Below are positions 1 to 64,000 of a DNA stretch of 64,000 bases, in pieces. Numbering within the stretch: the stretch's first letter is position 1; the number at the start of each line of letters is the position of its first letter. The position numbers were made by a program, and so were the translations under genes. This DNA comes from Priestia megaterium. Lineage in GTDB: Bacteria > Bacillota > Bacilli > Bacillales > Bacillaceae_H. The stretch covers positions 2,199,501-2,263,500 of the forward strand of contig NZ_CP023317.1 in assembly GCF_009497655.1 (NCBI RefSeq). Direction: 5' to 3'. Below the pieces are notes generated by a model. The model was not told where the DNA came from and did no database searches. It saw only the letters and a list, made by a program, of their open reading frames with translations.

Positions 1-1005
1 CAAGCGGTCATCACTGCTGTTGCGACATTAATATTTGGCTCGTTTTTATCTCCATCGCATCAATATTGGGCGCTCTTAGCAGGCTATTTAGTGCTTCTCG
101 GTACAGAAACGATAGGAAGTACGTTTGTAAAAGCCGTGCAGCGAAGCGTAGGCACGCTTTTAGGAGCAGCTGTCGGCTTTGTTGTTGCAAGCTACGTTTC
201 CCCTGGAATACTTGAAGTAACGCTGCTTTTTATCTGTGTGTTTATGGCTTTTTATTTCTTTCCCATTACGTATTCGTTTATGAGTTTTTGGATTACGATG
301 ATGCTGGCCTTTATGTATGACATGCTTCTTGGCGGAATTTCAGAGAGTTTATTGCTGGCCCGCGTGTTAGATACGGTCGTAGGAGTTGGAATTGGCTTAG
401 CCGTATCTGCTCTTGTGTTTCCTAAAAGAACAAGAGATAAAATAACCGACACTTCAGTAGAATACGTAGCGGCTTTAAAAGAATTTGTTCATACTTATTT
501 ACATCGTTTTACGAATCAGTACGCATTTGCCAATTTAGCTGATAAAGGAATGGAATTAGAAAAAAAGCTAAAACAGCTTCATGTCGATTCAGATCCTATT
601 ATCAAAGGTTTCGTTGGCCGTTCACGTCTTCAGCAATTTTTAACTGTTTTTACCGCTATTAATTATTACGCTAAGCATTTGGTGGCATCTTCTACTAGAA
701 ACGAAGCTTTTTATAAGGAAGCAGAATTTCATGGCGTAGTAAAGGAAGTGGAAGAGAAAGTGGCAAGCAACTTCACTCAGCTTGAAAAAGCATTACGAGG
801 AGAAAGAGGAACGTATGTATACACGCTTGAAGATGTAAGACAAAAGATTGAACAATCTTTAGATTATTTTGATACGTCCGTTCAATCAAGAAACTTACAG
901 CATCTGCAGCTGCTGCATAACATTTATTACGTATGGAAAATCAATCAATCGGTTGTTCACTTAGCCAAAGAGCTAGGAGCAGAAGAAATAAGCAATGAAG
1001 AATAA
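1..1005 (+). CDS. FUSC / aromatic acid exporter-type membrane protein (5' end missing)
   Basis: The frame is open from base 1, so the gene begins outside the window. The GTG at 91 is not the start, because the 30 codons before it continue a membrane segment and contain the FUSC-like stretch HQYWALLAGYLVLLG. The first ~140 visible residues are strongly hydrophobic (about five helices). They are followed by ~190 residues of soluble, charged alpha-helix. This is the layout of one FUSC/ArAE module, a family associated with efflux of aromatic acids and similar compounds across the inner membrane. The substrate cannot be read from the sequence. The family call rests on motif and topology only. Confidence 0.75.
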   Translation, partial: QAVITAVATLIFGSFLSPSHQYWALLAGYLVLLGTETIGSTFVKAVQRSVGTLLGAAVGFVVASYVSPGILEVTLLFICVFMAFYFFPITYSFMSFWITMMLAFMYDMLLGGISESLLLARVLDTVVGVGIGLAVSALVFPKRTRDKITDTSVEYVAALKEFVHTYLHRFTNQYAFANLADKGMELEKKLKQLHVDSDPIIKGFVGRSRLQQFLTVFTAINYYAKHLVASSTRNEAFYKEAEFHGVVKEVEEKVASNFTQLEKALRGERGTYVYTLEDVRQKIEQSLDYFDTSVQSRNLQHLQLLHNIYYVWKINQSVVHLAKELGAEEISNEE

Positions 1006-1033
1006 AAAACCAGCGAATACTTCGCTGGTTTTT
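1006..1033. terminator. Bidirectional hairpin terminator
   Basis: Stem AAACCAGCGAA / TTCGCTGGTTT with a 3-nt loop and A/T tracts on both sides. It lies between two convergent genes and overlaps the stop codon of the minus-strand gene. Confidence 0.85.
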
Positions 1034-1325
1034 AGTCTGATGAATAAGGAGACGTATCTTTTCTAATCGTTCTCCACGTTGTTTTAAGACCTGCATAGCT
1101 TCCAATTGCGGCGTATCCATAAAAATATCCCATAAACAATCCGGCAATAATATGATGAGGGTGACTGATCAATACTGAAAAAAGCACGCCGACAGCTAAA
1201 GCGATAGTCGGAACAAATTGCTTTTTAGGATGAAAAAGCCATTTGATCAGCTGCGTCACGATTAATACGACAGGAACACCAATGACTGCGTCCCAAAAAT
1301 TTGTATGAATTGTAGGGAAATCCAT
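1032..1325 (-). CDS. Small membrane protein, function unknown
   Basis: 97 residues with about three hydrophobic helices and a charged C-terminal tail. I chose the ATG at 1325 because a GAGGTG ribosome site lies 7-8 bases upstream; a TTG two codons earlier would be too close to it. The length and topology resemble small holin-like or accessory membrane proteins, but no diagnostic motif is visible, so no function is assigned. It converges on the FUSC gene. Confidence 0.6.
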   Translation of the reverse strand: MDFPTIHTNFWDAVIGVPVVLIVTQLIKWLFHPKKQFVPTIALAVGVLFSVLISHPHHIIAGLFMGYFYGYAAIGSYAGLKTTWRTIRKDTSPYSSD

Positions 1326-1389
1326 GTTCAAGCACCTCGTTAAATGTGTTGGATGTAAGATTATCTATGCTGTTTTACCTAAGAACACT

Positions 1390-1944
1390 TCAATTAGAGT
1401 TATGAGGGGCTCCAGGTGGATAATAATAAGGCGGAATTTTGAGCCATCCTTTTTGCTGCATTAGAATTTTTATTTTTGATCCTAATATGACCTTTTCAGT
1501 GTGGAATTTCAACCACATTAGTCCAATATCGGTTCTAATAGATTGTCCCATATTCGTGCTGCACATGACGATATTAGAGGCAATTTTTATAGATATTAAG
1601 TTAGCGATTTCAGAATCCGTGGCTTTTGCTCCTAATGGAATACTGTTAGGGTCGGATTTCGGTTTGGTAGCCGGTATTTCAGGAAGGGGAATTCCTTCTT
1701 TAATCATTAATTTTTTTAGTGTATCAATCTGAGATTCAGCCAGGTTTTTTGAGTCTTGAGCAAGCTTAAGCAGTTCACTGTTGGTTGTTGTATTAAGACA
1801 AGTTTCTAAGGCAGGTATTTCTTCCGCTAAAGCAGTAAAATACAGCCAGCATCCCATAGTCTCACCGATATGTGGGCGAGGGGGCGGATCATCTGTAGAA
1901 GAGTTCTTTATATAATCAAGTAGTGTCTCAATGACGTTAATCAT
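1390..1944 (-). CDS. DUF3231 family protein (coat F-like helical bundle)
   Basis: 184 residues. The N-terminal part has the DUF3231 pattern: HIGETMGCWLYFTALAEE, a conserved LNTTT, then SQIDTLKKLMIKEGIPLPE. The end carries the characteristic GWLKIPPYYYPPG tail. DUF3231 proteins are ferritin-like four-helix bundles found almost only in spore-forming Bacillaceae, usually in several copies, and are distantly related to spore coat protein F. The family occurrence suggests a role in spores or the forespore; the sequence does not prove it. The ATG follows an AAAGGGTGA ribosome site. A remnant of a second copy lies at 3086-3184. Confidence 0.8.
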   Translation of the reverse strand: MINVIETLLDYIKNSSTDDPPPRPHIGETMGCWLYFTALAEEIPALETCLNTTTNSELLKLAQDSKNLAESQIDTLKKLMIKEGIPLPEIPATKPKSDPNSIPLGAKATDSEIANLISIKIASNIVMCSTNMGQSIRTDIGLMWLKFHTEKVILGSKIKILMQQKGWLKIPPYYYPPGAPHNSN

Positions 1945-2165
1945 AACTTTTCACCCTTTATATAGTTTATGCATCTTCATTATTACCTTCAGCAGAAAAG
2001 GATAAACACAGCTAAGAAATGTTACATATAAAATTGATTATGATGAGTGGAAGAAAAAGCATCCCATTCAGCAATTTATAATAGTGATGGTACAAACATC
2101 TAAAGGTATAAAAATTGTTGAAATGCTTAATAAATAGGTTGGTGCTAGAAGATAAAGTCAATAGA

Positions 2166-2198
2166 AAAAAATCTCCTTGCTCATCAAGGAGATTTTTT
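2166..2198 (-). terminator. Hairpin terminator
   Basis: A perfect 14-bp stem (AAAAAATCTCCTTG / CAAGGAGATTTTTT) with a 5-nt loop, immediately downstream of the minus-strand gene ending at 2209. Confidence 0.85.
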
Positions 2199-2208
2199 AT
2201 CTTGAGTA

Positions 2209-2466
2209 TTATACAGTTTTTCTCCGATACTCTCTCCATAAAGAAGTTAGCTCTTCTGACCAATATTTATAATCAAATACCGTTATATTTTTACTGGGCA
2301 TAAAAACGTTTAACAGCCAATTAACCCTTAATTTGTCTCTGACGCCTATCGTTTTATCATTTTTACAGCAGCCTTCATCACAAGGTTTATCGTGTATCTT
2401 GTAAGGAATATTTTTAACGACTAATCCATTTTTCACACGCTTTGTGTACTCAATTCCTATAATCAA
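2209..2466 (-). CDS. Hypothetical protein with a Cys cluster
   Basis: 85 residues, with a compact CDEGCCKND cysteine cluster in the middle that could bind metal. I chose the TTG at 2466 because a strong AGGAG lies about 8 bases upstream; the in-frame GTG at 2475 would sit directly against that site. The perfect terminator just after the stop supports a real transcription unit. I do not recognise the family. Confidence 0.55.
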   Translation of the reverse strand: MIIGIEYTKRVKNGLVVKNIPYKIHDKPCDEGCCKNDKTIGVRDKLRVNWLLNVFMPSKNITVFDYKYWSEELTSLWREYRRKTV

Positions 2467-2560
2467 ATATATCACTCCTCACAGTAACTCTTATCTTCAT
2501 AATAATATGTAGGGATGACTTCTTTAATGAAAGGGGAAAAAGGGCAGAAGACAAAAATAA

Positions 2561-2583
2561 AAAAGCCCTGCTGTAGGGCTTTT
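2561..2583 (-). terminator. Hairpin terminator of the YflT-like gene
   Basis: Stem AAAAGCCCT / AGGGCTTTT immediately after the stop at 2587. Confidence 0.85.
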
Positions 2584-2586
2584 AGA

Positions 2587-2913
2587 TTAAGCAACTTTTG
2601 ATGCAACCACGATTACTTTGCCGTGATCTAATTCTTCTTCATAGCGTTCAGCTTCCGGCTGTGATAGGCCTAATGAACGCATTTTGGCACGAAGCTCGTC
2701 TCCTCGAGAACGAAATACATTCGCAATCGCATCAAAAACACCTTGTTCAGAAAGGCCGATATTGTTTGTATTTGTTGCAGCTGTTAAATCCTCGGAGCGA
2801 TCTTGATGGTGTGCAAGTAAATAAACTTCGTCTTTTGTAAATCCTTCACGCAAAAATTGTTCGATTGTATCTTTTGCCTGTACGCCATTTTCAACTACTT
2901 TTACATTTACCAT
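2587..2913 (-). CDS. yflT: General stress protein 17M-like (YflT domain)
   Basis: 108 residues. The protein opens with a beta-alpha unit (VNVKVVENGVQAKDTIEQF), then FTKDEVYLLAHHQDRSEDL, and ends in HGKVIVVASKV, the pattern of the GSP17M/YflT domain. In B. subtilis such proteins belong to the SigB general stress regulon; their biochemical role is unknown. The start has a strong GGAGG ribosome site. I looked for a SigB promoter upstream and found no convincing GTTTAA/GGGTAT pair. Monocistronic, with its own terminator. Confidence 0.8.
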   Translation of the reverse strand: MVNVKVVENGVQAKDTIEQFLREGFTKDEVYLLAHHQDRSEDLTAATNTNNIGLSEQGVFDAIANVFRSRGDELRAKMRSLGLSQPEAERYEEELDHGKVIVVASKVA

Positions 2914-3085
2914 TTCAAAAAACCTCCTTGTATGATAGACAACTTTCTAGAATATGTTTAGTAATGAAGAGAAGTTTAAGTAACTTATCCTCTTGCTTTG
3001 TGTATACACGTTATTGGAAGAGATAAAACCTATTTCATAAAATTGAGTTAAAAAGTCTAACATAGGAGAAGAGGAAACAGCGCGG

Positions 3086-3184
3086 TTATCTTTGAGGAGA
3101 ATCTGGCGGACAATAAGCAGAAGAAGGCTTTAGCCAGCCTTTTTCCTGCATCTTTTTTTGACCTTTTAAGGTACAGTACAAACT
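3086..3184 (-). pseudogene. C-terminal remnant of a second DUF3231 gene
   Basis: Read on the minus strand, about 30 codons end in KKMQEKGWLKPSSAYCPPD, a few more residues and a stop. This aligns with the tail of the intact DUF3231 protein at 1390 (LMQQKGWLKIPPYYYPPG). No start or N-terminal helices precede it, and a terminator hairpin begins directly at its 5' edge. It is most simply the surviving 3' end of a deleted paralogue. Confidence 0.6.
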
Positions 3185-3228
3185 GCAAAAAGCCTAGATC
3201 TTAAACAGCTAAGATCCAGGCTTTTTGC
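3185..3228. terminator. Strong hairpin, terminator of the 3249-3668 gene
   Basis: GCAAAAAGCCT-GATCTTA / TAAGATC-AGGCTTTTTGC: about 18 paired bases with one mismatch. It lies just downstream of the minus-strand stop at 3249. Confidence 0.8.
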
Positions 3229-3248
3229 ATACATAAAAATAGAGAAAT

Positions 3249-3668
3249 TTAAGATGAAAGACGTTCTTTTTGTTTTTCATAAACAGAAGTAGACTCGTTC
3301 CATGTATATCGACCATCTTGTAATTGAATGGTTGCGCTGAATGGACAGTCTATTGACGTTTCTGCGTCATCTAAACTACTTTCAAGTAAACGTTTTTTAA
3401 ATCGAAGCAAATCTTCTTTTGAAGCAACTCGAAAAACCATTTCTAACGTAAGATCATCGTCCATCGCATTGTGTAATTGACTAATACTTTTGCGGAATTC
3501 TTTATTATATTGAAGCATAATTTGAATATCTGCTACGCAAGCAACACCAAACACATCTTTCACAACAGACTCAACCGTTAACTGAGTTGTGGAAGCATAT
3601 GTTGAGATATTACGCTGTGGATTTTCTAAATAATAAATCGTTTCTACAGGATGTCTCGTGATAAGCAC
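3249..3668 (-). CDS. Hypothetical protein
   Basis: 139 residues, soluble, no signal peptide or membrane segment. I prefer the GTG at 3668, preceded by AGGA at a 5-base distance. The longer frame upstream (to 3746) adds a hydrophobic peptide without a ribosome site. The middle is a long amphipathic helix rich in charged residues. A cysteine-containing segment (FGVACVADIQIML) could be a small-domain core. I do not recognise the family. A dedicated terminator follows. Confidence 0.55.
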   Translation of the reverse strand: MLITRHPVETIYYLENPQRNISTYASTTQLTVESVVKDVFGVACVADIQIMLQYNKEFRKSISQLHNAMDDDLTLEMVFRVASKEDLLRFKKRLLESSLDDAETSIDCPFSATIQLQDGRYTWNESTSVYEKQKERLSS

Positions 3669-3938
3669 CTCTTTCCTATTCTTAAGTATACAGGAAAAAA
3701 GAATGGAATGGGGAAAGATTTTTAGGAAAGGAGTCCTGACATACATAAAAAGATTGTTTGTGATAGGAAAGAGAGTTATAAGTTGATGGCTTTTCGCTTA
3801 TCATTTTTGCTATATCCTTAAATCAACGAATTCTGTGCAACTTCCTCTAAGATTTGATAAAATAAAATCCTACGTCTCAATTCCTTCTAATGAATCCCTC
3901 AACTACTATTTCTACTTATTTTAAAGGAGGACGCTATT

Positions 3939-6074
3939 TTGCAGTTTGAACAAGCTTTAACACATTTACAGTCCTATTTTGGTTATGATTCGTTTCGAAA
4001 AGGACAGGAAGAGTCGATTCGTTATGTTTTAGAAGGGCACAATACCGCTTGTATTATGCCAACAGGAGGAGGGAAATCACTTTGTTATCAAATTCCTTCA
4101 TTATTATTAGAAGGTACAACACTGGTGATTTCTCCGTTGATTTCCTTGATGAAAGACCAAGTGGACACGCTGAATGCAGCTGGTATTCCGGCCACGTATA
4201 TTAACAGCTCGCTGACTCACACGGAGGTACAGCAGCGCTTAGAAGAAGTAGCGCTTGGTGAATATAAGTTACTTTATGTAGCGCCGGAACGACTGGAGTC
4301 TCCGCAGTTTTTAGAACAGCTTCAAATGCTTCCTATCCCGCTTGTAGCGGTAGATGAAGCGCACTGTATTTCACAGTGGGGGCATGATTTCAGACCAAGT
4401 TATTTGCGTATCAATGAACTCATCAGCAAGCTGTCTAATGCGCCGATTGTGATGGGGCTAACGGCTACTGCGACGCCTCAAGTGCGTGAAGATATTTGCA
4501 GAGCTCTTCATATTAACGAAGAGTACACGGTGATGACTGGGTTTGAACGTGAAAATTTATCGTTCGCTGTTGTGAAAGGTCAGGATCGAATCAGTTATAT
4601 CGATCAGTATATCCGTAAAAATGACCAAGAAGCAGGCATCATTTATGCCGCTACGCGTAAAGATGTTGAAGAGCTTCACGCTAGATTGCAAAAATCAGGA
4701 GTTAACGTATCAAAATACCATGCTGGTATGAACGCAAGCAGCCGTGATGAAGAGCAGAACCGCTTTCTTCAAGATGATGTTCAGGTAATGATAGCCACGT
4801 CTGCCTTCGGAATGGGAATCGATAAATCGAATATTCGCTTTGTTCTTCACTATCAGCTTCCAAAAAATATGGAAAGCTATTATCAAGAGGCAGGACGTGC
4901 TGGTCGTGACGGACTTCCAAGTGAGTGTATCGTACTTTATTCACCTCAAGATATTCGCGTGCAGCGCTTTTTGATTGAACAGTCAACGTCGAATCCTAAA
5001 AAGCAGATTCAAGATCTTGAAAAGCTGCAAAATATGGTGAACTACTGTCATACAGAAGGCTGTTTGCAAGCGTATATTCTTCATTATTTTGGAGAAAGTG
5101 AAGCACATGAGTGCGGCCGCTGTAGCAACTGTACGGATGATCGCGTGGAAATAGACGTAACGGTCGATACGCAAAAAGTGTTATCTTGTATGATTCGTAT
5201 GGGCGAACGTTTCGGTAAAATGATGATTGCTCAAGTGTTAACGGGTTCTCGAAATAAAAAAGTAGTTGATTTTGGTTTTGATAAACTGAAAACGTACGGC
5301 GTCATGAGCGACCGGTCGGCTAAAGAAGTGAGCGATTTTATCGAGTATTTGATTTCAGAGCAGTTTATTTTAGTAGGACAAGGGTCATTTCCTACTTTAT
5401 CCGTAGCGTCCAAAGGAAAAGGGGTGCTTCTTGGTACGGAAAAAGTGATGAGGAAAGAACAAATGGAAGTGAAGCAAATTGTCCAAGATGACGAACTGTT
5501 TGCTCATTTGCGCTCCGTTCGAAAGCAGCTAGCAGATGAAGCGGGCGTGCCTCCTTTTGTTATTTTCTCAGACGACACTCTTCATGATATGTGTACAAAA
5601 CTTCCGGTAACTCTTGAACAGTTCGCCACTGTAAAAGGAGTTGGAGAACAAAAACAAGAGCGATACGGAGAACGATTCACGACTGAAATCAAACAGTTTT
5701 GTGAAGAACATCCAGACCGAAAGCGAGAAGTTTCAGCGCCTGCTCCAAAAAAAGCAAGAGCTTCATCAAAAGAAGGCTCTCACTTAATGACGTATGAGCT
5801 ATTTCAGCAAGGAAAATCTTTAGACGAAATTGCTGAAGAACGTGAGTTGAGCCGCATTACCATTGAAAACCATTTGTTTAAATGCGCGGAAGAAGAAAAA
5901 GAAATCGACTGGACGCCTTTTCTTTCGGATGAAGACGAACAGCAAATTTTACAAGCTGCTTCGTCAGTAGGCGATGAAAAGTTAAAGCCAATCAAAGAAG
6001 AATTACCTGAAAACATCACTTATTTTATGATAAAAGTAGCACTGTTTAAACAAAAAATGAAGCAGCTATCGTAA
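3939..6074 (+). CDS. recQ: ATP-dependent DNA helicase RecQ
   Basis: 711 residues from a TTG start preceded by AAAGGAGG. It unwinds DNA 3' to 5' during recombinational repair and restart of stalled forks. Visible in order: Walker A PTGGGKS (residues 41-47); DEAH box at ~139-142 followed by the RecQ aromatic-rich loop (HCISQWGHDFRPSY); helicase motif VI ending in QEAGRAGRDG; a zinc-binding CHTEGC...CGRCSNC cluster at ~370-395; an RQC winged helix; an HRDC domain near 520-590; and a C-terminal helix-turn-helix-like domain (LDEIAEERELSRITIENHL). The length matches the long Bacillus RecQ form rather than the shorter RecS. Confidence 0.95.
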   Translation: MQFEQALTHLQSYFGYDSFRKGQEESIRYVLEGHNTACIMPTGGGKSLCYQIPSLLLEGTTLVISPLISLMKDQVDTLNAAGIPATYINSSLTHTEVQQRLEEVALGEYKLLYVAPERLESPQFLEQLQMLPIPLVAVDEAHCISQWGHDFRPSYLRINELISKLSNAPIVMGLTATATPQVREDICRALHINEEYTVMTGFERENLSFAVVKGQDRISYIDQYIRKNDQEAGIIYAATRKDVEELHARLQKSGVNVSKYHAGMNASSRDEEQNRFLQDDVQVMIATSAFGMGIDKSNIRFVLHYQLPKNMESYYQEAGRAGRDGLPSECIVLYSPQDIRVQRFLIEQSTSNPKKQIQDLEKLQNMVNYCHTEGCLQAYILHYFGESEAHECGRCSNCTDDRVEIDVTVDTQKVLSCMIRMGERFGKMMIAQVLTGSRNKKVVDFGFDKLKTYGVMSDRSAKEVSDFIEYLISEQFILVGQGSFPTLSVASKGKGVLLGTEKVMRKEQMEVKQIVQDDELFAHLRSVRKQLADEAGVPPFVIFSDDTLHDMCTKLPVTLEQFATVKGVGEQKQERYGERFTTEIKQFCEEHPDRKREVSAPAPKKARASSKEGSHLMTYELFQQGKSLDEIAEERELSRITIENHLFKCAEEEKEIDWTPFLSDEDEQQILQAASSVGDEKLKPIKEELPENITYFMIKVALFKQKMKQLS

Positions 6075-6076
6075 AC

Positions 6077-6103
6077 AAAAAGCTCCTATTAAAGGAGCTT
6101 TTT
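6077..6103 (+). terminator. Terminator of recQ
   Basis: AAAAAGCTCCT / AGGAGCTTTTT stem with a T-tract, three bases after the recQ stop. Confidence 0.9.
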
Positions 6104-6188
6104 GTGTTGAATAAGCGAGTTTACTGATAAAATAATAGATATAAATGTTAGAAAAATCAGATTACATAAAAAGGAGGAGTGAAGGGGA

Positions 6189-7565
6189 ATGATTGAACGA
6201 GAGCTTGAAGCGATTTTGCATGCTTCTCACGACAATATCGTGATCACTGATGAAAAAGGACTTGTTTTACGAGCAAGTCAAAACTGCCGTGATATATATG
6301 GATACGATGTGTCAGAGTTGGTCGGTCAAACCGTCTACGAACTGCAAAAACGCGGGATCTTTTCACCTTCCGTTACGATTGAAGTGTTAAAGAAAAAGAA
6401 AGAAGTACAGCTGATGCAACAAACAGAAACGGGTAAAGTTGTAATGGCAACCGGTATTCCCGTGTATGATGAACATCAGTGTATGAAAAGAGTCATCAGC
6501 TTTTCGCATGATTTAACAGAGCTTCAGCGCTTAAAAGAAGATTATCAGCAGCTCGAAGTGAAAATGAAAACATATCAGCTCGAAGTGGAAGAACTCCGGG
6601 AACAGCAGTCGAATGATATGGTCATACGAAGTGAATCGATGAAAAAGGTATGGTCGATTATTAATCGCGTGGCAGACAGCGATGCAACGGTTGTGCTGCT
6701 AGGTGAATCGGGTGTTGGTAAAACGGCTTTTGCTCGTGCTTTACACTGTGGAAGTGAACGAAAAGAAGAGCCGTTTATTGAAATTAACTGCGGAGCCATT
6801 CCAGCTAGTTTGTTCGAATCTGAAATGTTTGGATACGAAGCAGGCTCTTTTACAGGTGCCAGTACAAAAGGGAAAATAGGAAAGTTTGAATTAGCTCATA
6901 ACGGTACGCTTTTTTTAGATGAAATAGGAGAGCTTCCCCTTGATATGCAAGTAAAGCTGTTAAAAGTGCTGCAAGAAAAAACAGTCACCAAAATTGGAAG
7001 TGAACGAGCCAAACACGCAAACTTTAGGCTGATTGTAGCCACAAATCAGCGGCTTGAAGAAATGGTCAAAAAAGGAACGTTTCGCGAAGATTTATTTTAT
7101 CGTTTACACGTTATTCCGATTACCATTCCTCCGCTTCGAGAGCGAAAAGAAGACATTGCGGCACTGCTTTATCACGTGTTACATAAGCAAAATGAAAAAT
7201 ATAGCATGAAGAAATTTTTTCACGCAGAAGCATTAAATCTGCTTCTTGAACATCAGTGGCCTGGAAATGTGCGCGAACTTGAAAATACAATTGAACGCCT
7301 TGTGTTAACAACGGATGAAAACAGCATCTCGTCTCAAGACCTCCCGTTTTATTCAGAAAATAGCAGCAGTGAAAAAGAAGAATGGGAGTCTCTTGACACG
7401 TTAACCTCTCAGGGAATGACGCTTCAGCAAGCACTTGCAGAAGTGGAGAAAAACTGGCTGATTCGCGCTTATCGTCAGTGTCAAACAACGTATGAAATGG
7501 CAAATATATTAGGAATCAGCCAGCCTACGGTCGTAAGACGTTTACGAAAGTACAATATAAAATAA
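6189..7565 (+). CDS. Sigma-54-dependent transcriptional activator (PAS-AAA+-HTH, RocR type)
   Basis: 458 residues. An N-terminal PAS domain (~1-110) should sense the inducer. A coiled linker leads to the AAA+ domain with Walker A GESGVGKT (172-179), the sigma-54 contact loop GSFTGA (219-224, consensus GAFTGA), Walker B LFLDEIGE (241-248) and the WPGNVRELEN motif. A Fis/TyrR-like helix-turn-helix ends the protein (EMANILGISQPTVVRRL). Such activators remodel SigL (sigma-54) RNA polymerase. The next operon has a -24/-12 promoter with palindromic sites between it and this gene, so this protein is almost certainly its activator. B. subtilis RocR, which controls arginine catabolism, is the closest known analogue. 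Confidence 0.93.
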   Translation: MIERELEAILHASHDNIVITDEKGLVLRASQNCRDIYGYDVSELVGQTVYELQKRGIFSPSVTIEVLKKKKEVQLMQQTETGKVVMATGIPVYDEHQCMKRVISFSHDLTELQRLKEDYQQLEVKMKTYQLEVEELREQQSNDMVIRSESMKKVWSIINRVADSDATVVLLGESGVGKTAFARALHCGSERKEEPFIEINCGAIPASLFESEMFGYEAGSFTGASTKGKIGKFELAHNGTLFLDEIGELPLDMQVKLLKVLQEKTVTKIGSERAKHANFRLIVATNQRLEEMVKKGTFREDLFYRLHVIPITIPPLRERKEDIAALLYHVLHKQNEKYSMKKFFHAEALNLLLEHQWPGNVRELENTIERLVLTTDENSISSQDLPFYSENSSSEKEEWESLDTLTSQGMTLQQALAEVEKNWLIRAYRQCQTTYEMANILGISQPTVVRRLRKYNIK

Positions 7566-7575
7566 TGAGATTTTA

Positions 7576-7640
7576 ATTCAAAATGAATTAGCTGATTCAA
7601 TACTGAATCAGTTTTTTTGTTTTGATTCTATTATGAATTA
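7576..7640 (+). promoter_or_regulatory. Three palindromic activator sites (UAS)
   Basis: Three ATTCA/TGAAT-type palindromes: 7576-7590 (AATTCA-AAA-TGAATT), 7594-7611 (TGATTCA-ATAC-TGAATCA) and 7625-7640 (GATTCT-ATTA-TGAATT). Their centres are ~20 and ~30 bases apart, about two and three helical turns. They lie 40-100 bases upstream of the sigma-54 promoter, where an enhancer-binding protein is expected. Binding by the neighbouring regulator is inferred. Confidence 0.7.
7593..7619 (+). terminator. Terminator of the activator gene, embedded in the middle UAS
   Basis: CTGATTCA-ATAC-TGAATCAG followed by seven T. The same palindrome serves as the middle putative activator site. Confidence 0.7.
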
Positions 7641-7678
7641 AAAATCGTCCATAATTGCGCGGAATAAGATAATAAAAA

Positions 7679-7696
7679 TTGGCATGCATTTTGCAT
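7679..7696 (+). promoter_or_regulatory. Sigma-54 (SigL) promoter of the guanidino operon
   Basis: TTGGCATGCATTTTGCAT fits the -24/-12 consensus TTGGCAC-N5-TTGCA: GG at 7681-7682 and GC at 7693-7694 are separated by exactly 10 bases. It lies ~90 bases upstream of the ureohydrolase ATG. Confidence 0.88.
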
Positions 7697-7782
7697 TAAT
7701 AAAAAGTATCTAAATAAAAAGCGTCAGTATTTAAAATAATGATGCGGCGCTAATGAATGAAACCCACTAGGAGGAATAAATT

Positions 7783-8769
7783 ATGCCAAAATATCAGCCG
7801 AAAAATTCATTTGAATCTCCGCGTTTTTGCGGACCACGTACATTTATGAGACTTCCGTATGTAGAACAAGTAAATTCAGAAATGGATTTTATTGTCACAG
7901 GTATTCCATTTGATTCAGGTCAATCTTTTCGAACAGGAGCACGTTTTGGACCGGAAGCCATTCGAGATTTCTCCATTTTGCTCCGCCCGTATAACCCAGA
8001 ACAAAAGATTAATATTTTTGACTACATTTCAGGCGTGGACTACGGTGATTTGTCAGTTGTTCCCGGATATATTTTAGAAACGTATAAAAAAATTGAAGAA
8101 GGGTTAACGCCGGTTGTGAATGAAGGAATTATTCCTATTTCACTAGGCGGTGATCATTCGATGACCCTTGGTGAACTTCGTGCGATTGCAAAAAAACACG
8201 GACCGGTAGCGCTTATACAGTTTGATGCTCATTCGGATACGTGGGATAGTTATTTTGAACAAAAATACAATCACGGTACGGTATTTAGACGAGCAATTGA
8301 AGAAGGGTTAATCGACGTATCGCGTTCGATTCAAATTGGTATGCGAGGCGGTCTGTACGGCATTGAAGATTTAGAAGACGCAAAAAATCTAGGTTTAGCT
8401 TTGTATACGACAAATGAATATAAAAAGCTTAGCGTTGAAAGAATGCTAGACATTATTCATGAGCGTGTAGGGGAAGGACCCGTATTTTTATCGTTTGACA
8501 TTGATTTTTTAGATCCAGTTTACGCGCCGGGAACAGGAACGCCTGAAGTCTCAGGTGCAAGTATTGACGATGCGCTTCAATTCGTTCGAGGCTTAACAAA
8601 TATTGATTTTGTCGGTTTTGATTTAGTAGAAGTACTGCCAGCTTATGATCATGGCCAAATTACAGCAGCGGCGGCCGCTAATATTGTCTATGAATTTATC
8701 ACCCTTATTGCGTTAAGAAAAAAAGCAAAAGAAGAAGAAGAAACGCTGTTAGTAAAAGCACGCGACTGA
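7783..8769 (+). CDS. Agmatinase/guanidinobutyrase-type ureohydrolase
   Basis: 328 residues. It hydrolyses a guanidino compound to an amine plus urea using a binuclear metal site. The metal-ligand motifs are intact: GGDHS (122-126), DAHSDTWD (148-155) and SFDIDFLDP (237-245), plus a conserved His at ~164. The length fits the agmatinase/guanidinobutyrase/guanidinopropionase branch rather than arginase. Substrate is not decided by motifs. The adjoining aldehyde dehydrogenase and permease make 4-guanidinobutyrate, agmatine or a related guanidino acid the best guess. First gene after the sigma-54 promoter, with an AGGAGG-type ribosome site. Confidence 0.85.
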   Translation: MPKYQPKNSFESPRFCGPRTFMRLPYVEQVNSEMDFIVTGIPFDSGQSFRTGARFGPEAIRDFSILLRPYNPEQKINIFDYISGVDYGDLSVVPGYILETYKKIEEGLTPVVNEGIIPISLGGDHSMTLGELRAIAKKHGPVALIQFDAHSDTWDSYFEQKYNHGTVFRRAIEEGLIDVSRSIQIGMRGGLYGIEDLEDAKNLGLALYTTNEYKKLSVERMLDIIHERVGEGPVFLSFDIDFLDPVYAPGTGTPEVSGASIDDALQFVRGLTNIDFVGFDLVEVLPAYDHGQITAAAAANIVYEFITLIALRKKAKEEEETLLVKARD

Positions 8770-8790
8770 ATATAAGCAAGACGGTAAAAG

Positions 8791-8820
8791 TGGGAAGGTA
8801 CTATTATCTTCCCATTTTTA
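8791..8820 (+). terminator. Hairpin between ureohydrolase and dehydrogenase genes
   Basis: TGGGAAG / CTTCCCA with a 10-nt loop and TTTTTA. It could be a partial terminator that lowers expression of the two downstream genes. Confidence 0.6.
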
Positions 8821-8851
8821 TATAAGAGTTCTCTATGAGGGGTGTTTGACT

Positions 8852-10300
8852 ATGAAAGGGCAAGTAAATGTAAAAATAGATAAGAAACAAGCAAAACCAT
8901 GTAAAAGAGAAATAATCAACCCAGCGACCAATAAGATTATAGCGGAAGTGTTTGACTCGTCGCTTCAACAAGTAGAGGAAGCGGTAGGTAAAGCAAAGCA
9001 GGCTTTTGAACAAAGTGAATGGAAGAAAAATAAATCACTGCGTGTAGCGGTGCTTACGAAACTAGCAGACTTATTAGAAAAAGAAGCGAGTATATTCGCT
9101 GAAACAGAAACATTAAATACTGGCAAACCGATAAAAGAAGCGCAGTTAGATATCGAAGATACAATTAATTGTTTAAGATATTACGCAAATTTAATAGAAG
9201 AAAATCAGCCGTGGACAAAGAACATGTTCGACGACACAAACAGTAAAATCATTCAAGAACCTATTGGCGTATGTGCGCTAATCGTTCCTTGGAATTTCCC
9301 TTTGCTGCTTGGCATGTGGAAGCTGGCTCCTGCATTAGCAGCTGGAAATACGGTGGTGTTTAAGCCGTCAGAATTAACGCCGCTTTCTTTTTTAAAGTTA
9401 GCTTCACTATGTAAAAAAGCTGGTATACCAGAAGGCGTGTTTAATTTACTTACAGGAGACGGTGAAGTGGGAAGTGCCCTTGTTGAACACAAAGACGTAG
9501 CCAAAGTCTCTTTTACAGGAGGATCAGAAACAGGCAAACGTATTTATCAGCAGTGCGCAAAAGAGATGAAAAGAGTTTCGCTTGAACTGGGAGGGAAATC
9601 TCCGCTTCTTATTTTTGAAGATAGCGAAATTGATGTTGCAGTAGACTGGACAATGTTTGGCTCATTTTTTAACCAAGGACAAGTGTGTGTAGCTTCATCG
9701 CGTATACTCGTACATGAGTCTATTTATAAGCCGTTTCTTTCTGCTCTTACGGAGGCTGTTGCTGCTATAAAAATTGGTAACCCCTTAAGAGAAGAAACGG
9801 AGATGGGTCCGGTTATTAGCAAGGAGCATCTGAATAAAATACAGAGTTTTATTAAGCTAGGTCAAGAAGAAGGTGCGAATTTATTAACAGGAGGAACGTT
9901 AATTGACTGCGAAGGTGGAAACTATATAACGCCAGCGGTGCTCGTTGACGTGGAGCAGCATATGAAAGTCGTCAAAGAAGAAATATTTGGTCCCGTCATT
10001 ACCGTTCAATCTTTTTCAAGTGAAGAAGAAGCCATAGCACTTGCCAACGGCACGAGATTTGGTTTAGCTGCAGGGGTTTTAACGAATGATTTAATGAAAG
10101 CAGAGCGAGTTGCTGAACAGCTTCAAGCGGGAACGATTTGGATCAACGGCTACCATACGCCTCATATTGAAACGGCGTGGGGCGGTTTTAAAGAAAGCGG
10201 CATTGGCCGGGAGTTAGGCCCATCAGGATTAGCTGCTTTTACTGAAATAAAACATGTGAATACAAATTCCAAGCTAGCTCGAGCCAATTGGTATCAATAA
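8852..10300 (+). CDS. NAD(P)-dependent aldehyde dehydrogenase
   Basis: 482 residues. It oxidises an aldehyde to the acid. Visible features are PWNFPLLLGMWKLAPALAAG in the cofactor region, FTGGSETGKR in the Rossmann loop, the catalytic glutamate segment LELGGKSP and the catalytic cysteine in FNQGQVCVASSR. These place it among betaine-/aminoaldehyde-type dehydrogenases. In this operon, 4-guanidinobutyraldehyde or 4-aminobutyraldehyde are sensible substrates. I chose the ATG at 8852, seven bases after GAGGGGTG, over the in-frame TTG at 8846. Part of its 5' end is duplicated as a decayed fragment at 11751. Confidence 0.87.
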   Translation: MKGQVNVKIDKKQAKPCKREIINPATNKIIAEVFDSSLQQVEEAVGKAKQAFEQSEWKKNKSLRVAVLTKLADLLEKEASIFAETETLNTGKPIKEAQLDIEDTINCLRYYANLIEENQPWTKNMFDDTNSKIIQEPIGVCALIVPWNFPLLLGMWKLAPALAAGNTVVFKPSELTPLSFLKLASLCKKAGIPEGVFNLLTGDGEVGSALVEHKDVAKVSFTGGSETGKRIYQQCAKEMKRVSLELGGKSPLLIFEDSEIDVAVDWTMFGSFFNQGQVCVASSRILVHESIYKPFLSALTEAVAAIKIGNPLREETEMGPVISKEHLNKIQSFIKLGQEEGANLLTGGTLIDCEGGNYITPAVLVDVEQHMKVVKEEIFGPVITVQSFSSEEEAIALANGTRFGLAAGVLTNDLMKAERVAEQLQAGTIWINGYHTPHIETAWGGFKESGIGRELGPSGLAAFTEIKHVNTNSKLARANWYQ

Positions 10301-10320
10301 AAGTGAAAGGTGGAAAAGGG

Positions 10321-11682
10321 ATGACAACAAAAAGTGGTCTCGCCCATGATGATGTGCAGCCGATTGCAATGAATAAAAGAAGTATGGGCTTCTTCTCTAC
10401 ATTTTCCATGTGGATAGGAGCCAATGTGGTAGTAACGACCGTTTTTACCGGAATGCTGTTTGTACCCGATATGACCTTTTTAAAGGCATTATTTGTGATT
10501 GTGCTTGGCTCTTTAGTTGGTGCTATGCCGCTCGTGCTGATGGGGAATATCGGAACTCGAACCGGTCTTCCAACCATGGTTTTGATGAGACCTGCTTTTG
10601 GGCAAAGAGGAGCTATGCTTCCTGCTGCTGTTAATCTTATTACATTAATAGGATGGGCATGGATTCAAGCCTACATGGCAGGGCTAAGTTTAAATCATGC
10701 CGTCACCTTTTTGACCGGTTACAGCAATATCAATCTATTTACAATTCTTACTCAAGTACTAGTAGTAGCTATTTCTATATACGGACACAAAGGTATTGAA
10801 GCAACGGAAAAATTAGTAGCTACGCTTATGATCATTTTAGCAACCGTTGTGTTTAGCTATTTGTTTATCGAATTTGATGCAGCAAAATTAATTCAAATGA
10901 AAGCAAGTGAAAATCCCGGTATTACAGGAATGTTAGCTTTTGATATTGTAGTAGCTACAGCTTTTACGTGGATTCCTATTGTTTGCGATTATAACCGAAA
11001 CTGTAAATCTGAAAAAACGGGAATTGCGGGAACGTATTTAGGCTATAACGTTGCGACTTTGATTGCAATGGGATTAGGCGCAACGGTTTCCAGCTTTTCA
11101 ATTCTCGGAAATATGACGCAAACGTATGACCCAGTAAATTTAATTGGCGCATATAGTCCGCTGTTGGGATTAGTAGCAGCCATCGTCATTTTTTTATCGG
11201 TGTTGTCAACCAACGTAATGGTACTGTATAGCGCAACAATGTCTTATTTGTCTATTTTCCCAAAGCAGCGCTTTTGGATACCGGCACTAACGATGGGAGT
11301 TGTCACAGTCCTAGGTTCTTTATTAAAAGAGTGGTTAATGACAAATTTTCAAAGCTTTTTGCTTATGATCGGCGTCTTATTTATTCCTATTATTGCGATT
11401 GTTCTTGTTGATTACTATATCATTCGCCGAAAACACTATGACATTTCAGCTATTTTAGATAAGGAAAATAAAATATATTGGTATACAAAAGGATTTAACC
11501 TTCATGTGTATCTATCATACATAGTGGGGGCTGTATTTGCCTACTACTTTACGTACGTTCACCCCCTAGCCACAGGCGCAACAATCTTAGCTTTTTTATT
11601 TACAGGTGTTTTACACGTATCGTTAACCAAGCTTTCACAGCTCTCCATCACTTACTCAAAGGGAATCGACAAAAATGCTTGA
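10321..11682 (+). CDS. NCS1-family (cytosine/purine-type) permease
   Basis: 453 residues, about twelve transmembrane helices. The N-terminal part (MGFFSTFSMWIGANVVVTT) and ATAFTWIPIVCDYNRNCK segment are typical of NCS1 nucleobase/hydantoin transporters such as CodB. The ATG at 10321 follows AAAGGTGGAAAAGGG; an in-frame TTG at 10288 would overlap the preceding gene. Position as last gene of the sigma-54 operon suggests that it imports the guanidino compound or a related amine, not necessarily a nucleobase. This is inference from context. Confidence 0.8.
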   Translation: MTTKSGLAHDDVQPIAMNKRSMGFFSTFSMWIGANVVVTTVFTGMLFVPDMTFLKALFVIVLGSLVGAMPLVLMGNIGTRTGLPTMVLMRPAFGQRGAMLPAAVNLITLIGWAWIQAYMAGLSLNHAVTFLTGYSNINLFTILTQVLVVAISIYGHKGIEATEKLVATLMIILATVVFSYLFIEFDAAKLIQMKASENPGITGMLAFDIVVATAFTWIPIVCDYNRNCKSEKTGIAGTYLGYNVATLIAMGLGATVSSFSILGNMTQTYDPVNLIGAYSPLLGLVAAIVIFLSVLSTNVMVLYSATMSYLSIFPKQRFWIPALTMGVVTVLGSLLKEWLMTNFQSFLLMIGVLFIPIIAIVLVDYYIIRRKHYDISAILDKENKIYWYTKGFNLHVYLSYIVGAVFAYYFTYVHPLATGATILAFLFTGVLHVSLTKLSQLSITYSKGIDKNA

Positions 11683-11721
11683 TAGATATTCAAAAAAGAC
11701 TGAATTATCTAAAATGTATCG

Positions 11722-11747
11722 AAAGCTCCTGTTTAAAGGAGCTTTTT
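11722..11747 (+). terminator. Terminator of the guanidino operon
   Basis: AAAGCTCCT / AGGAGCTTT stem followed by TTG, 40 bases after the permease stop. Confidence 0.85.
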
Positions 11748-11750
11748 GTC

Positions 11751-11841
11751 TTGAAAATAGGTGAGAAATAAGCAAAAGCATGGGGAAGAGAAGTTCTTAA
11801 TCCAGCCTCAAATAAAGTAATAACAATGTATTTGATTCTAT
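11751..11841 (+). pseudogene. Decayed 5' fragment of an aldehyde dehydrogenase gene
   Basis: These ~90 bases align with the start of the dehydrogenase gene at ~8872-8960, with roughly 70% of positions equal by eye. In frame it reads KIGEK, a stop, then AKAWGREVLNPASNKVIT, matching AKPCKREIINPATNKIIA of the intact protein. A one-base gap follows before VFDS. One nonsense codon and one frameshift show that it is dead. It lies directly after the operon terminator. Confidence 0.65.
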
Positions 11842-11892
11842 AAGGGGTCTTTCCTATAATAAATGTAGGAAAACTTTCCAAAGGAGAATTTT

Positions 11893-14505
11893 ATGCTCGA
11901 ATTAGAGGCTATTCAAAGCAGGGCCATTGAAAAAACTAAGCATACATTGCTACAGGATATAAAAAGCGTATTAGGTGAACAAGACGAATGTCCGGATTTA
12001 GAGACGTATTTAACAGACAGGCACTCTTTTATTAAAAAAGCCTGGGGGACTGCGTGGAGAAAAATAGTTGTTTCTTCTGTATCTAAGAAAAACAGAAGAT
12101 CGTATTTAACAGAAAGAGGCTTTGAGATAAAAGGATATAAACCTCAAGCTATCGATAAGTTATTTGCTAAAGAAACGAGAAAAGGTATAGAATTTGATGC
12201 TTTTTCTTGGTTAGAAAAGCAGTACGGAAAGGGCAATAAAGCAGAGTGGCTATCTCTATACGGAGAAGCAAGAGTTGAATTTGCCAAAAAAGAAGAAGAA
12301 AGAAAAGAGAAAGAAAGACAGCAAAGTATTAATGATCGAAAAGCCAGATATCAATTACAGTTAAATTTAGAAGCAGCTCCTATTTTGGAAGTAAACAAAG
12401 AGCTGTATTACCTACATATAAGAGAACAGCTTTCACATCAGCTATCAAAAGACATTGAAACAAATTCAAAGTATATTGAAAACTATGCGCCGCATACTGA
12501 GCTTGAAGATGAATTAATAGAAAACGGCGATTTAACACGTCATGATTATGAAACGGTTCATGACTTTTTTCAAGAGATCACCGGGAACGTAAGCTCAGAA
12601 TTAGACAGATATTCAACGATTATCTTGTTTGAAACGTATGAAGATGTATACGAGGTATTTATCACCGATAAAATTTATGAAATCATTCCAACTATGATTA
12701 TGGATGACCTTCCTGCTTCATTTAAAGAAAAGTATAAATCTTATACAAATGATTCGGTAACACGAATGGATATTATAAAAGCACTCAGAAGTGATTTATC
12801 GGATTTGGTCTATGAATATAAAAGAATGCTTGTAGAAGAAAAGCTTTCCGATGTACTAGAAGTTTCAGATCACAACTTAACGATCGAAGAGCATAAAAAG
12901 CGATATGCACAGCAGCTGGAAGAAAGACGATTACAACAAGAACGTGAACGTGAAGAAAAGAACAAGCTGATTGAAGAAGAACAGCGACAGTTAAATTATA
13001 TTTTTGGTGCAGAATACGAAATGGACCCAAGAAAAGAAACGGAATACATTCTTCATCTCGGTGATACAAACACAGGAAAAACGTATACAGCATTAAAGTC
13101 ATTAAAGAAAGCTGCTTCGGGTAGCTACTTAGCGCCGCTTCGCCTGTTAGCTTTAGAAGTTTTTGAAAAGCTGAATAAAGACGGAGTTGCTTGTTCGTTA
13201 AAAACAGGTGAAGAAGAAAAGATTGTTGAAGACGCTCAGCACATGGCCGGTACGGTAGAAATGTTTAGTGAATTAGAACATGGCGATGTAACCGTAATTG
13301 ATGAAGCACAGATGATTCAAGACCGAGATCGGGGGTTTTCATGGTATAAAGCCATAACCCGAGCTAATGCCAAACAAGTTCATGTGATCGGAAGTTTAAG
13401 CATTCGAAGTATGTTAGAAGAGATGTTAGACGGTGTGATCTCAGAAATTTATGAGTACGAAAGAGATATACCTTTAAAAGTAGATCTTCGAAATTTCAAA
13501 ATTGAACAAGTGAAACCCGCAGATGCTTTAATTGTTTTCTCGCGTAAAAAGGTGCTCCAGACAGCAGCTAAGCTAGAAAAAGATGGTCACAAAGTGAGCG
13601 TGATTTATGGAAGTATGCCGCCTGAAACAAGAAGAAAACAAATTGAGCAGTTCATTAATAGAGAAACAACTGTCATTGTGTCTACAGATGCAATTGGAAT
13701 GGGGTTAAACCTTCCAATTAGACGAATTGTGCTTTTAGAAAACATGAAATTTGATGGGCAAAAACGGAGGTTGTTGACTTCTCAAGAGTTAAAGCAAATT
13801 GCAGGTCGTGCTGGAAGAAAGGGTCTCTATAATGTGGGAGAAGTTGCATTCGCTAAAGATGCAAAGCAAATGAGAGAACTGTTATTTTCAACAGACGAGC
13901 AAATCAGCAAATTTTCAATTGCGCCTACTTCAGATATGCTAAGAAGATTTAAAGAATATCATCATGACCTCGGAACGTTTTTTGACATGTGGGCTAAATT
14001 TAAAAATCCAAAAGGTACACAAAAATCAAACCTGGCACAAGAACGTGAGCTTTATGAGGAAGTGAAAGACACGCTGATTGAAGCGAAAATGCCCATTGTT
14101 GATTTATATGGTTACTTGCAGCTGCCGTTTTCAGCAAAAGAAAGCTCTTTGAAAAAGCAGTGGGTGGCTAGCATGAATGCAATTGTTAACAGAGAAGAAT
14201 TACCTGAACCAAGGATAATAGAAGGTTCACTCGAAAAATTAGAGCTGTCTTATAAAGCGATTGGCCTGCATCTTTTATTTCTATATCGAATGGATAGAAG
14301 ACCCGAAGCTATTTACTGGGAGCGTGTCCGAGAAGAGCTTACAAACAAAATACATGACGTATTAAGAAAAGATATGAAAAAATTTAAAAGAACGTGCAGT
14401 GCGTGTTCTAAAGACCTTCCTTGGAATCATGATCATGCGATATGCGATTCGTGTTTTCATAAAAGATTTCGCAGAAGACACGGGGACGACGATTTTAATT
14501 ACTAA
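11893..14505 (+). CDS. Suv3-like DEAD/DEAH-family helicase
   Basis: 870 residues, ATG after AAAGGAGA. The first ~370 residues are a charged helical region with a coiled coil (~130-160 and ~325-360). The helicase core follows: Walker A GDTNTGKTYT at ~395, DEAQ-type Walker B (VIDEAQMI), then QIAGRAGRKG in the second RecA fold. The C-terminus carries a zinc ribbon (CSACSK...CDSC). The core resembles mitochondrial Suv3-type RNA helicases, so RNA is a likely substrate. The N-terminal extension has no recognised domain. Biological role unknown. Confidence 0.8.
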   Translation: MLELEAIQSRAIEKTKHTLLQDIKSVLGEQDECPDLETYLTDRHSFIKKAWGTAWRKIVVSSVSKKNRRSYLTERGFEIKGYKPQAIDKLFAKETRKGIEFDAFSWLEKQYGKGNKAEWLSLYGEARVEFAKKEEERKEKERQQSINDRKARYQLQLNLEAAPILEVNKELYYLHIREQLSHQLSKDIETNSKYIENYAPHTELEDELIENGDLTRHDYETVHDFFQEITGNVSSELDRYSTIILFETYEDVYEVFITDKIYEIIPTMIMDDLPASFKEKYKSYTNDSVTRMDIIKALRSDLSDLVYEYKRMLVEEKLSDVLEVSDHNLTIEEHKKRYAQQLEERRLQQEREREEKNKLIEEEQRQLNYIFGAEYEMDPRKETEYILHLGDTNTGKTYTALKSLKKAASGSYLAPLRLLALEVFEKLNKDGVACSLKTGEEEKIVEDAQHMAGTVEMFSELEHGDVTVIDEAQMIQDRDRGFSWYKAITRANAKQVHVIGSLSIRSMLEEMLDGVISEIYEYERDIPLKVDLRNFKIEQVKPADALIVFSRKKVLQTAAKLEKDGHKVSVIYGSMPPETRRKQIEQFINRETTVIVSTDAIGMGLNLPIRRIVLLENMKFDGQKRRLLTSQELKQIAGRAGRKGLYNVGEVAFAKDAKQMRELLFSTDEQISKFSIAPTSDMLRRFKEYHHDLGTFFDMWAKFKNPKGTQKSNLAQERELYEEVKDTLIEAKMPIVDLYGYLQLPFSAKESSLKKQWVASMNAIVNREELPEPRIIEGSLEKLELSYKAIGLHLLFLYRMDRRPEAIYWERVREELTNKIHDVLRKDMKKFKRTCSACSKDLPWNHDHAICDSCFHKRFRRRHGDDDFNY

Positions 14506-14515
14506 GATGTAGTGA

Positions 14516-14861
14516 TAAAAAAAGAGGCTTGTATGAACGTATGTTAGTTAAAGGAAGATCCGAACGAGTTCGATTCTCGATTGAGAATCCAATTCGTTCG
14601 GCTTTTTTTATTGTGAAGGTAGCTTTCATGTGTTTCGTTCCTTCTAGCAGTTGATTGGAGGGCAAGGCAAAGACTCCTGCGGGAGAAGCGGAACAGGTGA
14701 GCCCCCCCAGGATCGTAAGCGACGAGGAGGCTCAGCGGCCGCCCGCGGAAAGCGACGTCTTGCACGGAAATCAGCTGCGGGGTCACAAGCTGTTCCGCTC
14801 GTGTATCCCATTTGTGCTTCTTTAGATGGCATTGATGTAGTTATGTCTCAATCTCATTTTT
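14516..14861. repeat. Dispersed intergenic repeat, copy 1
   Basis: Shares its whole layout with 21410-21742: a leading AAAAAAGAGGC, a hairpin ending in GTTCG plus T-tract (14560-14609 here), TTTCGTTCCTT, a GC-rich core, and a trailing TAGTTATGTCT. The core (14647-14778) begins with GCAGTTGATT and ends with AATCAGCTGC, which pair. Inside, GCAAGGC faces GTCTTGC. The core is far richer in GC than its surroundings. Short open frames inside it are not genes. Confidence 0.85.
14560..14609 (+). terminator. Long hairpin with T-tract at the front of repeat copy 1
   Basis: CCGAACGA...TCGTTCGG outer stem with GATTCTC/GAGAATC inside, followed by C and seven T. It probably ends transcription of the helicase gene. 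Confidence 0.7.
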
Positions 14862-14948
14862 CATACAGGCTTTTAATCTTTTTCCTATGAATTTCCGTGT
14901 CAAAGCAGATTTTTGTAGAAAAAAGCCGGAAATGTATAAGCGGTCATC

Positions 14949-14977
14949 TTGTAAAAAGAGCAATAAATTATTATGAT
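14949..14977 (+). promoter_or_regulatory. Candidate SigA promoter of menA
   Basis: TTGTAA, 17 bases, TATGAT, located ~145 bases before menA. The rest of 14862-15121 shows nothing I can name. Confidence 0.4.
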
Positions 14978-15121
14978 ATAAGATGGAACTTATATTTTAA
15001 AGGATTCCGTGATTTTTTTGTTGGGCGGACGTGTATTGTCTTAGAGTAAGTTTGCTATCATTCATTATGTTAAAAGCAGCACTTTTAAATAGAGATACGG
15101 TTCGTAATAGAAGGGAAGAGG

Positions 15122-16045
15122 ATGATGACAAGTCATAACAAAGAAAACAAAGCTGCAGTCGAGCAGTACAGTAAAGGGAAAATTTTGTGGCAATTAACCC
15201 GTCCTCATACGTTAACGGCATCGTTTGTACCCGTTTTGATTGGAACAGTTCTAGCTATGTTTTATGGCCATGTGAACGTTTGGATGTTCCTAGCGATGCT
15301 TTTTTCATGTTTGTGGATTCAAATTGCGACGAACTTATTTAACGAGTACTATGATTTTAAACGCGGGTTAGACACAGAAGACTCCGTAGGAATTGGAGGA
15401 GCCATCGTCAGACACGGAATGAAGCCGAAAACGGTATTAAATTTAGCACTGATTTCTTATGGAATTGCTCTTATTTTAGGCGTATATATATGTGCAAACA
15501 GCAGCTGGTGGCTTGCTTTAGTTGGATTAGTCGGTATGGCGATTGGTTATTTGTATACAGGCGGACCGCTTCCGATTGCGTATACGCCGTTTGGAGAGTT
15601 ATTTTCAGGTCTGTGCATGGGCGCGATGTTCGTGTTGATTTCATTTTTTATTCAAACGAATACCGTAACGTCTGAAAGCATCTTTGTATCACTCCCTATT
15701 GCGATTTTAGTAGGCGCGATTAATTTGTCTAACAACATTCGTGATATAGAAGAAGATACAAAAGGGGGACGACGTACGCTAGCTATTTTATTAGGTTCTA
15801 AAAATGCGATCAGATTTTTAGCTGCTTTGTTCGGCATTGCGTATATTTGGACCGTTGCATTAGTTGTATTTTTCGATATTAGTCCTTGGATTTTCTTAGT
15901 GTTTCTTAGTGCACCTAAGCCAATTCAAGCCGTACAAGCATTTGTACGCGGAGAGCTTATTGCAATGAAAGCAACTGCTCAAACAAATACGTTTTTTGGA
16001 TTTACTTTATCAATTGGGTTATTAATTGGCTATTTAGTAAGCTGA
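15122..16045 (+). CDS. menA: 1,4-dihydroxy-2-naphthoate polyprenyltransferase
   Basis: 307 residues. MenA attaches the isoprenoid chain to 1,4-dihydroxy-2-naphthoate in the membrane, the step before methylation to menaquinone. UbiA-superfamily features are visible: the first aspartate-rich region NLFNEYYDFKRGLD, and the second motif NIRDIEEDTKGGRRT, with about eight hydrophobic helices and an N-terminal TRPHTLTASFVPVLIG. The start has GAAGAGG upstream; a second ATG follows immediately. Monocistronic, closed by a terminator shared with the convergent alaX-like gene. Confidence 0.93.
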   Translation: MMTSHNKENKAAVEQYSKGKILWQLTRPHTLTASFVPVLIGTVLAMFYGHVNVWMFLAMLFSCLWIQIATNLFNEYYDFKRGLDTEDSVGIGGAIVRHGMKPKTVLNLALISYGIALILGVYICANSSWWLALVGLVGMAIGYLYTGGPLPIAYTPFGELFSGLCMGAMFVLISFFIQTNTVTSESIFVSLPIAILVGAINLSNNIRDIEEDTKGGRRTLAILLGSKNAIRFLAALFGIAYIWTVALVVFFDISPWIFLVFLSAPKPIQAVQAFVRGELIAMKATAQTNTFFGFTLSIGLLIGYLVS

Positions 16046-16053
16046 TTGTGTTG

Positions 16054-16085
16054 AAAAAGCCTGTCTTTTTAAAGACAGGCTTTTT
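16054..16085. terminator. Bidirectional terminator between menA and the AlaX-like gene
   Basis: AAAAAGCCTGTCTTT / AAAGACAGGCTTTTT with a 2-nt loop. Confidence 0.9.
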
Positions 16086-16086
16086 G

Positions 16087-17262
16087 TTATGCTCCAGTTA
16101 TTTTTTCTTTTACCGCGCTAAGAAATGCGTTCATATTTTCAGAAGATGAAAAGCTGGCTTGAGCTTGTTTTGGTCCGCCGCCGCCTTTTCCATCGTAAAG
16201 CGGAAGCAGCTCTTTATAAAGCTCTCCGCATTTTACCTCACTGCCGCTGTGAGCCAGTAAGACTTTTTGATCACTTGAAAAAGCAAAAAGAAGCGTCGTA
16301 TCAGGCGTTTGAAGCAGCTGCTTTGTCAAAGCTTGCACATCTTTTAATGTACGGTTTTCAAAGTGATGGTACAGAAATGATCCCTCTTTTTTTGCTTCTA
16401 ATTCATTTGCTAAAAAAGCTGCATTTTCATTTTTTAATTCTTCTAGTTGTTTTTGCAGCTCTTTTTGTTCAGTCTCCAATTTTTTAATTCGTTCTACAAC
16501 TAATTCACGGCTTGTGCTGAATTTGTTGCTAAGTTCTGCTACGATTTCTTGAGACTGCTGATAATCAGCTAATGCACGCATACCGCATTTGAAAAAGAGG
16601 CGTGTATTGCCGCGCTGCTTTTCTGTTTTTGTAAGTTTAATGAGACCCAGCTCTCCAATTTGGTTCACATGAGTACCGCAGCAGGCAGAAACATCAATGC
16701 CTTCAATTTCTACGATGCGTACCACTTCGTCTTCTAGCTCGGGCACTTTGCGAAGCGCAAGAGTATGTAAGTCTTCCTTTTTCACTTCGTACGTTTTAAT
16801 GGGGCGGTTGCTGTAAATAGCGTCGTTTACAACTTTTTCAATGTGTAATAGCTGCTCATGAGATAACTGAGGCACATTTAAATCAATAGAGACAGCTTCG
16901 CTTCCTAAATGAAAGCTAACGGTATGAATATCATATGTATCAATTAATAGAGCTGAAAGTAAGTGCTGTCCGCTATGCTGCTGCATATGATCAAAGCGGC
17001 GATTCCAGTCAATTTCACACGTGACGTTCGTTTGTACAGGTAGCGTATCAACGAGGTGATAGACTTCTCCATTTTCTTCGTACACATCTTTTACCTCAAT
17101 TCCGGCAATAGTACCGTAATCAGAAGGCTGTCCGCCGCCTTCTGGATAAAAAGCAGTTTGTTTTAATGTTAAAGCGTAGCCATTTGAAAGAGCGCGCGTC
17201 TCTGTCACTTCTGTTTCCCACGTTTTTGTGTAGGGATTGCTATAATAAAGTCTTTCTGTCAT
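16087..17262 (-). CDS. Alanyl-tRNA editing protein (AlaX-L type, with DHHA1 domain)
   Basis: 391 residues. Free-standing editing domains hydrolyse Ser- or Gly-mischarged tRNA(Ala). The first ~230 residues match the AlaRS second-additional-domain fold with the zinc/catalytic motifs HMQQHSGQHLLS and CCGTHVNQIGE. A coiled coil (~250-290) follows, then a DHHA1-like end with the glycine-rich GKGGGGPKQAQ. I chose the ATG at 17262, eight bases after AAAGGA; upstream ATG/GTG codons fit the ribosome site less well. Confidence 0.88.
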   Translation of the reverse strand: MTERLYYSNPYTKTWETEVTETRALSNGYALTLKQTAFYPEGGGQPSDYGTIAGIEVKDVYEENGEVYHLVDTLPVQTNVTCEIDWNRRFDHMQQHSGQHLLSALLIDTYDIHTVSFHLGSEAVSIDLNVPQLSHEQLLHIEKVVNDAIYSNRPIKTYEVKKEDLHTLALRKVPELEDEVVRIVEIEGIDVSACCGTHVNQIGELGLIKLTKTEKQRGNTRLFFKCGMRALADYQQSQEIVAELSNKFSTSRELVVERIKKLETEQKELQKQLEELKNENAAFLANELEAKKEGSFLYHHFENRTLKDVQALTKQLLQTPDTTLLFAFSSDQKVLLAHSGSEVKCGELYKELLPLYDGKGGGGPKQAQASFSSSENMNAFLSAVKEKITGA

Positions 17263-17372
17263 GTTCATCATCCTTTCTACTAAAACCATATCTAACTTTT
17301 TCTATAGTATCAGAAATATGTTTCTTCGAACATGGATAAGCTAACTTGTAATAATAAAACTGGGTGGGACAT

Positions 17373-19520
17373 ATGAAAAATACTGTTTATATTTATACGC
17401 GCGATTTAAAAAGAATTTTCACCAATTGGGCGATGATTATCATTGTGCTGACGCTTATGATTCTGCCGTCTTTTTACGCATGGTTTAATATAAAAGCATC
17501 TTGGGATCCATACGGGCGGACTGAAGGTATTGCCATTGCAGTAACGAGCGAAGACGAAGGTTCTACGATAAGAGGGCAGCACGTAAACGTGGGAAAAGAT
17601 ATTATTGCAACATTAAAGAAAAATAAAACGCTTGGATGGACGTTTGTTTCAAAAGAAAAAGCTGATCACGGAGTAAAGCACGGAGACTATTATGCAAGTA
17701 TTGTTATTCCAAAAGATTTTTCACAAAAGCTTGGTACCGTTCTTCAAGATCGTTTGGAAAAGCCGGTCATTATTTACAAAGTAAACGAAAAAATAAACGC
17801 CGTGGCGCCTAAAATTACAAGTAAAGGAGCCAGCAGCTTAACACAACAGATTAGTGAAAAATTCGTCAAAACAGCGAATGGAGCCATTTTTTCTGTTTTT
17901 AACGAACTAGGTATTACCCTGCAGCGGGATTTACCGACCATTCAACAAGTTGAACAACGAATTTTTGAACTTGAAAATCGTCTTCCTGAAATCAAAAAAG
18001 TGATTAATGAAGCGAATGACACCACTCAAAAAGCTGGAGCTATTGTATCGAAAGCTCAGGCCGCTCTTCCTGAAGTAGAGAGATTAACAGCTGACGGCGC
18101 ACAGATGACTCAGCAGCTAAACACTTTTTTAACTAAAAGCGATGAAGTGTTAAAAAACGCTGAGCCAACGATCAGCGAAACGCTGCACCGTGTTCAACAA
18201 CGAGCTCTCAGAGTTCAAGAATTGAAGAATCAGCTGATGGAAAAAGATATAGCGCCGGCTGAAGTCAGCGCAGCAGCGGAACAGCTAAAAGTGCAGTTAA
18301 CAAAACAAGTTGCTGACACAGGAGAGATCCTTACGCTTCTTACGGATGTAAATGCGGTGTCTCAAGGGAACGTTCTTTCACCGGTTATTAATCAAATAAA
18401 AAGTGTACATACGCTTTTACAGCAGCAGCTGTCGGATGTAAACGACTTGCAGCAGCAAACAAAAAATGGAGGTGCACCAGATCCAAGTGTGCTTGAGAAA
18501 TTCAGCTCTCGCACCGACCAAGCTGTTTCTAAATTAAATACGTTAACGAATTCGTATTCTTCTACGATTGTGCCGGCTATTGAACAAGCTATCAAAGAAG
18601 CGAAAGATAAAACAGCAAGCGCAAACGCACTGCTTGATGAAGCCAATAAAAGCATGCCGGATGTTTCGAACGTGCTGTCTAAAACAGCGAGTGGCATTTT
18701 GCTCGGACAGCAGGAGCTTGCGAAAATAACAAAAGACTTTCCGCGAATTGAACAAAACGTGCACAATATAGCGGATAAAATACGCGAATTTCAGCGAAAA
18801 GAAAACATCGAAGATATTATTAATTTGTTAAAAAACGATGTACAAAAAGAAAGTGATTTTTTTGCTAAGCCGGTTCTTTTAAAAGAAGAAAGACTTTATC
18901 CTATTCCGAACTACGGCTCGGCTATGTCGCCGTTTTATACAACGCTTTGCTTGTGGGTCGGAGCTTTGCTGTTAGTTTCAATTTTAAGCGTAGAAGTAGC
19001 GGATGAAGAGCGGTTCAAAAGCTATGAAGTCTATCTTGGAAGACTTTTAACGTTTTTGTCTATTGCTCTTGTGCAAGCTTTTATTGTGACGCTAGGCGAT
19101 TTATTTTTAATCAAAACGTACGTCGTAGATAAAGTGCCTTTTATCTTTTTAGGCTTGCTGTGCAGCTTCGTGTTTATGACTATTGTCTATACACTTGTAG
19201 CGATATTTGGCAATGCAGGAAAAGCGATGGCGATTGTTTTGCTTGTACTTCAGCTTTCTGCTGCAGGCGGTACATTTCCGATTCAAGTCGTGCCTGCTTT
19301 TTTTCAAGCACTCAATCCGTTTTTGCCATTTACCTACGCAATAAGCATGATGAGAGAAGTTGTAGGAGGCATGTTAGCGGATATTGTAAGAAAAGACGTT
19401 ACGGTTCTACTTTGCATTTGGCTTGGCGTGCTGCTCGTTGGCATTTTTCTTCACAAGCCTCTTAGTAAAACGAGTGCAAAATTAACAAAAAAAGCGCGTG
19501 AAAGTAAATTAATTCATTAA
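17373..19520 (+). CDS. yhgE: YhgE/Pip family membrane protein
   Basis: 715 residues. One N-terminal transmembrane helix (~16-36), a long extracellular region rich in coiled-coil helices (~170-500), and about five to six C-terminal helices (~535-700): the standard YhgE/Pip architecture. The fold of the membrane part is ABC-2-permease-like. Lactococcal Pip is a phage receptor; type VII secretion links are described for related proteins; the native role in Bacillus is unsettled. The ATG at 17373 follows GGGTGGG. No clear terminator before the next gene. Confidence 0.85.
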   Translation: MKNTVYIYTRDLKRIFTNWAMIIIVLTLMILPSFYAWFNIKASWDPYGRTEGIAIAVTSEDEGSTIRGQHVNVGKDIIATLKKNKTLGWTFVSKEKADHGVKHGDYYASIVIPKDFSQKLGTVLQDRLEKPVIIYKVNEKINAVAPKITSKGASSLTQQISEKFVKTANGAIFSVFNELGITLQRDLPTIQQVEQRIFELENRLPEIKKVINEANDTTQKAGAIVSKAQAALPEVERLTADGAQMTQQLNTFLTKSDEVLKNAEPTISETLHRVQQRALRVQELKNQLMEKDIAPAEVSAAAEQLKVQLTKQVADTGEILTLLTDVNAVSQGNVLSPVINQIKSVHTLLQQQLSDVNDLQQQTKNGGAPDPSVLEKFSSRTDQAVSKLNTLTNSYSSTIVPAIEQAIKEAKDKTASANALLDEANKSMPDVSNVLSKTASGILLGQQELAKITKDFPRIEQNVHNIADKIREFQRKENIEDIINLLKNDVQKESDFFAKPVLLKEERLYPIPNYGSAMSPFYTTLCLWVGALLLVSILSVEVADEERFKSYEVYLGRLLTFLSIALVQAFIVTLGDLFLIKTYVVDKVPFIFLGLLCSFVFMTIVYTLVAIFGNAGKAMAIVLLVLQLSAAGGTFPIQVVPAFFQALNPFLPFTYAISMMREVVGGMLADIVRKDVTVLLCIWLGVLLVGIFLHKPLSKTSAKLTKKARESKLIH

Positions 19521-19584
19521 AAAAACGTTTTGGGTTTCCAGACAGAACAAAATGCGGTAGTGTAGATAGAAAGGAGTGATAAGC

Positions 19585-19962
19585 ATGGGTATATTAGATG
19601 GACTATTAGGAAATGCATCAGAAGCAGATATAAGAGGAACTGAAAAAGATTTACAAAACATTTTAATTGCCAACGAGCGAGTGGAACAAGCGTATAAAGT
19701 CATTCGCGATTTAATGGTGTTTACGACGAAACGCTTAATTATCGTTGATAAGCAAGGAGTGACGGGAAAGAAAACAGATTATCATTCCATTCCTTATAAA
19801 ACGATTACACATTTTAGCGTAGAAACGGCTGGAACGTTCGATTTAGATGCCGAATTAAATATTTGGGTATCTGGTTCTAGTGCGCCCATCTCAAAAGAAT
19901 TTCGTAAAGATAAAAGCATTTACGACGTGCAAAAAGTATTAGCATCTTATGTATTGAATTAA
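19585..19962 (+). CDS. Bacterial PH-domain protein
   Basis: 125 residues, essentially one bacterial PH domain: MVFTTKRLIIVDKQGVTGKK, then YHSIPYKTITHFSVETAGTF and a final helix. B. subtilis YvbH carries the same kind of domain. The function of these proteins is unknown; they may be membrane-associated scaffolds. The ATG at 19585 follows AAAGGAGTGAT. A terminator follows the stop. Confidence 0.8.
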   Translation: MGILDGLLGNASEADIRGTEKDLQNILIANERVEQAYKVIRDLMVFTTKRLIIVDKQGVTGKKTDYHSIPYKTITHFSVETAGTFDLDAELNIWVSGSSAPISKEFRKDKSIYDVQKVLASYVLN

Positions 19963-19965
19963 AAA

Positions 19966-19998
19966 GTTGAGCCATGAAAAATTGGCTCGATTTTTTTG
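19966..19998 (+). terminator. Terminator of the PH-domain gene
   Basis: GAGCCA / TGGCTC stem with an 8-nt loop followed by GATTTTTTT. Confidence 0.8.
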
Positions 19999-20180
19999 TG
20001 TGTAAAGCAAGAAAGCATAACAGTCTTGCATACAGTCGTTTGAAAATACTCAGGCTTTTGTCCATTCCTATTGCCATTTTACTCATTACTGAAATGCATG
20101 AAAACGATTTACATAATGAATTATACAGAATAAAAAAACCGTGATATGCTTTTTTTAGAGAAAAAAGGAAGTGACCAACT

Positions 20181-21380
20181 GTGAGTTATACCGTAATTGG
20201 AACATCGGCTTTTCGCAAAACAAATGTTGCGCTTTTTGCAGCAGGCTTCAACACATTTTCGATTTTATATTGTACACAGGCCATTTTACCCGAGTTTTCT
20301 AAAGAATTTGGAATATCTCCGGCTTTTGCGAGTTTATCTCTTTCGTTAACGACCATCACGCTTGCGGTTAGTATGCTTTTTTTAGGTTCTTTGTCGGAAG
20401 TGTGGGGACGAAAGAAACTGATGGGCCTATCGTTAATTTTTGCGTCATTGCTATGTATCATGACAGCATTTAGCTCTACCTTTGAAACGCTGTTAATTTT
20501 TCGCGTTATTCAAGGAATCGTGTTAGCAGGGCTGCCTTCTGTGGCCATGGCTTACTTAGGAGAAGAAATTGAACCCGGGAGTTTAGGAAAAGCGATGGGG
20601 ATTTATATAAGCGGAAACGCCTTTGGAGGCGTAGCGGGAAGACTTATGACAGGAGTGCTCACGGAGTATTTTAACTGGTCTGTAGCTCTTGATGTTGTAA
20701 GCGTAATCAGCTTATTGGCCACATTTGTTTTTTTTATGAACTTGCCTGATTCACAGAACTTTACTTCTCGGTCATTTGAACTTCGTCAGCTCACCGGCTC
20801 TCTTCGCAGTCATCTTCAAGATAAAGGGCTGCTTTGTCTTTTTGCTATTGGTTTTGCACTGCTTGGAAGTAACGTAGCATTATACAATTATATCGGATAC
20901 GCTTTATCTGCTCCTCCGTATTCTTGGGATCATACGCTTGTAAGTTTTATTTTTGTCATTTTCTTTGTAGGAGTATTCAGCTCAGTCTGGATGGGGACGC
21001 TGGCGGATCGATACGGTCGGAAAAAGGTGCTGTTATGTACGATTGCTGTTACGCTTATAGGTTCAATCGTTACGCTGCATCCCGTTTTATGGATAAAAAT
21101 TACCGGGCTTTTGCTACTGACGTTTGGCTTTTTCGGAAGTCACTCCATCGCAAGCAGCTGGGTAGGAAGAAGAGCAACGCATGACAAAGCGCAGGCTTCG
21201 TCTTTATATTTATTTTTTTACTATGCAGGATCGAGCATTGGAGGGACTGCGGCCGGCTTATGCTGGAGCGCGTACGGCTGGAAAGGTGTGATTGCTCTAA
21301 TTGGTGTGTTTCTTACAACAGCCTTTTTCTTAGCTGTTCGTTTGTCAAAAATGCCGGCTCAGCAGACGCATGTTCACTAA
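20181..21380 (+). CDS. MFS transporter (DHA1-type)
   Basis: 399 residues from a GTG start. About twelve hydrophobic helices, with the MFS motif A between helices 2 and 3 (GSLSEVWGRKKLMG) and its repeat in the second half (GTLADRYGRKKVL). The fold and length fit drug:H+ antiporter-1 exporters. The substrate is unknown. The gene is alone, followed by repeat copy 2 and convergent to a LysR regulator. Confidence 0.85.
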   Translation: MSYTVIGTSAFRKTNVALFAAGFNTFSILYCTQAILPEFSKEFGISPAFASLSLSLTTITLAVSMLFLGSLSEVWGRKKLMGLSLIFASLLCIMTAFSSTFETLLIFRVIQGIVLAGLPSVAMAYLGEEIEPGSLGKAMGIYISGNAFGGVAGRLMTGVLTEYFNWSVALDVVSVISLLATFVFFMNLPDSQNFTSRSFELRQLTGSLRSHLQDKGLLCLFAIGFALLGSNVALYNYIGYALSAPPYSWDHTLVSFIFVIFFVGVFSSVWMGTLADRYGRKKVLLCTIAVTLIGSIVTLHPVLWIKITGLLLLTFGFFGSHSIASSWVGRRATHDKAQASSLYLFFYYAGSSIGGTAAGLCWSAYGWKGVIALIGVFLTTAFFLAVRLSKMPAQQTHVH

Positions 21381-21409
21381 GAAAATGTAAAGACATATAG
21401 CTATTGATT

Positions 21410-21742
21410 TAAAAAAAGAGGCCGGTACAAAAGGATTTTAGCCCAAGTGAAAAACGAACCATTGATCAACATGTTTGATTAGTGGTTCGTTTTTTTTTGT
21501 TATGGTGAACATAGTTTCATCTGTTTCGTTCCTTTTAGCAGCTGATTGGAGGGCAAGACGGAGACTCCTGGGGGAAAGCGGAACAGGTGAGACCCCGCAG
21601 GAGCGGAAGCGACGAGGAGGCTTAACGGACGCCCGCGGAAAGCGAAGTCTTGCACGGAAATCAACTGCGGTGTCGCAAGTAATTTATACTAGCTACTTTA
21701 GTCTTTAGATTGAAGTAATTTAGTTATGTCTTAATTTCATTC
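21410..21742. repeat. Dispersed intergenic repeat, copy 2
   Basis: Second copy of the element at 14516. The hairpin at 21453-21491 (AACGAACCA / TGGTTCGTT, then T9) differs in sequence from copy 1 but holds the same place. Core 21538-21668: GCAGCTGATT-GGAGG-GCAAGAC at the left pairs with GTCTTGC-ACGGA-AATCAACTGC at the right. It fills the space between the MFS and LysR genes, in the same orientation as copy 1. Confidence 0.85.
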
Positions 21743-21743
21743 C

Positions 21744-22616
21744 CTAGTTTAAAAGCTGGATAAAAAGCTCCGCTACTTTTTTATGAGCGCTGTTAGCAGG
21801 ATAGATATAAGAGAAACGGCGCTTAAAAGGAGCGGTGTTAACGTTGAGAATCGATAGGTGCTTTTGTTCTACATCTTCTTTAATAGCACAAAGCGAGAGT
21901 ACAGACATTCCTAAATCGTGAACAATCGCTTCTTTAATTCCTTGATTGCTGCTGATTGTTAGCATGCTTTTCATTTTTAAACCGTTGGACATTAGAACGT
22001 GATCTAAATATTCTCTTGTTCCAGAGCCTTTTTCACGCGCTACCCACCGCTGGTTTTGTAAATCATCAATTTCTACTCTTTTAAGCTGAGCCAAAGGGTG
22101 ATCCACTGACGCAACGATGGCAAGTTCATCGTCCATAAAGGACTGAATATGTAAATCGGACTCTTCCGTGTGACCTTCAATAAGCCCTACATCCACTTTG
22201 AAATGACGAACAAGCTGAGCAATTTCTTTTGTATTACCGATAGTCACTTCTACATCAATATCAGGATATTGTTCACGAAGCTTTGCTAAAAAGGAAGGAA
22301 GAATATATTCGCCAATTGTAAAGCTGGCGCCAATCGTTAGCATTCCTTTGACACGGTGATGGTGTTCGTAAATATCTCGTTTCGTATGCTCATATATTTG
22401 AATCATTTGTTTAGCACGATCGTATAAAATTTCGCCGCTGGGTGTGATTTTTAACATTTTAGGTGAACGCAGGAACAGGGAAGTTTGAAATTCTTTTTCG
22501 AGATTTTTGATGTGTACGCTTACGCTTGGCTGTGAAATCATTAATTTTTCCGCAGCTTTTGTAAAGCTTTGCTCTTCTACAACAGAAACAAACGTCTTTA
22601 ACGCATCATAGTACAT
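21744..22616 (-). CDS. LysR-family regulator, CysL-like
   Basis: 290 residues. N-terminal winged helix (residues ~1-60) with KAAEKLMISQPSVSVHIKNLE, then a periplasmic-binding-like sensor with GASFTIGEYILPSFL and VTIGNTKEIAQLV. These stretches closely resemble B. subtilis CysL (YwfK), activator of sulfite reductase genes. No cysteine-metabolism genes lie near it here, so the target may be elsewhere. An ATG with GGAGCC just upstream is the start. Confidence 0.8.
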   Translation of the reverse strand: MYYDALKTFVSVVEEQSFTKAAEKLMISQPSVSVHIKNLEKEFQTSLFLRSPKMLKITPSGEILYDRAKQMIQIYEHTKRDIYEHHHRVKGMLTIGASFTIGEYILPSFLAKLREQYPDIDVEVTIGNTKEIAQLVRHFKVDVGLIEGHTEESDLHIQSFMDDELAIVASVDHPLAQLKRVEIDDLQNQRWVAREKGSGTREYLDHVLMSNGLKMKSMLTISSNQGIKEAIVHDLGMSVLSLCAIKEDVEQKHLSILNVNTAPFKRRFSYIYPANSAHKKVAELFIQLLN

Positions 22617-22850
22617 AGAGTATGGCTCCTTTTATATTAAAAAAATTAATTATAAACATTATAAAACATTATTATGGTAATAACTAGAGGCACTTGGTTA
22701 AGAAAAGTAAAACAAGGTGCTGACTTAAAGGAGTATGTTGGCTTGCAACGAAGGCAGCCTGCGCAATTTGTTTACAGTTATTTTTGTTTCATCTATAAAG
22801 CTATTAAACACTTTTTTGTCATCTATTTGTAACAAAAGTAAAAAAAGTAC

Positions 22851-22909
22851 TTGTTTTTTCCAGAAAACATACTATAATATTAACTGTAATGCGATAAGTA
22901 ATACAGTTA
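22851..22909 (+). promoter_or_regulatory. Promoter and candidate operator of the GntR-ABC operon
   Basis: TTGTTT (22851-22856), 16 bases, TATAAT (22873-22878). Three bases later an inverted repeat begins: TAACTGTA (22881-22888) and TACAGTTA (22902-22909), perfect 8-bp arms 13 bases apart, covering the expected start point. This is where a GntR/YtrA autorepressor would bind. The rest of 22617-22960 is AT-rich leader and the LysR promoter region; I see no gene in it. Confidence 0.65.
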
Positions 22910-22960
22910 ATACACCTAGTACACACATCATGATTTTGGGTAGATGAAGGGAGGCAGACT

Positions 22961-23350
22961 ATGTTCGATTTAGATATTCGTAGTCGTAAGCCGATATACG
23001 AGCAATTAGTAGATAAATTGAAAGAGCTTATTATTCATGAAGTCTTTAAGGCCGATCAAAAGCTTCCATCTGTTCGGCTGTTAGCAAAAGAATTAACGAT
23101 TAATCCAAATACAATTCAAAAAGCGTATCGTGAACTAGAACATCAAAACTATATTTATTCAGTTCCAGGCAAAGGAAGTTTTGTAACGCCTCAAGTTGAT
23201 ACACTAAATAACGAGAAGGTGAAAAAGATGAAAGAAGAATTAGTAAAGCTGTTGGCAGAAGCTATGTATTTAGGAATGGACAAAGATGAAATTCTATCAC
23301 TTATTTCACAGGCTGAAAAAGCAGTAAAAGGAGGAAGCGATAGTGATTGA
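22961..23350 (+). CDS. GntR-family regulator, YtrA subfamily
   Basis: 129 residues: a winged helix (~10-75, PIYEQLVDKLKELI, LPSVRLLAKELTINPNTIQKAY) and only a short dimerisation tail, the mark of the YtrA subfamily. YtrA proteins usually repress the ABC-transporter operon they head. The ATG follows AGGGAGG. It overlaps the ATPase gene by eight bases, so the two are translationally coupled. An inverted repeat over the promoter start point is its probable operator. Confidence 0.88.
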   Translation: MFDLDIRSRKPIYEQLVDKLKELIIHEVFKADQKLPSVRLLAKELTINPNTIQKAYRELEHQNYIYSVPGKGSFVTPQVDTLNNEKVKKMKEELVKLLAEAMYLGMDKDEILSLISQAEKAVKGGSDSD

Positions 23351-24242
23351 ACTGAAGGCGATAAAAAAAGAGTTTGAAGAAATGGAAGCTCTAAGAGACG
23401 TCACGCTTTCTATAAAAAAAGGATCTATTTACGGACTGCTTGGCTCCAACGGGGCAGGGAAAACAACGCTATTAAAAATCATTGCAGGTATTTACAACCA
23501 GGACCACGGAAAGATTGCCATAGACGGCGAGGAAGTATTCGAAAACGTTGGTTTAAAAGAACGTATTATTTTTATGCCAGATTCTCTTTATTTTTTCCCT
23601 CAAACAACGATTAAGCAATTAGCGTCTTTTTATAGAAGCGTCTATCCGACTTGGAACGAAGAACGGTTCCAAAAATTAAAAGAAGCTTTCCCAATTCAAT
23701 TACATAAAAAGGTACATAGAATGTCCAAGGGAATGCAGCGTCAAGTAGGATTTTGGTTAGCGCTGTCTGCTATGCCTGATGTACTTATCTTAGATGAGCC
23801 GCTCGACGGTTTAGATGCGGTAATGCGTCAAAAAATCAAAAACCTTCTTGTTCAAGACGTGGCAGAACGGGAAATGACGATTTTAATTTCGTCACATAAC
23901 CTGCGAGAAGTGGAAGATCTGTGTGATCATGTAGGCATCTTGCATCACGGTCAATTATTAATTGAAAAAGAGCTGGATGATTTAAAGTCTGATGTGCACA
24001 AAATTCAAGTTGCATTCGAAGGAGATGTGCCGCTAGCGCTTTATGACACGCTAGACATTTTATATCAAGAAAAACGAGGAAGCGTCTTGCTTTGTATTGT
24101 TCGAGGAAAAGAAAATCACTTAGTAAACAAAGTCCGATCGTATAAGCCTTTAATTTTTGACATCTTGCCACTTACGCTGGAAGAAATCTTTATTTATGAA
24201 ATGGGGGATGTGGGTTATGCAATCGAAAACATCATCGTTTAA
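23343..24242 (+). CDS. ABC transporter ATP-binding protein
   Basis: 299 residues from a GTG preceded by AGGAGG. Walker A GSNGAGKTT, a degenerate signature (RMSKGMQRQVG), Walker B VLILDEPLDGLD and the switch His (SSHNLRE) are all present, so it should hydrolyse ATP. It is coupled at both ends: its start overlaps the GntR gene and its end overlaps the permease gene. It resembles the YtrB/BcrA-type ATPases of export or stress-response ABC systems. Substrate unknown. Confidence 0.88.
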   Translation: MIELKAIKKEFEEMEALRDVTLSIKKGSIYGLLGSNGAGKTTLLKIIAGIYNQDHGKIAIDGEEVFENVGLKERIIFMPDSLYFFPQTTIKQLASFYRSVYPTWNEERFQKLKEAFPIQLHKKVHRMSKGMQRQVGFWLALSAMPDVLILDEPLDGLDAVMRQKIKNLLVQDVAEREMTILISSHNLREVEDLCDHVGILHHGQLLIEKELDDLKSDVHKIQVAFEGDVPLALYDTLDILYQEKRGSVLLCIVRGKENHLVNKVRSYKPLIFDILPLTLEEIFIYEMGDVGYAIENIIV

Positions 24243-26226
24243 CCGCGGCATGTGGATTCAATCTATGAGAAACGTGGGATGGATTGGGCTTGTATACTTG
24301 CTAGTACTGCTGTTCGCTTTACCTTTACAACTGATTTTTACTTTCACAGGAAAGGTAGAGCCTTATATAGAAAAACCAGATACGCTATTTAACGTATTGG
24401 ATGGGCTGGAATTTGTGTTTATGTTTGTTGTACCAGTGTTACTTGGTATTTTCCTATTTAGATATATCCAAACGAAGATTGCGGCTGACTATATTCATAG
24501 TTTACCAATTAAGCGTTCTACACTGTTTCATCAAAATATGCTTCTGGGCGCGTTGGTTTTAGTTGTTCCTATTTTAATTACGGGAGTCGTTACTTTTGCC
24601 GTTAAAGGAGTTTTAACCGTTGAGGATGTTTATACAACAGGAGATGTTCTAAGCTGGGTCGGTTACAGTATTTTAATTAATTTATTTGTGCTGACTGGAA
24701 CTGTTTTAGCGGGAATGTTCACCGGAATGTCTGTCCTCCAAGGAATCTTTTTATATGTTCTATTTCTTCTACCCGGCGGAATCTCTTATTTAGCTATATC
24801 CAATGTAAAGTTTTACTGGTACGGCTATGCGTATGACTATTACGTGAACAAAAATGTTGACAGCCTTGTTCCGTTTTCACACGTAGCGCAAATGGTAGCT
24901 CATAAAAGCTTTTCTACTAGTGCATTTGTTTATATTGGACTCATTGTCTTATTTTACATCATTGCTTTAATCACCTACAAAAAAAGAAAAGTAGAAGCTG
25001 CTACGCAAACCATTTCAGTTAGCTGGTTAAAACCGGTATTCGTATACGGAGTAACCGCTTGTTCACTCATGTTAGGCGGATTTTACTTTATTAGCATGAA
25101 AGGTGAATTTTCATGGATGGTCGTAGGCTATATTATTGGTTCATTAATAGGTTATATAGTTGCTCAAATTATCTTAAATAAAACGTGGCGGATCTTTACG
25201 AAATGGAAAGGGTATCTAGGCTTTGTTATAGCCGCAGCTATCGTTGGCTTTATCATTCATTTAGATGTATTTGGCTACTCTACTAAAGTACCGGCAGCTT
25301 CAGAGATTGAAAGTGTATATTTCGATGAAGATATATATCCATTGACTGATAAACCTGAAAACTATGCAAATGGAATGAATGGCTATTATGAAGCTCCATA
25401 TTACTATACAAGTAAAGAAACGATTCAGAGTGTTCGTCAGCTGCAAAAACAAATTACAGCATCTAAAGATAAGAAGCTGGATCCTGATAAACAAAGTGAA
25501 ATAGAAAGCAGAAACGGTAAAATGGCTGTATTTGCTTATAAATTAAAAAATGGAAAACAAATGGTCCGAGAATACTTTATTCCATTTTCAGACTATAAAG
25601 CTTTTTACAAAGAAATTGCAGAAACAAAAGAATACAAAGAAAATTTCCATCCGCTTTTACGAACAAAAAACACGGATAAAATTAAAAGCGTGAGTTTTTC
25701 TGTTCAAGGAAAGTCAAATTCAATCAACATTACAAATCCAGATAAAGTACAAGAACTTATACACGTAGTCAAACAGTCGATGATGAACGAAACGTTTGAT
25801 GAAATGTACAGCACAAAAGAAAGCTGGGCTTCAATTGAGTTTATGGATGGAAAAGGACAGTACGTACAAACTGCATCTTGGGATAAGTCTTATAGCGAAG
25901 TAGAAGCATGGCTGAAAAAAGAGGGTTTATATGAACGTGCTCGTCTCATGCCAAAGGACGTAGAAAAAACCGAAGTGTTTAAAAATTCTTCTCATCTTAA
26001 AAACGATTATCGTCTTCAAGAAGAGTTTACATCTCTAATGAAGGATGAGAAAGCAATTAAAGTAAAAAACAATCAGCAGGTAGAAACACTTCTTCAACAT
26101 GCGAACTTACGAGACACGGGAGATTATCTTGTTGCTTTTTATTACAAAGACCAAGTAGATACTCCTCAGATTTATATGTTGAATGAAAATGAATTGCCAG
26201 CAGAACTAAAAGAAAAACTAAAATAA
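24217..26226 (+). CDS. ABC transporter permease with large soluble C-terminal region
   Basis: 669 residues. The first ~370 residues contain about ten transmembrane helices in an ABC-2-like arrangement. From ~375 on the protein is soluble and rich in Tyr, Lys and Glu; I recognise no catalytic motif there. The ATG at 24217 follows GGGGATGTGGG and overlaps the ATPase gene. The large hydrophilic end is unusual for a simple exporter and may sense the cell envelope or bind substrate. Confidence 0.75.
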   Translation: MQSKTSSFNRGMWIQSMRNVGWIGLVYLLVLLFALPLQLIFTFTGKVEPYIEKPDTLFNVLDGLEFVFMFVVPVLLGIFLFRYIQTKIAADYIHSLPIKRSTLFHQNMLLGALVLVVPILITGVVTFAVKGVLTVEDVYTTGDVLSWVGYSILINLFVLTGTVLAGMFTGMSVLQGIFLYVLFLLPGGISYLAISNVKFYWYGYAYDYYVNKNVDSLVPFSHVAQMVAHKSFSTSAFVYIGLIVLFYIIALITYKKRKVEAATQTISVSWLKPVFVYGVTACSLMLGGFYFISMKGEFSWMVVGYIIGSLIGYIVAQIILNKTWRIFTKWKGYLGFVIAAAIVGFIIHLDVFGYSTKVPAASEIESVYFDEDIYPLTDKPENYANGMNGYYEAPYYYTSKETIQSVRQLQKQITASKDKKLDPDKQSEIESRNGKMAVFAYKLKNGKQMVREYFIPFSDYKAFYKEIAETKEYKENFHPLLRTKNTDKIKSVSFSVQGKSNSINITNPDKVQELIHVVKQSMMNETFDEMYSTKESWASIEFMDGKGQYVQTASWDKSYSEVEAWLKKEGLYERARLMPKDVEKTEVFKNSSHLKNDYRLQEEFTSLMKDEKAIKVKNNQQVETLLQHANLRDTGDYLVAFYYKDQVDTPQIYMLNENELPAELKEKLK

Positions 26227-26242
26227 CAAGGGAGAACTTATT

Positions 26243-26722
26243 ATGTGCGGCGAGGAATTACAAGATTATTTAAATCAGGTGCTGGCTTATTTATTAAAAA
26301 ATGGTGTGAATAGACAAGACGCCGAAGATATTACGCAAGAAGTAGCATTAAAATATTTAGAAAAACAAGAAATGGTCGATCCTGAAAAAATAAAAGCTTG
26401 GATGTTTCGCGTCGCATTAAATAAACGCTGTGACTTAGGAAGGCGTAAAATAGTGAAAGACCGCTATACGTCTTCTTACAAAGAAGAACCCGTTATGTAT
26501 ACGCCTATTCAGCAGGTCCTCAGAAATGAAGAAGCGGCTGAATGTCAGGCGATTTTAAATCAATTGAATCCTAAGTATCGCAATTTGCTTCTGTTAAAAT
26601 ATGGATTAGGATTTAAATATGAAGAAATTGCCGAGTTATTAAATATGCAGATGACTACGTTAAAATCAGCTCTTTACCGCGCGCGCAAATACTTTGTGAA
26701 GGGATATAATGAAGTCATTTAA
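26243..26722 (+). CDS. ECF-type RNA polymerase sigma factor
   Basis: 159 residues. Region 2 includes RQDAEDITQEVALKYLEK and AWMFRVALNKRCDLGRR. Region 4 includes LNPKYRNLLLLKYGLGFKYEEIAELLNM followed by a recognition-helix-like stretch. Last gene of the GntR-ABC operon, 16 bases after the permease, with AAGGGAG upstream. No anti-sigma gene follows; the operon ends in a strong terminator. It may couple transporter state to gene expression. Confidence 0.85.
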   Translation: MCGEELQDYLNQVLAYLLKNGVNRQDAEDITQEVALKYLEKQEMVDPEKIKAWMFRVALNKRCDLGRRKIVKDRYTSSYKEEPVMYTPIQQVLRNEEAAECQAILNQLNPKYRNLLLLKYGLGFKYEEIAELLNMQMTTLKSALYRARKYFVKGYNEVI

Positions 26723-26730
26723 TATAAATG

Positions 26731-26787
26731 AAACAGCAGCAGTTTGTGAAAAAGAACTTTTTTACACAAACTACTGCTGTTTTTTTC
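26731..26787. terminator. Long bidirectional terminator
   Basis: AAACAGCAG-AGTTTGTG / CACAAACT-CTGCTGTTT, about 18 paired bases, with T-tract. It is shared by the ECF operon and the convergent DedA gene, overlapping the latter's stop. Confidence 0.85.
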
Positions 26788-27349
26788 GTATTTTTCTTCT
26801 TTGGACGGCATAGATAATCAAACTGATCGCACAAAAAGCTAAAGTGATCTCAATCACATCAGTATAAGAAGATGTCGTATTAAAAAAGGAACCGAAAATA
26901 AATAAAGCCAGCGTCCAAATGAAACCAAAAGAAAATGAGACTTTAATGTAATGACGATGATTCATTCCGCTTGCCCCGAGAAAAAAAGGCATCACATGTC
27001 GCATTCCTGGTAAAAAGTAGCTTGCGATGATGGCGTGAGATCCATATTCTTGAATTGTTCGCTCAACTTTCATGACATTCTTTTCCCATCGCGGGCGTTT
27101 TAATAGCGCAAGCGCCTGAGCTGAAAAAAGACTGGCTATCAAAAACTTGAGGTATAAGCTAAGCATCATGCCGCTGTAGGTAAGTATAAAAGCTGGAATA
27201 TACTGAACGGATGGAGACGTAGCCTGGCTGCCTGCAAGCATAATATATACTGGGTCAGGAATAGGAGTAAGGTTGGCTCCGACTAAAATGATAAAAAAGA
27301 AATATCCGTAGCCTAATTGGTTAATGGCTCCGATAAGCTGATCAATCAC
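26771..27349 (-). CDS. DedA/VTT-domain membrane protein
   Basis: 192 residues, GTG start with AGGAGG nine bases upstream. About five hydrophobic helices; the DedA signature is visible as NLTPIPDP near the N-terminus and SYFLPGMRHVMPFFLGASGM in the middle. DedA/VTT proteins are membrane proteins linked to lipid scrambling and envelope homeostasis. The protein is somewhat divergent: the usual E/D-xxxP-xPxE pattern is replaced by TPIPDP. Monocistronic. Confidence 0.75.
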   Translation of the reverse strand: MIDQLIGAINQLGYGYFFFIILVGANLTPIPDPVYIMLAGSQATSPSVQYIPAFILTYSGMMLSLYLKFLIASLFSAQALALLKRPRWEKNVMKVERTIQEYGSHAIIASYFLPGMRHVMPFFLGASGMNHRHYIKVSFSFGFIWTLALFIFGSFFNTTSSYTDVIEITLAFCAISLIIYAVQRRKIRKKQQ

Positions 27350-27461
27350 GTTTTCTTCCTCCTTTCTTCATTAGAATACGAGAGAGTGACACACAGTGTT
27401 CGCTCAAAATAAAAATAAAGTATAGGTACGCACAACTTAGGAAAAAAGAGTTATAATAAAT

Positions 27462-27477
27462 AAGAATGTACGTTCTT
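27462..27477 (+). promoter_or_regulatory. LexA (DinR)-like SOS box before dinB
   Basis: AAGAATGTACGTTCTT: a near-perfect palindrome matching GAAC-N4-GTTC at seven of eight conserved bases. It lies four bases after a TATAAT (27452-27457), so LexA bound here would block the start point. Confidence 0.7.
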
Positions 27478-27513
27478 CTTTCGGGGATTAATTATACAGA
27501 AAGAGGTGATAGT

Positions 27514-28722
27514 ATGAAAATGATGTACCCTAAAAACGGCAAAGTTATTCTTCATATTGATGCTAATGCTTTTTATGCATCTGTTGAAACCGCACATGAT
27601 CATACGCTCAAAGATAAGCCTCTTGCTATTGCTGGCAATCCAAAAGAACGAAGAGGAATTGTTGTAACCTGTAACTATATTGCTCGTAAACGCGGAGTGT
27701 ATGCGCCTATGCCTCTTTGGGAAGCGAAAAGAAAATGCCCCGAGCTGGTTGTTATAAAGCCTAATTTTCCATTATATCGCCAAGTGTCCAAAAACATGTT
27801 TGATTATTTAGTAACCATTTCACCTCTTTTAGAGCCCGCTTCAATTGATGAAGGCTATTTGGATATTACAAACTGTGCTGAATTAGGCTCTCCTCTTGAC
27901 ATAGCAAAGTCCATTCAGCAGCATTTAATACAGACGCTGCAAATTCCTGTGTCAATTGGAATCGCACCGAATAAATTTTTAGCCAAAACTGCAAGTGATA
28001 TGCAAAAACCTTTAGGAATTACCGTTCTTCGAAAAAGAGATGTCAAGACAGTTCTTTGGCCAAAAGCCGTAGAGGAAATGCACGGAATCGGTAAGAAGAC
28101 AGCTGAAAAGCTAAATGCGATTAAGGTGGTGACGATCGGTGATCTAGCAAATGCCGCTCCCGGTCTTCTTAAACAAACTCTCGGAGTAAAAGGAGAAGTT
28201 ATGAGAGACCGAGCGTGGGGCCAAGATGATCGACAGGTGAACCCTGATCGCCAATCACAGTTTAAATCAATTGGAAACTCTACGACGCTATCTCAAAATG
28301 CAGTAGATGAACATGAAGTTCTGCCTATTTTAAATAAACTATCGCACTCAGTGAGTTCTCGTATGAAAGCGAAAAAAGTTGTAAGCAAAACGATTCAGTT
28401 AACGATACGATATAGTGATTTTAAAACCATTACTCGAAGCCAAACTATTTCTAAAGCAATTAGCGAGCCAAACGATCTTTTTCATTACAGTGCGGTATTA
28501 TTTCAAAAGCATTGGAACGGAGAACCGATTCGTTTATTGGGCGTAGCTGCTCTTCAAGTGAGTCACCAGCTCCAAGAAGAAGAACAGTTGGATTTGTTTA
28601 CATACGGAGAACAAGCAAAAAAAGAGCCTTTATACAAAGCGGTCGAAAGTTTGCGTGAAAAATATGGAGATAACATTATTCAAAGCGGTTTAAAAAAACA
28701 AAGAGGAAAAGAAGAGAGGTAA
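27514..28722 (+). CDS. dinB: DNA polymerase IV (Y family)
   Basis: 402 residues. Translesion DNA polymerase. The catalytic carboxylates are visible: HIDANAFYASVE at the N-terminus and PASIDEGYLDIT near 115, with a helix-hairpin-helix (MHGIGKKTAEKL) and a little-finger domain. The C-terminus has QLDLFTYG, a beta-clamp binding motif. I chose the ATG at 27514 after AGAGGTGATAGT; the frame upstream lacks conserved sequence. An SOS-like box overlies the promoter, so DNA damage induction is likely. Confidence 0.92.
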   Translation: MKMMYPKNGKVILHIDANAFYASVETAHDHTLKDKPLAIAGNPKERRGIVVTCNYIARKRGVYAPMPLWEAKRKCPELVVIKPNFPLYRQVSKNMFDYLVTISPLLEPASIDEGYLDITNCAELGSPLDIAKSIQQHLIQTLQIPVSIGIAPNKFLAKTASDMQKPLGITVLRKRDVKTVLWPKAVEEMHGIGKKTAEKLNAIKVVTIGDLANAAPGLLKQTLGVKGEVMRDRAWGQDDRQVNPDRQSQFKSIGNSTTLSQNAVDEHEVLPILNKLSHSVSSRMKAKKVVSKTIQLTIRYSDFKTITRSQTISKAISEPNDLFHYSAVLFQKHWNGEPIRLLGVAALQVSHQLQEEEQLDLFTYGEQAKKEPLYKAVESLREKYGDNIIQSGLKKQRGKEER

Positions 28723-28735
28723 CTCTCTTTTTTTG
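28711..28735 (+). terminator. Terminator of dinB
   Basis: AAGAGAG-GTAA-CTCTCTT followed by six T; it overlaps the dinB stop codon. Confidence 0.75.
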
Positions 28736-28878
28736 TATAAAATAATAGGTTTACACTCATTATAGAAGGGGAAGTACATTACTATCACGGTAATCAAAGT
28801 GATTACAAAATGAATTTGATTGCGACTTTTTTAATTGTCTGCAATGAAATTACATAAAATAATCTATGAGGTGATCTT

Positions 28879-29298
28879 ATGTCAGACGCACTATTTACAT
28901 CTAAAGCAACAGCGGTTGGAGGCCGAGATGGTCGAGTTAAATCAGATGATGGTATTATTGATTTAACCCTTGTAAATCCTTCTCCAAATAACAAAAAAGA
29001 AGGAACAAATCCCGAGCAGCTGTTTGCAGCAGGATATTCTGCTTGTTTTGACGGCGCTTTAAATTTAATCGCTAAGAAACAAAAAAAAGACATTGATTCG
29101 TCTATTACTGCAGAGGTAAGTCTACTAAAAGACCACACTGATGATGGCTTCAAAATTGGCGTGGTGTTAAACGCTCATATTAAAGGCGTTTCACAAGAAG
29201 TAGCTGAGAAGCTAGTAGAAGATGCACATCAATTCTGCCCGTATTCTAAAGCAACGCGCGGAAATGTTAACGTAACGTTAAATACAACGGTTGAGTAA
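28879..29298 (+). CDS. ohrA: Organic hydroperoxide resistance protein (Ohr, OsmC superfamily)
   Basis: 139 residues. Reduces organic hydroperoxides with two redox cysteines, both present: GYSACFDGAL (~Cys53) and HQFCPYSKATRGN (~Cys117). Length and motifs are those of true Ohr rather than OsmC. The convergent neighbour is the matching OhrR-type repressor. Upstream, AATTGTCTGCAAT near 28833 resembles a half of an OhrR operator, but less clearly than the site at ohrR. Start ATG after GAGGTGATC. Confidence 0.9.
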   Translation: MSDALFTSKATAVGGRDGRVKSDDGIIDLTLVNPSPNNKKEGTNPEQLFAAGYSACFDGALNLIAKKQKKDIDSSITAEVSLLKDHTDDGFKIGVVLNAHIKGVSQEVAEKLVEDAHQFCPYSKATRGNVNVTLNTTVE

Positions 29299-29301
29299 AT
29301 A

Positions 29302-29342
29302 AAAAAACGCTTGGATTTTTCTGAAATCCAGGCGTTTTTTTT
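29302..29342. terminator. Bidirectional terminator between ohr and ohrR
   Basis: AAAAACGC-TGGATTT / AAATCCA-GCGTTTTT, ~15 pairs, with flanking A and T tracts. Confidence 0.85.
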
Positions 29343-29361
29343 ATATGCAATTTTATATGGT

Positions 29362-29811
29362 CTATTTTTGATTGTACGTATGCAGTGATTGCAGTAACTC
29401 CTGCAGCGTTTCTTTCAGCTTTTCTAATTCTCCCTGTGACTTATTTGTCATGCTAAAAACTTCTTCTGGAATATGACAAGCTTTATCACGTAATTTTTTT
29501 CCTTTTTCGGTTAAACTAATAAAAACAACGCGTTCATCTTCATGAGAACGTTCACGAATCACTAATTCTTGATCCTGCATTCTTTTTAGCATAGGAGTAA
29601 GGGTGCCTGAATCTAAATACAGAAGTTCGCCCATTTTTTTCACGCTGAGTGTTTCATGTTCCCATAAAACAAGAAGAGCTAAATACTGCGGATAGGTTAC
29701 TCCTAATTTATCGAGCAGCGGCTTGTACACCTTTGTAATTTCTCGAGACGTGGCGTAAATTGAGAAACAAAGCTGATTTTCTAGCTGCAGCTGCTTATAA
29801 AGTTGTTCCAT
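29362..29811 (-). CDS. ohrR: MarR-family peroxide-sensing repressor OhrR
   Basis: 149 residues. A winged-helix MarR protein with the N-terminal LENQLCFSIYATSRE that carries the reactive cysteine (Cys15) of one-Cys OhrR proteins such as B. subtilis OhrR. Oxidation of this cysteine by organic peroxides releases the protein from DNA. VTYPQYLALLVLWE and the wing DERVVFISLTEKG are typical. Convergent with ohr. A palindrome over its own promoter indicates autoregulation. Confidence 0.9.
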   Translation of the reverse strand: MEQLYKQLQLENQLCFSIYATSREITKVYKPLLDKLGVTYPQYLALLVLWEHETLSVKKMGELLYLDSGTLTPMLKRMQDQELVIRERSHEDERVVFISLTEKGKKLRDKACHIPEEVFSMTNKSQGELEKLKETLQELLQSLHTYNQK

Positions 29812-29836
29812 TCATGTTGCCTCCAGTCTATTGCTT

Positions 29837-29871
29837 TTTATTTAATTATACACAATTAAATAGGGGTGTCC
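29837..29871 (-). promoter_or_regulatory. ohrR promoter with OhrR-type operator
   Basis: On the minus strand: TTGGAC, 17 bases, TATAAT. The -10 lies inside a perfect inverted repeat TATTTAATT-N6-AATTAAATA (29837-29860), matching the AT-rich palindrome recognised by OhrR. Confidence 0.7.
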
Positions 29872-29955
29872 AATAACGCTGGATGAAAAAGTGATCAAGC
29901 TGTAAATAAAAAATGGGAATTTTACATATACTAAGAAAAAAAGGGAGCTGTGCAC

Positions 29956-30165
29956 ATGTATTTTGCAAAAAAAGCCGTAGAAGAAGAAGTAGATCAAATG
30001 ATGGATACGACTGTATATGCGTGTCAATCTGAATCATGTAATGGGTGGATGAGAGAAGATTTTGTTACGGTTGATTATAACTGTCCGATGTGCGGAACAG
30101 GAATGTCGCAGGAAGTACGCGAGCTGCCGAAAATTAAGTACGATCACCAATTTTATAATAAATAA
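29956..30165 (+). CDS. YdjO-like cold-inducible small zinc protein
   Basis: 69 residues. It has four cysteines in two pairs (YACQSESCNGWMREDF and CPMCGTGM), the pattern of the YdjO family, whose B. subtilis member is cold-inducible. A small zinc-binding fold is likely; the molecular role is unknown. I chose the ATG at 29956, eight bases after GGGAG, over the GTG at 29950. A paralogue lies at 45121. Confidence 0.75.
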   Translation: MYFAKKAVEEEVDQMMDTTVYACQSESCNGWMREDFVTVDYNCPMCGTGMSQEVRELPKIKYDHQFYNK

Positions 30166-30189
30166 AAAAGAAGCAGCTGCTTCTTTTTT
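30164..30189 (+). terminator. Terminator of the YdjO-like gene
   Basis: AAAAAAGAAGCAG / CTGCTTCTTTTTT, a fully symmetric 26-base hairpin. Confidence 0.8.
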
Positions 30190-30261
30190 ATTTTTCACTA
30201 AAATTTCATTAAGCTGAGCTAGACTAAGAACCAACATACGATGAAGGTGAGGAATATCAGA

Positions 30262-30369
30262 ATGAATCAAGGGAACTTTTTGAAAGGTTTATTTTGGGGA
30301 ACCTTATTTAGTATTCCTATTTGGATTTCATTGTTTGGCTGGTTCCGCATTTTATCACATCTTGCATAG
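30262..30369 (+). CDS. Small single-pass membrane protein
   Basis: 35 residues: a short polar start (MNQGNFLKG) and one strongly hydrophobic, Trp/Phe-rich helix ending in a short polar tail. An AAGGTGAGG ribosome site precedes the ATG by ~9 bases. Looks like a genuine small membrane protein of unknown function. It ends ~85 bases before the MBL-fold gene and may share its transcript. Confidence 0.5.
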   Translation: MNQGNFLKGLFWGTLFSIPIWISLFGWFRILSHLA

Positions 30370-30455
30370 TTTCGTTTTATAAATCGTCATACGCGCCCTT
30401 ATCTTTCTATTTCCGCTATAATAAGGGTGATAGAAAAAATAAGGAGCTGTTCTCT

Positions 30456-31277
30456 ATGATTCAATACAAAACGGAGCAAATGACGGTTTTTGAAAGCGCG
30501 CTATTTCAAACAACATCTGCAGTGATTGAAACAAAAGACTGTGTGATTGTTGTTGATCCAACATGGCTTCCTCACGAAATTAATGAAATTAAACAGCATG
30601 TTCAAGAGATTTTAAATCATCGCAAGCTGTATGTATTTTTTACTCACGGAGATTTTGATCATGTCATTGGGTATGGCGCTTTCTTAGAATTAAATGCCAC
30701 CTTTATCGGCAGCAAATTTTTAAAAAATCATCCGGACAAAGAAGAAAAAGTTCAAATGATTAAGCAGTTTGATCATGACTATTATATAAAAAGATCTCAT
30801 GATATTATATTCCCGGAGCTGGATATTGTGGTAACCGAAAATGAACAGCACATTACCTTAGGTGAAACATCTATTACCTGTTATTTTGCAAAAGGTCATA
30901 CAAACGATGGACTATTTATGATTGTCGATAATTCAATATGGATCGCAGGGGATTATTTATCGGACTTTGAATATCCGTACATATATGAAAGTGTAAACGA
31001 TTACCGCGACACTCTTGCTACTGCGCGACACATTTTAGCTAAGCACCAAAATCTAACGCTAGTTCCCGGACACGGAAAAACGACACATCATCGAGCTGAA
31101 ATTCAAAGACGAGTGGAGATGGCCAGCTCTTATTTAGATGAACTGCAAGCTGCAGTGAAAGAAGACAGTAAAGAAGCGCTTGATAAGCTAAACGACAAAT
31201 TGGCATTCCCATCTGATTTCACGGCACAATGTCATCAGAAAAACGTTGAAATTATGAAAAGAGAATTGCTGTTATAG
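30456..31277 (+). CDS. MBL-fold metallo-hydrolase
   Basis: 273 residues. The metallo-beta-lactamase fold is visible: TSAVIETKDCVIVVDPTW at the N-terminus, the metal motif FTHGDFDHVIG (a THGDxDH variant), a later FAKGHTNDGLFM with the third ligand His, IAGDYLSD, and LVPGHGKTT. Metal binding and hydrolysis are expected; the substrate is not evident. The ATG at 30456 follows AAGGAGC; the open frame upstream is non-coding. A perfect 17-bp terminator follows. Confidence 0.85.
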   Translation: MIQYKTEQMTVFESALFQTTSAVIETKDCVIVVDPTWLPHEINEIKQHVQEILNHRKLYVFFTHGDFDHVIGYGAFLELNATFIGSKFLKNHPDKEEKVQMIKQFDHDYYIKRSHDIIFPELDIVVTENEQHITLGETSITCYFAKGHTNDGLFMIVDNSIWIAGDYLSDFEYPYIYESVNDYRDTLATARHILAKHQNLTLVPGHGKTTHHRAEIQRRVEMASSYLDELQAAVKEDSKEALDKLNDKLAFPSDFTAQCHQKNVEIMKRELLL

Positions 31278-31309
31278 AAATCGAGTGTACAGTCATCCCG
31301 TTGATATTA

Positions 31310-31355
31310 AAAGTAAGAAACCGCATCTTCTGTTGGATATGCGGTTTCTTACTTT
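31310..31355 (+). terminator. Terminator of the MBL-fold gene
   Basis: A perfect 17-bp stem, AAAGTAAGAAACCGCAT and its complement, with T-rich sequence after. Confidence 0.85.
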
Positions 31356-31442
31356 CCTTTATTTATCAATTTAATGAAACTTTTTCCTTTTATATCCGTT
31401 TATATAAATAAGAAGTTATTTTATTTGTAAAGGAGTATGGCA

Positions 31443-31649
31443 ATGGGGAAAAACGGTTGTGTAAAATGCGGACATACAGAAGCAAAAACAAAAGAAATTG
31501 CTACAACGGGAACGGGGCTGTCTAGATACTTAGACGTTCAGCACAATCAATTTACTGTGGTATATTGCACGAGCTGCGGGTATTCAGAGCTATATAATAA
31601 ATCATCTTCAAGAGGCAGCAATATTATTGACTTATTTTTTGGAGGATAA
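31443..31649 (+). CDS. Small zinc-ribbon protein
   Basis: 68 residues with CVKCGH and CTSCGYSELY, one zinc ribbon. Families of this kind occur as stand-alone nucleic-acid- or protein-binding modules in Bacilli. The ATG at 31443 is seven bases after AAAGGAG; the ATG at 31437 is too close to it. The acetyltransferase gene begins two bases after its stop, so the pair is an operon. Confidence 0.75.
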   Translation: MGKNGCVKCGHTEAKTKEIATTGTGLSRYLDVQHNQFTVVYCTSCGYSELYNKSSSRGSNIIDLFFGG

Positions 31650-31651
31650 AG

Positions 31652-32128
31652 ATGAGTATCAACCTTATTGAAATTGATAAAGACCGGCACGCTTCCTATT
31701 TAAACCTGCTATTAATAGGGGATGAAGACGAAAAAGTAGTGAAGTCGTATATAAATGAAGGTTCCTTATTTACCATTGTGTATGAAAAGAAGGAGATAGG
31801 AGTTGTGCAGTGCCTCACCGATGAAGGGGAATCGGCAGTAGAAGTAAAGAATATCGGTTTAAAAGAAGCATACAGAGGAAAAGGAATCGGCAGCAAAGTC
31901 ATTAAAAAGTTAGAAGTACTGTATGAACGTAACCAATATTCTAAAATGATTGTAGGAACAGCGGACTCCAGTCTTGAAAACATAGCATTTTATAAAAAGG
32001 CAGGCTTTTATCAAAGCGGTGTCAAAAAGAATTTCTTTTTGCAGTACGTTCCACCGATTTACGAGAATGGCCTGCAAGCTATCGATATGATTATGTTTGA
32101 AAAGAAATTAAAAAGCAGAAGCGACTAA
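31652..32128 (+). CDS. GNAT-family N-acetyltransferase
   Basis: 158 residues. The acetyl-CoA binding signature is visible as KEAYRGKGIGSKVIKKLE, followed by TADSSLENIAFYKKAGF. The acceptor substrate is not evident. Immediately downstream of the zinc-ribbon gene with an AGGATAAAG ribosome site. A bidirectional terminator overlaps its 3' end. Confidence 0.85.
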   Translation: MSINLIEIDKDRHASYLNLLLIGDEDEKVVKSYINEGSLFTIVYEKKEIGVVQCLTDEGESAVEVKNIGLKEAYRGKGIGSKVIKKLEVLYERNQYSKMIVGTADSSLENIAFYKKAGFYQSGVKKNFFLQYVPPIYENGLQAIDMIMFEKKLKSRSD

Positions 32129-32143
32129 CACGCTTCTGCTTTT
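32110..32143. terminator. Bidirectional terminator
   Basis: AAAAGCAGAAGCG / CGCTTCTGCTTTT with a 7-nt loop, between the convergent acetyltransferase and LysM genes. Confidence 0.85.
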
Positions 32144-32148
32144 AATGA

Positions 32149-33186
32149 TTAATCTAAAATTTGAAGTTTTACCGTTTTGCGTCCCCAATTTAAAGCTGAG
32201 CTTTGAGATGCCATAAATAAATCAACGCGAGTACCTTTAATGGCACCGCCAGTATCTCCAGCAATTGCTTCTCCGTAACCTTCTACGTATACGCGAGAAC
32301 CTAATGGAATCACGCGAGGATCAACTGCAATTACTTTTCGATTAGGATTTGACCTTAGGTCGATGCCTGTAGCAGTGATTCCGCTGCAGCCCGCACAGTA
32401 AGCAGTATAAGCTGTTGCCTCAACCGTAATCTCTTTCGAAACCGACTTACTTTCTTGCGCTGGAGCAGGTGCCGGCGTTGAAGTCGACGGTGCTGAAGTT
32501 GACGGTGTTGAAGGAGCAGCAGGTGATGGCGTTGATGGTTTCGCCTGAGCTGCAGCTTGTCCGCCTACTTGTAGCACTTGATTAATGTAAATCGTATTAG
32601 ACGATAAGTTATTCCACTGTTTTAATTGAGAAATTGAAATGCCGTGTCGCTGTGCTACGCTCCACATTGTATCTCCAGGCTGAACTTTATAACTTTTACT
32701 GTTGCTAGGAGCCGGGGATGCTTGCGTTTCGTTTGTTTTTTCTTGTACAGGTGCTGAAGGTGATGATGAAACTGTTCCTGTTCCGTTTATTTTTAATACT
32801 TGATTCACATAAATTAAATGACTAGATAAGTTATTCCACTCTTTTAGCTGCTGTACAGAAGTACCGTTGTCTTTAGCGATACGATAAAGCGTGTCACCTG
32901 ATTTTACTGTATATGTATGATTTGAAGATGTTGTAGTTGGAGTTGAACTAGATGAAGAGTCAGTAGATGTAGATCCAATTTGTAATGTTTGGTTTGCATA
33001 AATTAGTGTGGAAGAAAGACCATTCCACTTTTTTAAGTCCTCAACTGTTACATTATGCTGCTGTGAGATGCTGAATAACGTTTCTCCAGCTTTTACTTTA
33101 TGCGTGTCTGTGTCAGCCGATGCTGCGTCTGCAATTCCAATTGATACTAAAGCTGTGGCCCCTAATGTAAAAATGTGTTTTTTCAT
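32149..33186 (-). CDS. Secreted LysM-3D domain cell-wall protein (YocH-like)
   Basis: 345 residues. A signal peptide (MKKHIFTLGATALVSIGIAD...ASA) precedes three LysM repeats (~28-70, ~90-135, ~165-210; each with GDT/GET...NNLSS...VNQVL). A Ser/Thr/Pro/Ala-rich linker (~215-250) leads to a C-terminal 3D domain (~255-345) with the catalytic aspartates in AVDPRVIPLG, AGDTGGAIKG and RVDLF. It should bind peptidoglycan and cleave it like a lytic transglycosylase. B. subtilis YocH has the same plan with two LysM. A WalR-type box lies upstream. Confidence 0.9.
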   Translation of the reverse strand: MKKHIFTLGATALVSIGIADAASADTDTHKVKAGETLFSISQQHNVTVEDLKKWNGLSSTLIYANQTLQIGSTSTDSSSSSTPTTTSSNHTYTVKSGDTLYRIAKDNGTSVQQLKEWNNLSSHLIYVNQVLKINGTGTVSSSPSAPVQEKTNETQASPAPSNSKSYKVQPGDTMWSVAQRHGISISQLKQWNNLSSNTIYINQVLQVGGQAAAQAKPSTPSPAAPSTPSTSAPSTSTPAPAPAQESKSVSKEITVEATAYTAYCAGCSGITATGIDLRSNPNRKVIAVDPRVIPLGSRVYVEGYGEAIAGDTGGAIKGTRVDLFMASQSSALNWGRKTVKLQILD

Positions 33187-33271
33187 CTAATAATTCTCCT
33201 TTATTTCCAATAGTTGTCTCTTATTCTATCAGCAATATGTAACAAACTCATGACAAAATGGTAGGTTTTAT

Positions 33272-33288
33272 ATTACAAGTTTGTAACA
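33272..33288 (-). promoter_or_regulatory. WalR (YycF) box upstream of the LysM-3D gene
   Basis: On the minus strand TGTTAC-AAACT-TGTAAT, an exact match to TGTWAH-N5-TGTWAH, ~90 bases before the start codon. WalR controls autolysin genes such as yocH in B. subtilis. The rest of 33187-33487 shows only AT-rich spacer and the ribosome site of the helicase gene. Confidence 0.7.
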
Positions 33289-33487
33289 ATACGTCTAAAA
33301 ATATAGAAAAAACGCAGTTTTTTTACGATTATGATGAAAAAAGTCTTAATTTGTCTGGAGAGATAGACTAGTAAAAAAGGTGTTCTCCTTTTATAAAAAT
33401 GAAGAGGAAAGAAGCTATGCTATATTCAAATGACATGATAGAATAGACAAGTTAGAAATGAACGGATAAAAAGGGAGTTAGACATCT

Positions 33488-36022
33488 ATGGAAAAACGCT
33501 CTATCTCTTCATATTTAAAAGCATGGGTGCGCGCACTTTCAATTGAGATTAATTATATGAAGAAACACGGCGGAGAAAAGCATACGGTAGGAAAAGGAGA
33601 GTACTTAGGGCAGCAGGGAGATGCGTATCTTTACCGCTTTGAACGCACAGCCGATTTATACCTTTTTGATGGAGCTCAGGTACGCCTTGTCCACCAGCAT
33701 AAAGAAAGTAAAGGAGAAGTTATCGGAACGGAAGGATTTGATTTGTACCTTAAAATAGATGCGTTTATTGGACAAGAAGTAGACGAACTCGATATATATA
33801 ACGAACCATGGGAATTATTGCAGGCGCTCATTGATAGACTGACGGAAGCAAAAGACTACAAGCAAAAAATAGTAAGAATCAAACGTCTTATGAGAGGCGA
33901 TAGTCCTGTTCGTCATAAAGAGTATACGTCTAAGAACGCTCTTCATGAAGTGTTGCTGCGAGCGCGTTATAACCGTACTACTTATATTTGGGGGCCTCCT
34001 GGAACAGGGAAAACATATACGCTGTCCAAAATCGCGGCAAGCTATTACCGGAAATCAAAGCGGATCCTTTTATTATCTCACAGTAATGCAGCGGTGGACG
34101 GTTTGCTGCAAGAAACTGCACGTCAGTTAAAAAAGAAAGAAGCTTGGAAAAAAGGAAAACTCATTCGATACGGAGCAACAAAAAGCAGCGGCTTAGAAAA
34201 TATAAAAGTAGAAGAAGTCATTGGAGAAGATGATCCGGATTTAGCTCAGGAGATGCGTGATTTGCAAGAAGAACGAGTTTACTTAAGCAGGTATCCCAAT
34301 AGAGCTCACCAGCTTCAGCAAGTTAATAAAAAGCTAAACGCCCTTCGTAACAAGTGGATTGAAGCGGAGAAAAATGTTTTTGATCAAGCGTATATTGTAG
34401 GCACTACTTTATCAAAAGCGGCTATTGACCGATTACTTTATCAAAGTGAATTTGATATGGTTGTGGTAGACGAAATAAGCATGGCATATGCACCGCAAAT
34501 TGCTTTTGCAGCTACGTTAGGGAAAAAAATTGTCGTATGCGGCGATTTTAAACAGCTTCCCCCGGTATCTCAATCTTCTCATGCTGAAGTGAAGAAGTGG
34601 CTGCAGCGAGATTTATTTGAGCAGACGGGTCTTGTAGAGCAAGTAGAAAGCGGTGAGATCCATCCGCATCTTTTTATGTTGAAAAAGCAAAGAAGAATGC
34701 ATAAAGATATCTCAGCTTTTACAAATCGCTATATTTACAGCAATCGAGTGGGGGATCATCCATCTGTCACAACAAGTCGAGAAGTAGTAGCAAGCAGCCG
34801 GCCGTTTGCTCATGAAGCAGCGCTTATGCTTAACATTGGTCAGTTGCATTCTTCCGCTATGCGAGATGTCGCTTCCGGTTCACGCTATAATGTGATAACA
34901 GCTGTTTTGGCGGTAAGTTTGATACTGCGGGCACGCAAAGCTTCTTCGGCTACTATTGGCTATGTGACTCCTTATAAGTCTCAAGCTAAATTGATTAATG
35001 CATTTCTTCAAGATATTGAACCAGCCAGCGATATAATCGCAGCAACCGTACACAAATTTCAAGGCGCGGAACGAGATATCATGATTTTTGATACGGTCGA
35101 TACAAAGCCGCAGTCAAAACCAGGTTTACTTTTAACAAATGAAAATAGCGACCGATTGGTAAATGTAGCGGTGACGCGTTCAAAAGGAAAATTTATGATG
35201 CTTTCAGACGAGTCGTTTGTCCAGCAACGTGTACCAAAGGAGCGAGCGTTCTGGAAGTTGGTCAACCACTTTAACGAAAATCAAAAAGTATACCAACCTC
35301 AGCAATTTTTAAAAGAAGTCATTCAGCATCGGAAATTGATTTGGTACCATCCATCGAACAGCAGTCAGTTAAAAAAAGATTTATATCAAGCTCGGCAGCA
35401 GATTTTATTGTGTATTCCTTATGCTTCGCTTGTTCCTCAAGAAATACGGGAGATGTTACATTCATTTAAAGGTGAAGTGACCGTTCTTACTCGTGAACCA
35501 AAAGAAGTTCGAATTGACGGTGCTCATGTCATTTCATCTGCTGTTCCGATGTCACTGCTTATCATCGATGAATCCACTATATGGATCAATATGCCTTACG
35601 GCGGAAAAAATGAAGCGTTTATGGCAGCTAGAATTGAGTCAAAGCTAGGCGCTAAACAGCTTATTCGGTCAATTGATTTTACAGAAGATAAAACAAGAAA
35701 TCAAGAAACAAAAATGTATATAGAAACAAATAAACCACAATATTCTTTGAGTAATTACCTTCGTAGCTGGGATCGCTGTGAATCCTGTCAGCATATGCGA
35801 GAAGTAGAGATAACAAAAAAAGGAAAAGTAAGGTTTATTTGCTATTATTGCGGGAAAACAAGTGGGGCAACACGTTTATTAGTGGAAAAATATTTAAACT
35901 ACGTACATGCTGTATGTAGAGCATGCAAGCAGCCGATGAACGTAGAGTATGATGAAAATAAAGGCGTCTACGCATGTTGTCCATCGTGCAAAAAAGAAGT
36001 TTTGCCTAGAGATCTATTGTAA
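33488..36022 (+). CDS. Superfamily 1 (Upf1/DNA2-like) helicase with PLD-like and zinc-ribbon C-terminus
   Basis: 844 residues. An N-terminal ~150-residue region is followed by Walker A GPPGTGKTYT (~168), Walker B VVDEISMA, motif III GDFKQLPPVS and motif VI VNVAVTRSKG, as in Upf1/DNA2-type helicases. After ~620 there is a segment (YHPSNSSQLKKDLYQARQQI and on) that resembles the PLD-like accessory domains attached to such helicases, without an obvious HKD motif. The last ~90 residues hold two zinc ribbons (CESCQHM...CYYCGK; CRACKQ...CPSCKK). Role unknown. Confidence 0.82.
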   Translation: MEKRSISSYLKAWVRALSIEINYMKKHGGEKHTVGKGEYLGQQGDAYLYRFERTADLYLFDGAQVRLVHQHKESKGEVIGTEGFDLYLKIDAFIGQEVDELDIYNEPWELLQALIDRLTEAKDYKQKIVRIKRLMRGDSPVRHKEYTSKNALHEVLLRARYNRTTYIWGPPGTGKTYTLSKIAASYYRKSKRILLLSHSNAAVDGLLQETARQLKKKEAWKKGKLIRYGATKSSGLENIKVEEVIGEDDPDLAQEMRDLQEERVYLSRYPNRAHQLQQVNKKLNALRNKWIEAEKNVFDQAYIVGTTLSKAAIDRLLYQSEFDMVVVDEISMAYAPQIAFAATLGKKIVVCGDFKQLPPVSQSSHAEVKKWLQRDLFEQTGLVEQVESGEIHPHLFMLKKQRRMHKDISAFTNRYIYSNRVGDHPSVTTSREVVASSRPFAHEAALMLNIGQLHSSAMRDVASGSRYNVITAVLAVSLILRARKASSATIGYVTPYKSQAKLINAFLQDIEPASDIIAATVHKFQGAERDIMIFDTVDTKPQSKPGLLLTNENSDRLVNVAVTRSKGKFMMLSDESFVQQRVPKERAFWKLVNHFNENQKVYQPQQFLKEVIQHRKLIWYHPSNSSQLKKDLYQARQQILLCIPYASLVPQEIREMLHSFKGEVTVLTREPKEVRIDGAHVISSAVPMSLLIIDESTIWINMPYGGKNEAFMAARIESKLGAKQLIRSIDFTEDKTRNQETKMYIETNKPQYSLSNYLRSWDRCESCQHMREVEITKKGKVRFICYYCGKTSGATRLLVEKYLNYVHAVCRACKQPMNVEYDENKGVYACCPSCKKEVLPRDLL

Positions 36023-36084
36023 CTTTAGGAAAAGGGCGTGATCTTATCGTTTACTCTCGTAGTGTAGCGGCTTTAGCTGATTGT

Positions 36085-36723
36085 TTGCTAGAAGGAGACG
36101 TTCAAAAAAGCTGGCTGCTCATTGCTATATATATAGAAGAAGGCCATTCTTCAACTGACGTATATACGTTTTTGACAGAAGCGATGTATGAGATAGGGAA
36201 AAGGTGGCAAGAAAATAAAATTTCAGTCGCGGACGAGCATTTGGCTACTGCAACCTGTGACTATGTGTTAACTCGCTTTCAGCTATCACAGCATCAATTG
36301 CTTCAGCGTAATCGAGCACTTCTTTTTTGTATTGAAGGAGAAGAGCATTACTTAGGCATTAAAATGATTGCAGGACTTATGAGCGAACACGGATGGGAAG
36401 TTAAAAACTTAGGAGCAAACTTGCCGCTGCCGTTCGCTCTAAAAAGCATTGAAAGATGGGATCCTGATGTAGTATGTTTGTCCGTCTCACAAGTGCATTT
36501 GCTGCCTGATTTACAAAAATACATTGCTGAGATTGAAAGCATGTCGCAAAGTCCTCTTGTATTAGTGGGCAGCAGGCTTCTCAGCACGCATGATTTATCG
36601 GCTTCAGGATCTTCAAAAACTATATTCATTAATCATATTCAAGCTTTTAAAGACTGGCTTCTAATCAACAATAAAGAAAGTTCGACGCAAGATAAAATGT
36701 TAGTAATGGGGGAAGAAATATGA
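36085..36723 (+). CDS. Stand-alone B12-binding protein with CarH-type photoreceptor motifs
   Basis: 212 residues from a TTG at 36085. The N-terminal helical cap contains W41-x9-E51-H52 with Val48: exactly the residues that line the upper face of adenosylcobalamin in CarH (W131, V138, E141, H142). The Rossmann domain follows with E86-x-H88-x-x-G91, the lower-ligand motif. The later SxL/GG motifs are loosened (LSVS, VGSR). Unlike CarH/LitR there is no MerR DNA-binding domain. The codons 36046-36084 also read as the expected start of the cap helix (VYSRSVAALADCLL), so the true start is probably upstream at a non-standard codon. It overlaps the next gene by four bases. Confidence 0.8.
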   Translation: MLEGDVQKSWLLIAIYIEEGHSSTDVYTFLTEAMYEIGKRWQENKISVADEHLATATCDYVLTRFQLSQHQLLQRNRALLFCIEGEEHYLGIKMIAGLMSEHGWEVKNLGANLPLPFALKSIERWDPDVVCLSVSQVHLLPDLQKYIAEIESMSQSPLVLVGSRLLSTHDLSASGSSKTIFINHIQAFKDWLLINNKESSTQDKMLVMGEEI

Positions 36724-37340
36724 TCAGTTTGCCGATTCAACACATTCCGGTTCCAATGTTTTTACTCAATAAAGACAACGAAATAATTGAATTTACACCA
36801 AGCGTCACGAAAAATTTCCCGCCTGTTCAGAACTTTTTAGATCTAGTTGATGAAGACAGCCAAGAAAAAGTAAAAAGAGCACTCCAGGGAAAGGAAGAAG
36901 TGCAAATCGAAGTAAATATGCGCACGTTTTCCAACCCGGTTGCTCTTTTTGATTTTCATTTTAAGCCTGAAGCGTACCATTCGCTGCATGCTGTTTTCTG
37001 CTATCCTATTCATGAGCATATGATGAGTGTTCAATCAACCCTTCAACAGTTTCGCTCTATACTTATGCAAGACTCACCACAAGTGAACCAAGGTTTTTCG
37101 GTCAGAGAAACAGATGTAGAAACGGCGAAAAAAATGCAGCTAGTTGATCTTCAGCGTCATTTTCGAGAAATGAAAACAAATGTGCTAACCATTCAAGACC
37201 TCCTAAGTATTATCCGCTCCGACGTAATTGAAGCAGGAAAAGGAGAGTATATTGAATTGGTCTCTACACATTTGTTTGACATTCAAGATTTAATTAATCA
37301 GGAGCTTGACTGCTTAAGACAGAAGAACAAAGTACATTAA
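36720..37340 (+). CDS. PAS-like protein with a kinase-like helical hairpin but no ATPase domain
   Basis: 206 residues, ATG overlapping the TGA of the B12-binding gene, so the two are made together. The first ~105 residues look like a PAS domain (IPVPMFLLNKDNEIIEFTPS...). Residues ~135-200 form two helices: LQRHFREMKTNVLTIQDLL and YIELVSTHLFDIQDLINQEL. These resemble the dimerisation/phosphotransfer hairpin of histidine kinases, with a His (RHF) near the usual position. No HATPase domain follows. It could be a phosphotransfer partner or inhibitor of the convergent kinase. Function is inferred only. Confidence 0.6.
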   Translation: MISLPIQHIPVPMFLLNKDNEIIEFTPSVTKNFPPVQNFLDLVDEDSQEKVKRALQGKEEVQIEVNMRTFSNPVALFDFHFKPEAYHSLHAVFCYPIHEHMMSVQSTLQQFRSILMQDSPQVNQGFSVRETDVETAKKMQLVDLQRHFREMKTNVLTIQDLLSIIRSDVIEAGKGEYIELVSTHLFDIQDLINQELDCLRQKNKVH

Positions 37341-40300
37341 GAAAGCGGCAATCGGATTTCTACCGTTGTTCCTTTGCCTTCTTCACTATCATACGAAATG
37401 CTTCCTTTATGATTACTAATGATTTTATGACTCACCATCAATCCTAATCCTGTTCCTTTTTCTTTTGTTGTATAGAAAGGCTCGCCAATTCGTGTTAATC
37501 GATCTTTCGGCATGCCTTTTCCTTCATCTATCACTTGGACGACTACTTGATTTGTATCTGGATCAAATTTAGATACCACTAGAATAGACCCGGGGTCATC
37601 CATCGCTTCAATAGAATTTTTCATCATGTTGATAAATACTTGTTTCATATCTTTTTCAATACAATGAACAACAGGTAATTTTTCTTCAAAATCCGTTGAA
37701 ATAGTAATGTTTTTAAGAATGGCCTGTGTATGCAGCAGTGTACATACGTCTTGAAGAATTAAATTTATCTGCTTATTTTCATATTTTACGACTTCGGGTT
37801 TGGCTAGAATGAGCAGTTCGCTAATAATCAGCTCTAAGCGGTTAAACTCGGACATCATGACATCCATATATTCTTTTTTATACGTTTCTTCTTGCATCAT
37901 AAGCTGTAAAAAGCCCTTTAATGATGTAAGAGGGTTTCGTATTTCATGGGCAATGCCGGCAGCCAGCTGTCCAAGTGCTGACAGCATCTCTGAATTTTTG
38001 AGCATCATTTCCGACTGTTTGCGCTGTGAAATGTCTTCACTTAAACCAATGTAATGGATGATTTCATCTTGATCATTTTTAACAGGCATTAAGGCTAACT
38101 GTTCCCAAACGGTTTCTCCGTCTTCTTGAACGTAGGAAATTTCTCCGTTCCATTTTTCTCCTCTGTATACTTCATTCCAAATTTTAGGGAATCTTTTAAC
38201 GCCCAGCTTTTTTGTATATAAGTCGTAGAGGTGCAGCCCAAATACTTCTTGCGGCGCATGCTTTTGCTCCATGAATTTTTGATTAATGTACTTAATTTTA
38301 CCTTGATGATCGGTAATAAAAATGCCCGTAGGACTGTGAGCTACTGCAAATGATGTAATAGCCAATTCTTCATTTGATCGTTTAATTTCTGTAATATTAA
38401 TAAACGTGATAACTACACCGTTAATTAAATTCTCGTTCGTACGATAAGGCATCATTTTCATGCTATACCATTGGTTATCGTAGCTTTGAATTTCTTTTTG
38501 AAGGGTGTTATTTGTTCTTAAAACGTGCATTGCGTCCTCGATTAGATGGTCATATCTAAAGTTATGCGAAATATGAAAGAAAGGTCTTCCGATATCTTGA
38601 TGAAGAACGTTGATCACTGTTTTCGTTTCCGGCGTAAATAATTTAATATTCAGCTGCTCGTCTAAAAAGATGGTAGCAATAGTTGTACTGATTAATAAAT
38701 TATCAATATCGTTGTTTAAGTCCGTTAATTCTTCAATCTTTCGCTCGTACTGGTTGTTAACACTAATTAACTCTTCATTAACAGACTGCAATTCCTCATT
38801 TGTGGACTGCAGCTCTTCGTTGGAAGCAATCAGTTCTTCGTTCGTGGATTTTAGCTCCTCATTTGCTGTTTCTAGCTCTTCAATCGTCGTTTGCAAATGC
38901 TGCTGAGTGTAATGAAGCTCTTGCTCTAAATCTACTACAAGCTCACTAATAGAGCTTGTTTGATTAAGAAACATGGGCTCTTCCTTATCAATAATGGCAC
39001 TATCTGTCTGTTCATCAAACATAAGTAAGTAAAGAGAGTGATTTGTTGGAAGGGCAGATATCGTAATATTAAAACGGCGCTGCACGTTGTTTATGACAAA
39101 TTCAATGTGCTGACAGCATACGCTCATACCTTGCTCTTTTACGCGTTTAATAGCTGCTCCAATGGCTAAAGAGACGTGAACGGGAACCATTTTGAAAATG
39201 GTATAATTAATCTTCCCCACAGGAACGTTAATAAGCTGAGTCGCTTCTTTTGAACAAAATATCACTTCGTTGTATTCATTTAATACAAGACAAGGGCTCA
39301 TAAAATGATCAATCATTGACTGATACATCTCATCCAATTTAAGCGAAGGAAGAGGCTTATAAAGTTGACTTGGCAGCGGTACGCTAGAAAAATCACCTTC
39401 ATGCAAGCTGGATTTTGAAAGATTAAAAGCTCCTGTAATTTGTCGGCTGGGCTGCCCCGAACGTTTAAATATTTTCCACTTACTGTTGATAGGGCGGAAC
39501 AAATCAGACAAATTTCCCGTTGTTTCACTAGGGCCTAAAAAAAGTACGCCTTCTTCTGTCAAAGAAAAATGAAAAAGAGACAGAATGCGCTGCTGCAGTT
39601 CAGCTTGGAAGTAAATCATCATATTTCGACAGCTGATTAAATCAACGTTTACAAAAGGCGAGTCTTTTCCTATATTATGCGGGGCAAAAACAATCATTTT
39701 ACGGATTGTTTTTTTAACTTGATAACCACCGTGTTTTGTTTGCTCAAAATATTCATTAATCTGAGCTGCTGAGAAGGAATGAACTTCCGCTTCTTCATAA
39801 ATGCCTTGACTCGCTCTTTTGATTGCATGACGATCGATGTCCGTAGCAAAGATTCGGACATCGAAATAACGGTTGATTGTTGATAAATAGTCATGAAGCA
39901 AAATAGCTAATGTATATGCTTCTTGACCAGTAGAACAACCTGCTACCCAGATGCGGATTTCATCTTCTTGGCTATGAATCTTTCTTTCAACTAATTGAGG
40001 GATGACTTGTTCTTCAATAATAGAGAATGCTTCTTTATCTCTAAGAAATTGCGTCACTCCAATCAGCAGGTCTCGCTGCAGTTCGACGATTTCTTCGGCT
40101 TCCTTACATAAATAGTCCCGGTACTCTTCCATCGTTTGAGAGGGCGGATCGAGTAAAGCCATTCTTTTTTCAAGTCGTCGCAGCACCGTGTTTTTTTTGT
40201 ACATAGAGAAGTCGATGCCTGTTTTCTTCTTTATTAGTGAATAAATGTATTGCAGCGTTTCTTCATTATATGTAAATTCAGTTTGGCTGACATGCGTTTG

Positions 40301-40897
40301 CACAAGGTCAGGCATATCAGCAGGAGAAAGAATATAATCAGCAAGGTGTGCATCAATAGCGCTTAGGGGCATATCTCTGTACTTTGCTGTGCTTTCATCT
40401 TGTACAAGTACAGTTCCGCCATACTCTCTTATCGTTTTTGCTCCTCCTGTTCCATCATTTCCTTTTCCCGATAAAATAATGGCTGTGCACCGGTGTTTTT
40501 TTGCAGCGGCCAGAGAATGAAAAAAGGCGTCAATCGGATACTTTACCTGATCATTTTCTTCATAAGGACGAAGGCGAAGAGTATGATCCACAACGGTCAC
40601 ATAATGATGGGGAGGATTTAAATAAATTGTGTCTTCTTGTAAAGTCATCCCGTCTTGTGTCAGTTTGATATTCATTCCTGTTTTTTTTGCTAAAAGTTCT
40701 GGCATAAAACTTTTATATTTAGAGGAAAGGTGCTGTACAATAATAAACGCCATTCCATTTGGTGAAGGCATATTAGCGAAAAACTGCTCAATAGCTTCTA
40801 ACCCTCCGGCAGAAGCGCCAATTCCCACAACGTGTAAATCCTGTTTCTCTATTCCTTCTGAAGACGATGGAACTGTAGAAAACGAGTTGTTCTTCAT
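37337..40897 (-). CDS. CheB-CheR-PAS-histidine kinase fusion
   Basis: 1186 residues. Order: CheB methylesterase (~20-205; GIGASAGG with Ser29, VQHLSS with His56, SGKGNDGTGG); CheR methyltransferase (~215-485; AGCSTGQEAYTLA, FATDIDR, SCRNMMIYF); a PAS-like region; a heptad coiled coil of repeated STNEEL-type units (~675-750); two PAS domains; and a C-terminal kinase with H-box GIAHEIRNPLTSLKGFLQLM, N-box NMMKNSIEAMDD and the G-boxes DEGKGMP and GTGLGL. All catalytic motifs appear intact. No transmembrane segment or receiver domain. The H-box closely resembles KinA-E sporulation kinases. It converges on, and overlaps by four bases, the PAS-like gene. Confidence 0.9.
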   Translation of the reverse strand: MKNNSFSTVPSSSEGIEKQDLHVVGIGASAGGLEAIEQFFANMPSPNGMAFIIVQHLSSKYKSFMPELLAKKTGMNIKLTQDGMTLQEDTIYLNPPHHYVTVVDHTLRLRPYEENDQVKYPIDAFFHSLAAAKKHRCTAIILSGKGNDGTGGAKTIREYGGTVLVQDESTAKYRDMPLSAIDAHLADYILSPADMPDLVQTHVSQTEFTYNEETLQYIYSLIKKKTGIDFSMYKKNTVLRRLEKRMALLDPPSQTMEEYRDYLCKEAEEIVELQRDLLIGVTQFLRDKEAFSIIEEQVIPQLVERKIHSQEDEIRIWVAGCSTGQEAYTLAILLHDYLSTINRYFDVRIFATDIDRHAIKRASQGIYEEAEVHSFSAAQINEYFEQTKHGGYQVKKTIRKMIVFAPHNIGKDSPFVNVDLISCRNMMIYFQAELQQRILSLFHFSLTEEGVLFLGPSETTGNLSDLFRPINSKWKIFKRSGQPSRQITGAFNLSKSSLHEGDFSSVPLPSQLYKPLPSLKLDEMYQSMIDHFMSPCLVLNEYNEVIFCSKEATQLINVPVGKINYTIFKMVPVHVSLAIGAAIKRVKEQGMSVCCQHIEFVINNVQRRFNITISALPTNHSLYLLMFDEQTDSAIIDKEEPMFLNQTSSISELVVDLEQELHYTQQHLQTTIEELETANEELKSTNEELIASNEELQSTNEELQSVNEELISVNNQYERKIEELTDLNNDIDNLLISTTIATIFLDEQLNIKLFTPETKTVINVLHQDIGRPFFHISHNFRYDHLIEDAMHVLRTNNTLQKEIQSYDNQWYSMKMMPYRTNENLINGVVITFINITEIKRSNEELAITSFAVAHSPTGIFITDHQGKIKYINQKFMEQKHAPQEVFGLHLYDLYTKKLGVKRFPKIWNEVYRGEKWNGEISYVQEDGETVWEQLALMPVKNDQDEIIHYIGLSEDISQRKQSEMMLKNSEMLSALGQLAAGIAHEIRNPLTSLKGFLQLMMQEETYKKEYMDVMMSEFNRLELIISELLILAKPEVVKYENKQINLILQDVCTLLHTQAILKNITISTDFEEKLPVVHCIEKDMKQVFINMMKNSIEAMDDPGSILVVSKFDPDTNQVVVQVIDEGKGMPKDRLTRIGEPFYTTKEKGTGLGLMVSHKIISNHKGSISYDSEEGKGTTVEIRLPLS

Positions 40898-41264
40898 AAT
40901 AGAACCTCCAATAATGTTTCGACACTTCCTAGATTGTATGTCGTTTTGTTTATTTTAATGTCGACAGCACAGCGTGGTTTACATCAAAAGTAAATTTTTC
41001 AAAAAAAACCAAGATGCTGGTACATAGGTTCATTTTAGCAAACCTATTATATTGTTCAAATAACGTTTTCAAAATTCCTCTATTTTTCGTAAAAAAATTT
41101 TAAAGTCCAAACTATATAGTATGCCCCGATTTTCCTTATATAAACGTATTTTTATAAAAAAAATCGTTTTTTTTTGCAGAAAAAAATATTTAAAAAAGTT
41201 TTGTTTGCGCTTACATACGCATAAGGTTATACGCTCAAGGAGGAAAAAAACGGTTAAATTCAAC
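40898..41264. other. AT-rich intergenic region
   Basis: Holds the ribosome site of the CheB-CheR kinase gene (GGAGG, minus strand) and a very AT-rich stretch. I looked for a T-box antiterminator (TGGNACCGCG) ahead of the proline operon and found none. Confidence 0.5.
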
Positions 41265-41292
41265 TTGACACTCTTTTTCAGCATGTTACTAT
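41265..41292 (+). promoter_or_regulatory. Candidate promoter of the proline operon
   Basis: TTGACA (41265-41270), 16 bases, TACTAT (41287-41292), ~57 bases before the first start codon. A consensus -35 with a weak -10 fits a SigA promoter needing a condition such as high salt. Confidence 0.55.
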
Positions 41293-41348
41293 AGGAACCG
41301 TTGAAAGAAACGAGAACAAAAATACGAACAAATGACAGGGGAGATTTG

Positions 41349-42191
41349 ATGGATCAAAAACAAAAAGTTGCTTTTTTAGGTGCTGGATCAATGGCAGAAG
41401 CGATGATTTCTGGTATGGTCAATGCAAAGAAATTACCTGCTGAAAATATTATCGTAACAAATCGTAGCAATGATGCGCGACTGCACGAACTTGAAAATAG
41501 ATATGGTATCAAAGCAGTAAAGCGCAGCGAGCTGAAAACAGATGACATTGACGTTTTTATTCTAGCGATGAAGCCAAAAGGCGCTGAAGAGGCATTAAAC
41601 GAATTAAAGCCTCAAATCAACAAAGACCAGCTTGTCCTATCTGTTCTTGCAGGGATTTCATCTTCTTACATGGAAGAGTTATTGCATGATGAACAGCAGG
41701 TCATTCGAGTGATGCCGAATACATCAAGTATGATTCAGCAATCAGCAACGGCTATATCTCCAGGTCAATATGCTGCAATGGATGCTGTGCTAACAGCAAA
41801 AGAGCTGCTTTCTGCAATCGGAAAAGTGTACGTGATTGATGAGCCTCAAATGGACATTTTCACAGGAATTGCCGGAAGTGGACCCGCTTATTTTTATTTC
41901 CTTATGGAGCATATCGAAAAAGCAGCTAAAGAAGAAGGTCTCGATCCTGAGCTAGCACGTGAAATTGGCGCCCAAACCATTTACGGTGCAGCAAGAATGA
42001 TGATGGAAAGAGATGAAACGCCGACGGAGCTTCGTGAAAATGTGACGTCTCCAAACGGTACAACAGCAGCTGGTTTAGACGCCTTAGCTAAACACGGCGG
42101 CGGAGAAGCAATGATGCAAGCAGTCAAAGGAGCATCAAAGCGTTCAAAAGAAATGAGTGCTCAACTACAAAAAGTGGCAAGTACTAATTAA
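41349..42191 (+). CDS. proH: Pyrroline-5-carboxylate reductase
   Basis: 280 residues. Last step of proline synthesis (P5C to proline). N-terminal Rossmann motif VAFLGAGSMAEAMISG, mid-protein VIRVMPNTSSMI, and the family signature TLRENVTSPNGTTAAGL-like stretch ELRENVTSPNGTTAAGLDAL. The ATG at 41349 follows GGGGAGATTTG. First of three consecutive proline genes; in B. subtilis and B. licheniformis the order P5C reductase - glutamate kinase marks the osmostress proHJ system rather than the housekeeping proBA-proI, hence the symbol. Confidence 0.9.
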   Translation: MDQKQKVAFLGAGSMAEAMISGMVNAKKLPAENIIVTNRSNDARLHELENRYGIKAVKRSELKTDDIDVFILAMKPKGAEEALNELKPQINKDQLVLSVLAGISSSYMEELLHDEQQVIRVMPNTSSMIQQSATAISPGQYAAMDAVLTAKELLSAIGKVYVIDEPQMDIFTGIAGSGPAYFYFLMEHIEKAAKEEGLDPELAREIGAQTIYGAARMMMERDETPTELRENVTSPNGTTAAGLDALAKHGGGEAMMQAVKGASKRSKEMSAQLQKVASTN

Positions 42192-42278
42192 TTCGTCACT
42201 TATCTTCTTCGTGAATTCCTCACCACAAAAAAATAATCATAAACAAGAAAACATACAGAACACACTAGGAGTGATTTG

Positions 42279-43385
42279 ATGAGTCCCGACAATAAGAAGC
42301 GGGTTGTAATTAAAATTGGAAGTAGTTCATTAACAAGTTCACACGGTGAAATCAGCAGACGGAAGCTCGAGCGCCTTGTGGATCAAGTCGTAGACTTAAA
42401 AGATAGTGGTCATGAAGTGCTATTGGTTTCATCAGGAGCTGTAGCTGCAGGATACCGCAAGCTTGGCTGCTTAGAGCGACCTAGCTCTTTACCTGAAAAA
42501 CAAGCAGCTGCCTCAATTGGTCAAGGACTGTTAATGGAGGCTTATTCAGAACTGTTTCTATCACATGGATACGTTGCTTCTCAAATCTTAATTACGAGAG
42601 ACGATTTTTCAGACGAAAATCGTTACAACAATGCACGAAATACAATTAATGTGCTGTTAGAACGTGGCATCGTACCAATTGTCAATGAAAACGACACGGT
42701 AACCATCAATCGATTAAAATTTGGCGACAATGATACACTTTCAGCTAAAGTTGCTGGACTAGTGGATTCCGACCTGCTTATTATTTTATCGGATATCGAT
42801 GGCTTATACAGCGCAGACCCTCGTCAGGATCCAAATGCAAAATTAGTTCCTCATGTAGGGGAAATCACGCAAGACATCGAAGAATCTGCAGGAGATTCAG
42901 GAAGTTCAGTTGGAACAGGCGGTATGCGCTCGAAAATTGACGCGTTCAAAATCGCTATGGCGTCAGGAATTCCAGCATTTTTAGGAAGAGCTGGCGTGCC
43001 AAACATTTTAACACAAGCGGTTGACGGGGATGCAACAGGAACGTATTTTGAATCTGAAGATGATTCTGCGAACCTTAATCAGAAAAAGCAGTGGATTGCG
43101 TTTAACTCTGGTCCTGAAGGGGAAATAGTAGTCGAAGATGCCGCGAAACGTGCAATTATTGAAGATAAAGAGCCTTTACTTCGCGAGCATGTTAAATATA
43201 TTAAAGGCCACTTTAGTGAACGAGCAGTTGTACGTATTCTAGATAAAGATGACAATGAGCTGGCTCTTGGCGTGACAAATTATTCATCTGATGAACTTGC
43301 ACTGAATGAGCCAATTGATCAACCGATTGTTGACAGCGAAGGTCTAGTGTGTCACTTAGAAATTCCAGTACCGGTCGGTTTGTAA
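42279..43385 (+). CDS. proJ: Glutamate 5-kinase
   Basis: 368 residues. Phosphorylates glutamate, the first step of proline synthesis. Amino-acid-kinase motifs VVIKIGSSSLTS, LVSSGAVAAGYRKLG and IVNENDTVTINRLKFGDNDTL-type region are visible, with GTGGMRSKIDAFKIA. A C-terminal PUA domain starts at ~280. The ATG at 42279 follows AGGAGTGATTTG. As the second gene of the P5C-reductase-first operon it is best seen as ProJ. In the osmostress isoenzyme, feedback inhibition by proline is expected to be weak; this cannot be read here. Confidence 0.9.
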   Translation: MSPDNKKRVVIKIGSSSLTSSHGEISRRKLERLVDQVVDLKDSGHEVLLVSSGAVAAGYRKLGCLERPSSLPEKQAAASIGQGLLMEAYSELFLSHGYVASQILITRDDFSDENRYNNARNTINVLLERGIVPIVNENDTVTINRLKFGDNDTLSAKVAGLVDSDLLIILSDIDGLYSADPRQDPNAKLVPHVGEITQDIEESAGDSGSSVGTGGMRSKIDAFKIAMASGIPAFLGRAGVPNILTQAVDGDATGTYFESEDDSANLNQKKQWIAFNSGPEGEIVVEDAAKRAIIEDKEPLLREHVKYIKGHFSERAVVRILDKDDNELALGVTNYSSDELALNEPIDQPIVDSEGLVCHLEIPVPVGL

Positions 43386-43499
43386 GCAAACATGCTGTAA
43401 AGAAAAGGAGCCCTTCCTTTTCTTTGCATGATTGCATTTACCTCTTATGCCTCACACTTTAAAATCAAACAAAACTAAAACGAATCCAGGAGTGATTTG

Positions 43500-44762
43500 G
43501 TGTTACAAACAAATGAAACGTATTCAGTAGAAGAACAAGCTATTTCAGCAAAAAAAGCAGCTAAGCAATTAAGTTTACTAACAACAAAGCAAAAGAACGA
43601 TGCGCTGTTAACGATTGCTTCTACACTTGAAAGCAACACGGAGTATATTTTAAAAGCAAATGAAGTAGACTTAAAAAACGGGAAAGAAAAAGGTTTTGAC
43701 GAAGCGCTTATGGACCGCCTTGCTCTTTCAGCGGAACGTGTAAAAGAATTTGCAAACGGCCTTCGTGAAGTTGCTGAGCTAGATGATCCAACAGGCGATA
43801 TTTTATCAAGCTGGACATTGGATAACGGTCTAGATGTAAAGCAAGTACGGGTGCCTCTTGGCGTGATCGGAATGATTTATGAAGCACGTCCAAACGTAAC
43901 CGTAGATGCAACAGGGCTAGCGTTGAAATCTGGAAATGCTATTGTGTTAAAAGGCGGATCTTCAGCTATTTCATCTAACCAAGCTATCGTGGACATTATT
44001 CATAAAGCTCTTGATGAAACGCCAATTCCTAAAGAAGCGGTACAGTTTATTTCAAGTACAGATCGTGCGGCTACGCAAGAATTATTTACAATGAAAGAGC
44101 ATATTGACGTGCTGATTCCGCGCGGAGGGGCTTCATTGATTCAAGCGGTCGTCAATAACGCAACCGTTCCCGTGTTAGAAACGGGAGTCGGAAACTGCCA
44201 TATTTACATCGATGAAAAAGCTGACGTTAAGAAGGCCATTCCGATTTTAATTAATGCAAAAACAGATCGACCAGCGGTGTGTAACGCAGCAGAAACGGTT
44301 CTTGTACACAAAAACTGGCTCGATTCTCATAAAGATGAATTGATTCAAGCATTCAACGATCATAGTATTGAAGTATATGGTGACAAAGCGACAGTAGGTG
44401 AAATTCCTGGAGCAAAACCAGCGGCTGAAAAAGACTGGGCTGAAGAGTATTTACGCTTAGCAATTGCGATGAAAGTAGTAGAGAGTGTGGATGAAGCGAT
44501 TGACCATATCGAAACATATGGAACAAAACACTCCGAAGCCATCATTTCAGAAGATGAACAAGCCGTTTCACGCTTTATGTCATTAGTTGATGCAGCCGCA
44601 CTGTATCATAATGCATCTACGCGCTTTACTGACGGAGGAGCTTTAGGATTTGGAGCTGAAATTGGGATTTCAACTCAAAAGCTTCATGCACGTGGTCCAA
44701 TGGGACTTCCTGCACTTACGACAATTAAATATATTATGAGTGGAAACGGACAAACTCGATAA
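43500..44762 (+). CDS. proA: Gamma-glutamyl phosphate reductase
   Basis: 420 residues. Reduces glutamyl phosphate to glutamate semialdehyde. An aldehyde-dehydrogenase fold with VPLGVIGMIYEARPNVTVDA, LKGGSSAISSN and the catalytic cysteine segment DRPAVCNAAETVL. The GTG at 43500 follows AGGAGTGATTTG, the same spacing as in proJ, rather than the TTG at 43497. Its presence here makes the operon a full proline pathway (proHJA), as described for osmoadaptation in B. licheniformis (proAA). Confidence 0.92.
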   Translation: MLQTNETYSVEEQAISAKKAAKQLSLLTTKQKNDALLTIASTLESNTEYILKANEVDLKNGKEKGFDEALMDRLALSAERVKEFANGLREVAELDDPTGDILSSWTLDNGLDVKQVRVPLGVIGMIYEARPNVTVDATGLALKSGNAIVLKGGSSAISSNQAIVDIIHKALDETPIPKEAVQFISSTDRAATQELFTMKEHIDVLIPRGGASLIQAVVNNATVPVLETGVGNCHIYIDEKADVKKAIPILINAKTDRPAVCNAAETVLVHKNWLDSHKDELIQAFNDHSIEVYGDKATVGEIPGAKPAAEKDWAEEYLRLAIAMKVVESVDEAIDHIETYGTKHSEAIISEDEQAVSRFMSLVDAAALYHNASTRFTDGGALGFGAEIGISTQKLHARGPMGLPALTTIKYIMSGNGQTR

Positions 44763-44768
44763 GAAATC

Positions 44769-44802
44769 AAAAGCGAGCCTAATCATGTGCTCGCTTTTTT
44801 TT
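44769..44802 (+). terminator. Terminator of the proline operon
   Basis: AAAAGCGAGC / GCTCGCTTTT with a T9 tract, shortly after the proA stop. Confidence 0.9.
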
Positions 44803-44835
44803 TATGAAAAGCAACACAAGTAAATGGAAGCTGAT

Positions 44836-45120
44836 TTGTAAAAAATTATAAACTCTGTTATAATAGTAAAATATATAATTTTTGTGATCTTCATTTTTGT
44901 TCTTTTCAGACTATCCCGTTGTTTTAAGAAAAGCAACTGCTATCTGCTTTGTTATAACTTCATTTTTATTTTAGTCTTTCAAGACGCCGTATTATTCCTC
45001 AAAGATTGATTTACGGATGTATAGTATCACTTTATCTTGCACCATTTACCGCATTTACACGCTAAGTTAATCTTCATTTATTATCCACTTAAAAAGTACT
45101 GTTTAAAGGAGACGATGTGT
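44836..45120 (+). promoter_or_regulatory. Promoter and ~250-base leader of the second YdjO-like gene
   Basis: TTGTAA (44836), 17 bases, TATAAT (44859-44864), then about 250 bases without an open frame before the start codon. A leader of this length is typical of cold-shock mRNAs, and the YdjO family is cold-inducible. I did not recognise a known riboswitch motif in it. Confidence 0.5.
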
Positions 45121-45318
45121 ATGTATAATCGTAAAAATTTAGAGCCGGCTGTTATTGAAGAAACAAAAGTTTGGGAATGTACATCAGATACGTGTAATTG
45201 TTGGGTTCGAGATAACTTTAAAAGCGGAGATCAGCCAACTTGTCCAATTTGCAAAAGCGAAATGAAGCAAGCTGTAAAAGAGCTGCAGGTTATTCACAAT
45301 CCTAGAGTCATTGATTAA
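45121..45318 (+). CDS. ydjO: YdjO-like small zinc protein (second copy)
   Basis: 65 residues. Same plan as 29956: VWECTSDTCNCWVRDNF and CPICKSEM, four conserved cysteines in two pairs, then AVKELQ. The ATG at 45121 is nine bases after AAAGGAG; an in-frame ATG at 45115 is closer but less well spaced. A strong promoter followed by a long leader suggests post-transcriptional control, as for cold-shock genes. Confidence 0.78.
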   Translation: MYNRKNLEPAVIEETKVWECTSDTCNCWVRDNFKSGDQPTCPICKSEMKQAVKELQVIHNPRVID

Positions 45319-45356
45319 TAACTTTTAGGAAGACGTTTTTTGAAAGGGGTTTGTGG

Positions 45357-45719
45357 ATGTTTCTGGGAATTGATCATGTTCAGCTTCTTGGTCCAGAAGG
45401 ATGCGAGCAAGAAGCAAGAAATTTTTATGAAAATCTTTTAGGAATGAAAACTGTTCTTAAGCCGGAAAATTTAAGGCACAGAGGCGGCATATGGTTTCAA
45501 TGTGGGACTCAAGAAGTGCATATCAGTATTCAAGATGACTACATACCTGCTAAAAAAGCGCATCCAGCTTTTGTCGTGGAAGATATCAAGACGCTTAGAC
45601 GTAAATTGGCACATTCGGGCTGCGTTCTTTCTGAAGAAGAGCCTATTGCAGGGAGAGAGCGTTTTTTTGTCCATGACCCGTTTGGAAATCGATTAGAATT
45701 TTTACAATATGACAAATAA
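45357..45719 (+). CDS. Glyoxalase/VOC-superfamily protein
   Basis: 120 residues: two beta-alpha-beta-beta-beta units, beginning GIDHVQLLGPEG and ending FFVHDPFGNRLEFLQ, typical of the vicinal oxygen chelate fold. Metal ligands His (DHVQ) and Glu (LEFLQ) are in place. Enzymatic specificity cannot be told; lactoylglutathione lyase-like, fosfomycin-type and dioxygenase members share this core. The ATG at 45357 lies six bases after AAAGGGGT. Confidence 0.78.
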   Translation: MFLGIDHVQLLGPEGCEQEARNFYENLLGMKTVLKPENLRHRGGIWFQCGTQEVHISIQDDYIPAKKAHPAFVVEDIKTLRRKLAHSGCVLSEEEPIAGRERFFVHDPFGNRLEFLQYDK

Positions 45720-45743
45720 AAGACCTCCAAGCGGAGGTCTTTT
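45718..45743. terminator. Bidirectional terminator
   Basis: AAAAGACCTCC-AAGC-GGAGGTCTTTT, between the convergent VOC and RraA-like genes. Confidence 0.88.
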
Positions 45744-46350
45744 ATTTTAGGGCTTTATCTAAATAGGTATATACCGTTTCTTTGCTAATTAATACTTCGT
45801 TCTCTCGGTCTTTATCTTTTTGCCATTTTTCTCGCGCTTTTGCTAATACTTCTTCGGCTTGCTCCTTGGGAATGACAATCACTCCACCGTCATCACCTGC
45901 AATAAAGTCCCCAGGACGGATTTTTACGCCCCCGCAGGAAATGATCTCGTTTACCTTTCCTTTTTCTTTTTTGCTGCTTGCTGCGATTGTAGAGCCCTTA
46001 CAAAATACGGGGAAATCGAGCTTTTCGATGTCTTCTTGATCTCGTATAACCCCATCTAGTACAATACCGCTTATTCCAACAAGCTTCGCCATGGCTACTA
46101 CGAAATCTCCTGCTAAGGCACGGTTACAGTAGCTTTTACCATCAATAACGAGCACACTTCCGGGCTCCGCTAGTCGAATCGCTTCAAGCACTGAGTAATT
46201 ATTGCCAGCGGGCGTATCTATGGTAAGAGCCGGCCCGAATAGTTTGTAATGACGCTGCAAGGGCTTAATAGAAAAGTCTAAGTGGTTGGCACCTTCCATT
46301 GCATCTGATAAATTTGCTGTTGATAATGGGAGCTGTTCATTCAACATCAT
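45742..46350 (-). CDS. RraA-like / 4-hydroxy-4-methyl-2-oxoglutarate aldolase family protein
   Basis: 202 residues. The RraA fold motifs are visible: LSDAMEG near the start, FGPALTIDTPAGNN, VLVIDGKSYCNRALAGD, GIVLDGVIRDQEDI (substrate Arg/Asp) and GDFIAGDDGGVIVIP. Members are either class II pyruvate aldolases for HMG/OAA-type acids or RraA regulators of RNase E. Gram-positive members are usually annotated as aldolases or demethylmenaquinone methyltransferase-like; function is uncertain. ATG after AAAGGAGA. Confidence 0.75.
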   Translation of the reverse strand: MMLNEQLPLSTANLSDAMEGANHLDFSIKPLQRHYKLFGPALTIDTPAGNNYSVLEAIRLAEPGSVLVIDGKSYCNRALAGDFVVAMAKLVGISGIVLDGVIRDQEDIEKLDFPVFCKGSTIAASSKKEKGKVNEIISCGGVKIRPGDFIAGDDGGVIVIPKEQAEEVLAKAREKWQKDKDRENEVLISKETVYTYLDKALK

Positions 46351-46500
46351 ATCTCTCCTTTGTAACTTTAGTTTATCTATACATATTCATATAAGAGAAA
46401 GCTCTTATTTATGAAAGGGGGAGTAGATAACATTTGACTACGAATCGACTACAAACGTGGAATATTAAAGGTGTTCAGAACCATTTTTCGATGCATTGTA

Positions 46501-46791
46501 CTATACTGAGACGCTGTTTCCTGTATGGTATTCGTCATGTAAACTCATATCTCCTTTATTACCACCAATAGAAGCGAAGGGAGCGTATAAAGGTATTTTT
46601 AAAAGAGGGGACTTGCTACAGAACTCTGCGAAAGTAATATGCTGGGCGAAGTGTAAAATAAGCGTTAACCAAGATGAAGAGTCTTTGTTAGTTTTATAAA
46701 TTTCACTGATGTGTACATAAAAGGGTCTTATATCCATATGAAACGCGTCTAAATGTTTAATCCTGTGAACATTTAATGGAGCTTTATGCAT
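46501..46791 (-). pseudogene. Probable 5'-truncated gene, unknown family
   Basis: A 96-codon frame rich in His, Trp, Phe and Asp (KHLDAFHMDIRPFYVHISE, HFAQHITFAEFC, IGGNKGDMSLHDEYH). Its composition looks like a real folded protein. No ribosome site precedes the ATG at 46791, and the upstream region gives no in-frame extension, so the N-terminus seems lost. I do not recognise the family. The remaining intergenic sequence (46351-46500, 46792-46900) shows only the RraA and DUF2653-operon start regions. Confidence 0.4.
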
Positions 46792-46900
46792 TTTTATATA
46801 AAAAAGTGAAACCTTTTGGTATGATGAAACGTAGGAACATATATGGAAATCATATATGAAAAAACATATGTGACGTTAGTCATTTAGTGGAGGGAAAGCA

Positions 46901-47356
46901 ATGGTAAAAAAATTATTGGCCGCATTTATCGCATTAGCGGTTGTGTTTTCACCAGTCGGTGGATCACTTATTCATGACGGTTCAAACGTAGCAAGTGCAA
47001 AAGGGTATAAATCAGGAAAGCGCTCTTTTGACAGCGGAAGCAATAACCAATCAAGCTTATTTAAAAACAATAACAGTAATTCGGTTAAGCAAAACAATAC
47101 GTCTAAAAACTCATCATCTAAAAGTACAGCAGCTGGTTCAAAGCGCGGCGGCTTAATGAAAGGTCTTTTAATGGGAGGAATTGCGGGCTTATTATTTGGA
47201 AGCTTATTATCTAGCTTAGGACCATTAGGCCCAATTTTAGGCTTTATGGTAAATATGCTTGTGATTGTAGCTTTAATTCTTCTTGTAGTAAAGTTATTCC
47301 AAAGCGTACGTAGCAACAAGCGTAAAAATGAGGAAGTGAAATCTTGGAGACAATAA
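46901..47356 (+). CDS. Membrane protein with signal peptide and Asn/Ser-rich linker
   Basis: 151 residues. An N-terminal signal or signal anchor (KKLLAAFIALAVVFSPVGG), a Ser/Asn/Lys-rich low-complexity stretch (~35-85), a glycine-rich hydrophobic segment (LMKGLLMGGIAGLLFGSLL) and another helix, with a basic tail. It resembles the N-terminal halves of bacterial Tim44-like membrane proteins. It overlaps the next gene by 13 bases, so the pair is coupled. Start after GGAGGG. Function unknown. Confidence 0.7.
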   Translation: MVKKLLAAFIALAVVFSPVGGSLIHDGSNVASAKGYKSGKRSFDSGSNNQSSLFKNNNSNSVKQNNTSKNSSSKSTAAGSKRGGLMKGLLMGGIAGLLFGSLLSSLGPLGPILGFMVNMLVIVALILLVVKLFQSVRSNKRKNEEVKSWRQ

Positions 47357-47643
47357 AAATTTCTGAACAAGATATTATCAATGCGATGTGTTTGTATATC
47401 GCAGAAAAAAAACAAGTTCAGCCTCAAGAAGTAGAGATTGAGCTAATGTATGATGATGACTACGGTTTTTCAGCAGAGTCATACGTGCATGATCGTAAAC
47501 AGGTTCATATTACTTTGAACATTATCGAAGCGCTGCGCTATTGGCTGGATACGGAAATGAACGTAGACCCATACGCAGCAGGACTAGAACTGGAATTAGA
47601 CGATGAAGAAGGCATTATCGCTTTTGCTAAATTAAGTCGATAA
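47344..47643 (+). CDS. yxcD: DUF2653 (YxcD-like) protein
   Basis: 99 residues from a TTG inside the end of the preceding gene, with GAGGAAGTG upstream. Acidic, with a mixed alpha/beta pattern: ISEQDIINAMCLYIAEKKQVQPQEVEIELMYDDDYGF-type start and a DPYAAGLELELDDEEG end. This matches the small DUF2653 family, of which B. subtilis YxcD is a member. Function unknown; the coupling with the membrane protein suggests a shared role. Confidence 0.75.
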   Translation: METIKISEQDIINAMCLYIAEKKQVQPQEVEIELMYDDDYGFSAESYVHDRKQVHITLNIIEALRYWLDTEMNVDPYAAGLELELDDEEGIIAFAKLSR

Positions 47644-47657
47644 AGAAATCTTCACTG

Positions 47658-47687
47658 AAAAACCCGCTCACTTGAGCGGGTTTTTTT
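47658..47687. terminator. Bidirectional terminator
   Basis: AAAAACCCGCTCA / TGAGCGGGTTTTT, between yxcD and the convergent MMPL gene. Confidence 0.9.
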
Positions 47688-47688
47688 A

Positions 47689-49860
47689 TTATGATTTTAC
47701 CTGTTCGTTGGAACTGGACTTATCGCTTTTTTTAGTGAAAAACCACCAGTTGGCATCTCCAAGCAATTTCATAAGAGAAGGGACAAGAAGCATTCTGACA
47801 ATCGTTGCATCGATAAATATAGCTAAGGCAATTCCTACACCCATTTGTTTAACAGGCGTTACGTCTGTAAAAGCAAAGGCTCCTGTAATGACAATCATGA
47901 TTAAAGCAGCGCTCGTAATGATTTTACTAGTGGAAGCTAGGCCTTCTACCGTTGCTACATTGTTATCCTTCGTTTGATGATACACTTCGTGAATGCGTGA
48001 AATCAAAAAGACTTCGTAGTCCATGCTAAGCCCAAATACAAGGCCGAAAACAAAGACCGGCAGCACTAAAGCGATATTGGATTGGGTAAGACCTAAATGT
48101 CCATTTTGAAACAGCCATACAAGTAAACCAAACGTAGCTGTTAAGCTTAAAATATTCATAATGATAGCTTTTAAAGGAATCAGGACGGAACGAAAAGCAA
48201 TCATTAAAATGACATACGTTGAAAATAAAACAAGAGCCAGGCCATAAGGCGCCTTTTCATAAATTTCATCAAATATTTCTTGTTCGAATTTTGGATAGCC
48301 GCCAATATGAATGGTGAAAGGTGAACGTTTCTCTTTCCATTTTCGAACAAAATCTTTTGCTTGATCTGAATTTTGGTCTGTATCTAGCGTAGCTTTTATG
48401 AGCATATAATGTTCGTTAATAAACGAATCTACAGCTGGCTTTGTCTGCGCGCTTATCTGCGGGTTGTTCAGCATAGCTTGAAGCTGATCACTGGATTTTA
48501 CGTTTAAAGCGGTAGAAATAGAATCAACTTGCTTAACTAACGAATCTTCTTTTAATTGTTTTATAAAAGTAAAGGCATTTGTTAAAGGCTTTTCCTTCAG
48601 CATATCTTGCTTAGCTTCTAACACAAAATAAACGTCTGCCGTGTTTTTATTTATAAACGTATCGTTATACGTGTCAAAAGCTTGACGAGACTCGTATTTT
48701 GTTGGCAGTGCTTCTGAAGACGGTATTTCTAGATGCATGTCTCGAACGGGAATAAGTGCTACTAACAGAATAATAAGAGAAACAATCGTCATAGCTACAG
48801 GCTTTTTCATGACAAATGTAGCGAATGAACGCCACCTAGATTGACCGCCTTGTTCACTGATTTTTAAGATGCGTAAACGATTGATGCGTGTACCTAGTAT
48901 AGCCAGTATGGAAGGAAGCAGCGTAAGAGCTGAAAACACAGCAATAAAAACAACAGCCATTCCTCCAAGAGCGACGTTTTGAAAAATATCAACTTGAATA
49001 AACAGCATTCCCGCTAATCCAATAAATACGCATAATCCGGAGAAGATGACTGAGCGTCCCGCTGTTTGAATGGTGATTTTGATTGCTTGTTCTACCGATT
49101 TTGTTTGAATTTCTTCTTTAAAGCGATTAATAAATAAAAGGGCAAAGTCAATACTAAGAGCTAATCCAATCATTGGAATCACGTTTAAAATGAAGATGGA
49201 CAGCTCTGTGTACGGATGAAAGAAATAGACAACGCCCATGGTGGTAACGACGGTTACAATTCCTATCATAAGAGGAATTGCAGCGGCTACCACGCCGCCA
49301 AAAGCTAGAAGAAGCACAACCAAAGCAACAGGAATACCGATTGCTTCTGCTTTTGCTAAATCTGCTTGGCTTGCTGTATTCATATCTTTTTCAATAATAG
49401 GACCACCGGTTAATTTTACACTCATTTCTTTTTCTTCAGATGAAAGAGTTCTGATCTTTTCCACTCGTTTATCCATCGTTCCATCATCGTGATTAAAGTG
49501 GATAATTCCATACGCTGTGCTTCCTTTTATCATCTTGTTAGAAGCCGTTGGCATGTCAACTTTCGACGCGTCTGATTTGTCCTTTGCTTTTTGCATATAC
49601 TGAGCGATCGTTTGCTGGAATTTCGAGTCAGAAACTCCGTCTTTTTTTTCAAACAAAACGATGATCTGAGCTTCGCTAACATCAAATTTATTAACTAAAA
49701 GCTGCTCGGTATCTTTATACATTCCTTTCATTTCAAATCCGTTTCCTCCAAGCACAGAAGGAAGCTTAGCCGCATAAAAGCCAAATCCGACAATTAGGAT
49801 GACCCACAGTAGTAATAAAATTTTTCTGCCCGCATATAATGCGTTCGCTATTTTATTCAT
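47689..49860 (-). CDS. MMPL/RND-family exporter
   Basis: 723 residues, about twelve transmembrane helices in two repeats, each with a large extracellular loop after its first helix. MMPL features: IPMIGLALSIDFALLFINRFKEE in the first half and FVFGLVFGLSMDYEVFLISRI in the second, with the proton-relay Asp residues. Related to YdgH/YdfJ of B. subtilis. Exports lipids, antibiotics or similar hydrophobic compounds; the substrate is unknown. The ATG at 49860 follows GGAGGTTAAT; a TTG at 49872 is upstream of that site. Confidence 0.88.
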   Translation of the reverse strand: MNKIANALYAGRKILLLLWVILIVGFGFYAAKLPSVLGGNGFEMKGMYKDTEQLLVNKFDVSEAQIIVLFEKKDGVSDSKFQQTIAQYMQKAKDKSDASKVDMPTASNKMIKGSTAYGIIHFNHDDGTMDKRVEKIRTLSSEEKEMSVKLTGGPIIEKDMNTASQADLAKAEAIGIPVALVVLLLAFGGVVAAAIPLMIGIVTVVTTMGVVYFFHPYTELSIFILNVIPMIGLALSIDFALLFINRFKEEIQTKSVEQAIKITIQTAGRSVIFSGLCVFIGLAGMLFIQVDIFQNVALGGMAVVFIAVFSALTLLPSILAILGTRINRLRILKISEQGGQSRWRSFATFVMKKPVAMTIVSLIILLVALIPVRDMHLEIPSSEALPTKYESRQAFDTYNDTFINKNTADVYFVLEAKQDMLKEKPLTNAFTFIKQLKEDSLVKQVDSISTALNVKSSDQLQAMLNNPQISAQTKPAVDSFINEHYMLIKATLDTDQNSDQAKDFVRKWKEKRSPFTIHIGGYPKFEQEIFDEIYEKAPYGLALVLFSTYVILMIAFRSVLIPLKAIIMNILSLTATFGLLVWLFQNGHLGLTQSNIALVLPVFVFGLVFGLSMDYEVFLISRIHEVYHQTKDNNVATVEGLASTSKIITSAALIMIVITGAFAFTDVTPVKQMGVGIALAIFIDATIVRMLLVPSLMKLLGDANWWFFTKKSDKSSSNEQVKS

Positions 49861-50067
49861 ATTAACCTCCAATTTTTTGTACAGTTACTAGACTATTTTA
49901 TACTAACAGTTATTGTAATTAGAAGAAGTATTGTGTTTTTTTGTTTTTCTTGCCTGAAAAAGCTTTTCAGATAGATGCGCAGGGTTGTTTCCTCAATAAA
50001 ATCGTGTTTATGTTTCAGGCGATTTAGGGAACACTGTACATAAATGCACGAAGGGGGATTTAAAAAG

Positions 50068-50928
50068 ATGCAAATGAAACAGCCAGCTAAAATGACGAAT
50101 AGTTATGGATGTAAAAATGAGTATGATACATTAAAACGTGTGGTCGTTTGTCCACCTACATATATGAAAATTGAAGAAATTATTAATGAAACACAAAAGC
50201 ATTATGCGGACGAAAACATTGATGAGAGCTTAGCTTCAAAGCAGCACCGTCAATTTGTCGAATGTCTTCAAAAAGAAGGGATTGAAGTCATCGCACTATC
50301 TGCACAAGAGCCATTTCCAGAACAAGTATTTACACGGGATATTGGCTATACGCTCGGAGATACCGTTATTGTCACGAAAATGGGCAGCGAAATTCGAAGC
50401 GGAGAAGAACAAGTGCTAGCCGATTGGCTGCAGCAGCAAGGTATTCCTTTCCATCAGGTACCGGACCACTCCATTGAAGGTGGAGATGTGCTGATTGATG
50501 GACAAGCTATTTTTATTGCACTCAGCGACCGTACAAGTAAAGAAGGCGTGGAGCATATCCAAGAGCTGCTTCCAGCGTATGAGGTTGTTCCGATTCCTAT
50601 TGATCGGTCTTATCTTCATCTTGATTGTGTGTTAAATATTTTATCATCTACAGAAGCGCTTGTATTTTCACCCGCTTTACATGAAAAAGAATTAAATTTA
50701 CTTCGCATGAAATATGATTTAATTGAAGTAACAAAAGAAGAGCAGTTTACGATGGGAACCAATGTATTATCCATCGGTAATCAACGGGTGATCAGTCTTC
50801 CAATGAATACAGAAGTGAATGAAGAGTTAAGGAAACGAGGCTATAAAGTAATTGAAGTTGATATATCTGAAATTATTAAATCCGGCGGTTCTTTCCGCTG
50901 CTGTACAATGCCTCTTGAACGAGTGTAA
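50068..50928 (+). CDS. ykgA: Dimethylarginine dimethylaminohydrolase/amidinotransferase-family protein
   Basis: 286 residues. The pentein-fold residues are present: VFTRDIGYTLGD, IEGGDVLIDG, the catalytic His in LHLDCVLNIL and the nucleophile Cys in GGSFRCCTMPLERV. Members hydrolyse or transfer guanidino groups (DDAH, arginine deiminase-like). B. subtilis YkgA has this architecture. The ATG at 50068 is ~11 bases after AAGGGGG; an ATG at 50044 has no ribosome site. It is a second guanidino-acting enzyme in the window, far from the sigma-54 operon. Confidence 0.82.
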   Translation: MQMKQPAKMTNSYGCKNEYDTLKRVVVCPPTYMKIEEIINETQKHYADENIDESLASKQHRQFVECLQKEGIEVIALSAQEPFPEQVFTRDIGYTLGDTVIVTKMGSEIRSGEEQVLADWLQQQGIPFHQVPDHSIEGGDVLIDGQAIFIALSDRTSKEGVEHIQELLPAYEVVPIPIDRSYLHLDCVLNILSSTEALVFSPALHEKELNLLRMKYDLIEVTKEEQFTMGTNVLSIGNQRVISLPMNTEVNEELRKRGYKVIEVDISEIIKSGGSFRCCTMPLERV

Positions 50929-50942
50929 AAAAGCTTAAAAAG

Positions 50943-50980
50943 AAAAAAAGATCTCGGCGATAGGCAGGGATCTTTTTTTT
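50943..50980 (+). terminator. Terminator of the DDAH-family gene
   Basis: AAAAAAAGATC...GATCTTTTTTTT with a partly paired centre. Confidence 0.8.
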
Positions 50981-50990
50981 GAAGGATATT

Positions 50991-51021
50991 GTATAAAATT
51001 TCAAGTGAAAGGAACATTAAC
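50991..51021 (+). promoter_or_regulatory. Candidate sigma-G promoter of the SASP gene
   Basis: GTATA (50991-50995) and CATTAAC (51015-51021), 19 bases apart, against GHATR-N18-CATWHTA. One base of extra spacing and one mismatch; position is right for a forespore gene. Confidence 0.35.
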
Positions 51022-51055
51022 CTATATAAGCTGTTGAAGGAAAGGAGTGATAAAC

Positions 51056-51259
51056 ATGGCAAATCGTAATCCTATTTTAGTTCAAGGTGCTGAACAGCTT
51101 CTTGATCAGTTAAAAACGGAAATCGCGGGAAGACTTAACGTTCAGCTTGGCGCGGAACAAACGGCTCGCGCAAATGGTTCTGTTGGTGGAGAAATGACGA
51201 AGCATCTTGTTGCGATGGCGCAGCAGCAATTAAGCGGTGCACAAGGACACATTCGCTAG
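51056..51259 (+). CDS. Alpha/beta-type small acid-soluble spore protein
   Basis: 67 residues. Coats spore DNA and protects it from UV and heat; degraded at germination by the Gpr protease. Diagnostic motifs: [20 protein letters not shown] with the Gpr cleavage site TEIA, and [21 protein letters not shown]. The ATG at 51056 follows AAAGGAGTGATAAAC. It is strong evidence for an endospore former. Its own terminator follows. Confidence 0.95.
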
Positions 51260-51284
51260 TCTGCTCTACATAAACACTTTGATG

Positions 51285-51319
51285 AAAAGTTCTGGCTCTT
51301 TTGAGCCGGAACTTTTTTT
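51285..51319 (+). terminator. Terminator of the SASP gene
   Basis: AAAAGTTC-GGCTC-TTTT-GAGCC-GAACTTTT with T-tract. Confidence 0.88.
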
Positions 51320-51448
51320 GTGTAGGAAACATCATTCTACTTTCTCATGGTCGCTTGATTTGAGATTTTGCTCGAAATTCTCCACTTTCAAGGTTGAAAA
51401 GTGCATAAAATGGGAAAAGAACAAAAAAAGAGAAAGTAGAGGTTTATC

Positions 51449-52297
51449 ATGAAAAAGCTATTATCATTTGGAAAAAGTCTTGGTAAAGAAATTCAAGAAG
51501 ACCAAGCAACGGGACTAGCGGCTGAGCAAGCCTATTATTATATGCTATCATTATTCCCTATGCTTATTTTACTGATATCGATTGTTCCGTATCTATCGAT
51601 TAAACCGGAAGAGGCAATCGATCTTCTTCAAAGCGTTATGCCGGGAGAAACGGCTGCAATCTTTAAAGATAACGTAGCTCAATTTGTGAGCCAACCAAAC
51701 GGCGGGTTACTGACTGTAGGGATTTTAGGAACCATTTGGTCCGCTTCAAACGGTATGAACGCCTTTATTCGTGCAATGAACCAAGCCTACGACGTGAAAG
51801 AACAGCGCTCGTTTATTAAAGTAAGAGGCTTGTCCATTCTTTTAACAATTGGATTAATTGTAACAATTGTTGTATCGCTTCTTTTACCAGTGTTCGGAGG
51901 GGTTTTGTTAAATTGGATAAGCGAATGGTTTTCTCTTCCTTCAGGTACAACAGTGGTTTTAAATATTCTGCGCTGGATTGTTGGTGTCGGCACTATGGTA
52001 CTTGTTTTATCCGTATTATACAGATTAGCGCCAAATAAAACATTTCCTTTTGCTCACGTATGGCCCGGAGCACTCGCTGCTACGCTGCTATGGCAGCTGA
52101 CATCTTTAGGGTTCTCATTTTACGTAAGCAACTTTGGCAATTATTCTGCTACTTATGGAAGCTTAGGAGGCGTAATTGTTCTGATGCTTTGGCTATTTTT
52201 AACGGGGTTAATTCTCGTCATTGGAGGAGAGATTAATGCTATTTATCACCGAAACAAAACGGCTGCACCTCCTAAAGATACGTCTCAGGCGATGTAA
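51449..52297 (+). CDS. YihY/BrkB-family membrane protein
   Basis: 282 residues with six hydrophobic helices. YihY/BrkB signatures: AAEQAYYYMLSLFPMLILL, TIWSASNGMNAFIRAMNQAY, the NFGNYSATYGSLGGVIVLML helix and GGEINAIYHR near the end. Despite the old label "ribonuclease BN", these are integral membrane proteins of unclear function. The ATG follows GTAGAGG. A convergent DUF948-type gene shares the terminator. Confidence 0.88.
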   Translation: MKKLLSFGKSLGKEIQEDQATGLAAEQAYYYMLSLFPMLILLISIVPYLSIKPEEAIDLLQSVMPGETAAIFKDNVAQFVSQPNGGLLTVGILGTIWSASNGMNAFIRAMNQAYDVKEQRSFIKVRGLSILLTIGLIVTIVVSLLLPVFGGVLLNWISEWFSLPSGTTVVLNILRWIVGVGTMVLVLSVLYRLAPNKTFPFAHVWPGALAATLLWQLTSLGFSFYVSNFGNYSATYGSLGGVIVLMLWLFLTGLILVIGGEINAIYHRNKTAAPPKDTSQAM

Positions 52298-52298
52298 T

Positions 52299-52332
52299 AA
52301 AAAAGGAAACCTTTATAAAGGTTTCCTTTTTT
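52299..52332. terminator. Bidirectional terminator
   Basis: AAAAAAGGAAACCTTT-AT-AAAGGTTTCCTTTTTT, nearly 16 perfect pairs, overlapping the stop of the minus-strand gene. Confidence 0.88.
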
Positions 52333-52609
52333 AACGTTTAAAGCTATTAACAAGCTGTTTAAATGAGTTGGCTGTATATTTGACCGAATCTTTTTTGTAC
52401 TGTATATCCGTTTTAATCGCTGCTTGTGTTACTTTTAAATGGTTTGTTTTTTCTTTAATATGATCAGTTTCGTTTTGAAGATGTTGAGAAGTGGCGTTTA
52501 CAGAGTTCACAGTTGGCTTGATTTTTTTATTAAATGATACGCCTGCGTAAATAAGATACGCAAGTGATGCCAAAACAACAGCTAAGCTTATATAAACAAT
52601 AATCATCAT
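52331..52609 (-). CDS. DUF948-type membrane-anchored coiled-coil protein
   Basis: 92 residues: one N-terminal transmembrane helix (IVYISLAVVLASLAYLIYAG) and a long amphipathic coiled coil with Thr/Asn/Lys-rich heptads. This is the layout of DUF948 proteins such as the YtxG stress proteins of Bacillus. Function unknown. AGGAGG upstream of the ATG. Confidence 0.7.
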   Translation of the reverse strand: MMIIVYISLAVVLASLAYLIYAGVSFNKKIKPTVNSVNATSQHLQNETDHIKEKTNHLKVTQAAIKTDIQYKKDSVKYTANSFKQLVNSFKR

Positions 52610-52806
52610 TGTGCCTCCTTTGTACGTATTTATATTTATATAGGTGAGAATAAAATATATACGAATATCATCCTCTTTATTTAATTGTTATACCCATTTT
52701 TAATTAAAACAAACAAAAGCCTGCCGAGAAGACAATATATTGGATTTTTTCTGAAATTTCATTCATCATTACATATAGAGTTACCTTGAAAGGAGAGAGA
52801 AGAAAA

Positions 52807-53739
52807 ATGCCGTTAGATCCGCATATTCAAATATTTCTAAATCAATATAACGAAATGCCCCGTCCTTCTTTAGAGGACGTTACACCCCTGCAGCTGAGGG
52901 AAATGGAAAAAATGTCTTTAACTCCTTCTAAAGAAGCAGTTAAAAAAGTATATAATGAAGAAATCCAATTAAATGAACGTACCCTCACTATACGAGTGTA
53001 TGAGCCTGAAGGAACAGGGCCATTTCCCGCTCTTGTTTATTATCACGGAGGAGGCTGGGTATTAGGAAGCCTGGATACTCATGACTCCATATGCAGGTCG
53101 TATGCAAATGAAACAAACTGTATTGTAGTGTCTGTTGATTACCGCCTTGCTCCTGAGAGTAAATTTCCCGCTGCGGTGAACGATGCCTATGACGCCTTGG
53201 AGTGGATTTCAGCTCACGCGTTTCAATTAAATATTGATTCAAACAAAATTGCCGTTGGAGGAGATAGTGCCGGTGGCAACCTTGCTGCGGTTGCAAGCAT
53301 TTTAGCAAAACAAAGACAAGGTCCATCCATTGTTCATCAGCTGCTTATTTATCCATCTGTAGGATTTAAAAATCAGCACCCTGCATCTATGAAAGAAAAT
53401 GCCGAAGGATATCTTCTTTCAAAAGATCTTATGGATTGGTTTCGCCTTCAGTACTTAAATAATAAAGAAGAAGAACAGCATCCCTATAACGCTCCGGTAT
53501 TACTAGAAGATTTATCGAGCCTGCCGAGCGCTACCATTCTTACAGCACAGTACGACCCTCTAAGAGATAGCGGAAAAGACTACGCGGACGCATTAAAAAA
53601 TCATGGTGTTCCCGTCACCTACGAAAATTATGAAACAATGATTCACGGGTTTTTAGGGTTTCATGAATTTGTTCCACTCGCTCAGCAGGCGATCAATAAA
53701 AGCGCAGCTCAACTGCGTCAAGTATTTGATTCTATTTAA
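52807..53739 (+). CDS. Alpha/beta hydrolase (HSL-type carboxylesterase)
   Basis: 310 residues. The hormone-sensitive-lipase signature YHGGGWVLGSLDTHD forms the oxyanion hole; the nucleophile is in VGGDSAGGNLAA (~Ser154); the Asp is in ILTAQYDPLRD and the His in MIHGFLGF. It should hydrolyse short-chain acyl esters in the cytoplasm. The ATG at 52807 is preceded by AAAGGAGAGAG. Monocistronic, with a strong terminator. Confidence 0.9.
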   Translation: MPLDPHIQIFLNQYNEMPRPSLEDVTPLQLREMEKMSLTPSKEAVKKVYNEEIQLNERTLTIRVYEPEGTGPFPALVYYHGGGWVLGSLDTHDSICRSYANETNCIVVSVDYRLAPESKFPAAVNDAYDALEWISAHAFQLNIDSNKIAVGGDSAGGNLAAVASILAKQRQGPSIVHQLLIYPSVGFKNQHPASMKENAEGYLLSKDLMDWFRLQYLNNKEEEQHPYNAPVLLEDLSSLPSATILTAQYDPLRDSGKDYADALKNHGVPVTYENYETMIHGFLGFHEFVPLAQQAINKSAAQLRQVFDSI

Positions 53740-53770
53740 GGATATATAGTGTCATAAATCATATAAACTC

Positions 53771-53804
53771 GAAAAGAACAGCACATTGATGTGCTGTTCT
53801 TTTC
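53771..53804 (+). terminator. Terminator of the esterase gene
   Basis: A perfect 16-bp stem GAAAAGAACAGCACAT with a 2-nt loop. It marks the left edge of the AT-rich island. Confidence 0.9.
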
Positions 53805-53993
53805 TGTATTTGGAGGGAGAAAAGGTTAAAAAGAGTTTCAAAAAAATAGCCTATTATCTCTTTTAAAGTTATTTCAATGTTATAAATAAAGACAATGTTA
53901 TAGAAGTTATTGAAAATGATGCTTCACAATAAAAGAAAAGATTTCATATCTTAATGAAGGTTTTTTACAAGTTGAAACAAAGTAGGTGATTAA

Positions 53994-54221
53994 ATGTTCT
54001 ATTCTAATTTTTATACTCCTTTTAACTATGCTTTCTACCCTTATTTCATGCCTTCTTTTGGACGTCCTACTGGATATGTACTGAATTCTAGTGGTGAAGT
54101 TGACAGTTGGTGGGGAAGTTATCCGTTAGGGTATCCTGCGAAAGCTCCAAAATTTTTGGGTGGGGGGCAGACGCCTATTTCAGGACCTGCAATACCATTC
54201 AGTTTCAGGGGTTATTATTGA
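53994..54221 (+). CDS. Hypothetical aromatic-rich small protein
   Basis: 75 residues with many Tyr, Phe, Pro and Gly (MFYSNFYTPFNYAFYPYF, a WWGSYPLGYP segment). GTAGGTGATTAA precedes the ATG. Composition suggests a spore-coat or extracellular protein, but I do not recognise it. First gene of an AT-rich island of orphan frames. Confidence 0.45.
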   Translation: MFYSNFYTPFNYAFYPYFMPSFGRPTGYVLNSSGEVDSWWGSYPLGYPAKAPKFLGGGQTPISGPAIPFSFRGYY

Positions 54222-54312
54222 ACTGATTACAAGGGTTACTGCCGTAAAAGGTAAGAAAGATACCTACAAAATTAAAGCAGTATTTAAAGCGACTGAAAGA
54301 GATGATATTTAA
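54207..54312 (+). pseudogene. Possible coding remnant in another frame
   Basis: Overlapping the end of the previous gene in a different frame, ~34 codons read ELITRVTAVKGKKDTYKIKA and then FKATERDDI before a stop. The composition looks coding, but there is no start. Either a broken gene end or chance. Confidence 0.25.
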
Positions 54313-54315
54313 TTC

Positions 54316-54350
54316 AGTCGAGAAAGTCAATCATAGGGTCGACTTTTTAT
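54316..54350 (+). terminator. Weak hairpin terminator
   Basis: AGTCGA / TCGACT stem with a long loop, followed by TTTTTATTTT. Confidence 0.45.
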
Positions 54351-54420
54351 TTTAGGTAATTAACAAGTTTGATTTGGTTAATGAAGAGAAAATAATAAGT
54401 AACTAAAAGGAGGTGGAGTT

Positions 54421-54657
54421 ATGGATTATGAACAAAAAGATTATTATATCAGTGCAAAAGAAAATGAGTATTATAAAGTAATAAATGTAGTAGGTCATAT
54501 GTTAGAGGAAGCACAAAGTAATAATAAATATCCAGTATGGGGCGAAAAACTAAGAACTGAGCTAAAAGAAAGTGCTGGTAATAACCTTACTCCATGGCAT
54601 TTTAATATGATAATATCCACACTTTTAGATTATGTACCTGAAGAAGTAAAAAAATAA
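54421..54657 (+). CDS. Hypothetical acidic small protein
   Basis: 78 residues, soluble, mainly alpha-helical by pattern, with an excellent AAAGGAGGTGG ribosome site. No family recognised. Its size and setting in the AT-rich island suggest a phage- or plasmid-borne orphan gene. Confidence 0.6.
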   Translation: MDYEQKDYYISAKENEYYKVINVVGHMLEEAQSNNKYPVWGEKLRTELKESAGNNLTPWHFNMIISTLLDYVPEEVKK

Positions 54658-54667
54658 ATCTAATGCT

Positions 54668-54692
54668 AAGTCACTCTGAAGAGTGGCTTTTT
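54668..54692 (+). terminator. Hairpin terminator
   Basis: AAG-CACTCT / AGAGTG-CTT stem plus T5, directly after the preceding stop. Confidence 0.65.
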
Positions 54693-54761
54693 ATTATATC
54701 TATAGTATGCAAATTAAAATATGTGCTAAATAATAAATGGTAAAAAAGGTGGCTAAACAAC

Positions 54762-55273
54762 ATGCCTAAGAAGCCATCTAAGATATGTAACACAGAGGAA
54801 TGTCGTCAATTAGCTTATGATACATATTGTGACAAGTGCAAAAAAGATAATCATTAAGAGTACAAGGAACAGAGAGTAGATAAGGAAGGGAAAGCCTTTT
54901 AATCTAGTAACCCATGAATTAAATTATGCAATAGGAAGAAGAGATTAAATCCTTTAGATGAAGTCTGTCTTGAAGAGGGCAGGTGTACTCCTATTGAAAT
55001 AGCCTATCACCTTATAGAAGTTAAAGAGGATTGGAGTAAAACTTATAGAGTGATTGTAAAGCACATCACCATAAGGTTCACTTTGGTGTAGATGGTAAGA
55101 AGTACACGAACATTAAGAAGATAAGAGAACCTATTAGAGAATGCTTATTTACAGAAAAGCAAGTAAAAGAATTATTAAAAGCTATAGAAAGTATAATGAT
55201 GGATTACATTAATTATAGGAAAGAAAATGCAGAGAATGAGAATGATTCAAAAAGAAAATTATCGAAAAACTGA
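54762..55273 (+). pseudogene. Broken phage-type HNH endonuclease gene
   Basis: The start MPKKPSKICNTEECRQLAYD with CDKCKK is the zinc-finger-like N-terminus of phage HNH endonucleases. A TAA ends this frame after 31 codons. The same frame then continues, through another TAA and a TGA, to NPLDEVCLEEGRCTPIEIAY, HLIEVKEDW: the family's NPLCxxCLxEGRxTPAxxVxHI pattern. A frameshift near 55050 leads to DCKAHHHKVHFGVDGKKY and on to a TGA at 55271. Several stops and a frameshift make it inactive. The catalytic His region is also altered (AYH for VDH/VHH). These enzymes normally sit beside phage terminase genes. Confidence 0.7.
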
Positions 55274-55347
55274 TAAGGGAAATAATTGAATATATAAAAA
55301 AATAACCTTTTTCGTGATATTATTTACTCGTTAAGGGGCTGTGTGTT

Positions 55348-55500
55348 GTGAATGAACAATTAAAACCTGAGGAAATTAGCATAGAAGTTAAACTTGAGCT
55401 TCTAAAGATATGTAATGACGTAATGAACAATATAGGGACCCCTAAAGAATTAATTAAGGACTTAGAAAAATTAGTTAGTCAAATCAATTTATCAGTTTAA
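55348..55500 (+). CDS. Hypothetical 50-residue protein
   Basis: A GTG start nine bases after AAGGGG. Acidic and helical by pattern (ISIEVKLELLKICNDVMNNI, then KELIKDLEKLVSQI). No family recognised; could be a small regulatory protein of the island. Confidence 0.45.
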   Translation: MNEQLKPEEISIEVKLELLKICNDVMNNIGTPKELIKDLEKLVSQINLSV

Positions 55501-55540
55501 TGTAACACTCCATACAAAGAAAAGTTAAGGGGAGAATGCT

Positions 55541-56220
55541 GTGAAAAAGTTGTTAGTTGGTAGCATTTTGTTGTCTTTGAGTTTCACTATGGGAGCATGT
55601 GACCAAAGGGAAGAGAAGAACGCTGAGAATTCTAAGGAAGAAACTGCTGTAAAGCCAGAAAAAAAGACTAATGAAAGAGAATTAAATAAGAAATCTGAAT
55701 CTCAACAAATTCAAGATGAACAGAAAGATTTACGTGTGCCTACGCTACAAAAGTTGAAGTAGAAAGAAAGGCTAAGGAATTAGCAGAACAAAAAGTAAAA
55801 GAAGAAGCGGAAGCTAAACGACAAGTAGAAATAGCCGAACAACAAAGACAACAAAAGATTGCCGAAGAACAACGTATAGCAGCTGAACAAGCAGAGCAAA
55901 AGAAGGAAGCGGAATCTCCAGTTAGTCAAGAAACAATCGATAATTATGAAGCAAATCAAGCTGAAACATGGGCTGAAGAGGCTGAGATTGAGGAGGAACT
56001 GAATAAGGAAGAAGAAGAAAGATTAGCTAAAGAACAGGCAGAACAAGAAGCATATGAAGCTCAAATCATTGCTGAACAAGATGCTAATTCAAAGGAACAG
56101 ATTCAAAAAGAAATTGATGAAGAAGGATATAGTCAAACATCATACTATTGCGATCAAGTTATGACTGCTGTGCAAAGAGGGGATATGACTAAAGAAGAAG
56201 CTGGAGGTTGTTTGAAATAA
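55541..56220 (+). pseudogene. Frameshifted coiled-coil lipoprotein
   Basis: The first frame (55541-55762) starts with a lipoprotein signal peptide (MKKLLVGSILLSLSFTMGAC, lipobox MGAC) and runs into a Glu/Lys-rich helix. It stops at 55762. A second frame, open from ~55730 to TAA at 56218, continues the same style: ATKVEVERKAKELAEQKVKE, a long Glu/Gln/Lys/Ala coiled coil, and ends with SYYCDQVMTAVQRGDMTKEE and two cysteines. A single-base indel between ~55690 and 55740 would join them to a ~225-residue lipoprotein. Could be a sequencing error as well as a real mutation. Confidence 0.65.
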
Positions 56221-56365
56221 TTTAATTATAATTTCAAGAATTTCCTTTGGAATTATTTTCTTATTTCTATTGATAAAAAAACCACCTAAATGGTACAATA
56301 GACTTATAAAAACATAATGGAATGTTGTTTTCACAGAGTTCATTGACATTAAGTAAGGTGATTTT

Positions 56366-57259
56366 TTGAATGATAAAAAACAAGTAGGTCAGCTGATTCA
56401 AGATCTGCGAAAGATTGCGGAAATGACAACTGTCGAGTTATCAGAAGGAATTTGTACAGAAGAAGAGCTACATCGATTTGAACAAGGTGAAATTCATGCA
56501 AGCAGTGAAGTTCTCTATCATTTATCGAAACGCTTAGGGGTTCCGATGAATTATTTCTTTGAAGCAGGAGAGCTAACGCCCAACGATTATTCAAAAGAAA
56601 TTAAATCGACCATTAGGCATTATATACGAAAACGCGATTATGCAACCGTGTTACATATGGTGGATAAAGAAAAAGATAATCCTATGTTTCAAGATCCTTT
56701 TCACGCACAATTTTTCCTATGGCACGAAGCCATATGTGATTATTATATTGGAAATAAATTTGAGCAAGCGCTTCGTAAATTGGAAAAAGCGATTGCGTTC
56801 ACGCGTACGAGCGAACAGTTTTATTCAGAAAAAGAGATTGCTATTTTAAATAGTATTGCCATTATTTACGAAGAAGAAGGTCATTTAAAAAAAGCGTTCA
56901 GTACGTTTATGGAAGGATTGCAGCATATTGCTTTGCTTCCTAAGTTAAAAGATCCTCTTGTCAAAATTCGAATTTTATATGGATTATCACATGCGCTTTT
57001 GCAAATGGAACGTTATGAAAAGTCGGTTAAATATGCACAAGCAGGACTAGAGCTGTGTATTCAGCATGAGACGCTTTATTTATTAGGAGAACTGCACTAT
57101 CAAATTGGAGAAGCACTCTGTCAGCTTGGTGAGCTTAAAGAAGGAATAGCTTACCTAGAAAAAGCTATTACTGTTTTTGAAATTGAGCAAAATGAAGCGT
57201 TTGTGACCATTATTAAAGAAGAGATGTCTAAATATCAAGAAACAAAAAAGAAGAGCTGA
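56366..57259 (+). CDS. XRE-type regulator with TPR repeats (RNPP-like)
   Basis: 297 residues from a TTG start (AAGGTGAT upstream). A helix-turn-helix of the XRE kind occupies ~5-65 (LIQDLRKIAEMTTVELSEGI...SKRLGVPMNYFFE). The rest is made of helical hairpins of the TPR type (e.g. YYIGNKFEQALRKLEKAIAF, YEKSVKYAQAGLELC, LGELKEGIAYLEKAI). This is the plan of RNPP peptide-sensing regulators (PlcR, NprR, Rgg). I looked for an adjacent small exported pro-peptide gene and saw none. It may sense a peptide encoded elsewhere or none at all. Confidence 0.8.
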   Translation: MNDKKQVGQLIQDLRKIAEMTTVELSEGICTEEELHRFEQGEIHASSEVLYHLSKRLGVPMNYFFEAGELTPNDYSKEIKSTIRHYIRKRDYATVLHMVDKEKDNPMFQDPFHAQFFLWHEAICDYYIGNKFEQALRKLEKAIAFTRTSEQFYSEKEIAILNSIAIIYEEEGHLKKAFSTFMEGLQHIALLPKLKDPLVKIRILYGLSHALLQMERYEKSVKYAQAGLELCIQHETLYLLGELHYQIGEALCQLGELKEGIAYLEKAITVFEIEQNEAFVTIIKEEMSKYQETKKKS

Positions 57260-57275
57260 CAGCTCTTCTTTTTTA
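57244..57275. terminator. Bidirectional terminator
   Basis: AAAAAAGAAGAGCT-GAC-AGCTCTTCTTTTTT, overlapping both convergent gene ends. Confidence 0.88.
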
Positions 57276-57509
57276 TCTCCAATACACTGGGTGTGGGTAA
57301 AACGGACGAGGACGAGGGTAAAAGTAAGGGGGGTGGTAATAAATAGGACGTGGGTAAGGGTAAGGATAAAATGGACGTGGGCGAGGATATGGATAATAAC
57401 CATAAGGGAATCTTTCTTCAGTTTTTTGGGGATTGGAATAATAATCATAGCCATATTGATACTCTTCTAAAGGTTGTTCCGGGTAATATGGGTAATTCAC
57501 TCTTTTCAC
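57273..57509 (-). CDS. Tyr/Pro-rich small protein, coat-like
   Basis: 78 residues of very low complexity: repeated YPYPRPRPFYP and similar units, with Tyr and Pro making up about half. Start GTG at 57509; a GTG three codons later (57500) has a better GGTG upstream and may be the true one. Composition resembles Bacillus spore-coat and exosporium-associated Tyr-rich proteins. Sporulation-linked function is inferred from composition only. Confidence 0.5.
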   Translation of the reverse strand: MKRVNYPYYPEQPLEEYQYGYDYYSNPQKTEERFPYGYYPYPRPRPFYPYPYPRPIYYHPPYFYPRPRPFYPHPVYWR

Positions 57510-57627
57510 CGCCTAAGTTTTTATGCTTTTTACTGTATTCAATATAGAAAGAATTGGAGTATGTACCCATCAAACTTTTAATTTGAAAAAGGCGGGAGAC
57601 AAGGAGTATTTTGAAAGCAAAAACAAA

Positions 57628-58161
57628 TTAACTTTCCTTCTCGTTTTCTTGTAAGTTATCAGCACCGGGAAGGTTGGGAGGTTCGAAGCTTTTAATAAAA
57701 GAAGCGTAAGCAATCGTGTCTTTAATAGGATTTACATAAGATAATGGTTGACCTCGGTAGCTGAAATTAAATGTAATCCAAGCAAAATCTTTATTATTGT
57801 TGGAAATTAGTTTTGCATTATGTATAAAAGCAGATGCGGCAATCATCGCATCCGGGCCTTTAATTTTTTTATTTGATTCTATTTTGGCTTTTCTGCGAAT
57901 TTGAGCTGCTAGCTGTGCAATTTCACTTGTAACGTCTACAATCTTATCGGTCATATCGTAAATATAATGATTTTTTACTGCTTTGACTTGAGGATTTGTT
58001 TCTACTTCCCAATGCGACAGAAGTTCCATTTGTACAACGGTAGGCATTAAAAATTCCGTATTATTTGAAATAAGTTCATTAATATATTCCACAACTTCTG
58101 GATAATTAAGCGCATGTGAAGCCCAAATGTTTGTATCAATGATTACTTTTTCACCCAACAC
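57628..58161 (-). CDS. PIN-domain protein, candidate VapC-type toxin
   Basis: 177 residues. PIN-domain acidic residues are visible: VIIDTNIWASHAL (Asp), VQMELLSHW (Glu), KGPDAMIAASA (Asp) and SNNNKDF, the RNase active site of VapC toxins. A ~35-residue C-terminal tail rich in Pro/Asn/Glu follows the domain. GTG start. AGGAG lies at the end of the upstream gene, only 7 bases between the two, indicating translational coupling as in toxin-antitoxin pairs. Confidence 0.8.
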   Translation of the reverse strand: MLGEKVIIDTNIWASHALNYPEVVEYINELISNNTEFLMPTVVQMELLSHWEVETNPQVKAVKNHYIYDMTDKIVDVTSEIAQLAAQIRRKAKIESNKKIKGPDAMIAASAFIHNAKLISNNNKDFAWITFNFSYRGQPLSYVNPIKDTIAYASFIKSFEPPNLPGADNLQENEKES

Positions 58162-58168
58162 AAATCGT

Positions 58169-58525
58169 TCACTCCTCTCTACTAGCCATTCGCACGAGCT
58201 CTTCTAACCCAAAAGGTGAGTAAAGAGCCGCGGATTCTGAAAGCTGATTGCTTAATAGAAGCTTTTCGTATTTAGTTAATCTAGTTTTGGCAGATTTTAT
58301 GAGCCTTTCTTGTGTGCCGTTTACCACTTGATCTTTTTTATCATACGTGCGTAGAACTTTATTTTGAGGTTTATATTTAAGATTTTTTTTATTCACAGGG
58401 GGTGAGGAAGGTGGTTGCGGTGAGGGTTTTGTGTAAATTTTTCCATTTATTTTTATTTTGAAGTGCTTCTGAACTTCCTTGCTGTACGTTCCTTTTTTGT
58501 CATCTACCAAGCGCTGTGCTTTCAT
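58169..58525 (-). CDS. Candidate antitoxin / partner of the PIN protein, unknown family
   Basis: 118 residues, very basic, Lys/Pro/Ser-rich in the middle (PSPQPPSSPPVNKKNLKYKP), with a helical, more regular C-terminal part (RLTKYEKLLLSNQLSESAALYS...LEELVRMASREE). No AbrB, RHH, Phd or HTH fold is recognisable. Its place directly upstream of the PIN gene is where VapB antitoxins lie. The C-terminal helices could wrap the toxin while the basic region binds nucleic acid. This is inference. Confidence 0.55.
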   Translation of the reverse strand: MKAQRLVDDKKGTYSKEVQKHFKIKINGKIYTKPSPQPPSSPPVNKKNLKYKPQNKVLRTYDKKDQVVNGTQERLIKSAKTRLTKYEKLLLSNQLSESAALYSPFGLEELVRMASREE

Positions 58526-58849
58526 GATATCCCTGCCTTTTATATAAATTTATATAGTATATGTGATGAAGTTTTTTCTTACTATTCCTTTTATATAAAA
58601 AGATTAAAAAAGTTAGCTGCCGGGAGTTATTGAATTAATTGATGTTTGCCTGTTGGGTGATGATCTCAGCCAATACCGGACAAAGGTTTAAAAACATGAT
58701 ATCGTGTAAGAGAAATAAATTAGTATAGGTTAGAGAAGGAACTAGGCAACAATACGGTGTTTTATTACCGATTTGGTCCGTCCTCATTTATGAGATTTTG
58801 CTAAAATGTAAAAACCTACATATTTCCTTCCGAGATCATCCATACTTTA
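58526..58849. other. Intergenic region without recognisable gene
   Basis: Contains the ribosome-site region of the PIN partner gene (minus strand) and AT-rich spacer up to the dioxygenase promoter. I see no gene, RNA motif or repeat in it. Confidence 0.5.
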
Positions 58850-58911
58850 TTGACAAAGGAAAATTAATCATGGTATATTATCTTTAATTAAAGATATTTA
58901 AATTAAAGATA
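58850..58911 (+). promoter_or_regulatory. Promoter with MhqR-type operator of the dioxygenase gene
   Basis: TTGACA (58850-58855), 18 bases, TATATT (58874-58879). A perfect 18-bp palindrome TATCTTTAATTAAAGATA (58879-58896) begins at the -10 end, and its right half TTAAAGATA recurs at 58903-58911. The MhqR box of B. subtilis has the same form, TATCT-N8-AGATA. Confidence 0.75.
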
Positions 58912-58955
58912 AATAACGAATGATAAACTATACGATTTATCCGGAGGAATGTAGA

Positions 58956-59933
58956 ATGAACCACTTAAAAGGAATACACCACGTAACGGCTATTACGAGC
59001 AGCGCAGAAAAGAATTATGAATTTTTCACCTATGTGTTAGGCATGCGCTTAGTAAAAAAAACGGTCAATCAAGATGATATTCAAACGTATCATTTGTTTT
59101 TCGCAGATGATAAAGGCAGTGCCGGAACGGACATGACTTTTTTTGATTTTCCAGGAATTCCAAAAGGTTCTCACGGAACAAATGAAATTTCAAAAACATC
59201 TTTCCGCGTTCCAAATGATGAGGCTTTAGACTATTGGGTAAAGCGCTTTGATCGCTTAGAAGTGAAGCATACGGGGATTCAAGAGCTATTTGGGAAAAAG
59301 ACGCTTTCGTTTGTTGATTTTGATGATCAGCAGTATCAGTTAATTTCCGATGAAGGAAATCAAGGAGTTGAATCAGGCACTCCTTGGCAAAAAGGTCCTG
59401 TACCTCTTCAATACGCTATTACGGGACTCGGTCCTATCTTTATTCGTATCGCCGAGTTTAATTACTTTAAAGAAATGATGGAAAAAGTCCTTTTATTTAA
59501 AGAGATTGCTCAAGAAGGAAATCTCCATCTATTTGAAGTAGGAGAAGGGGGAAACGGTGCGCAAGTAGTAGTCGAACACAACGAAAAACTTCCGCAGGCT
59601 CAGCAAGGTTTTGGAACGGTTCATCACGTTGCTTTTCGCGTAGAAAATCGACAGGCTCTTGAAGAATGGATTAACCGAATGCCAAGCTTCGGTTTCCATA
59701 CGTCTGGTTATGTGAATCGTCACTTCTTTGAATCGTTGTATGCAAGAGTGGCTCCGCAAATTTTATTTGAATTTGCGACAGATGGACCAGGATTTATGGG
59801 AGATGAACCTTACGAAACGCTCGGAGAAAAATTATCACTTCCTCCATTTTTAGAGCCAAAACGTGCAGAAATTGAGAAGCTCGTGCGTCCGATTGATACA
59901 GTAAGAAGTACAAAAGAGTTTGTGAAAGAATAG
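58956..59933 (+). CDS. mhqO: Ring-cleaving dioxygenase, MhqO-like (VOC fold)
   Basis: 325 residues, two VOC modules. Metal ligands are visible as GIHHVTAITS (His), TVHHVAFRV (His) and ILFEFATDGPGF (Glu). MhqA/MhqO/MhqE-type dioxygenases cleave hydroquinones and protect against quinone and catechol stress; they are controlled by the MarR-type repressor MhqR. The ATG at 58956 follows CCGGAGG. No regulator gene is adjacent, but the operator over its promoter indicates MhqR-family control from elsewhere. Confidence 0.88.
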   Translation: MNHLKGIHHVTAITSSAEKNYEFFTYVLGMRLVKKTVNQDDIQTYHLFFADDKGSAGTDMTFFDFPGIPKGSHGTNEISKTSFRVPNDEALDYWVKRFDRLEVKHTGIQELFGKKTLSFVDFDDQQYQLISDEGNQGVESGTPWQKGPVPLQYAITGLGPIFIRIAEFNYFKEMMEKVLLFKEIAQEGNLHLFEVGEGGNGAQVVVEHNEKLPQAQQGFGTVHHVAFRVENRQALEEWINRMPSFGFHTSGYVNRHFFESLYARVAPQILFEFATDGPGFMGDEPYETLGEKLSLPPFLEPKRAEIEKLVRPIDTVRSTKEFVKE

Positions 59934-59936
59934 TAC

Positions 59937-59973
59937 ACAAAAAACGCTCAAATAGCTATTTGAGTGTTTTTTG
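59937..59973 (+). terminator. Terminator of the dioxygenase gene
   Basis: CAAAAAACGCTCAAATA-GC-TATTTGAG-GTTTTTTG, about 16 pairs. Confidence 0.85.
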
Positions 59974-60031
59974 ATGTTTTCTACTTTTACATATATCTGT
60001 CGCGAATGTTTACTTGAACAATGCCAATGTT

Positions 60032-60550
60032 CTACAAGGAAGGAGTAGGAGTGGGTTGTGCATAGCCTTCCTTATATTTTTCATCGATGTCTTTGCGAAT
60101 ATCTTTTATTGATTTGCCTCGGTTATAGTCGAGCATAGCTTTAGCTGCAATTTCTATACACAATCCGCATTTTGTTCCATGATCATCCCAGACAACTGCT
60201 CCATTTCTTTTGTTTTTAAAAATAAAGCAGTCATAGCTATTTTTGTGATTCGCTTCCATGCCACATCCACAGTAGCAAGGGATTTTTTCAAGTAGTTCAC
60301 GATTTTTAGCAACGGATAGATAAACTAGCTTCATGTCTTTAGGCTGGTTCTTCAAAAACTGTGGTAAAACATCTGCTCCTGGAGTCTCTTCGCGAATATC
60401 AGCAACTGCAGCTTTATGATGTTCATGACCTGAATGTGCAGAAGAGTTTGTAGCAGAAGAAGTTGTTGTATTGTTTGAGCAAGCTGATAATCCAATACTT
60501 GTAGCGAGAAGCCCCAACAAAATAATTGATTTTTTCAATACAATTAACAT
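60032..60550 (-). CDS. PCYCGC-motif lipoprotein
   Basis: 172 residues. Lipoprotein signal peptide (KKSIILLGLLATSIGLSAC) with a lipobox Cys, then a His-rich linker (SAHSGHEHHKAA) and the core IPCYCGCGMEANHKNSYDCF followed by HGTKCGLCIEIA. The Cys/His content suggests metal or haem binding outside the membrane. The PCYCGC family is known from Bacilli but has no defined function. The ATG at 60550 sits against AAAGGATG; a TTG at 60538 is the alternative start. Confidence 0.78.
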   Translation of the reverse strand: MLIVLKKSIILLGLLATSIGLSACSNNTTTSSATNSSAHSGHEHHKAAVADIREETPGADVLPQFLKNQPKDMKLVYLSVAKNRELLEKIPCYCGCGMEANHKNSYDCFIFKNKRNGAVVWDDHGTKCGLCIEIAAKAMLDYNRGKSIKDIRKDIDEKYKEGYAQPTPTPSL

Positions 60551-60772
60551 CCTTTCATGTCAAAATAAATGATAGTTTCATCATACACGGCAGTTTATCT
60601 ATGTAGATAATCAAATACCTGCTTGTTTATATCTAATTCTCTATAAGTATGCAGAGCGGTTATCGTGTATGATAGAGATGGACGAGGAAAAAACATGAAG
60701 CATGAATTTCTCATAAGGTGCGTTTTGTAAGTGATTGTACAGAAGGAGAAAGTGAACGGAGGTTAAACAGTA

Positions 60773-61627
60773 GTGAGTGAACAAAATCAACGTCTTTTTG
60801 AATATATTTTAGAGAATTCAGCCTCTATCAGTGAAGAATGGCTGCACCAAAGAAGTAATATTAAAGGATCGATTTACTCAAAGGACGCAGACGCATCAGT
60901 TGAGAAAAAGCTGCGCGAGCAGCATCGTTATACGATCGAAACAATTGCGAGCGGCTTTCTTGACGATCAAGAGATTTTTAAACAACGTATGATGAAATGG
61001 ACGACGGAAGTAGTAAACAGCAGAATTAAATTTGATACGCCGATTTACGAAGTGGTAGAAGCGCTAAGCAAAACAAGAAAAATTATTTGGACATATGTCA
61101 AAACATATAGCCTGATACATTCATCTATTACAAAAGAAGATATACTGTCTTGGAGTGAAGTTTATCATACAACATTTGATAAACTCATTAATGAATTTTC
61201 CGAACAGTATTATAAAATCACAAGGCAAAAAATAAGTCTTCAGCAAGAGCTAATCGACGAAACGAGTTTTCCTGTTATTCCAATTGTAGACCACATCGCG
61301 GTCTTGCCTTTGGTAGGGCTTATTGATGAAATCAAAGGTGATTCCATTATCGAGGTTGTTCCAAAAAGGTGTGCAGAAAAACATATAAGGCATTTAGTCA
61401 TTGACTTATCGGGTGTAAATTATGTAGATACGTATGTCGCTCACAAATTTTTTGATTTGATTAACATTTTGCAGCTGCTAGGCATCCATGCGATTATGTC
61501 AGGAGTGAGTCCTGACATGGCTCAGACGGCTGTTAATGTAGGAATCAGTTTTAATAAAATTGAAACGTTCGGACATTTAAAACAAGCGCTCTCTTCGCTT
61601 GGTGTAAAGAAAAAAGAAGAGGAATAA
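60773..61627 (+). CDS. RsbR-family stressosome protein (STAS domain)
   Basis: 284 residues from a GTG start. The N-terminal ~150 residues form a globin-like helical sensor; the C-terminal STAS domain has LVIDLSGVNYVDTYVAHKFF and AIMSGVSPDMAQTAVNVGI, which include the two threonine sites phosphorylated by RsbT in RsbR proteins. RsbR paralogues co-assemble with RsbS into the stressosome that triggers SigB. No rsbS/rsbT lie here, so this is an orphan sensor subunit, like RsbRB-RD of B. subtilis. Confidence 0.85.
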   Translation: MSEQNQRLFEYILENSASISEEWLHQRSNIKGSIYSKDADASVEKKLREQHRYTIETIASGFLDDQEIFKQRMMKWTTEVVNSRIKFDTPIYEVVEALSKTRKIIWTYVKTYSLIHSSITKEDILSWSEVYHTTFDKLINEFSEQYYKITRQKISLQQELIDETSFPVIPIVDHIAVLPLVGLIDEIKGDSIIEVVPKRCAEKHIRHLVIDLSGVNYVDTYVAHKFFDLINILQLLGIHAIMSGVSPDMAQTAVNVGISFNKIETFGHLKQALSSLGVKKKEEE

Positions 61628-61647
61628 AGTATAGAAATGCTAGATCG

Positions 61648-61691
61648 AAACGGAACTGTTTGAGACCTTTACTTTCAGTTCCGTTTTTTTG
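61648..61691 (+). terminator. Terminator of the RsbR-like gene
   Basis: AAACGGAACTG / CAGTTCCGTTT with a 17-nt loop and T7. The rest of 61628-61948 is AT-rich spacer with the ribosome site of the next gene; I see no other element. Confidence 0.8.
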
Positions 61692-61948
61692 TTTGTCTAT
61701 ATTCTGTATATGAAAATATGAAATAATATTCTGCTGCATTCAAAATTTTGTAAGCATGTCTTACAAACTCCTTTTCATATGGGGACAAATGGAAGATACT
61801 AAGGAGCAAACAAACGGCGGTTTTCTATGACAAACGTCTCGTTTAGCTCAAGAATGGAGGTGTAAAGAGAAGAATAAGAGAAGTACATAATGAGATAGTT
61901 AAAGCCTTAGATAAGTACTGATAAGCCGTGTGATTAAGGAGGAGTTCT

Positions 61949-62149
61949 ATGAAAAAAATTTATCTTCTTTGCCTGCTTCCGTTTGTAGGAATATTAGGTT
62001 CATTGCCTTTTGTTAACAAAGTGACGCCGTTTATTTTAGGGATGCCTTTTTTTCTTTTTTGGATTGTTATGTGGGTAATCCTTACATCTTTTATTATGGG
62101 TATTGTGTACAAGCTCGATCCTGCTGTTAAAGGAGGAGATAAACAATGA
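61949..62149 (+). CDS. yhjC: DUF3311 small membrane protein (YhjC-like)
   Basis: 66 residues with two hydrophobic helices, the usual DUF3311 size and pattern (LCLLPFVGILGSLPFVNKV, then FLFWIVMWVILTSFIMG). DUF3311 proteins are always paired with a sodium:solute symporter; here the symporter begins four bases before its end. B. subtilis has the same pair as YhjC-YhjB. It is presumably an accessory subunit. Confidence 0.85.
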   Translation: MKKIYLLCLLPFVGILGSLPFVNKVTPFILGMPFFLFWIVMWVILTSFIMGIVYKLDPAVKGGDKQ

Positions 62150-63639
62150 ATACCGCACTGATTATTATTTTCGGTTTTTTACTTTTAGCTATTTATCTTG
62201 GAATTCGAGCTACGCGGGGCAAAAAAATGGATTTAGAACAGTGGAGCGTAGGGGGCAGAGGTTTTGGAACTATTTTTGTCTTCTTTTTGATGGCGGGTGA
62301 AATCTATACTACTTTTACGTTTCTAGGTGGAAGCGCTTGGGCATATGGGAAAGGAGGGCCGGCGTTTTATATTTTAGCCTATATTTCTTTAGCGTACGTG
62401 TTAGGGTATTGGATTGGTCCGCAAATATGGCGATATGCGAAGCAGCATAAGCTTATGTCTCAGCCGGATTTTTTTGTTTCAAAATACAAAAGTCCGTTTC
62501 TTGGTATCGTTGTTTCATGTGCAGGGGTGCTGGCAATTGTTCCTTATATTATTTTACAATTCAAAGGCCTAGGTATTATTGTATCTGAAGCTTCTTATGG
62601 CTCTATCTCTTCAACTGCAGCCATTTGGATTGGAGCCATATCATTAACGGTTTACTTAATGATATCAGGCATACATGGTTCTGCTTGGACGGCTATTGTG
62701 AAAGATATTATGATTTTTATTGTTGTCTTATTTTTAGGAATATATATGCCGTTTCATTACTACGGAGGCTTACAGCCAATGTTTGAGGCTGTGCATCAAG
62801 CAAATCCAACGTTTCTTACTCTTCCCAAGACAGGTCTCAGTATTTCGTGGTTTATTTCTACAGTCATGCTGACCGTATTAGGATTTTACATGTGGCCGCA
62901 TACGTTTAATGCAACGTATTCAGCTGAAAACGAGAATGTATTTAGAAAGAATTCTATTATAAGTCCTATTTATACGTTAATGCTGCTTTTTGTCTTTTTT
63001 GTAGGGTTTACTGCTCTTATGCAGGTACCTGGACTACAAGGCGCAGAAGCGGACTTGTCACTGCTTCGTCTTTCCATTCAAACATTTGACCCGTGGATTG
63101 TCGGCTTTATCGGCGCAGCTGGTTTATTAACAGCGCTTGTGCCTGGATCGATGCTCTTGATGGCAGCTTCTACGTCACTATCTAAAAACGTTTACGGCGT
63201 GCTTGTTCCCTCAGCGACGGGCAAACAAATTTCGATACTGGCTAAATGCTTCGTACCAGTCATTGCGCTTGTTTCAGTCTATTTTACAATTCATGGAGGG
63301 AATACAATTGTAACGCTTTTACTAATGGGCTACAGCATTGTGACGCAGCTGTTTCCTGCTTTTATTTTTAGTTTAATGAAAAACAATATCGTGACTAAAT
63401 ACGGGGCGTGTGCAGGTATTGTTGCCGGCATTGCGTCTGTGATGTATATAACGATTACTGAAACAACGCTTGGCACGTTGTTTCCTGCGTTGCCACAAAT
63501 CATTAAAGATACAAATGTCGGCGTCATTTCTTTATTTATTAATTTAGTTGTATTAATGGTGGTTAGTTTAGCAACAAAAAAAATCGCCTCACAGCCGCAT
63601 TTTGAAAGCGGGGCAGTAGATGGCAAACAGATTTTATGA
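62146..63639 (+). CDS. yhjB: Sodium:solute symporter (SSS family, YhjB-like)
   Basis: 497 residues, about thirteen transmembrane helices. SSS features: VFFLMAGEIYTTFTFLGGSAW near the N-terminus, and the ATAIVSGIHG-like MISGIHGSAWTAIVKD stretch. The start overlaps the DUF3311 gene (ATGA). The transported solute, probably an organic acid or amino acid, cannot be deduced. Confidence 0.88.
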   Translation: MNTALIIIFGFLLLAIYLGIRATRGKKMDLEQWSVGGRGFGTIFVFFLMAGEIYTTFTFLGGSAWAYGKGGPAFYILAYISLAYVLGYWIGPQIWRYAKQHKLMSQPDFFVSKYKSPFLGIVVSCAGVLAIVPYIILQFKGLGIIVSEASYGSISSTAAIWIGAISLTVYLMISGIHGSAWTAIVKDIMIFIVVLFLGIYMPFHYYGGLQPMFEAVHQANPTFLTLPKTGLSISWFISTVMLTVLGFYMWPHTFNATYSAENENVFRKNSIISPIYTLMLLFVFFVGFTALMQVPGLQGAEADLSLLRLSIQTFDPWIVGFIGAAGLLTALVPGSMLLMAASTSLSKNVYGVLVPSATGKQISILAKCFVPVIALVSVYFTIHGGNTIVTLLLMGYSIVTQLFPAFIFSLMKNNIVTKYGACAGIVAGIASVMYITITETTLGTLFPALPQIIKDTNVGVISLFINLVVLMVVSLATKKIASQPHFESGAVDGKQIL

Positions 63640-63796
63640 AAATCTTTTTCCAATTGCGTTTTAAGAACATCATGAAGGGTATAAAAGTAGTGCATCACCA
63701 AAATGTTCAATATGGCTGCAAGACGTAAGCAGCCTTCTCGATAAAATGTAACGATTGCGTTGTTTTTAAACATAGGTAACGAGTGTGAAAAGCAAC

Positions 63797-63830
63797 AAGA
63801 CGTATGCCACAAGCGGTGTACGTCTTTTCT
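63797..63830 (+). terminator. Possible terminator of the symporter operon
   Basis: AAGACGTA / TACGTCTT stem with a 14-nt loop and TTTTC, ~160 bases after the symporter stop. Confidence 0.6.
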
Positions 63831-63865
63831 ATGAAAGATATTCACCTAAAAAAGGAGATGATAAC

Positions 63866-64000
63866 ATGACATCTGAAAAAGCATTTGAGCAAAAGAAAGA
63901 TCTTTTAATGAATCAAATTATTGAATCGGGTTACTTTAAAGCAGAAGACGGGAGACATTTGTACGAATTGAATTTAAGTGAACTAGAACAAACGCATCAC
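63866..64000 (+). CDS. FbpA-like (Fur-regulated basic protein family), 3' end missing
   Basis: 45 codons are visible and the frame is open at the right edge. The ATG follows AAAGGAG. The visible part, KKDLLMNQIIESGYFKAEDG and HLYELNLSELEQ, matches the short FbpA family of Bacilli, whose B. subtilis members are Fur-controlled. No clear Fur box is seen in the ~220 bases upstream. Confidence 0.65.
   Translation, partial: MTSEKAFEQKKDLLMNQIIESGYFKAEDGRHLYELNLSELEQTHH

Follow-up and report, generated by a model that had tools for sequence, protein, structure and literature searches.

The window, a stretch of 64,000 nucleotides from Priestia megaterium, encodes a stand-alone cobalamin-binding (B12) protein, a PAS protein with a kinase-like helical hairpin (PAS-DHp) and a CheB-CheR histidine kinase (Table 1), and comparison with related genomes indicates that the three form a real and widely conserved module. 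The three-gene arrangement itself is real and far exceeds chance. All three open reading frames and the convergent kinase gene lie where the first-pass annotation of this DNA had placed them, as do the 4-base overlaps between the B12 and PAS genes and between the PAS and kinase genes, the second of which joins two stop-codon ends. The domain order CheB-CheR-coiled coil-PAS-PAS-kinase given there was recovered as well, with CheB, CheR_N, CheR, PAS_10, further PAS, HisKA and HATPase_c all above their Pfam cut-offs.

Table 1. Predicted features of the three-gene locus, in window positions.
Feature	Position	Strand	Basis
Stand-alone cobalamin-binding protein (B12-binding_2 cap + B12-binding)	36046..36723	+	ORF, Pfam; tentative start
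Predicted PAS pseudo-kinase adaptor 'PAS-DHp'	36720..37340	+	ORF, model, profile match
PAS domain of PAS-DHp, residues 1-98	about 36720-37013	+	
Helical hairpin of PAS-DHp, residues 133-204	about 37116-37331	+	
CheB-CheR-coiled coil-PAS-PAS-HisKA-HATPase kinase, 1186 aa	37337..40897	-	convergent; ORF, Pfam
CheB methylesterase domain, residues 24-197	40307..40828	-	PF01339 1.7e-50
CheR_N, residues 216-263	40109-40252	-	PF03705 2.2e-10
CheR SAM-binding methyltransferase domain, residues 281-475	39473..40057	-	PF01739 3.3e-56
Two PAS domains, residues 731-836 + 852-958, C-terminal to coiled coil	38024..38707	-	PF13596 5.2e-29, PF13426 7.5e-16, PF08448 8.1e-15
HisKA residues 975-1035 + HATPase_c residues 1081-1185	37343..37975	-	PF00512 5e-14, PF02518 3.5e-25

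In the B12 protein Pfam detects B12-binding_2 and B12-binding only (PF02607, 2.8e-11; PF02310, 1e-13) and no MerR-type DNA-binding domain, and the motif scan finds the pocket motifs GKRWQENKISVADEH (W-x6-V-x2-EH), EEHYLG (ExHxxG) and GANLP, so that the cobalamin pocket and the missing DNA-binding domain described earlier were both borne out. The label 'CarH-type' fits these motifs but not the nearest relatives: in a PDB sequence search the closest solved chains are photocobilins (E 1.5e-16, residues 17-176), with CarH at 8.4e-4, and the NCBIfam CarH equivalog scores 37.9 bits against a cut-off of 400 (E 1.2e-9). By sequence the protein is nearer to photocobilins than to CarH. All four elements of the published light-responsive CBD signature found with SignatureFinder, GxxW, EH, GxxH and GxxxP (PMC11796333), are present in the window protein, and the G of GxxH is kept in 13 of 14 PAS-DHp-linked relatives (N in L087). 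The chain contains no bilin-type globin, as the reading frame stops after the B12 domain. Position 36046, the start given earlier, is an ATC codon; the first canonical start after the upstream stop is TTG at 36085 (no earlier ATG, GTG or TTG), and the B12-binding_2 match begins before it, near 36070 (residue 15, frame read from 36028).

The PAS protein yielded no Pfam match over cut-off (best PAS-type match E 0.028) and no STAS match; a sub-threshold PYRIN match (0.0029) was judged noise, as were ENOX1, prok_STING, SlyX, DUF4252 and ARMC9, all below the Pfam cut-off. Its structure model has a pLDDT of 76 and a pTM of 0.44, and Foldseek/VIA-align backs a PAS fold, a support that covers the PAS part and not the hairpin. 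The PAS-DHp profile matched the PAS-histidine kinases of sister pairs at 99.8% (the DHp-only comparison with these kinases used two sequences, L138 left out), and the hairpin matched the DHp of the module kinases themselves weakly, at 49.6% and in helix 2 only. None of 26 PAS-DHp sequences has the phospho-acceptor His in the aligned DHp column, where the window protein has Arg; eight Alicyclobacillus-type sequences carry a His one residue past it, and a shifted site is possible there. No HATPase domain was found in the window protein or in six relatives scanned. By sequence, from the profile match and the acceptor column, PAS-DHp is a degenerate (dead) histidine kinase, made of a PAS domain and a kinase-like helical hairpin with no ATPase, which keeps the PAS and hairpin parts of the earlier description and refines the identity of the protein.

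The window kinase has the CheB Ser/His/Asp, the CheR SAM motifs, the phospho-acceptor His and the N, G1 and G2 boxes; we take the Ser-His-Asp residues and the SAM-site motifs to play their usual roles. CheB motifs are present in 17 of 17 aligned domain-bearing proteins and CheR motifs in 20 of 20, while His, N, G1 and G2 are intact in 15 of the 20 aligned module-type proteins. The kinase region matches the sporulation kinase KinD at 2.6e-52, which is under the family cut-off, and AtoS scores better. Chemoreceptors are encoded in all 13 module genomes tested. As a separate observation, dN/dS was 0.05-0.10 where defined, a rough estimate with dS saturated (0.8-2.8) and several comparisons undefined.

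The B12 gene has a PAS partner beside it in 78 of 80 named B12-family loci, and the commoner form is PAS-STAS (PAS-coil-STAS, 63 loci). A CheR-containing gene adjoins all 14 PAS-DHp pairs and none of the 63 PAS-STAS pairs, although a Fisher test on these counts overstates independence because labels on the B12 tree are clustered by descent. The linkage spans three named families, Bacillaceae, Paenibacillaceae and Alicyclobacillaceae; the genes are thus linked in other genomes, and the unlinked homologues that the first-pass annotation had named as evidence against its proposal are not what was found. In the order sample, 14 of 16 kinases (14/397 genomes) are convergent with PAS-DHp and B12 genes, as are 8 of 14 in the class sample with the window genome left out. 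No B12-PAS pair lies within 1.5 kb of 8 of 30 kinases (the 3' flank of L172 ends at a contig edge); the CheB-CheR-PAS family therefore exists without the pair, which would make the pair an added sensor.

Within the genus, kinase and pair occur together in 6 of 10 genomes. G005, G007 and G009 have neither the kinase nor a window-type pair. In G004, the genome that matches Priestia flexa L085, the B12 gene is retained, the PAS gene is truncated and the kinase is in fragments. G003 has an intact kinase and broken B12 and PAS frames, and since a paralogue is broken there too, assembly errors are possible. When the neighbourhoods of 11 of the 14 module loci (8 lineages) were compared, only the B12, PAS-DHp and kinase families recurred in at least three lineages, besides ORFs antisense inside the kinase. 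A one-sequence probe, which distant response regulators could escape, detected two response-regulator ORFs in these 11 loci, in different lineages, and therefore no linked response regulator appears to be conserved.

Two lineages have lost the kinase part, G053/G092 and a clade of six Sutcliffiella-type loci, and in both the B12 protein, PAS-DHp and CheR are still together. CheR is the one enzymatic domain also present in both kinase-less lineages, and methylation may therefore be the core output. On this comparison CheR, and not kinase activity, is the constant output part. Of the proposal that the signal passes to the giant kinase, the place of that gene beside the pair stands, and kinase activity as the constant part does not.

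Of 13 module genomes tested, 12 also encode a phycobiliprotein-like globin, in a gene of its own. In the window genome it lies at G000:C1:3032831, about 0.8 Mb from the B12 gene, and in 6 of 6 genus g141 genomes with a match it is directly 5' of the kinase, in the order HMO-like-globin-kinase. Counted by genome, 148 have globin and B12 protein, 11 globin only, 24 B12 protein only and 214 neither. A 25-row profile of the globin resembles the photocobilin bilin domain in sequence, and this profile was needed, as a single-sequence PDB search gave weak matches only (tRNA ligase 0.21, phycocyanin 0.25). Foldseek returned no match at E<=0.001; its top rows were phycobiliproteins and photocobilins, with TM 0.74-0.77 (8j2w 0.77). 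For individual globins, Pfam Phycobilisome scored 0.0016 in L046 (below cut-off) and less well than unrelated weak matches in L050, and L086 and L145 had no Pfam match at 0.1. The Bacillota globins often have an RGM motif without the Cys, and a 2022 study by Schneider reportedly deals with photoglobins. Judged from these sequences the globin is probably a further component of the module, and it is not essential, since the module genomes G002 and G033 gave no globin match.

We give an even chance to a contact-based sensor pathway that would run from the B12 protein through PAS-DHp to the CheB-CheR kinase, with light or cobalamin as input. Motifs and homology suggest that the B12 protein may bind adenosylcobalamin in a CarH/photocobilin pocket, and it would switch state on light-driven cleavage of the Co-C bond or in the absence of cobalamin. 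Its invariable pairing with one PAS family, in which the swapped output domain is STAS, a histidine kinase or pseudo-DHp, points to signalling to the PAS domain of the overlapping partner. The PAS-DHp hairpin would probably pack on the helical-bundle region of the CheB-CheR-PAS kinase and so set the CheR/CheB methylation chemistry as the constant part, with phosphotransfer where the kinase is retained. A universal DHp-DHp contact is weakened by G053/G092, because the DHp of the CheB-CheR protein is itself degenerate there. In most module genomes the separate globin could complete a split photocobilin; section 8 of PMC10979010 describes a free photocobilin that acts in trans on a separate DGC domain and alters its activity. 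In a more far-reaching form, which we regard as unlikely, the module would be a light-gated switch: a split photocobilin would control CheR (and CheB) with the dead kinase as adaptor, its hairpin paired with the kinase-like bundle of the enzyme. The ancestral output would then be methylation, of chemoreceptors or of other targets, and phosphorylation would be an optional layer lost twice.

With the same wiring, the signal could instead be cobalamin supply or redox state, AdoCbl presence being reported and illumination incidental. That would agree with motifs that indicate a cobalamin pocket and not photochemistry, with the two module genomes without globin and with other B12-binding-domain proteins in the genome (8 matches in all), but the complete published light-responsive signature, photoreceptors as the nearest solved relatives and a genome-wide co-occurrence with the bilin-type globin that fits light sensing make it rather doubtful. 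A role of the B12 protein as corrinoid carrier for a methyltransferase, and not as a sensor, is hardly credible. The protein matches MtgC_2 (3.8e-9) and corrinoid proteins of the MtaC type weakly, its matches to CarH and photocobilins are equal or better, the PAS partner is nearly constant, and no methyltransferase partner recurs by the module in the 11 loci compared; because of the weak matches and the missing partner we dropped this function.

PAS-DHp could also act by blocking the kinase, as the antikinase Sda does; the output would then be phosphotransfer to a response regulator encoded elsewhere, perhaps one of the sporulation phosphorelay. The mostly intact kinase boxes, the orphan state of the kinase and the KinD match would suit this arrangement, whereas the lineages that lack the kinase part and keep the trio with CheR speak against it, and we hold it to be possible at best. 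Chance neighbours inherited together would agree with the clustering of the B12-tree labels by descent, but are very improbable given linkage in three named families with nothing else around conserved and the joint decay of pair and kinase in Priestia flexa.

Several known systems resemble parts of the proposed sensor pathway. CheB-CheR-PAS histidine kinases have the same domain order and catalytic residues as the window kinase. YtvA and RsbR are PAS-STAS stressosome-type regulators, a type found at the sister B12 loci, whereas the window PAS protein has no C-terminal STAS. CarH/LitR have W-x6-V-x2-EH, ExHxxG and GxxxP in common with the window B12 protein, which lacks their MerR DNA-binding domain. 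Photocobilins (SasPcob 8j2w/8j2x, AbDPcob 8j2y; PMC10979010) have the closest solved cobalamin domain and a bilin domain that the globin resembles, but carry both chromophore domains in one chain, whereas the module has separate genes and its output would reach the CheB-CheR kinase via the PAS pseudo-kinase. BBAG-2 clusters of Myxococcales likewise have one gene for a bilin-type globin and another for a B12-binding protein, also with pre-2 FDBRs (PMC10151467); the available part of that paper mentions no PAS or CheB-CheR partners, both of which the module has. None of the papers listed in literature searches describes the three-gene set in its title or abstract; an earlier prediction of a part of it is possible, and the available parts of PMC8508746 and PMC8156234 hold nothing on the module.

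Cobalamin light sensing is already known to act on DNA binding (CarH) and on a diguanylate cyclase (photocobilin). The module makes it testable how a stand-alone cobalamin sensor relays its state by contact, and the kinase-less Sutcliffiella trio, with proteins of about 220, 180 and 350 aa, is small enough for reconstitution. One PAS family with exchangeable outputs (STAS, kinase, pseudo-DHp) provides natural controls and possible optogenetic parts. If the proposed pathway is true, a pseudo-kinase route to CheB/CheR would bring B12 photobiology together with the chemistry of two-component systems and of chemotaxis-type adaptation, and this link would sit in common, non-phototrophic soil bacteria.

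The arrangement proposed in the first-pass annotation, in which a stand-alone B12-binding gene and a PAS gene converge with a CheB-CheR-PAS kinase gene, is upheld in the 5.24 Mb genome by ORF positions and Pfam matches, including both 4-base overlaps. The cobalamin-pocket motifs claimed for the B12 protein are likewise present in the window sequence.

Features of the module and its flanks (window positions)
Feature	Position	Strand	Remarks
Superfamily-1-like helicase gene	33488-36022		by eye; its end is 24 bases short of 36046
B12 protein	ends 36723	+	Pfam B12-binding_2, B12-binding
PAS protein	36720-37340	+	4-base overlap with both the B12 and the kinase ORF; nothing above any Pfam cut-off
Kinase	37337-40897	- (convergent)	Pfam CheB, CheR_N, CheR, PAS_10, PAS, HisKA, HATPase_c
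Three ORFs resembling proC, proB and proA	41301-44762		by eye; beyond the 5' side of the kinase

In the B12 frame, ATG, GTG and TTG are absent from 36010 up to the TTG at 36085, yet homology starts earlier; the GTG at 36038 lies in a different frame with a stop at 36065. The upstream stretch recurs in two other loci (L010 and L012), and the B12 gene of genome G002 has a GTG start. G002 (L014) also carries a similar helicase-like gene 5' of its B12 gene, but locus comparison did not find such a gene in common to at least three module lineages.

Among solved structures, the best matches of the B12 protein are photocobilins (8j2x, 1.5e-16; 8j2w, 1.6e-16; 8jbs, 2e-13; 8j2y, 3.9e-10), with CarH ranking behind them (8.4e-4). 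All four parts of the signature described for light-responsive cobalamin domains (PMC11796333) are present. The genome encodes three stand-alone B12 proteins of this type, and each of the two further genes is followed by a PAS-coil-STAS gene. One of these pairs (L030, G000:C1:301064 region) lies directly 3' of genes that by eye resemble a sensor kinase and a response regulator. Metabacillus lacus has two divergent pairs back to back (L138, 8349-12440), B12-PAS-STAS and B12-PAS-histidine kinase-ABM-globin.

Among named loci (the best 80 of 339 relatives), the gene after B12 encodes PAS-STAS in 63 loci, PAS with a kinase-like helical hairpin (PAS-DHp, the window type) in 14 and a PAS-histidine kinase in one, with none recognised in two; these types were assigned by profiles from small sequence sets. 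A CheR-containing gene occurs in 14/14 PAS-DHp versus 0/63 PAS-STAS loci of this sample (Fisher 1.2e-15, overstated because the loci are related). On the B12 tree (91 rows), where several long branches make the deep order uncertain, the PAS-DHp label requires three changes and the PAS-histidine kinase label one, where shuffled labels average 19.3 and 3.0. One locus without a recognised partner is that of Priestia flexa (L085, 4922-6576), where the B12 gene is intact and the kinase is reduced to CheB/CheR fragments; in the matching genome, G004, the PAS match covers only the first 47 residues. Under the title Chryseobacterium sp. ISL-80, one record (L106) has a locus that in the B12 tree is almost identical to Cytobacillus; this assembly is probably mislabelled or contaminated.

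In the AlphaFold2 model of the PAS protein (pLDDT 76, pTM 0.44), a PAS domain is joined to a long helical hairpin. Structure comparison supports the PAS fold (VIA Z about 13), with the LOV-kinase 4gcz as top Foldseek match; since the whole chain does not superpose (TM 0.40), this bears on the PAS part and not on the hairpin. Profiles of PAS-DHp proteins match the PAS-histidine kinases of sister pairs at 99.8% across 195 columns, the DHp included. With the DHp by itself the figure is 90.7% (50 shuffles, at most 0.97%), one side consisting of two sequences, and the match to the module kinases' own DHp stops at 49.6% (no more than 3.3% in 30 shuffles). Histidine is found at the phospho-acceptor column in 0/26 PAS-DHp sequences, two of which (L193, L194) are probably duplicates of L145 and L152, versus 3/3 PAS-histidine kinases; eight Alicyclobacillus-type PAS-DHp sequences have a histidine one residue later. 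Judged by sequence comparison, the PAS protein is a pseudo-kinase, either descended from a B12-paired PAS kinase or sister to one.

The linkage claimed earlier holds and is stronger than sequence alone could show. The order sample (397 genomes, E<=1e-180) contains 16 kinases in 14 genomes, 14 of them convergent with PAS-DHp and B12. This count includes G003 (L072, L013), in which the kinase is intact and the B12 and PAS frames are broken, possibly through assembly errors since a second B12 paralogue there is broken too. Two kinases, L172 (3' flank cut by a contig end) and L173, have no pair beside them, with a linked copy present elsewhere in both genomes (G020 and G130). The class sample (398 genomes) adds 14 kinases, eight linked and six without a pair within 1.5 kb, which brings the linked total to 22/30 and means that the kinase family extends beyond the module. 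Judging by L172 and L173, which lack a neighbouring pair, these kinases also function, or are retained, without the B12 sensor. For 11 of the 14 named module loci, grouped as eight lineages, the three module families occur in 8/8, and no other family was found in at least three except ORFs antisense inside the kinase gene.

A candidate bilin partner is encoded separately. In 50/63 PAS-STAS loci the B12 gene adjoins genes for an ABM-domain protein, possibly a heme-degrading monooxygenase, and a small helical protein, the globin, whose profile matches phycocyanin alpha (9e-4) in the PDB, followed by photocobilins (0.013, 0.013, 0.05). Its model (pLDDT 93) resembles phycobiliproteins (TM 0.74) and photocobilins (TM 0.77), the Foldseek E-values being no lower than 0.009. 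Other phyla are reported to carry B12 and globin as separate genes (PMC10151467). Among 397 genomes, 148 have globin and B12 family, 11 globin alone, 24 B12 alone and 214 neither. The globin occurs in 12/13 module genomes tested (not G033) and in 12 of the 14 order-sample genomes with a kinase (all but G002 and G033), and near the module in only 3/14 named loci. In all six matched genomes of one genus (g141), ABM gene, globin and kinase follow one another in that order on the same strand and converge with PAS-DHp and B12. In the window genome the globin and ABM gene (L077, G000:C1:3032831 region) stand apart, separated by about 21 kb from the B12-PAS-STAS pair at C1:3010821, with the window module some 0.8 Mb away.

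The output varies around a constant part. Of 20 aligned module-type proteins, the two unlinked copies among them, 15 possess the complete kinase. The proteins of G053 and G092 keep CheB and CheR and have lost the ATPase and phospho-acceptor, and three Sutcliffiella-type proteins retain only CheR, a coiled coil and a DHp remnant. SAM motifs of CheR are found in 6/6 Sutcliffiella-type sequences; the one protein scanned matched nearly the full CheR model and gave no CheR_N match. Their dN/dS is low (0.06-0.08 where defined, with dS saturated). CheR is thus the sole enzymatic domain that every module locus examined shares. Chemoreceptors (5 to 38 each) and at least one other CheR are encoded in all 13 module genomes tested.

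The analysis establishes gene order, domain content, which residues are lost or retained, and co-occurrence. We propose that the B12 protein would bind AdoCbl, change state upon light or cobalamin loss and touch the PAS domain of PAS-DHp, whose hairpin would contact the helical bundle of the kinase and thereby control CheR/CheB and, where kept, phosphotransfer. A precedent exists in the action of free photocobilin upon an enzyme separate from it (PMC10979010). Light sensing by the module is plausible. No description of the three-gene composition was found in the literature searched, which covers photoglobins incompletely. The module would join photocobilin-type sensing, itself known, to an unusual output.
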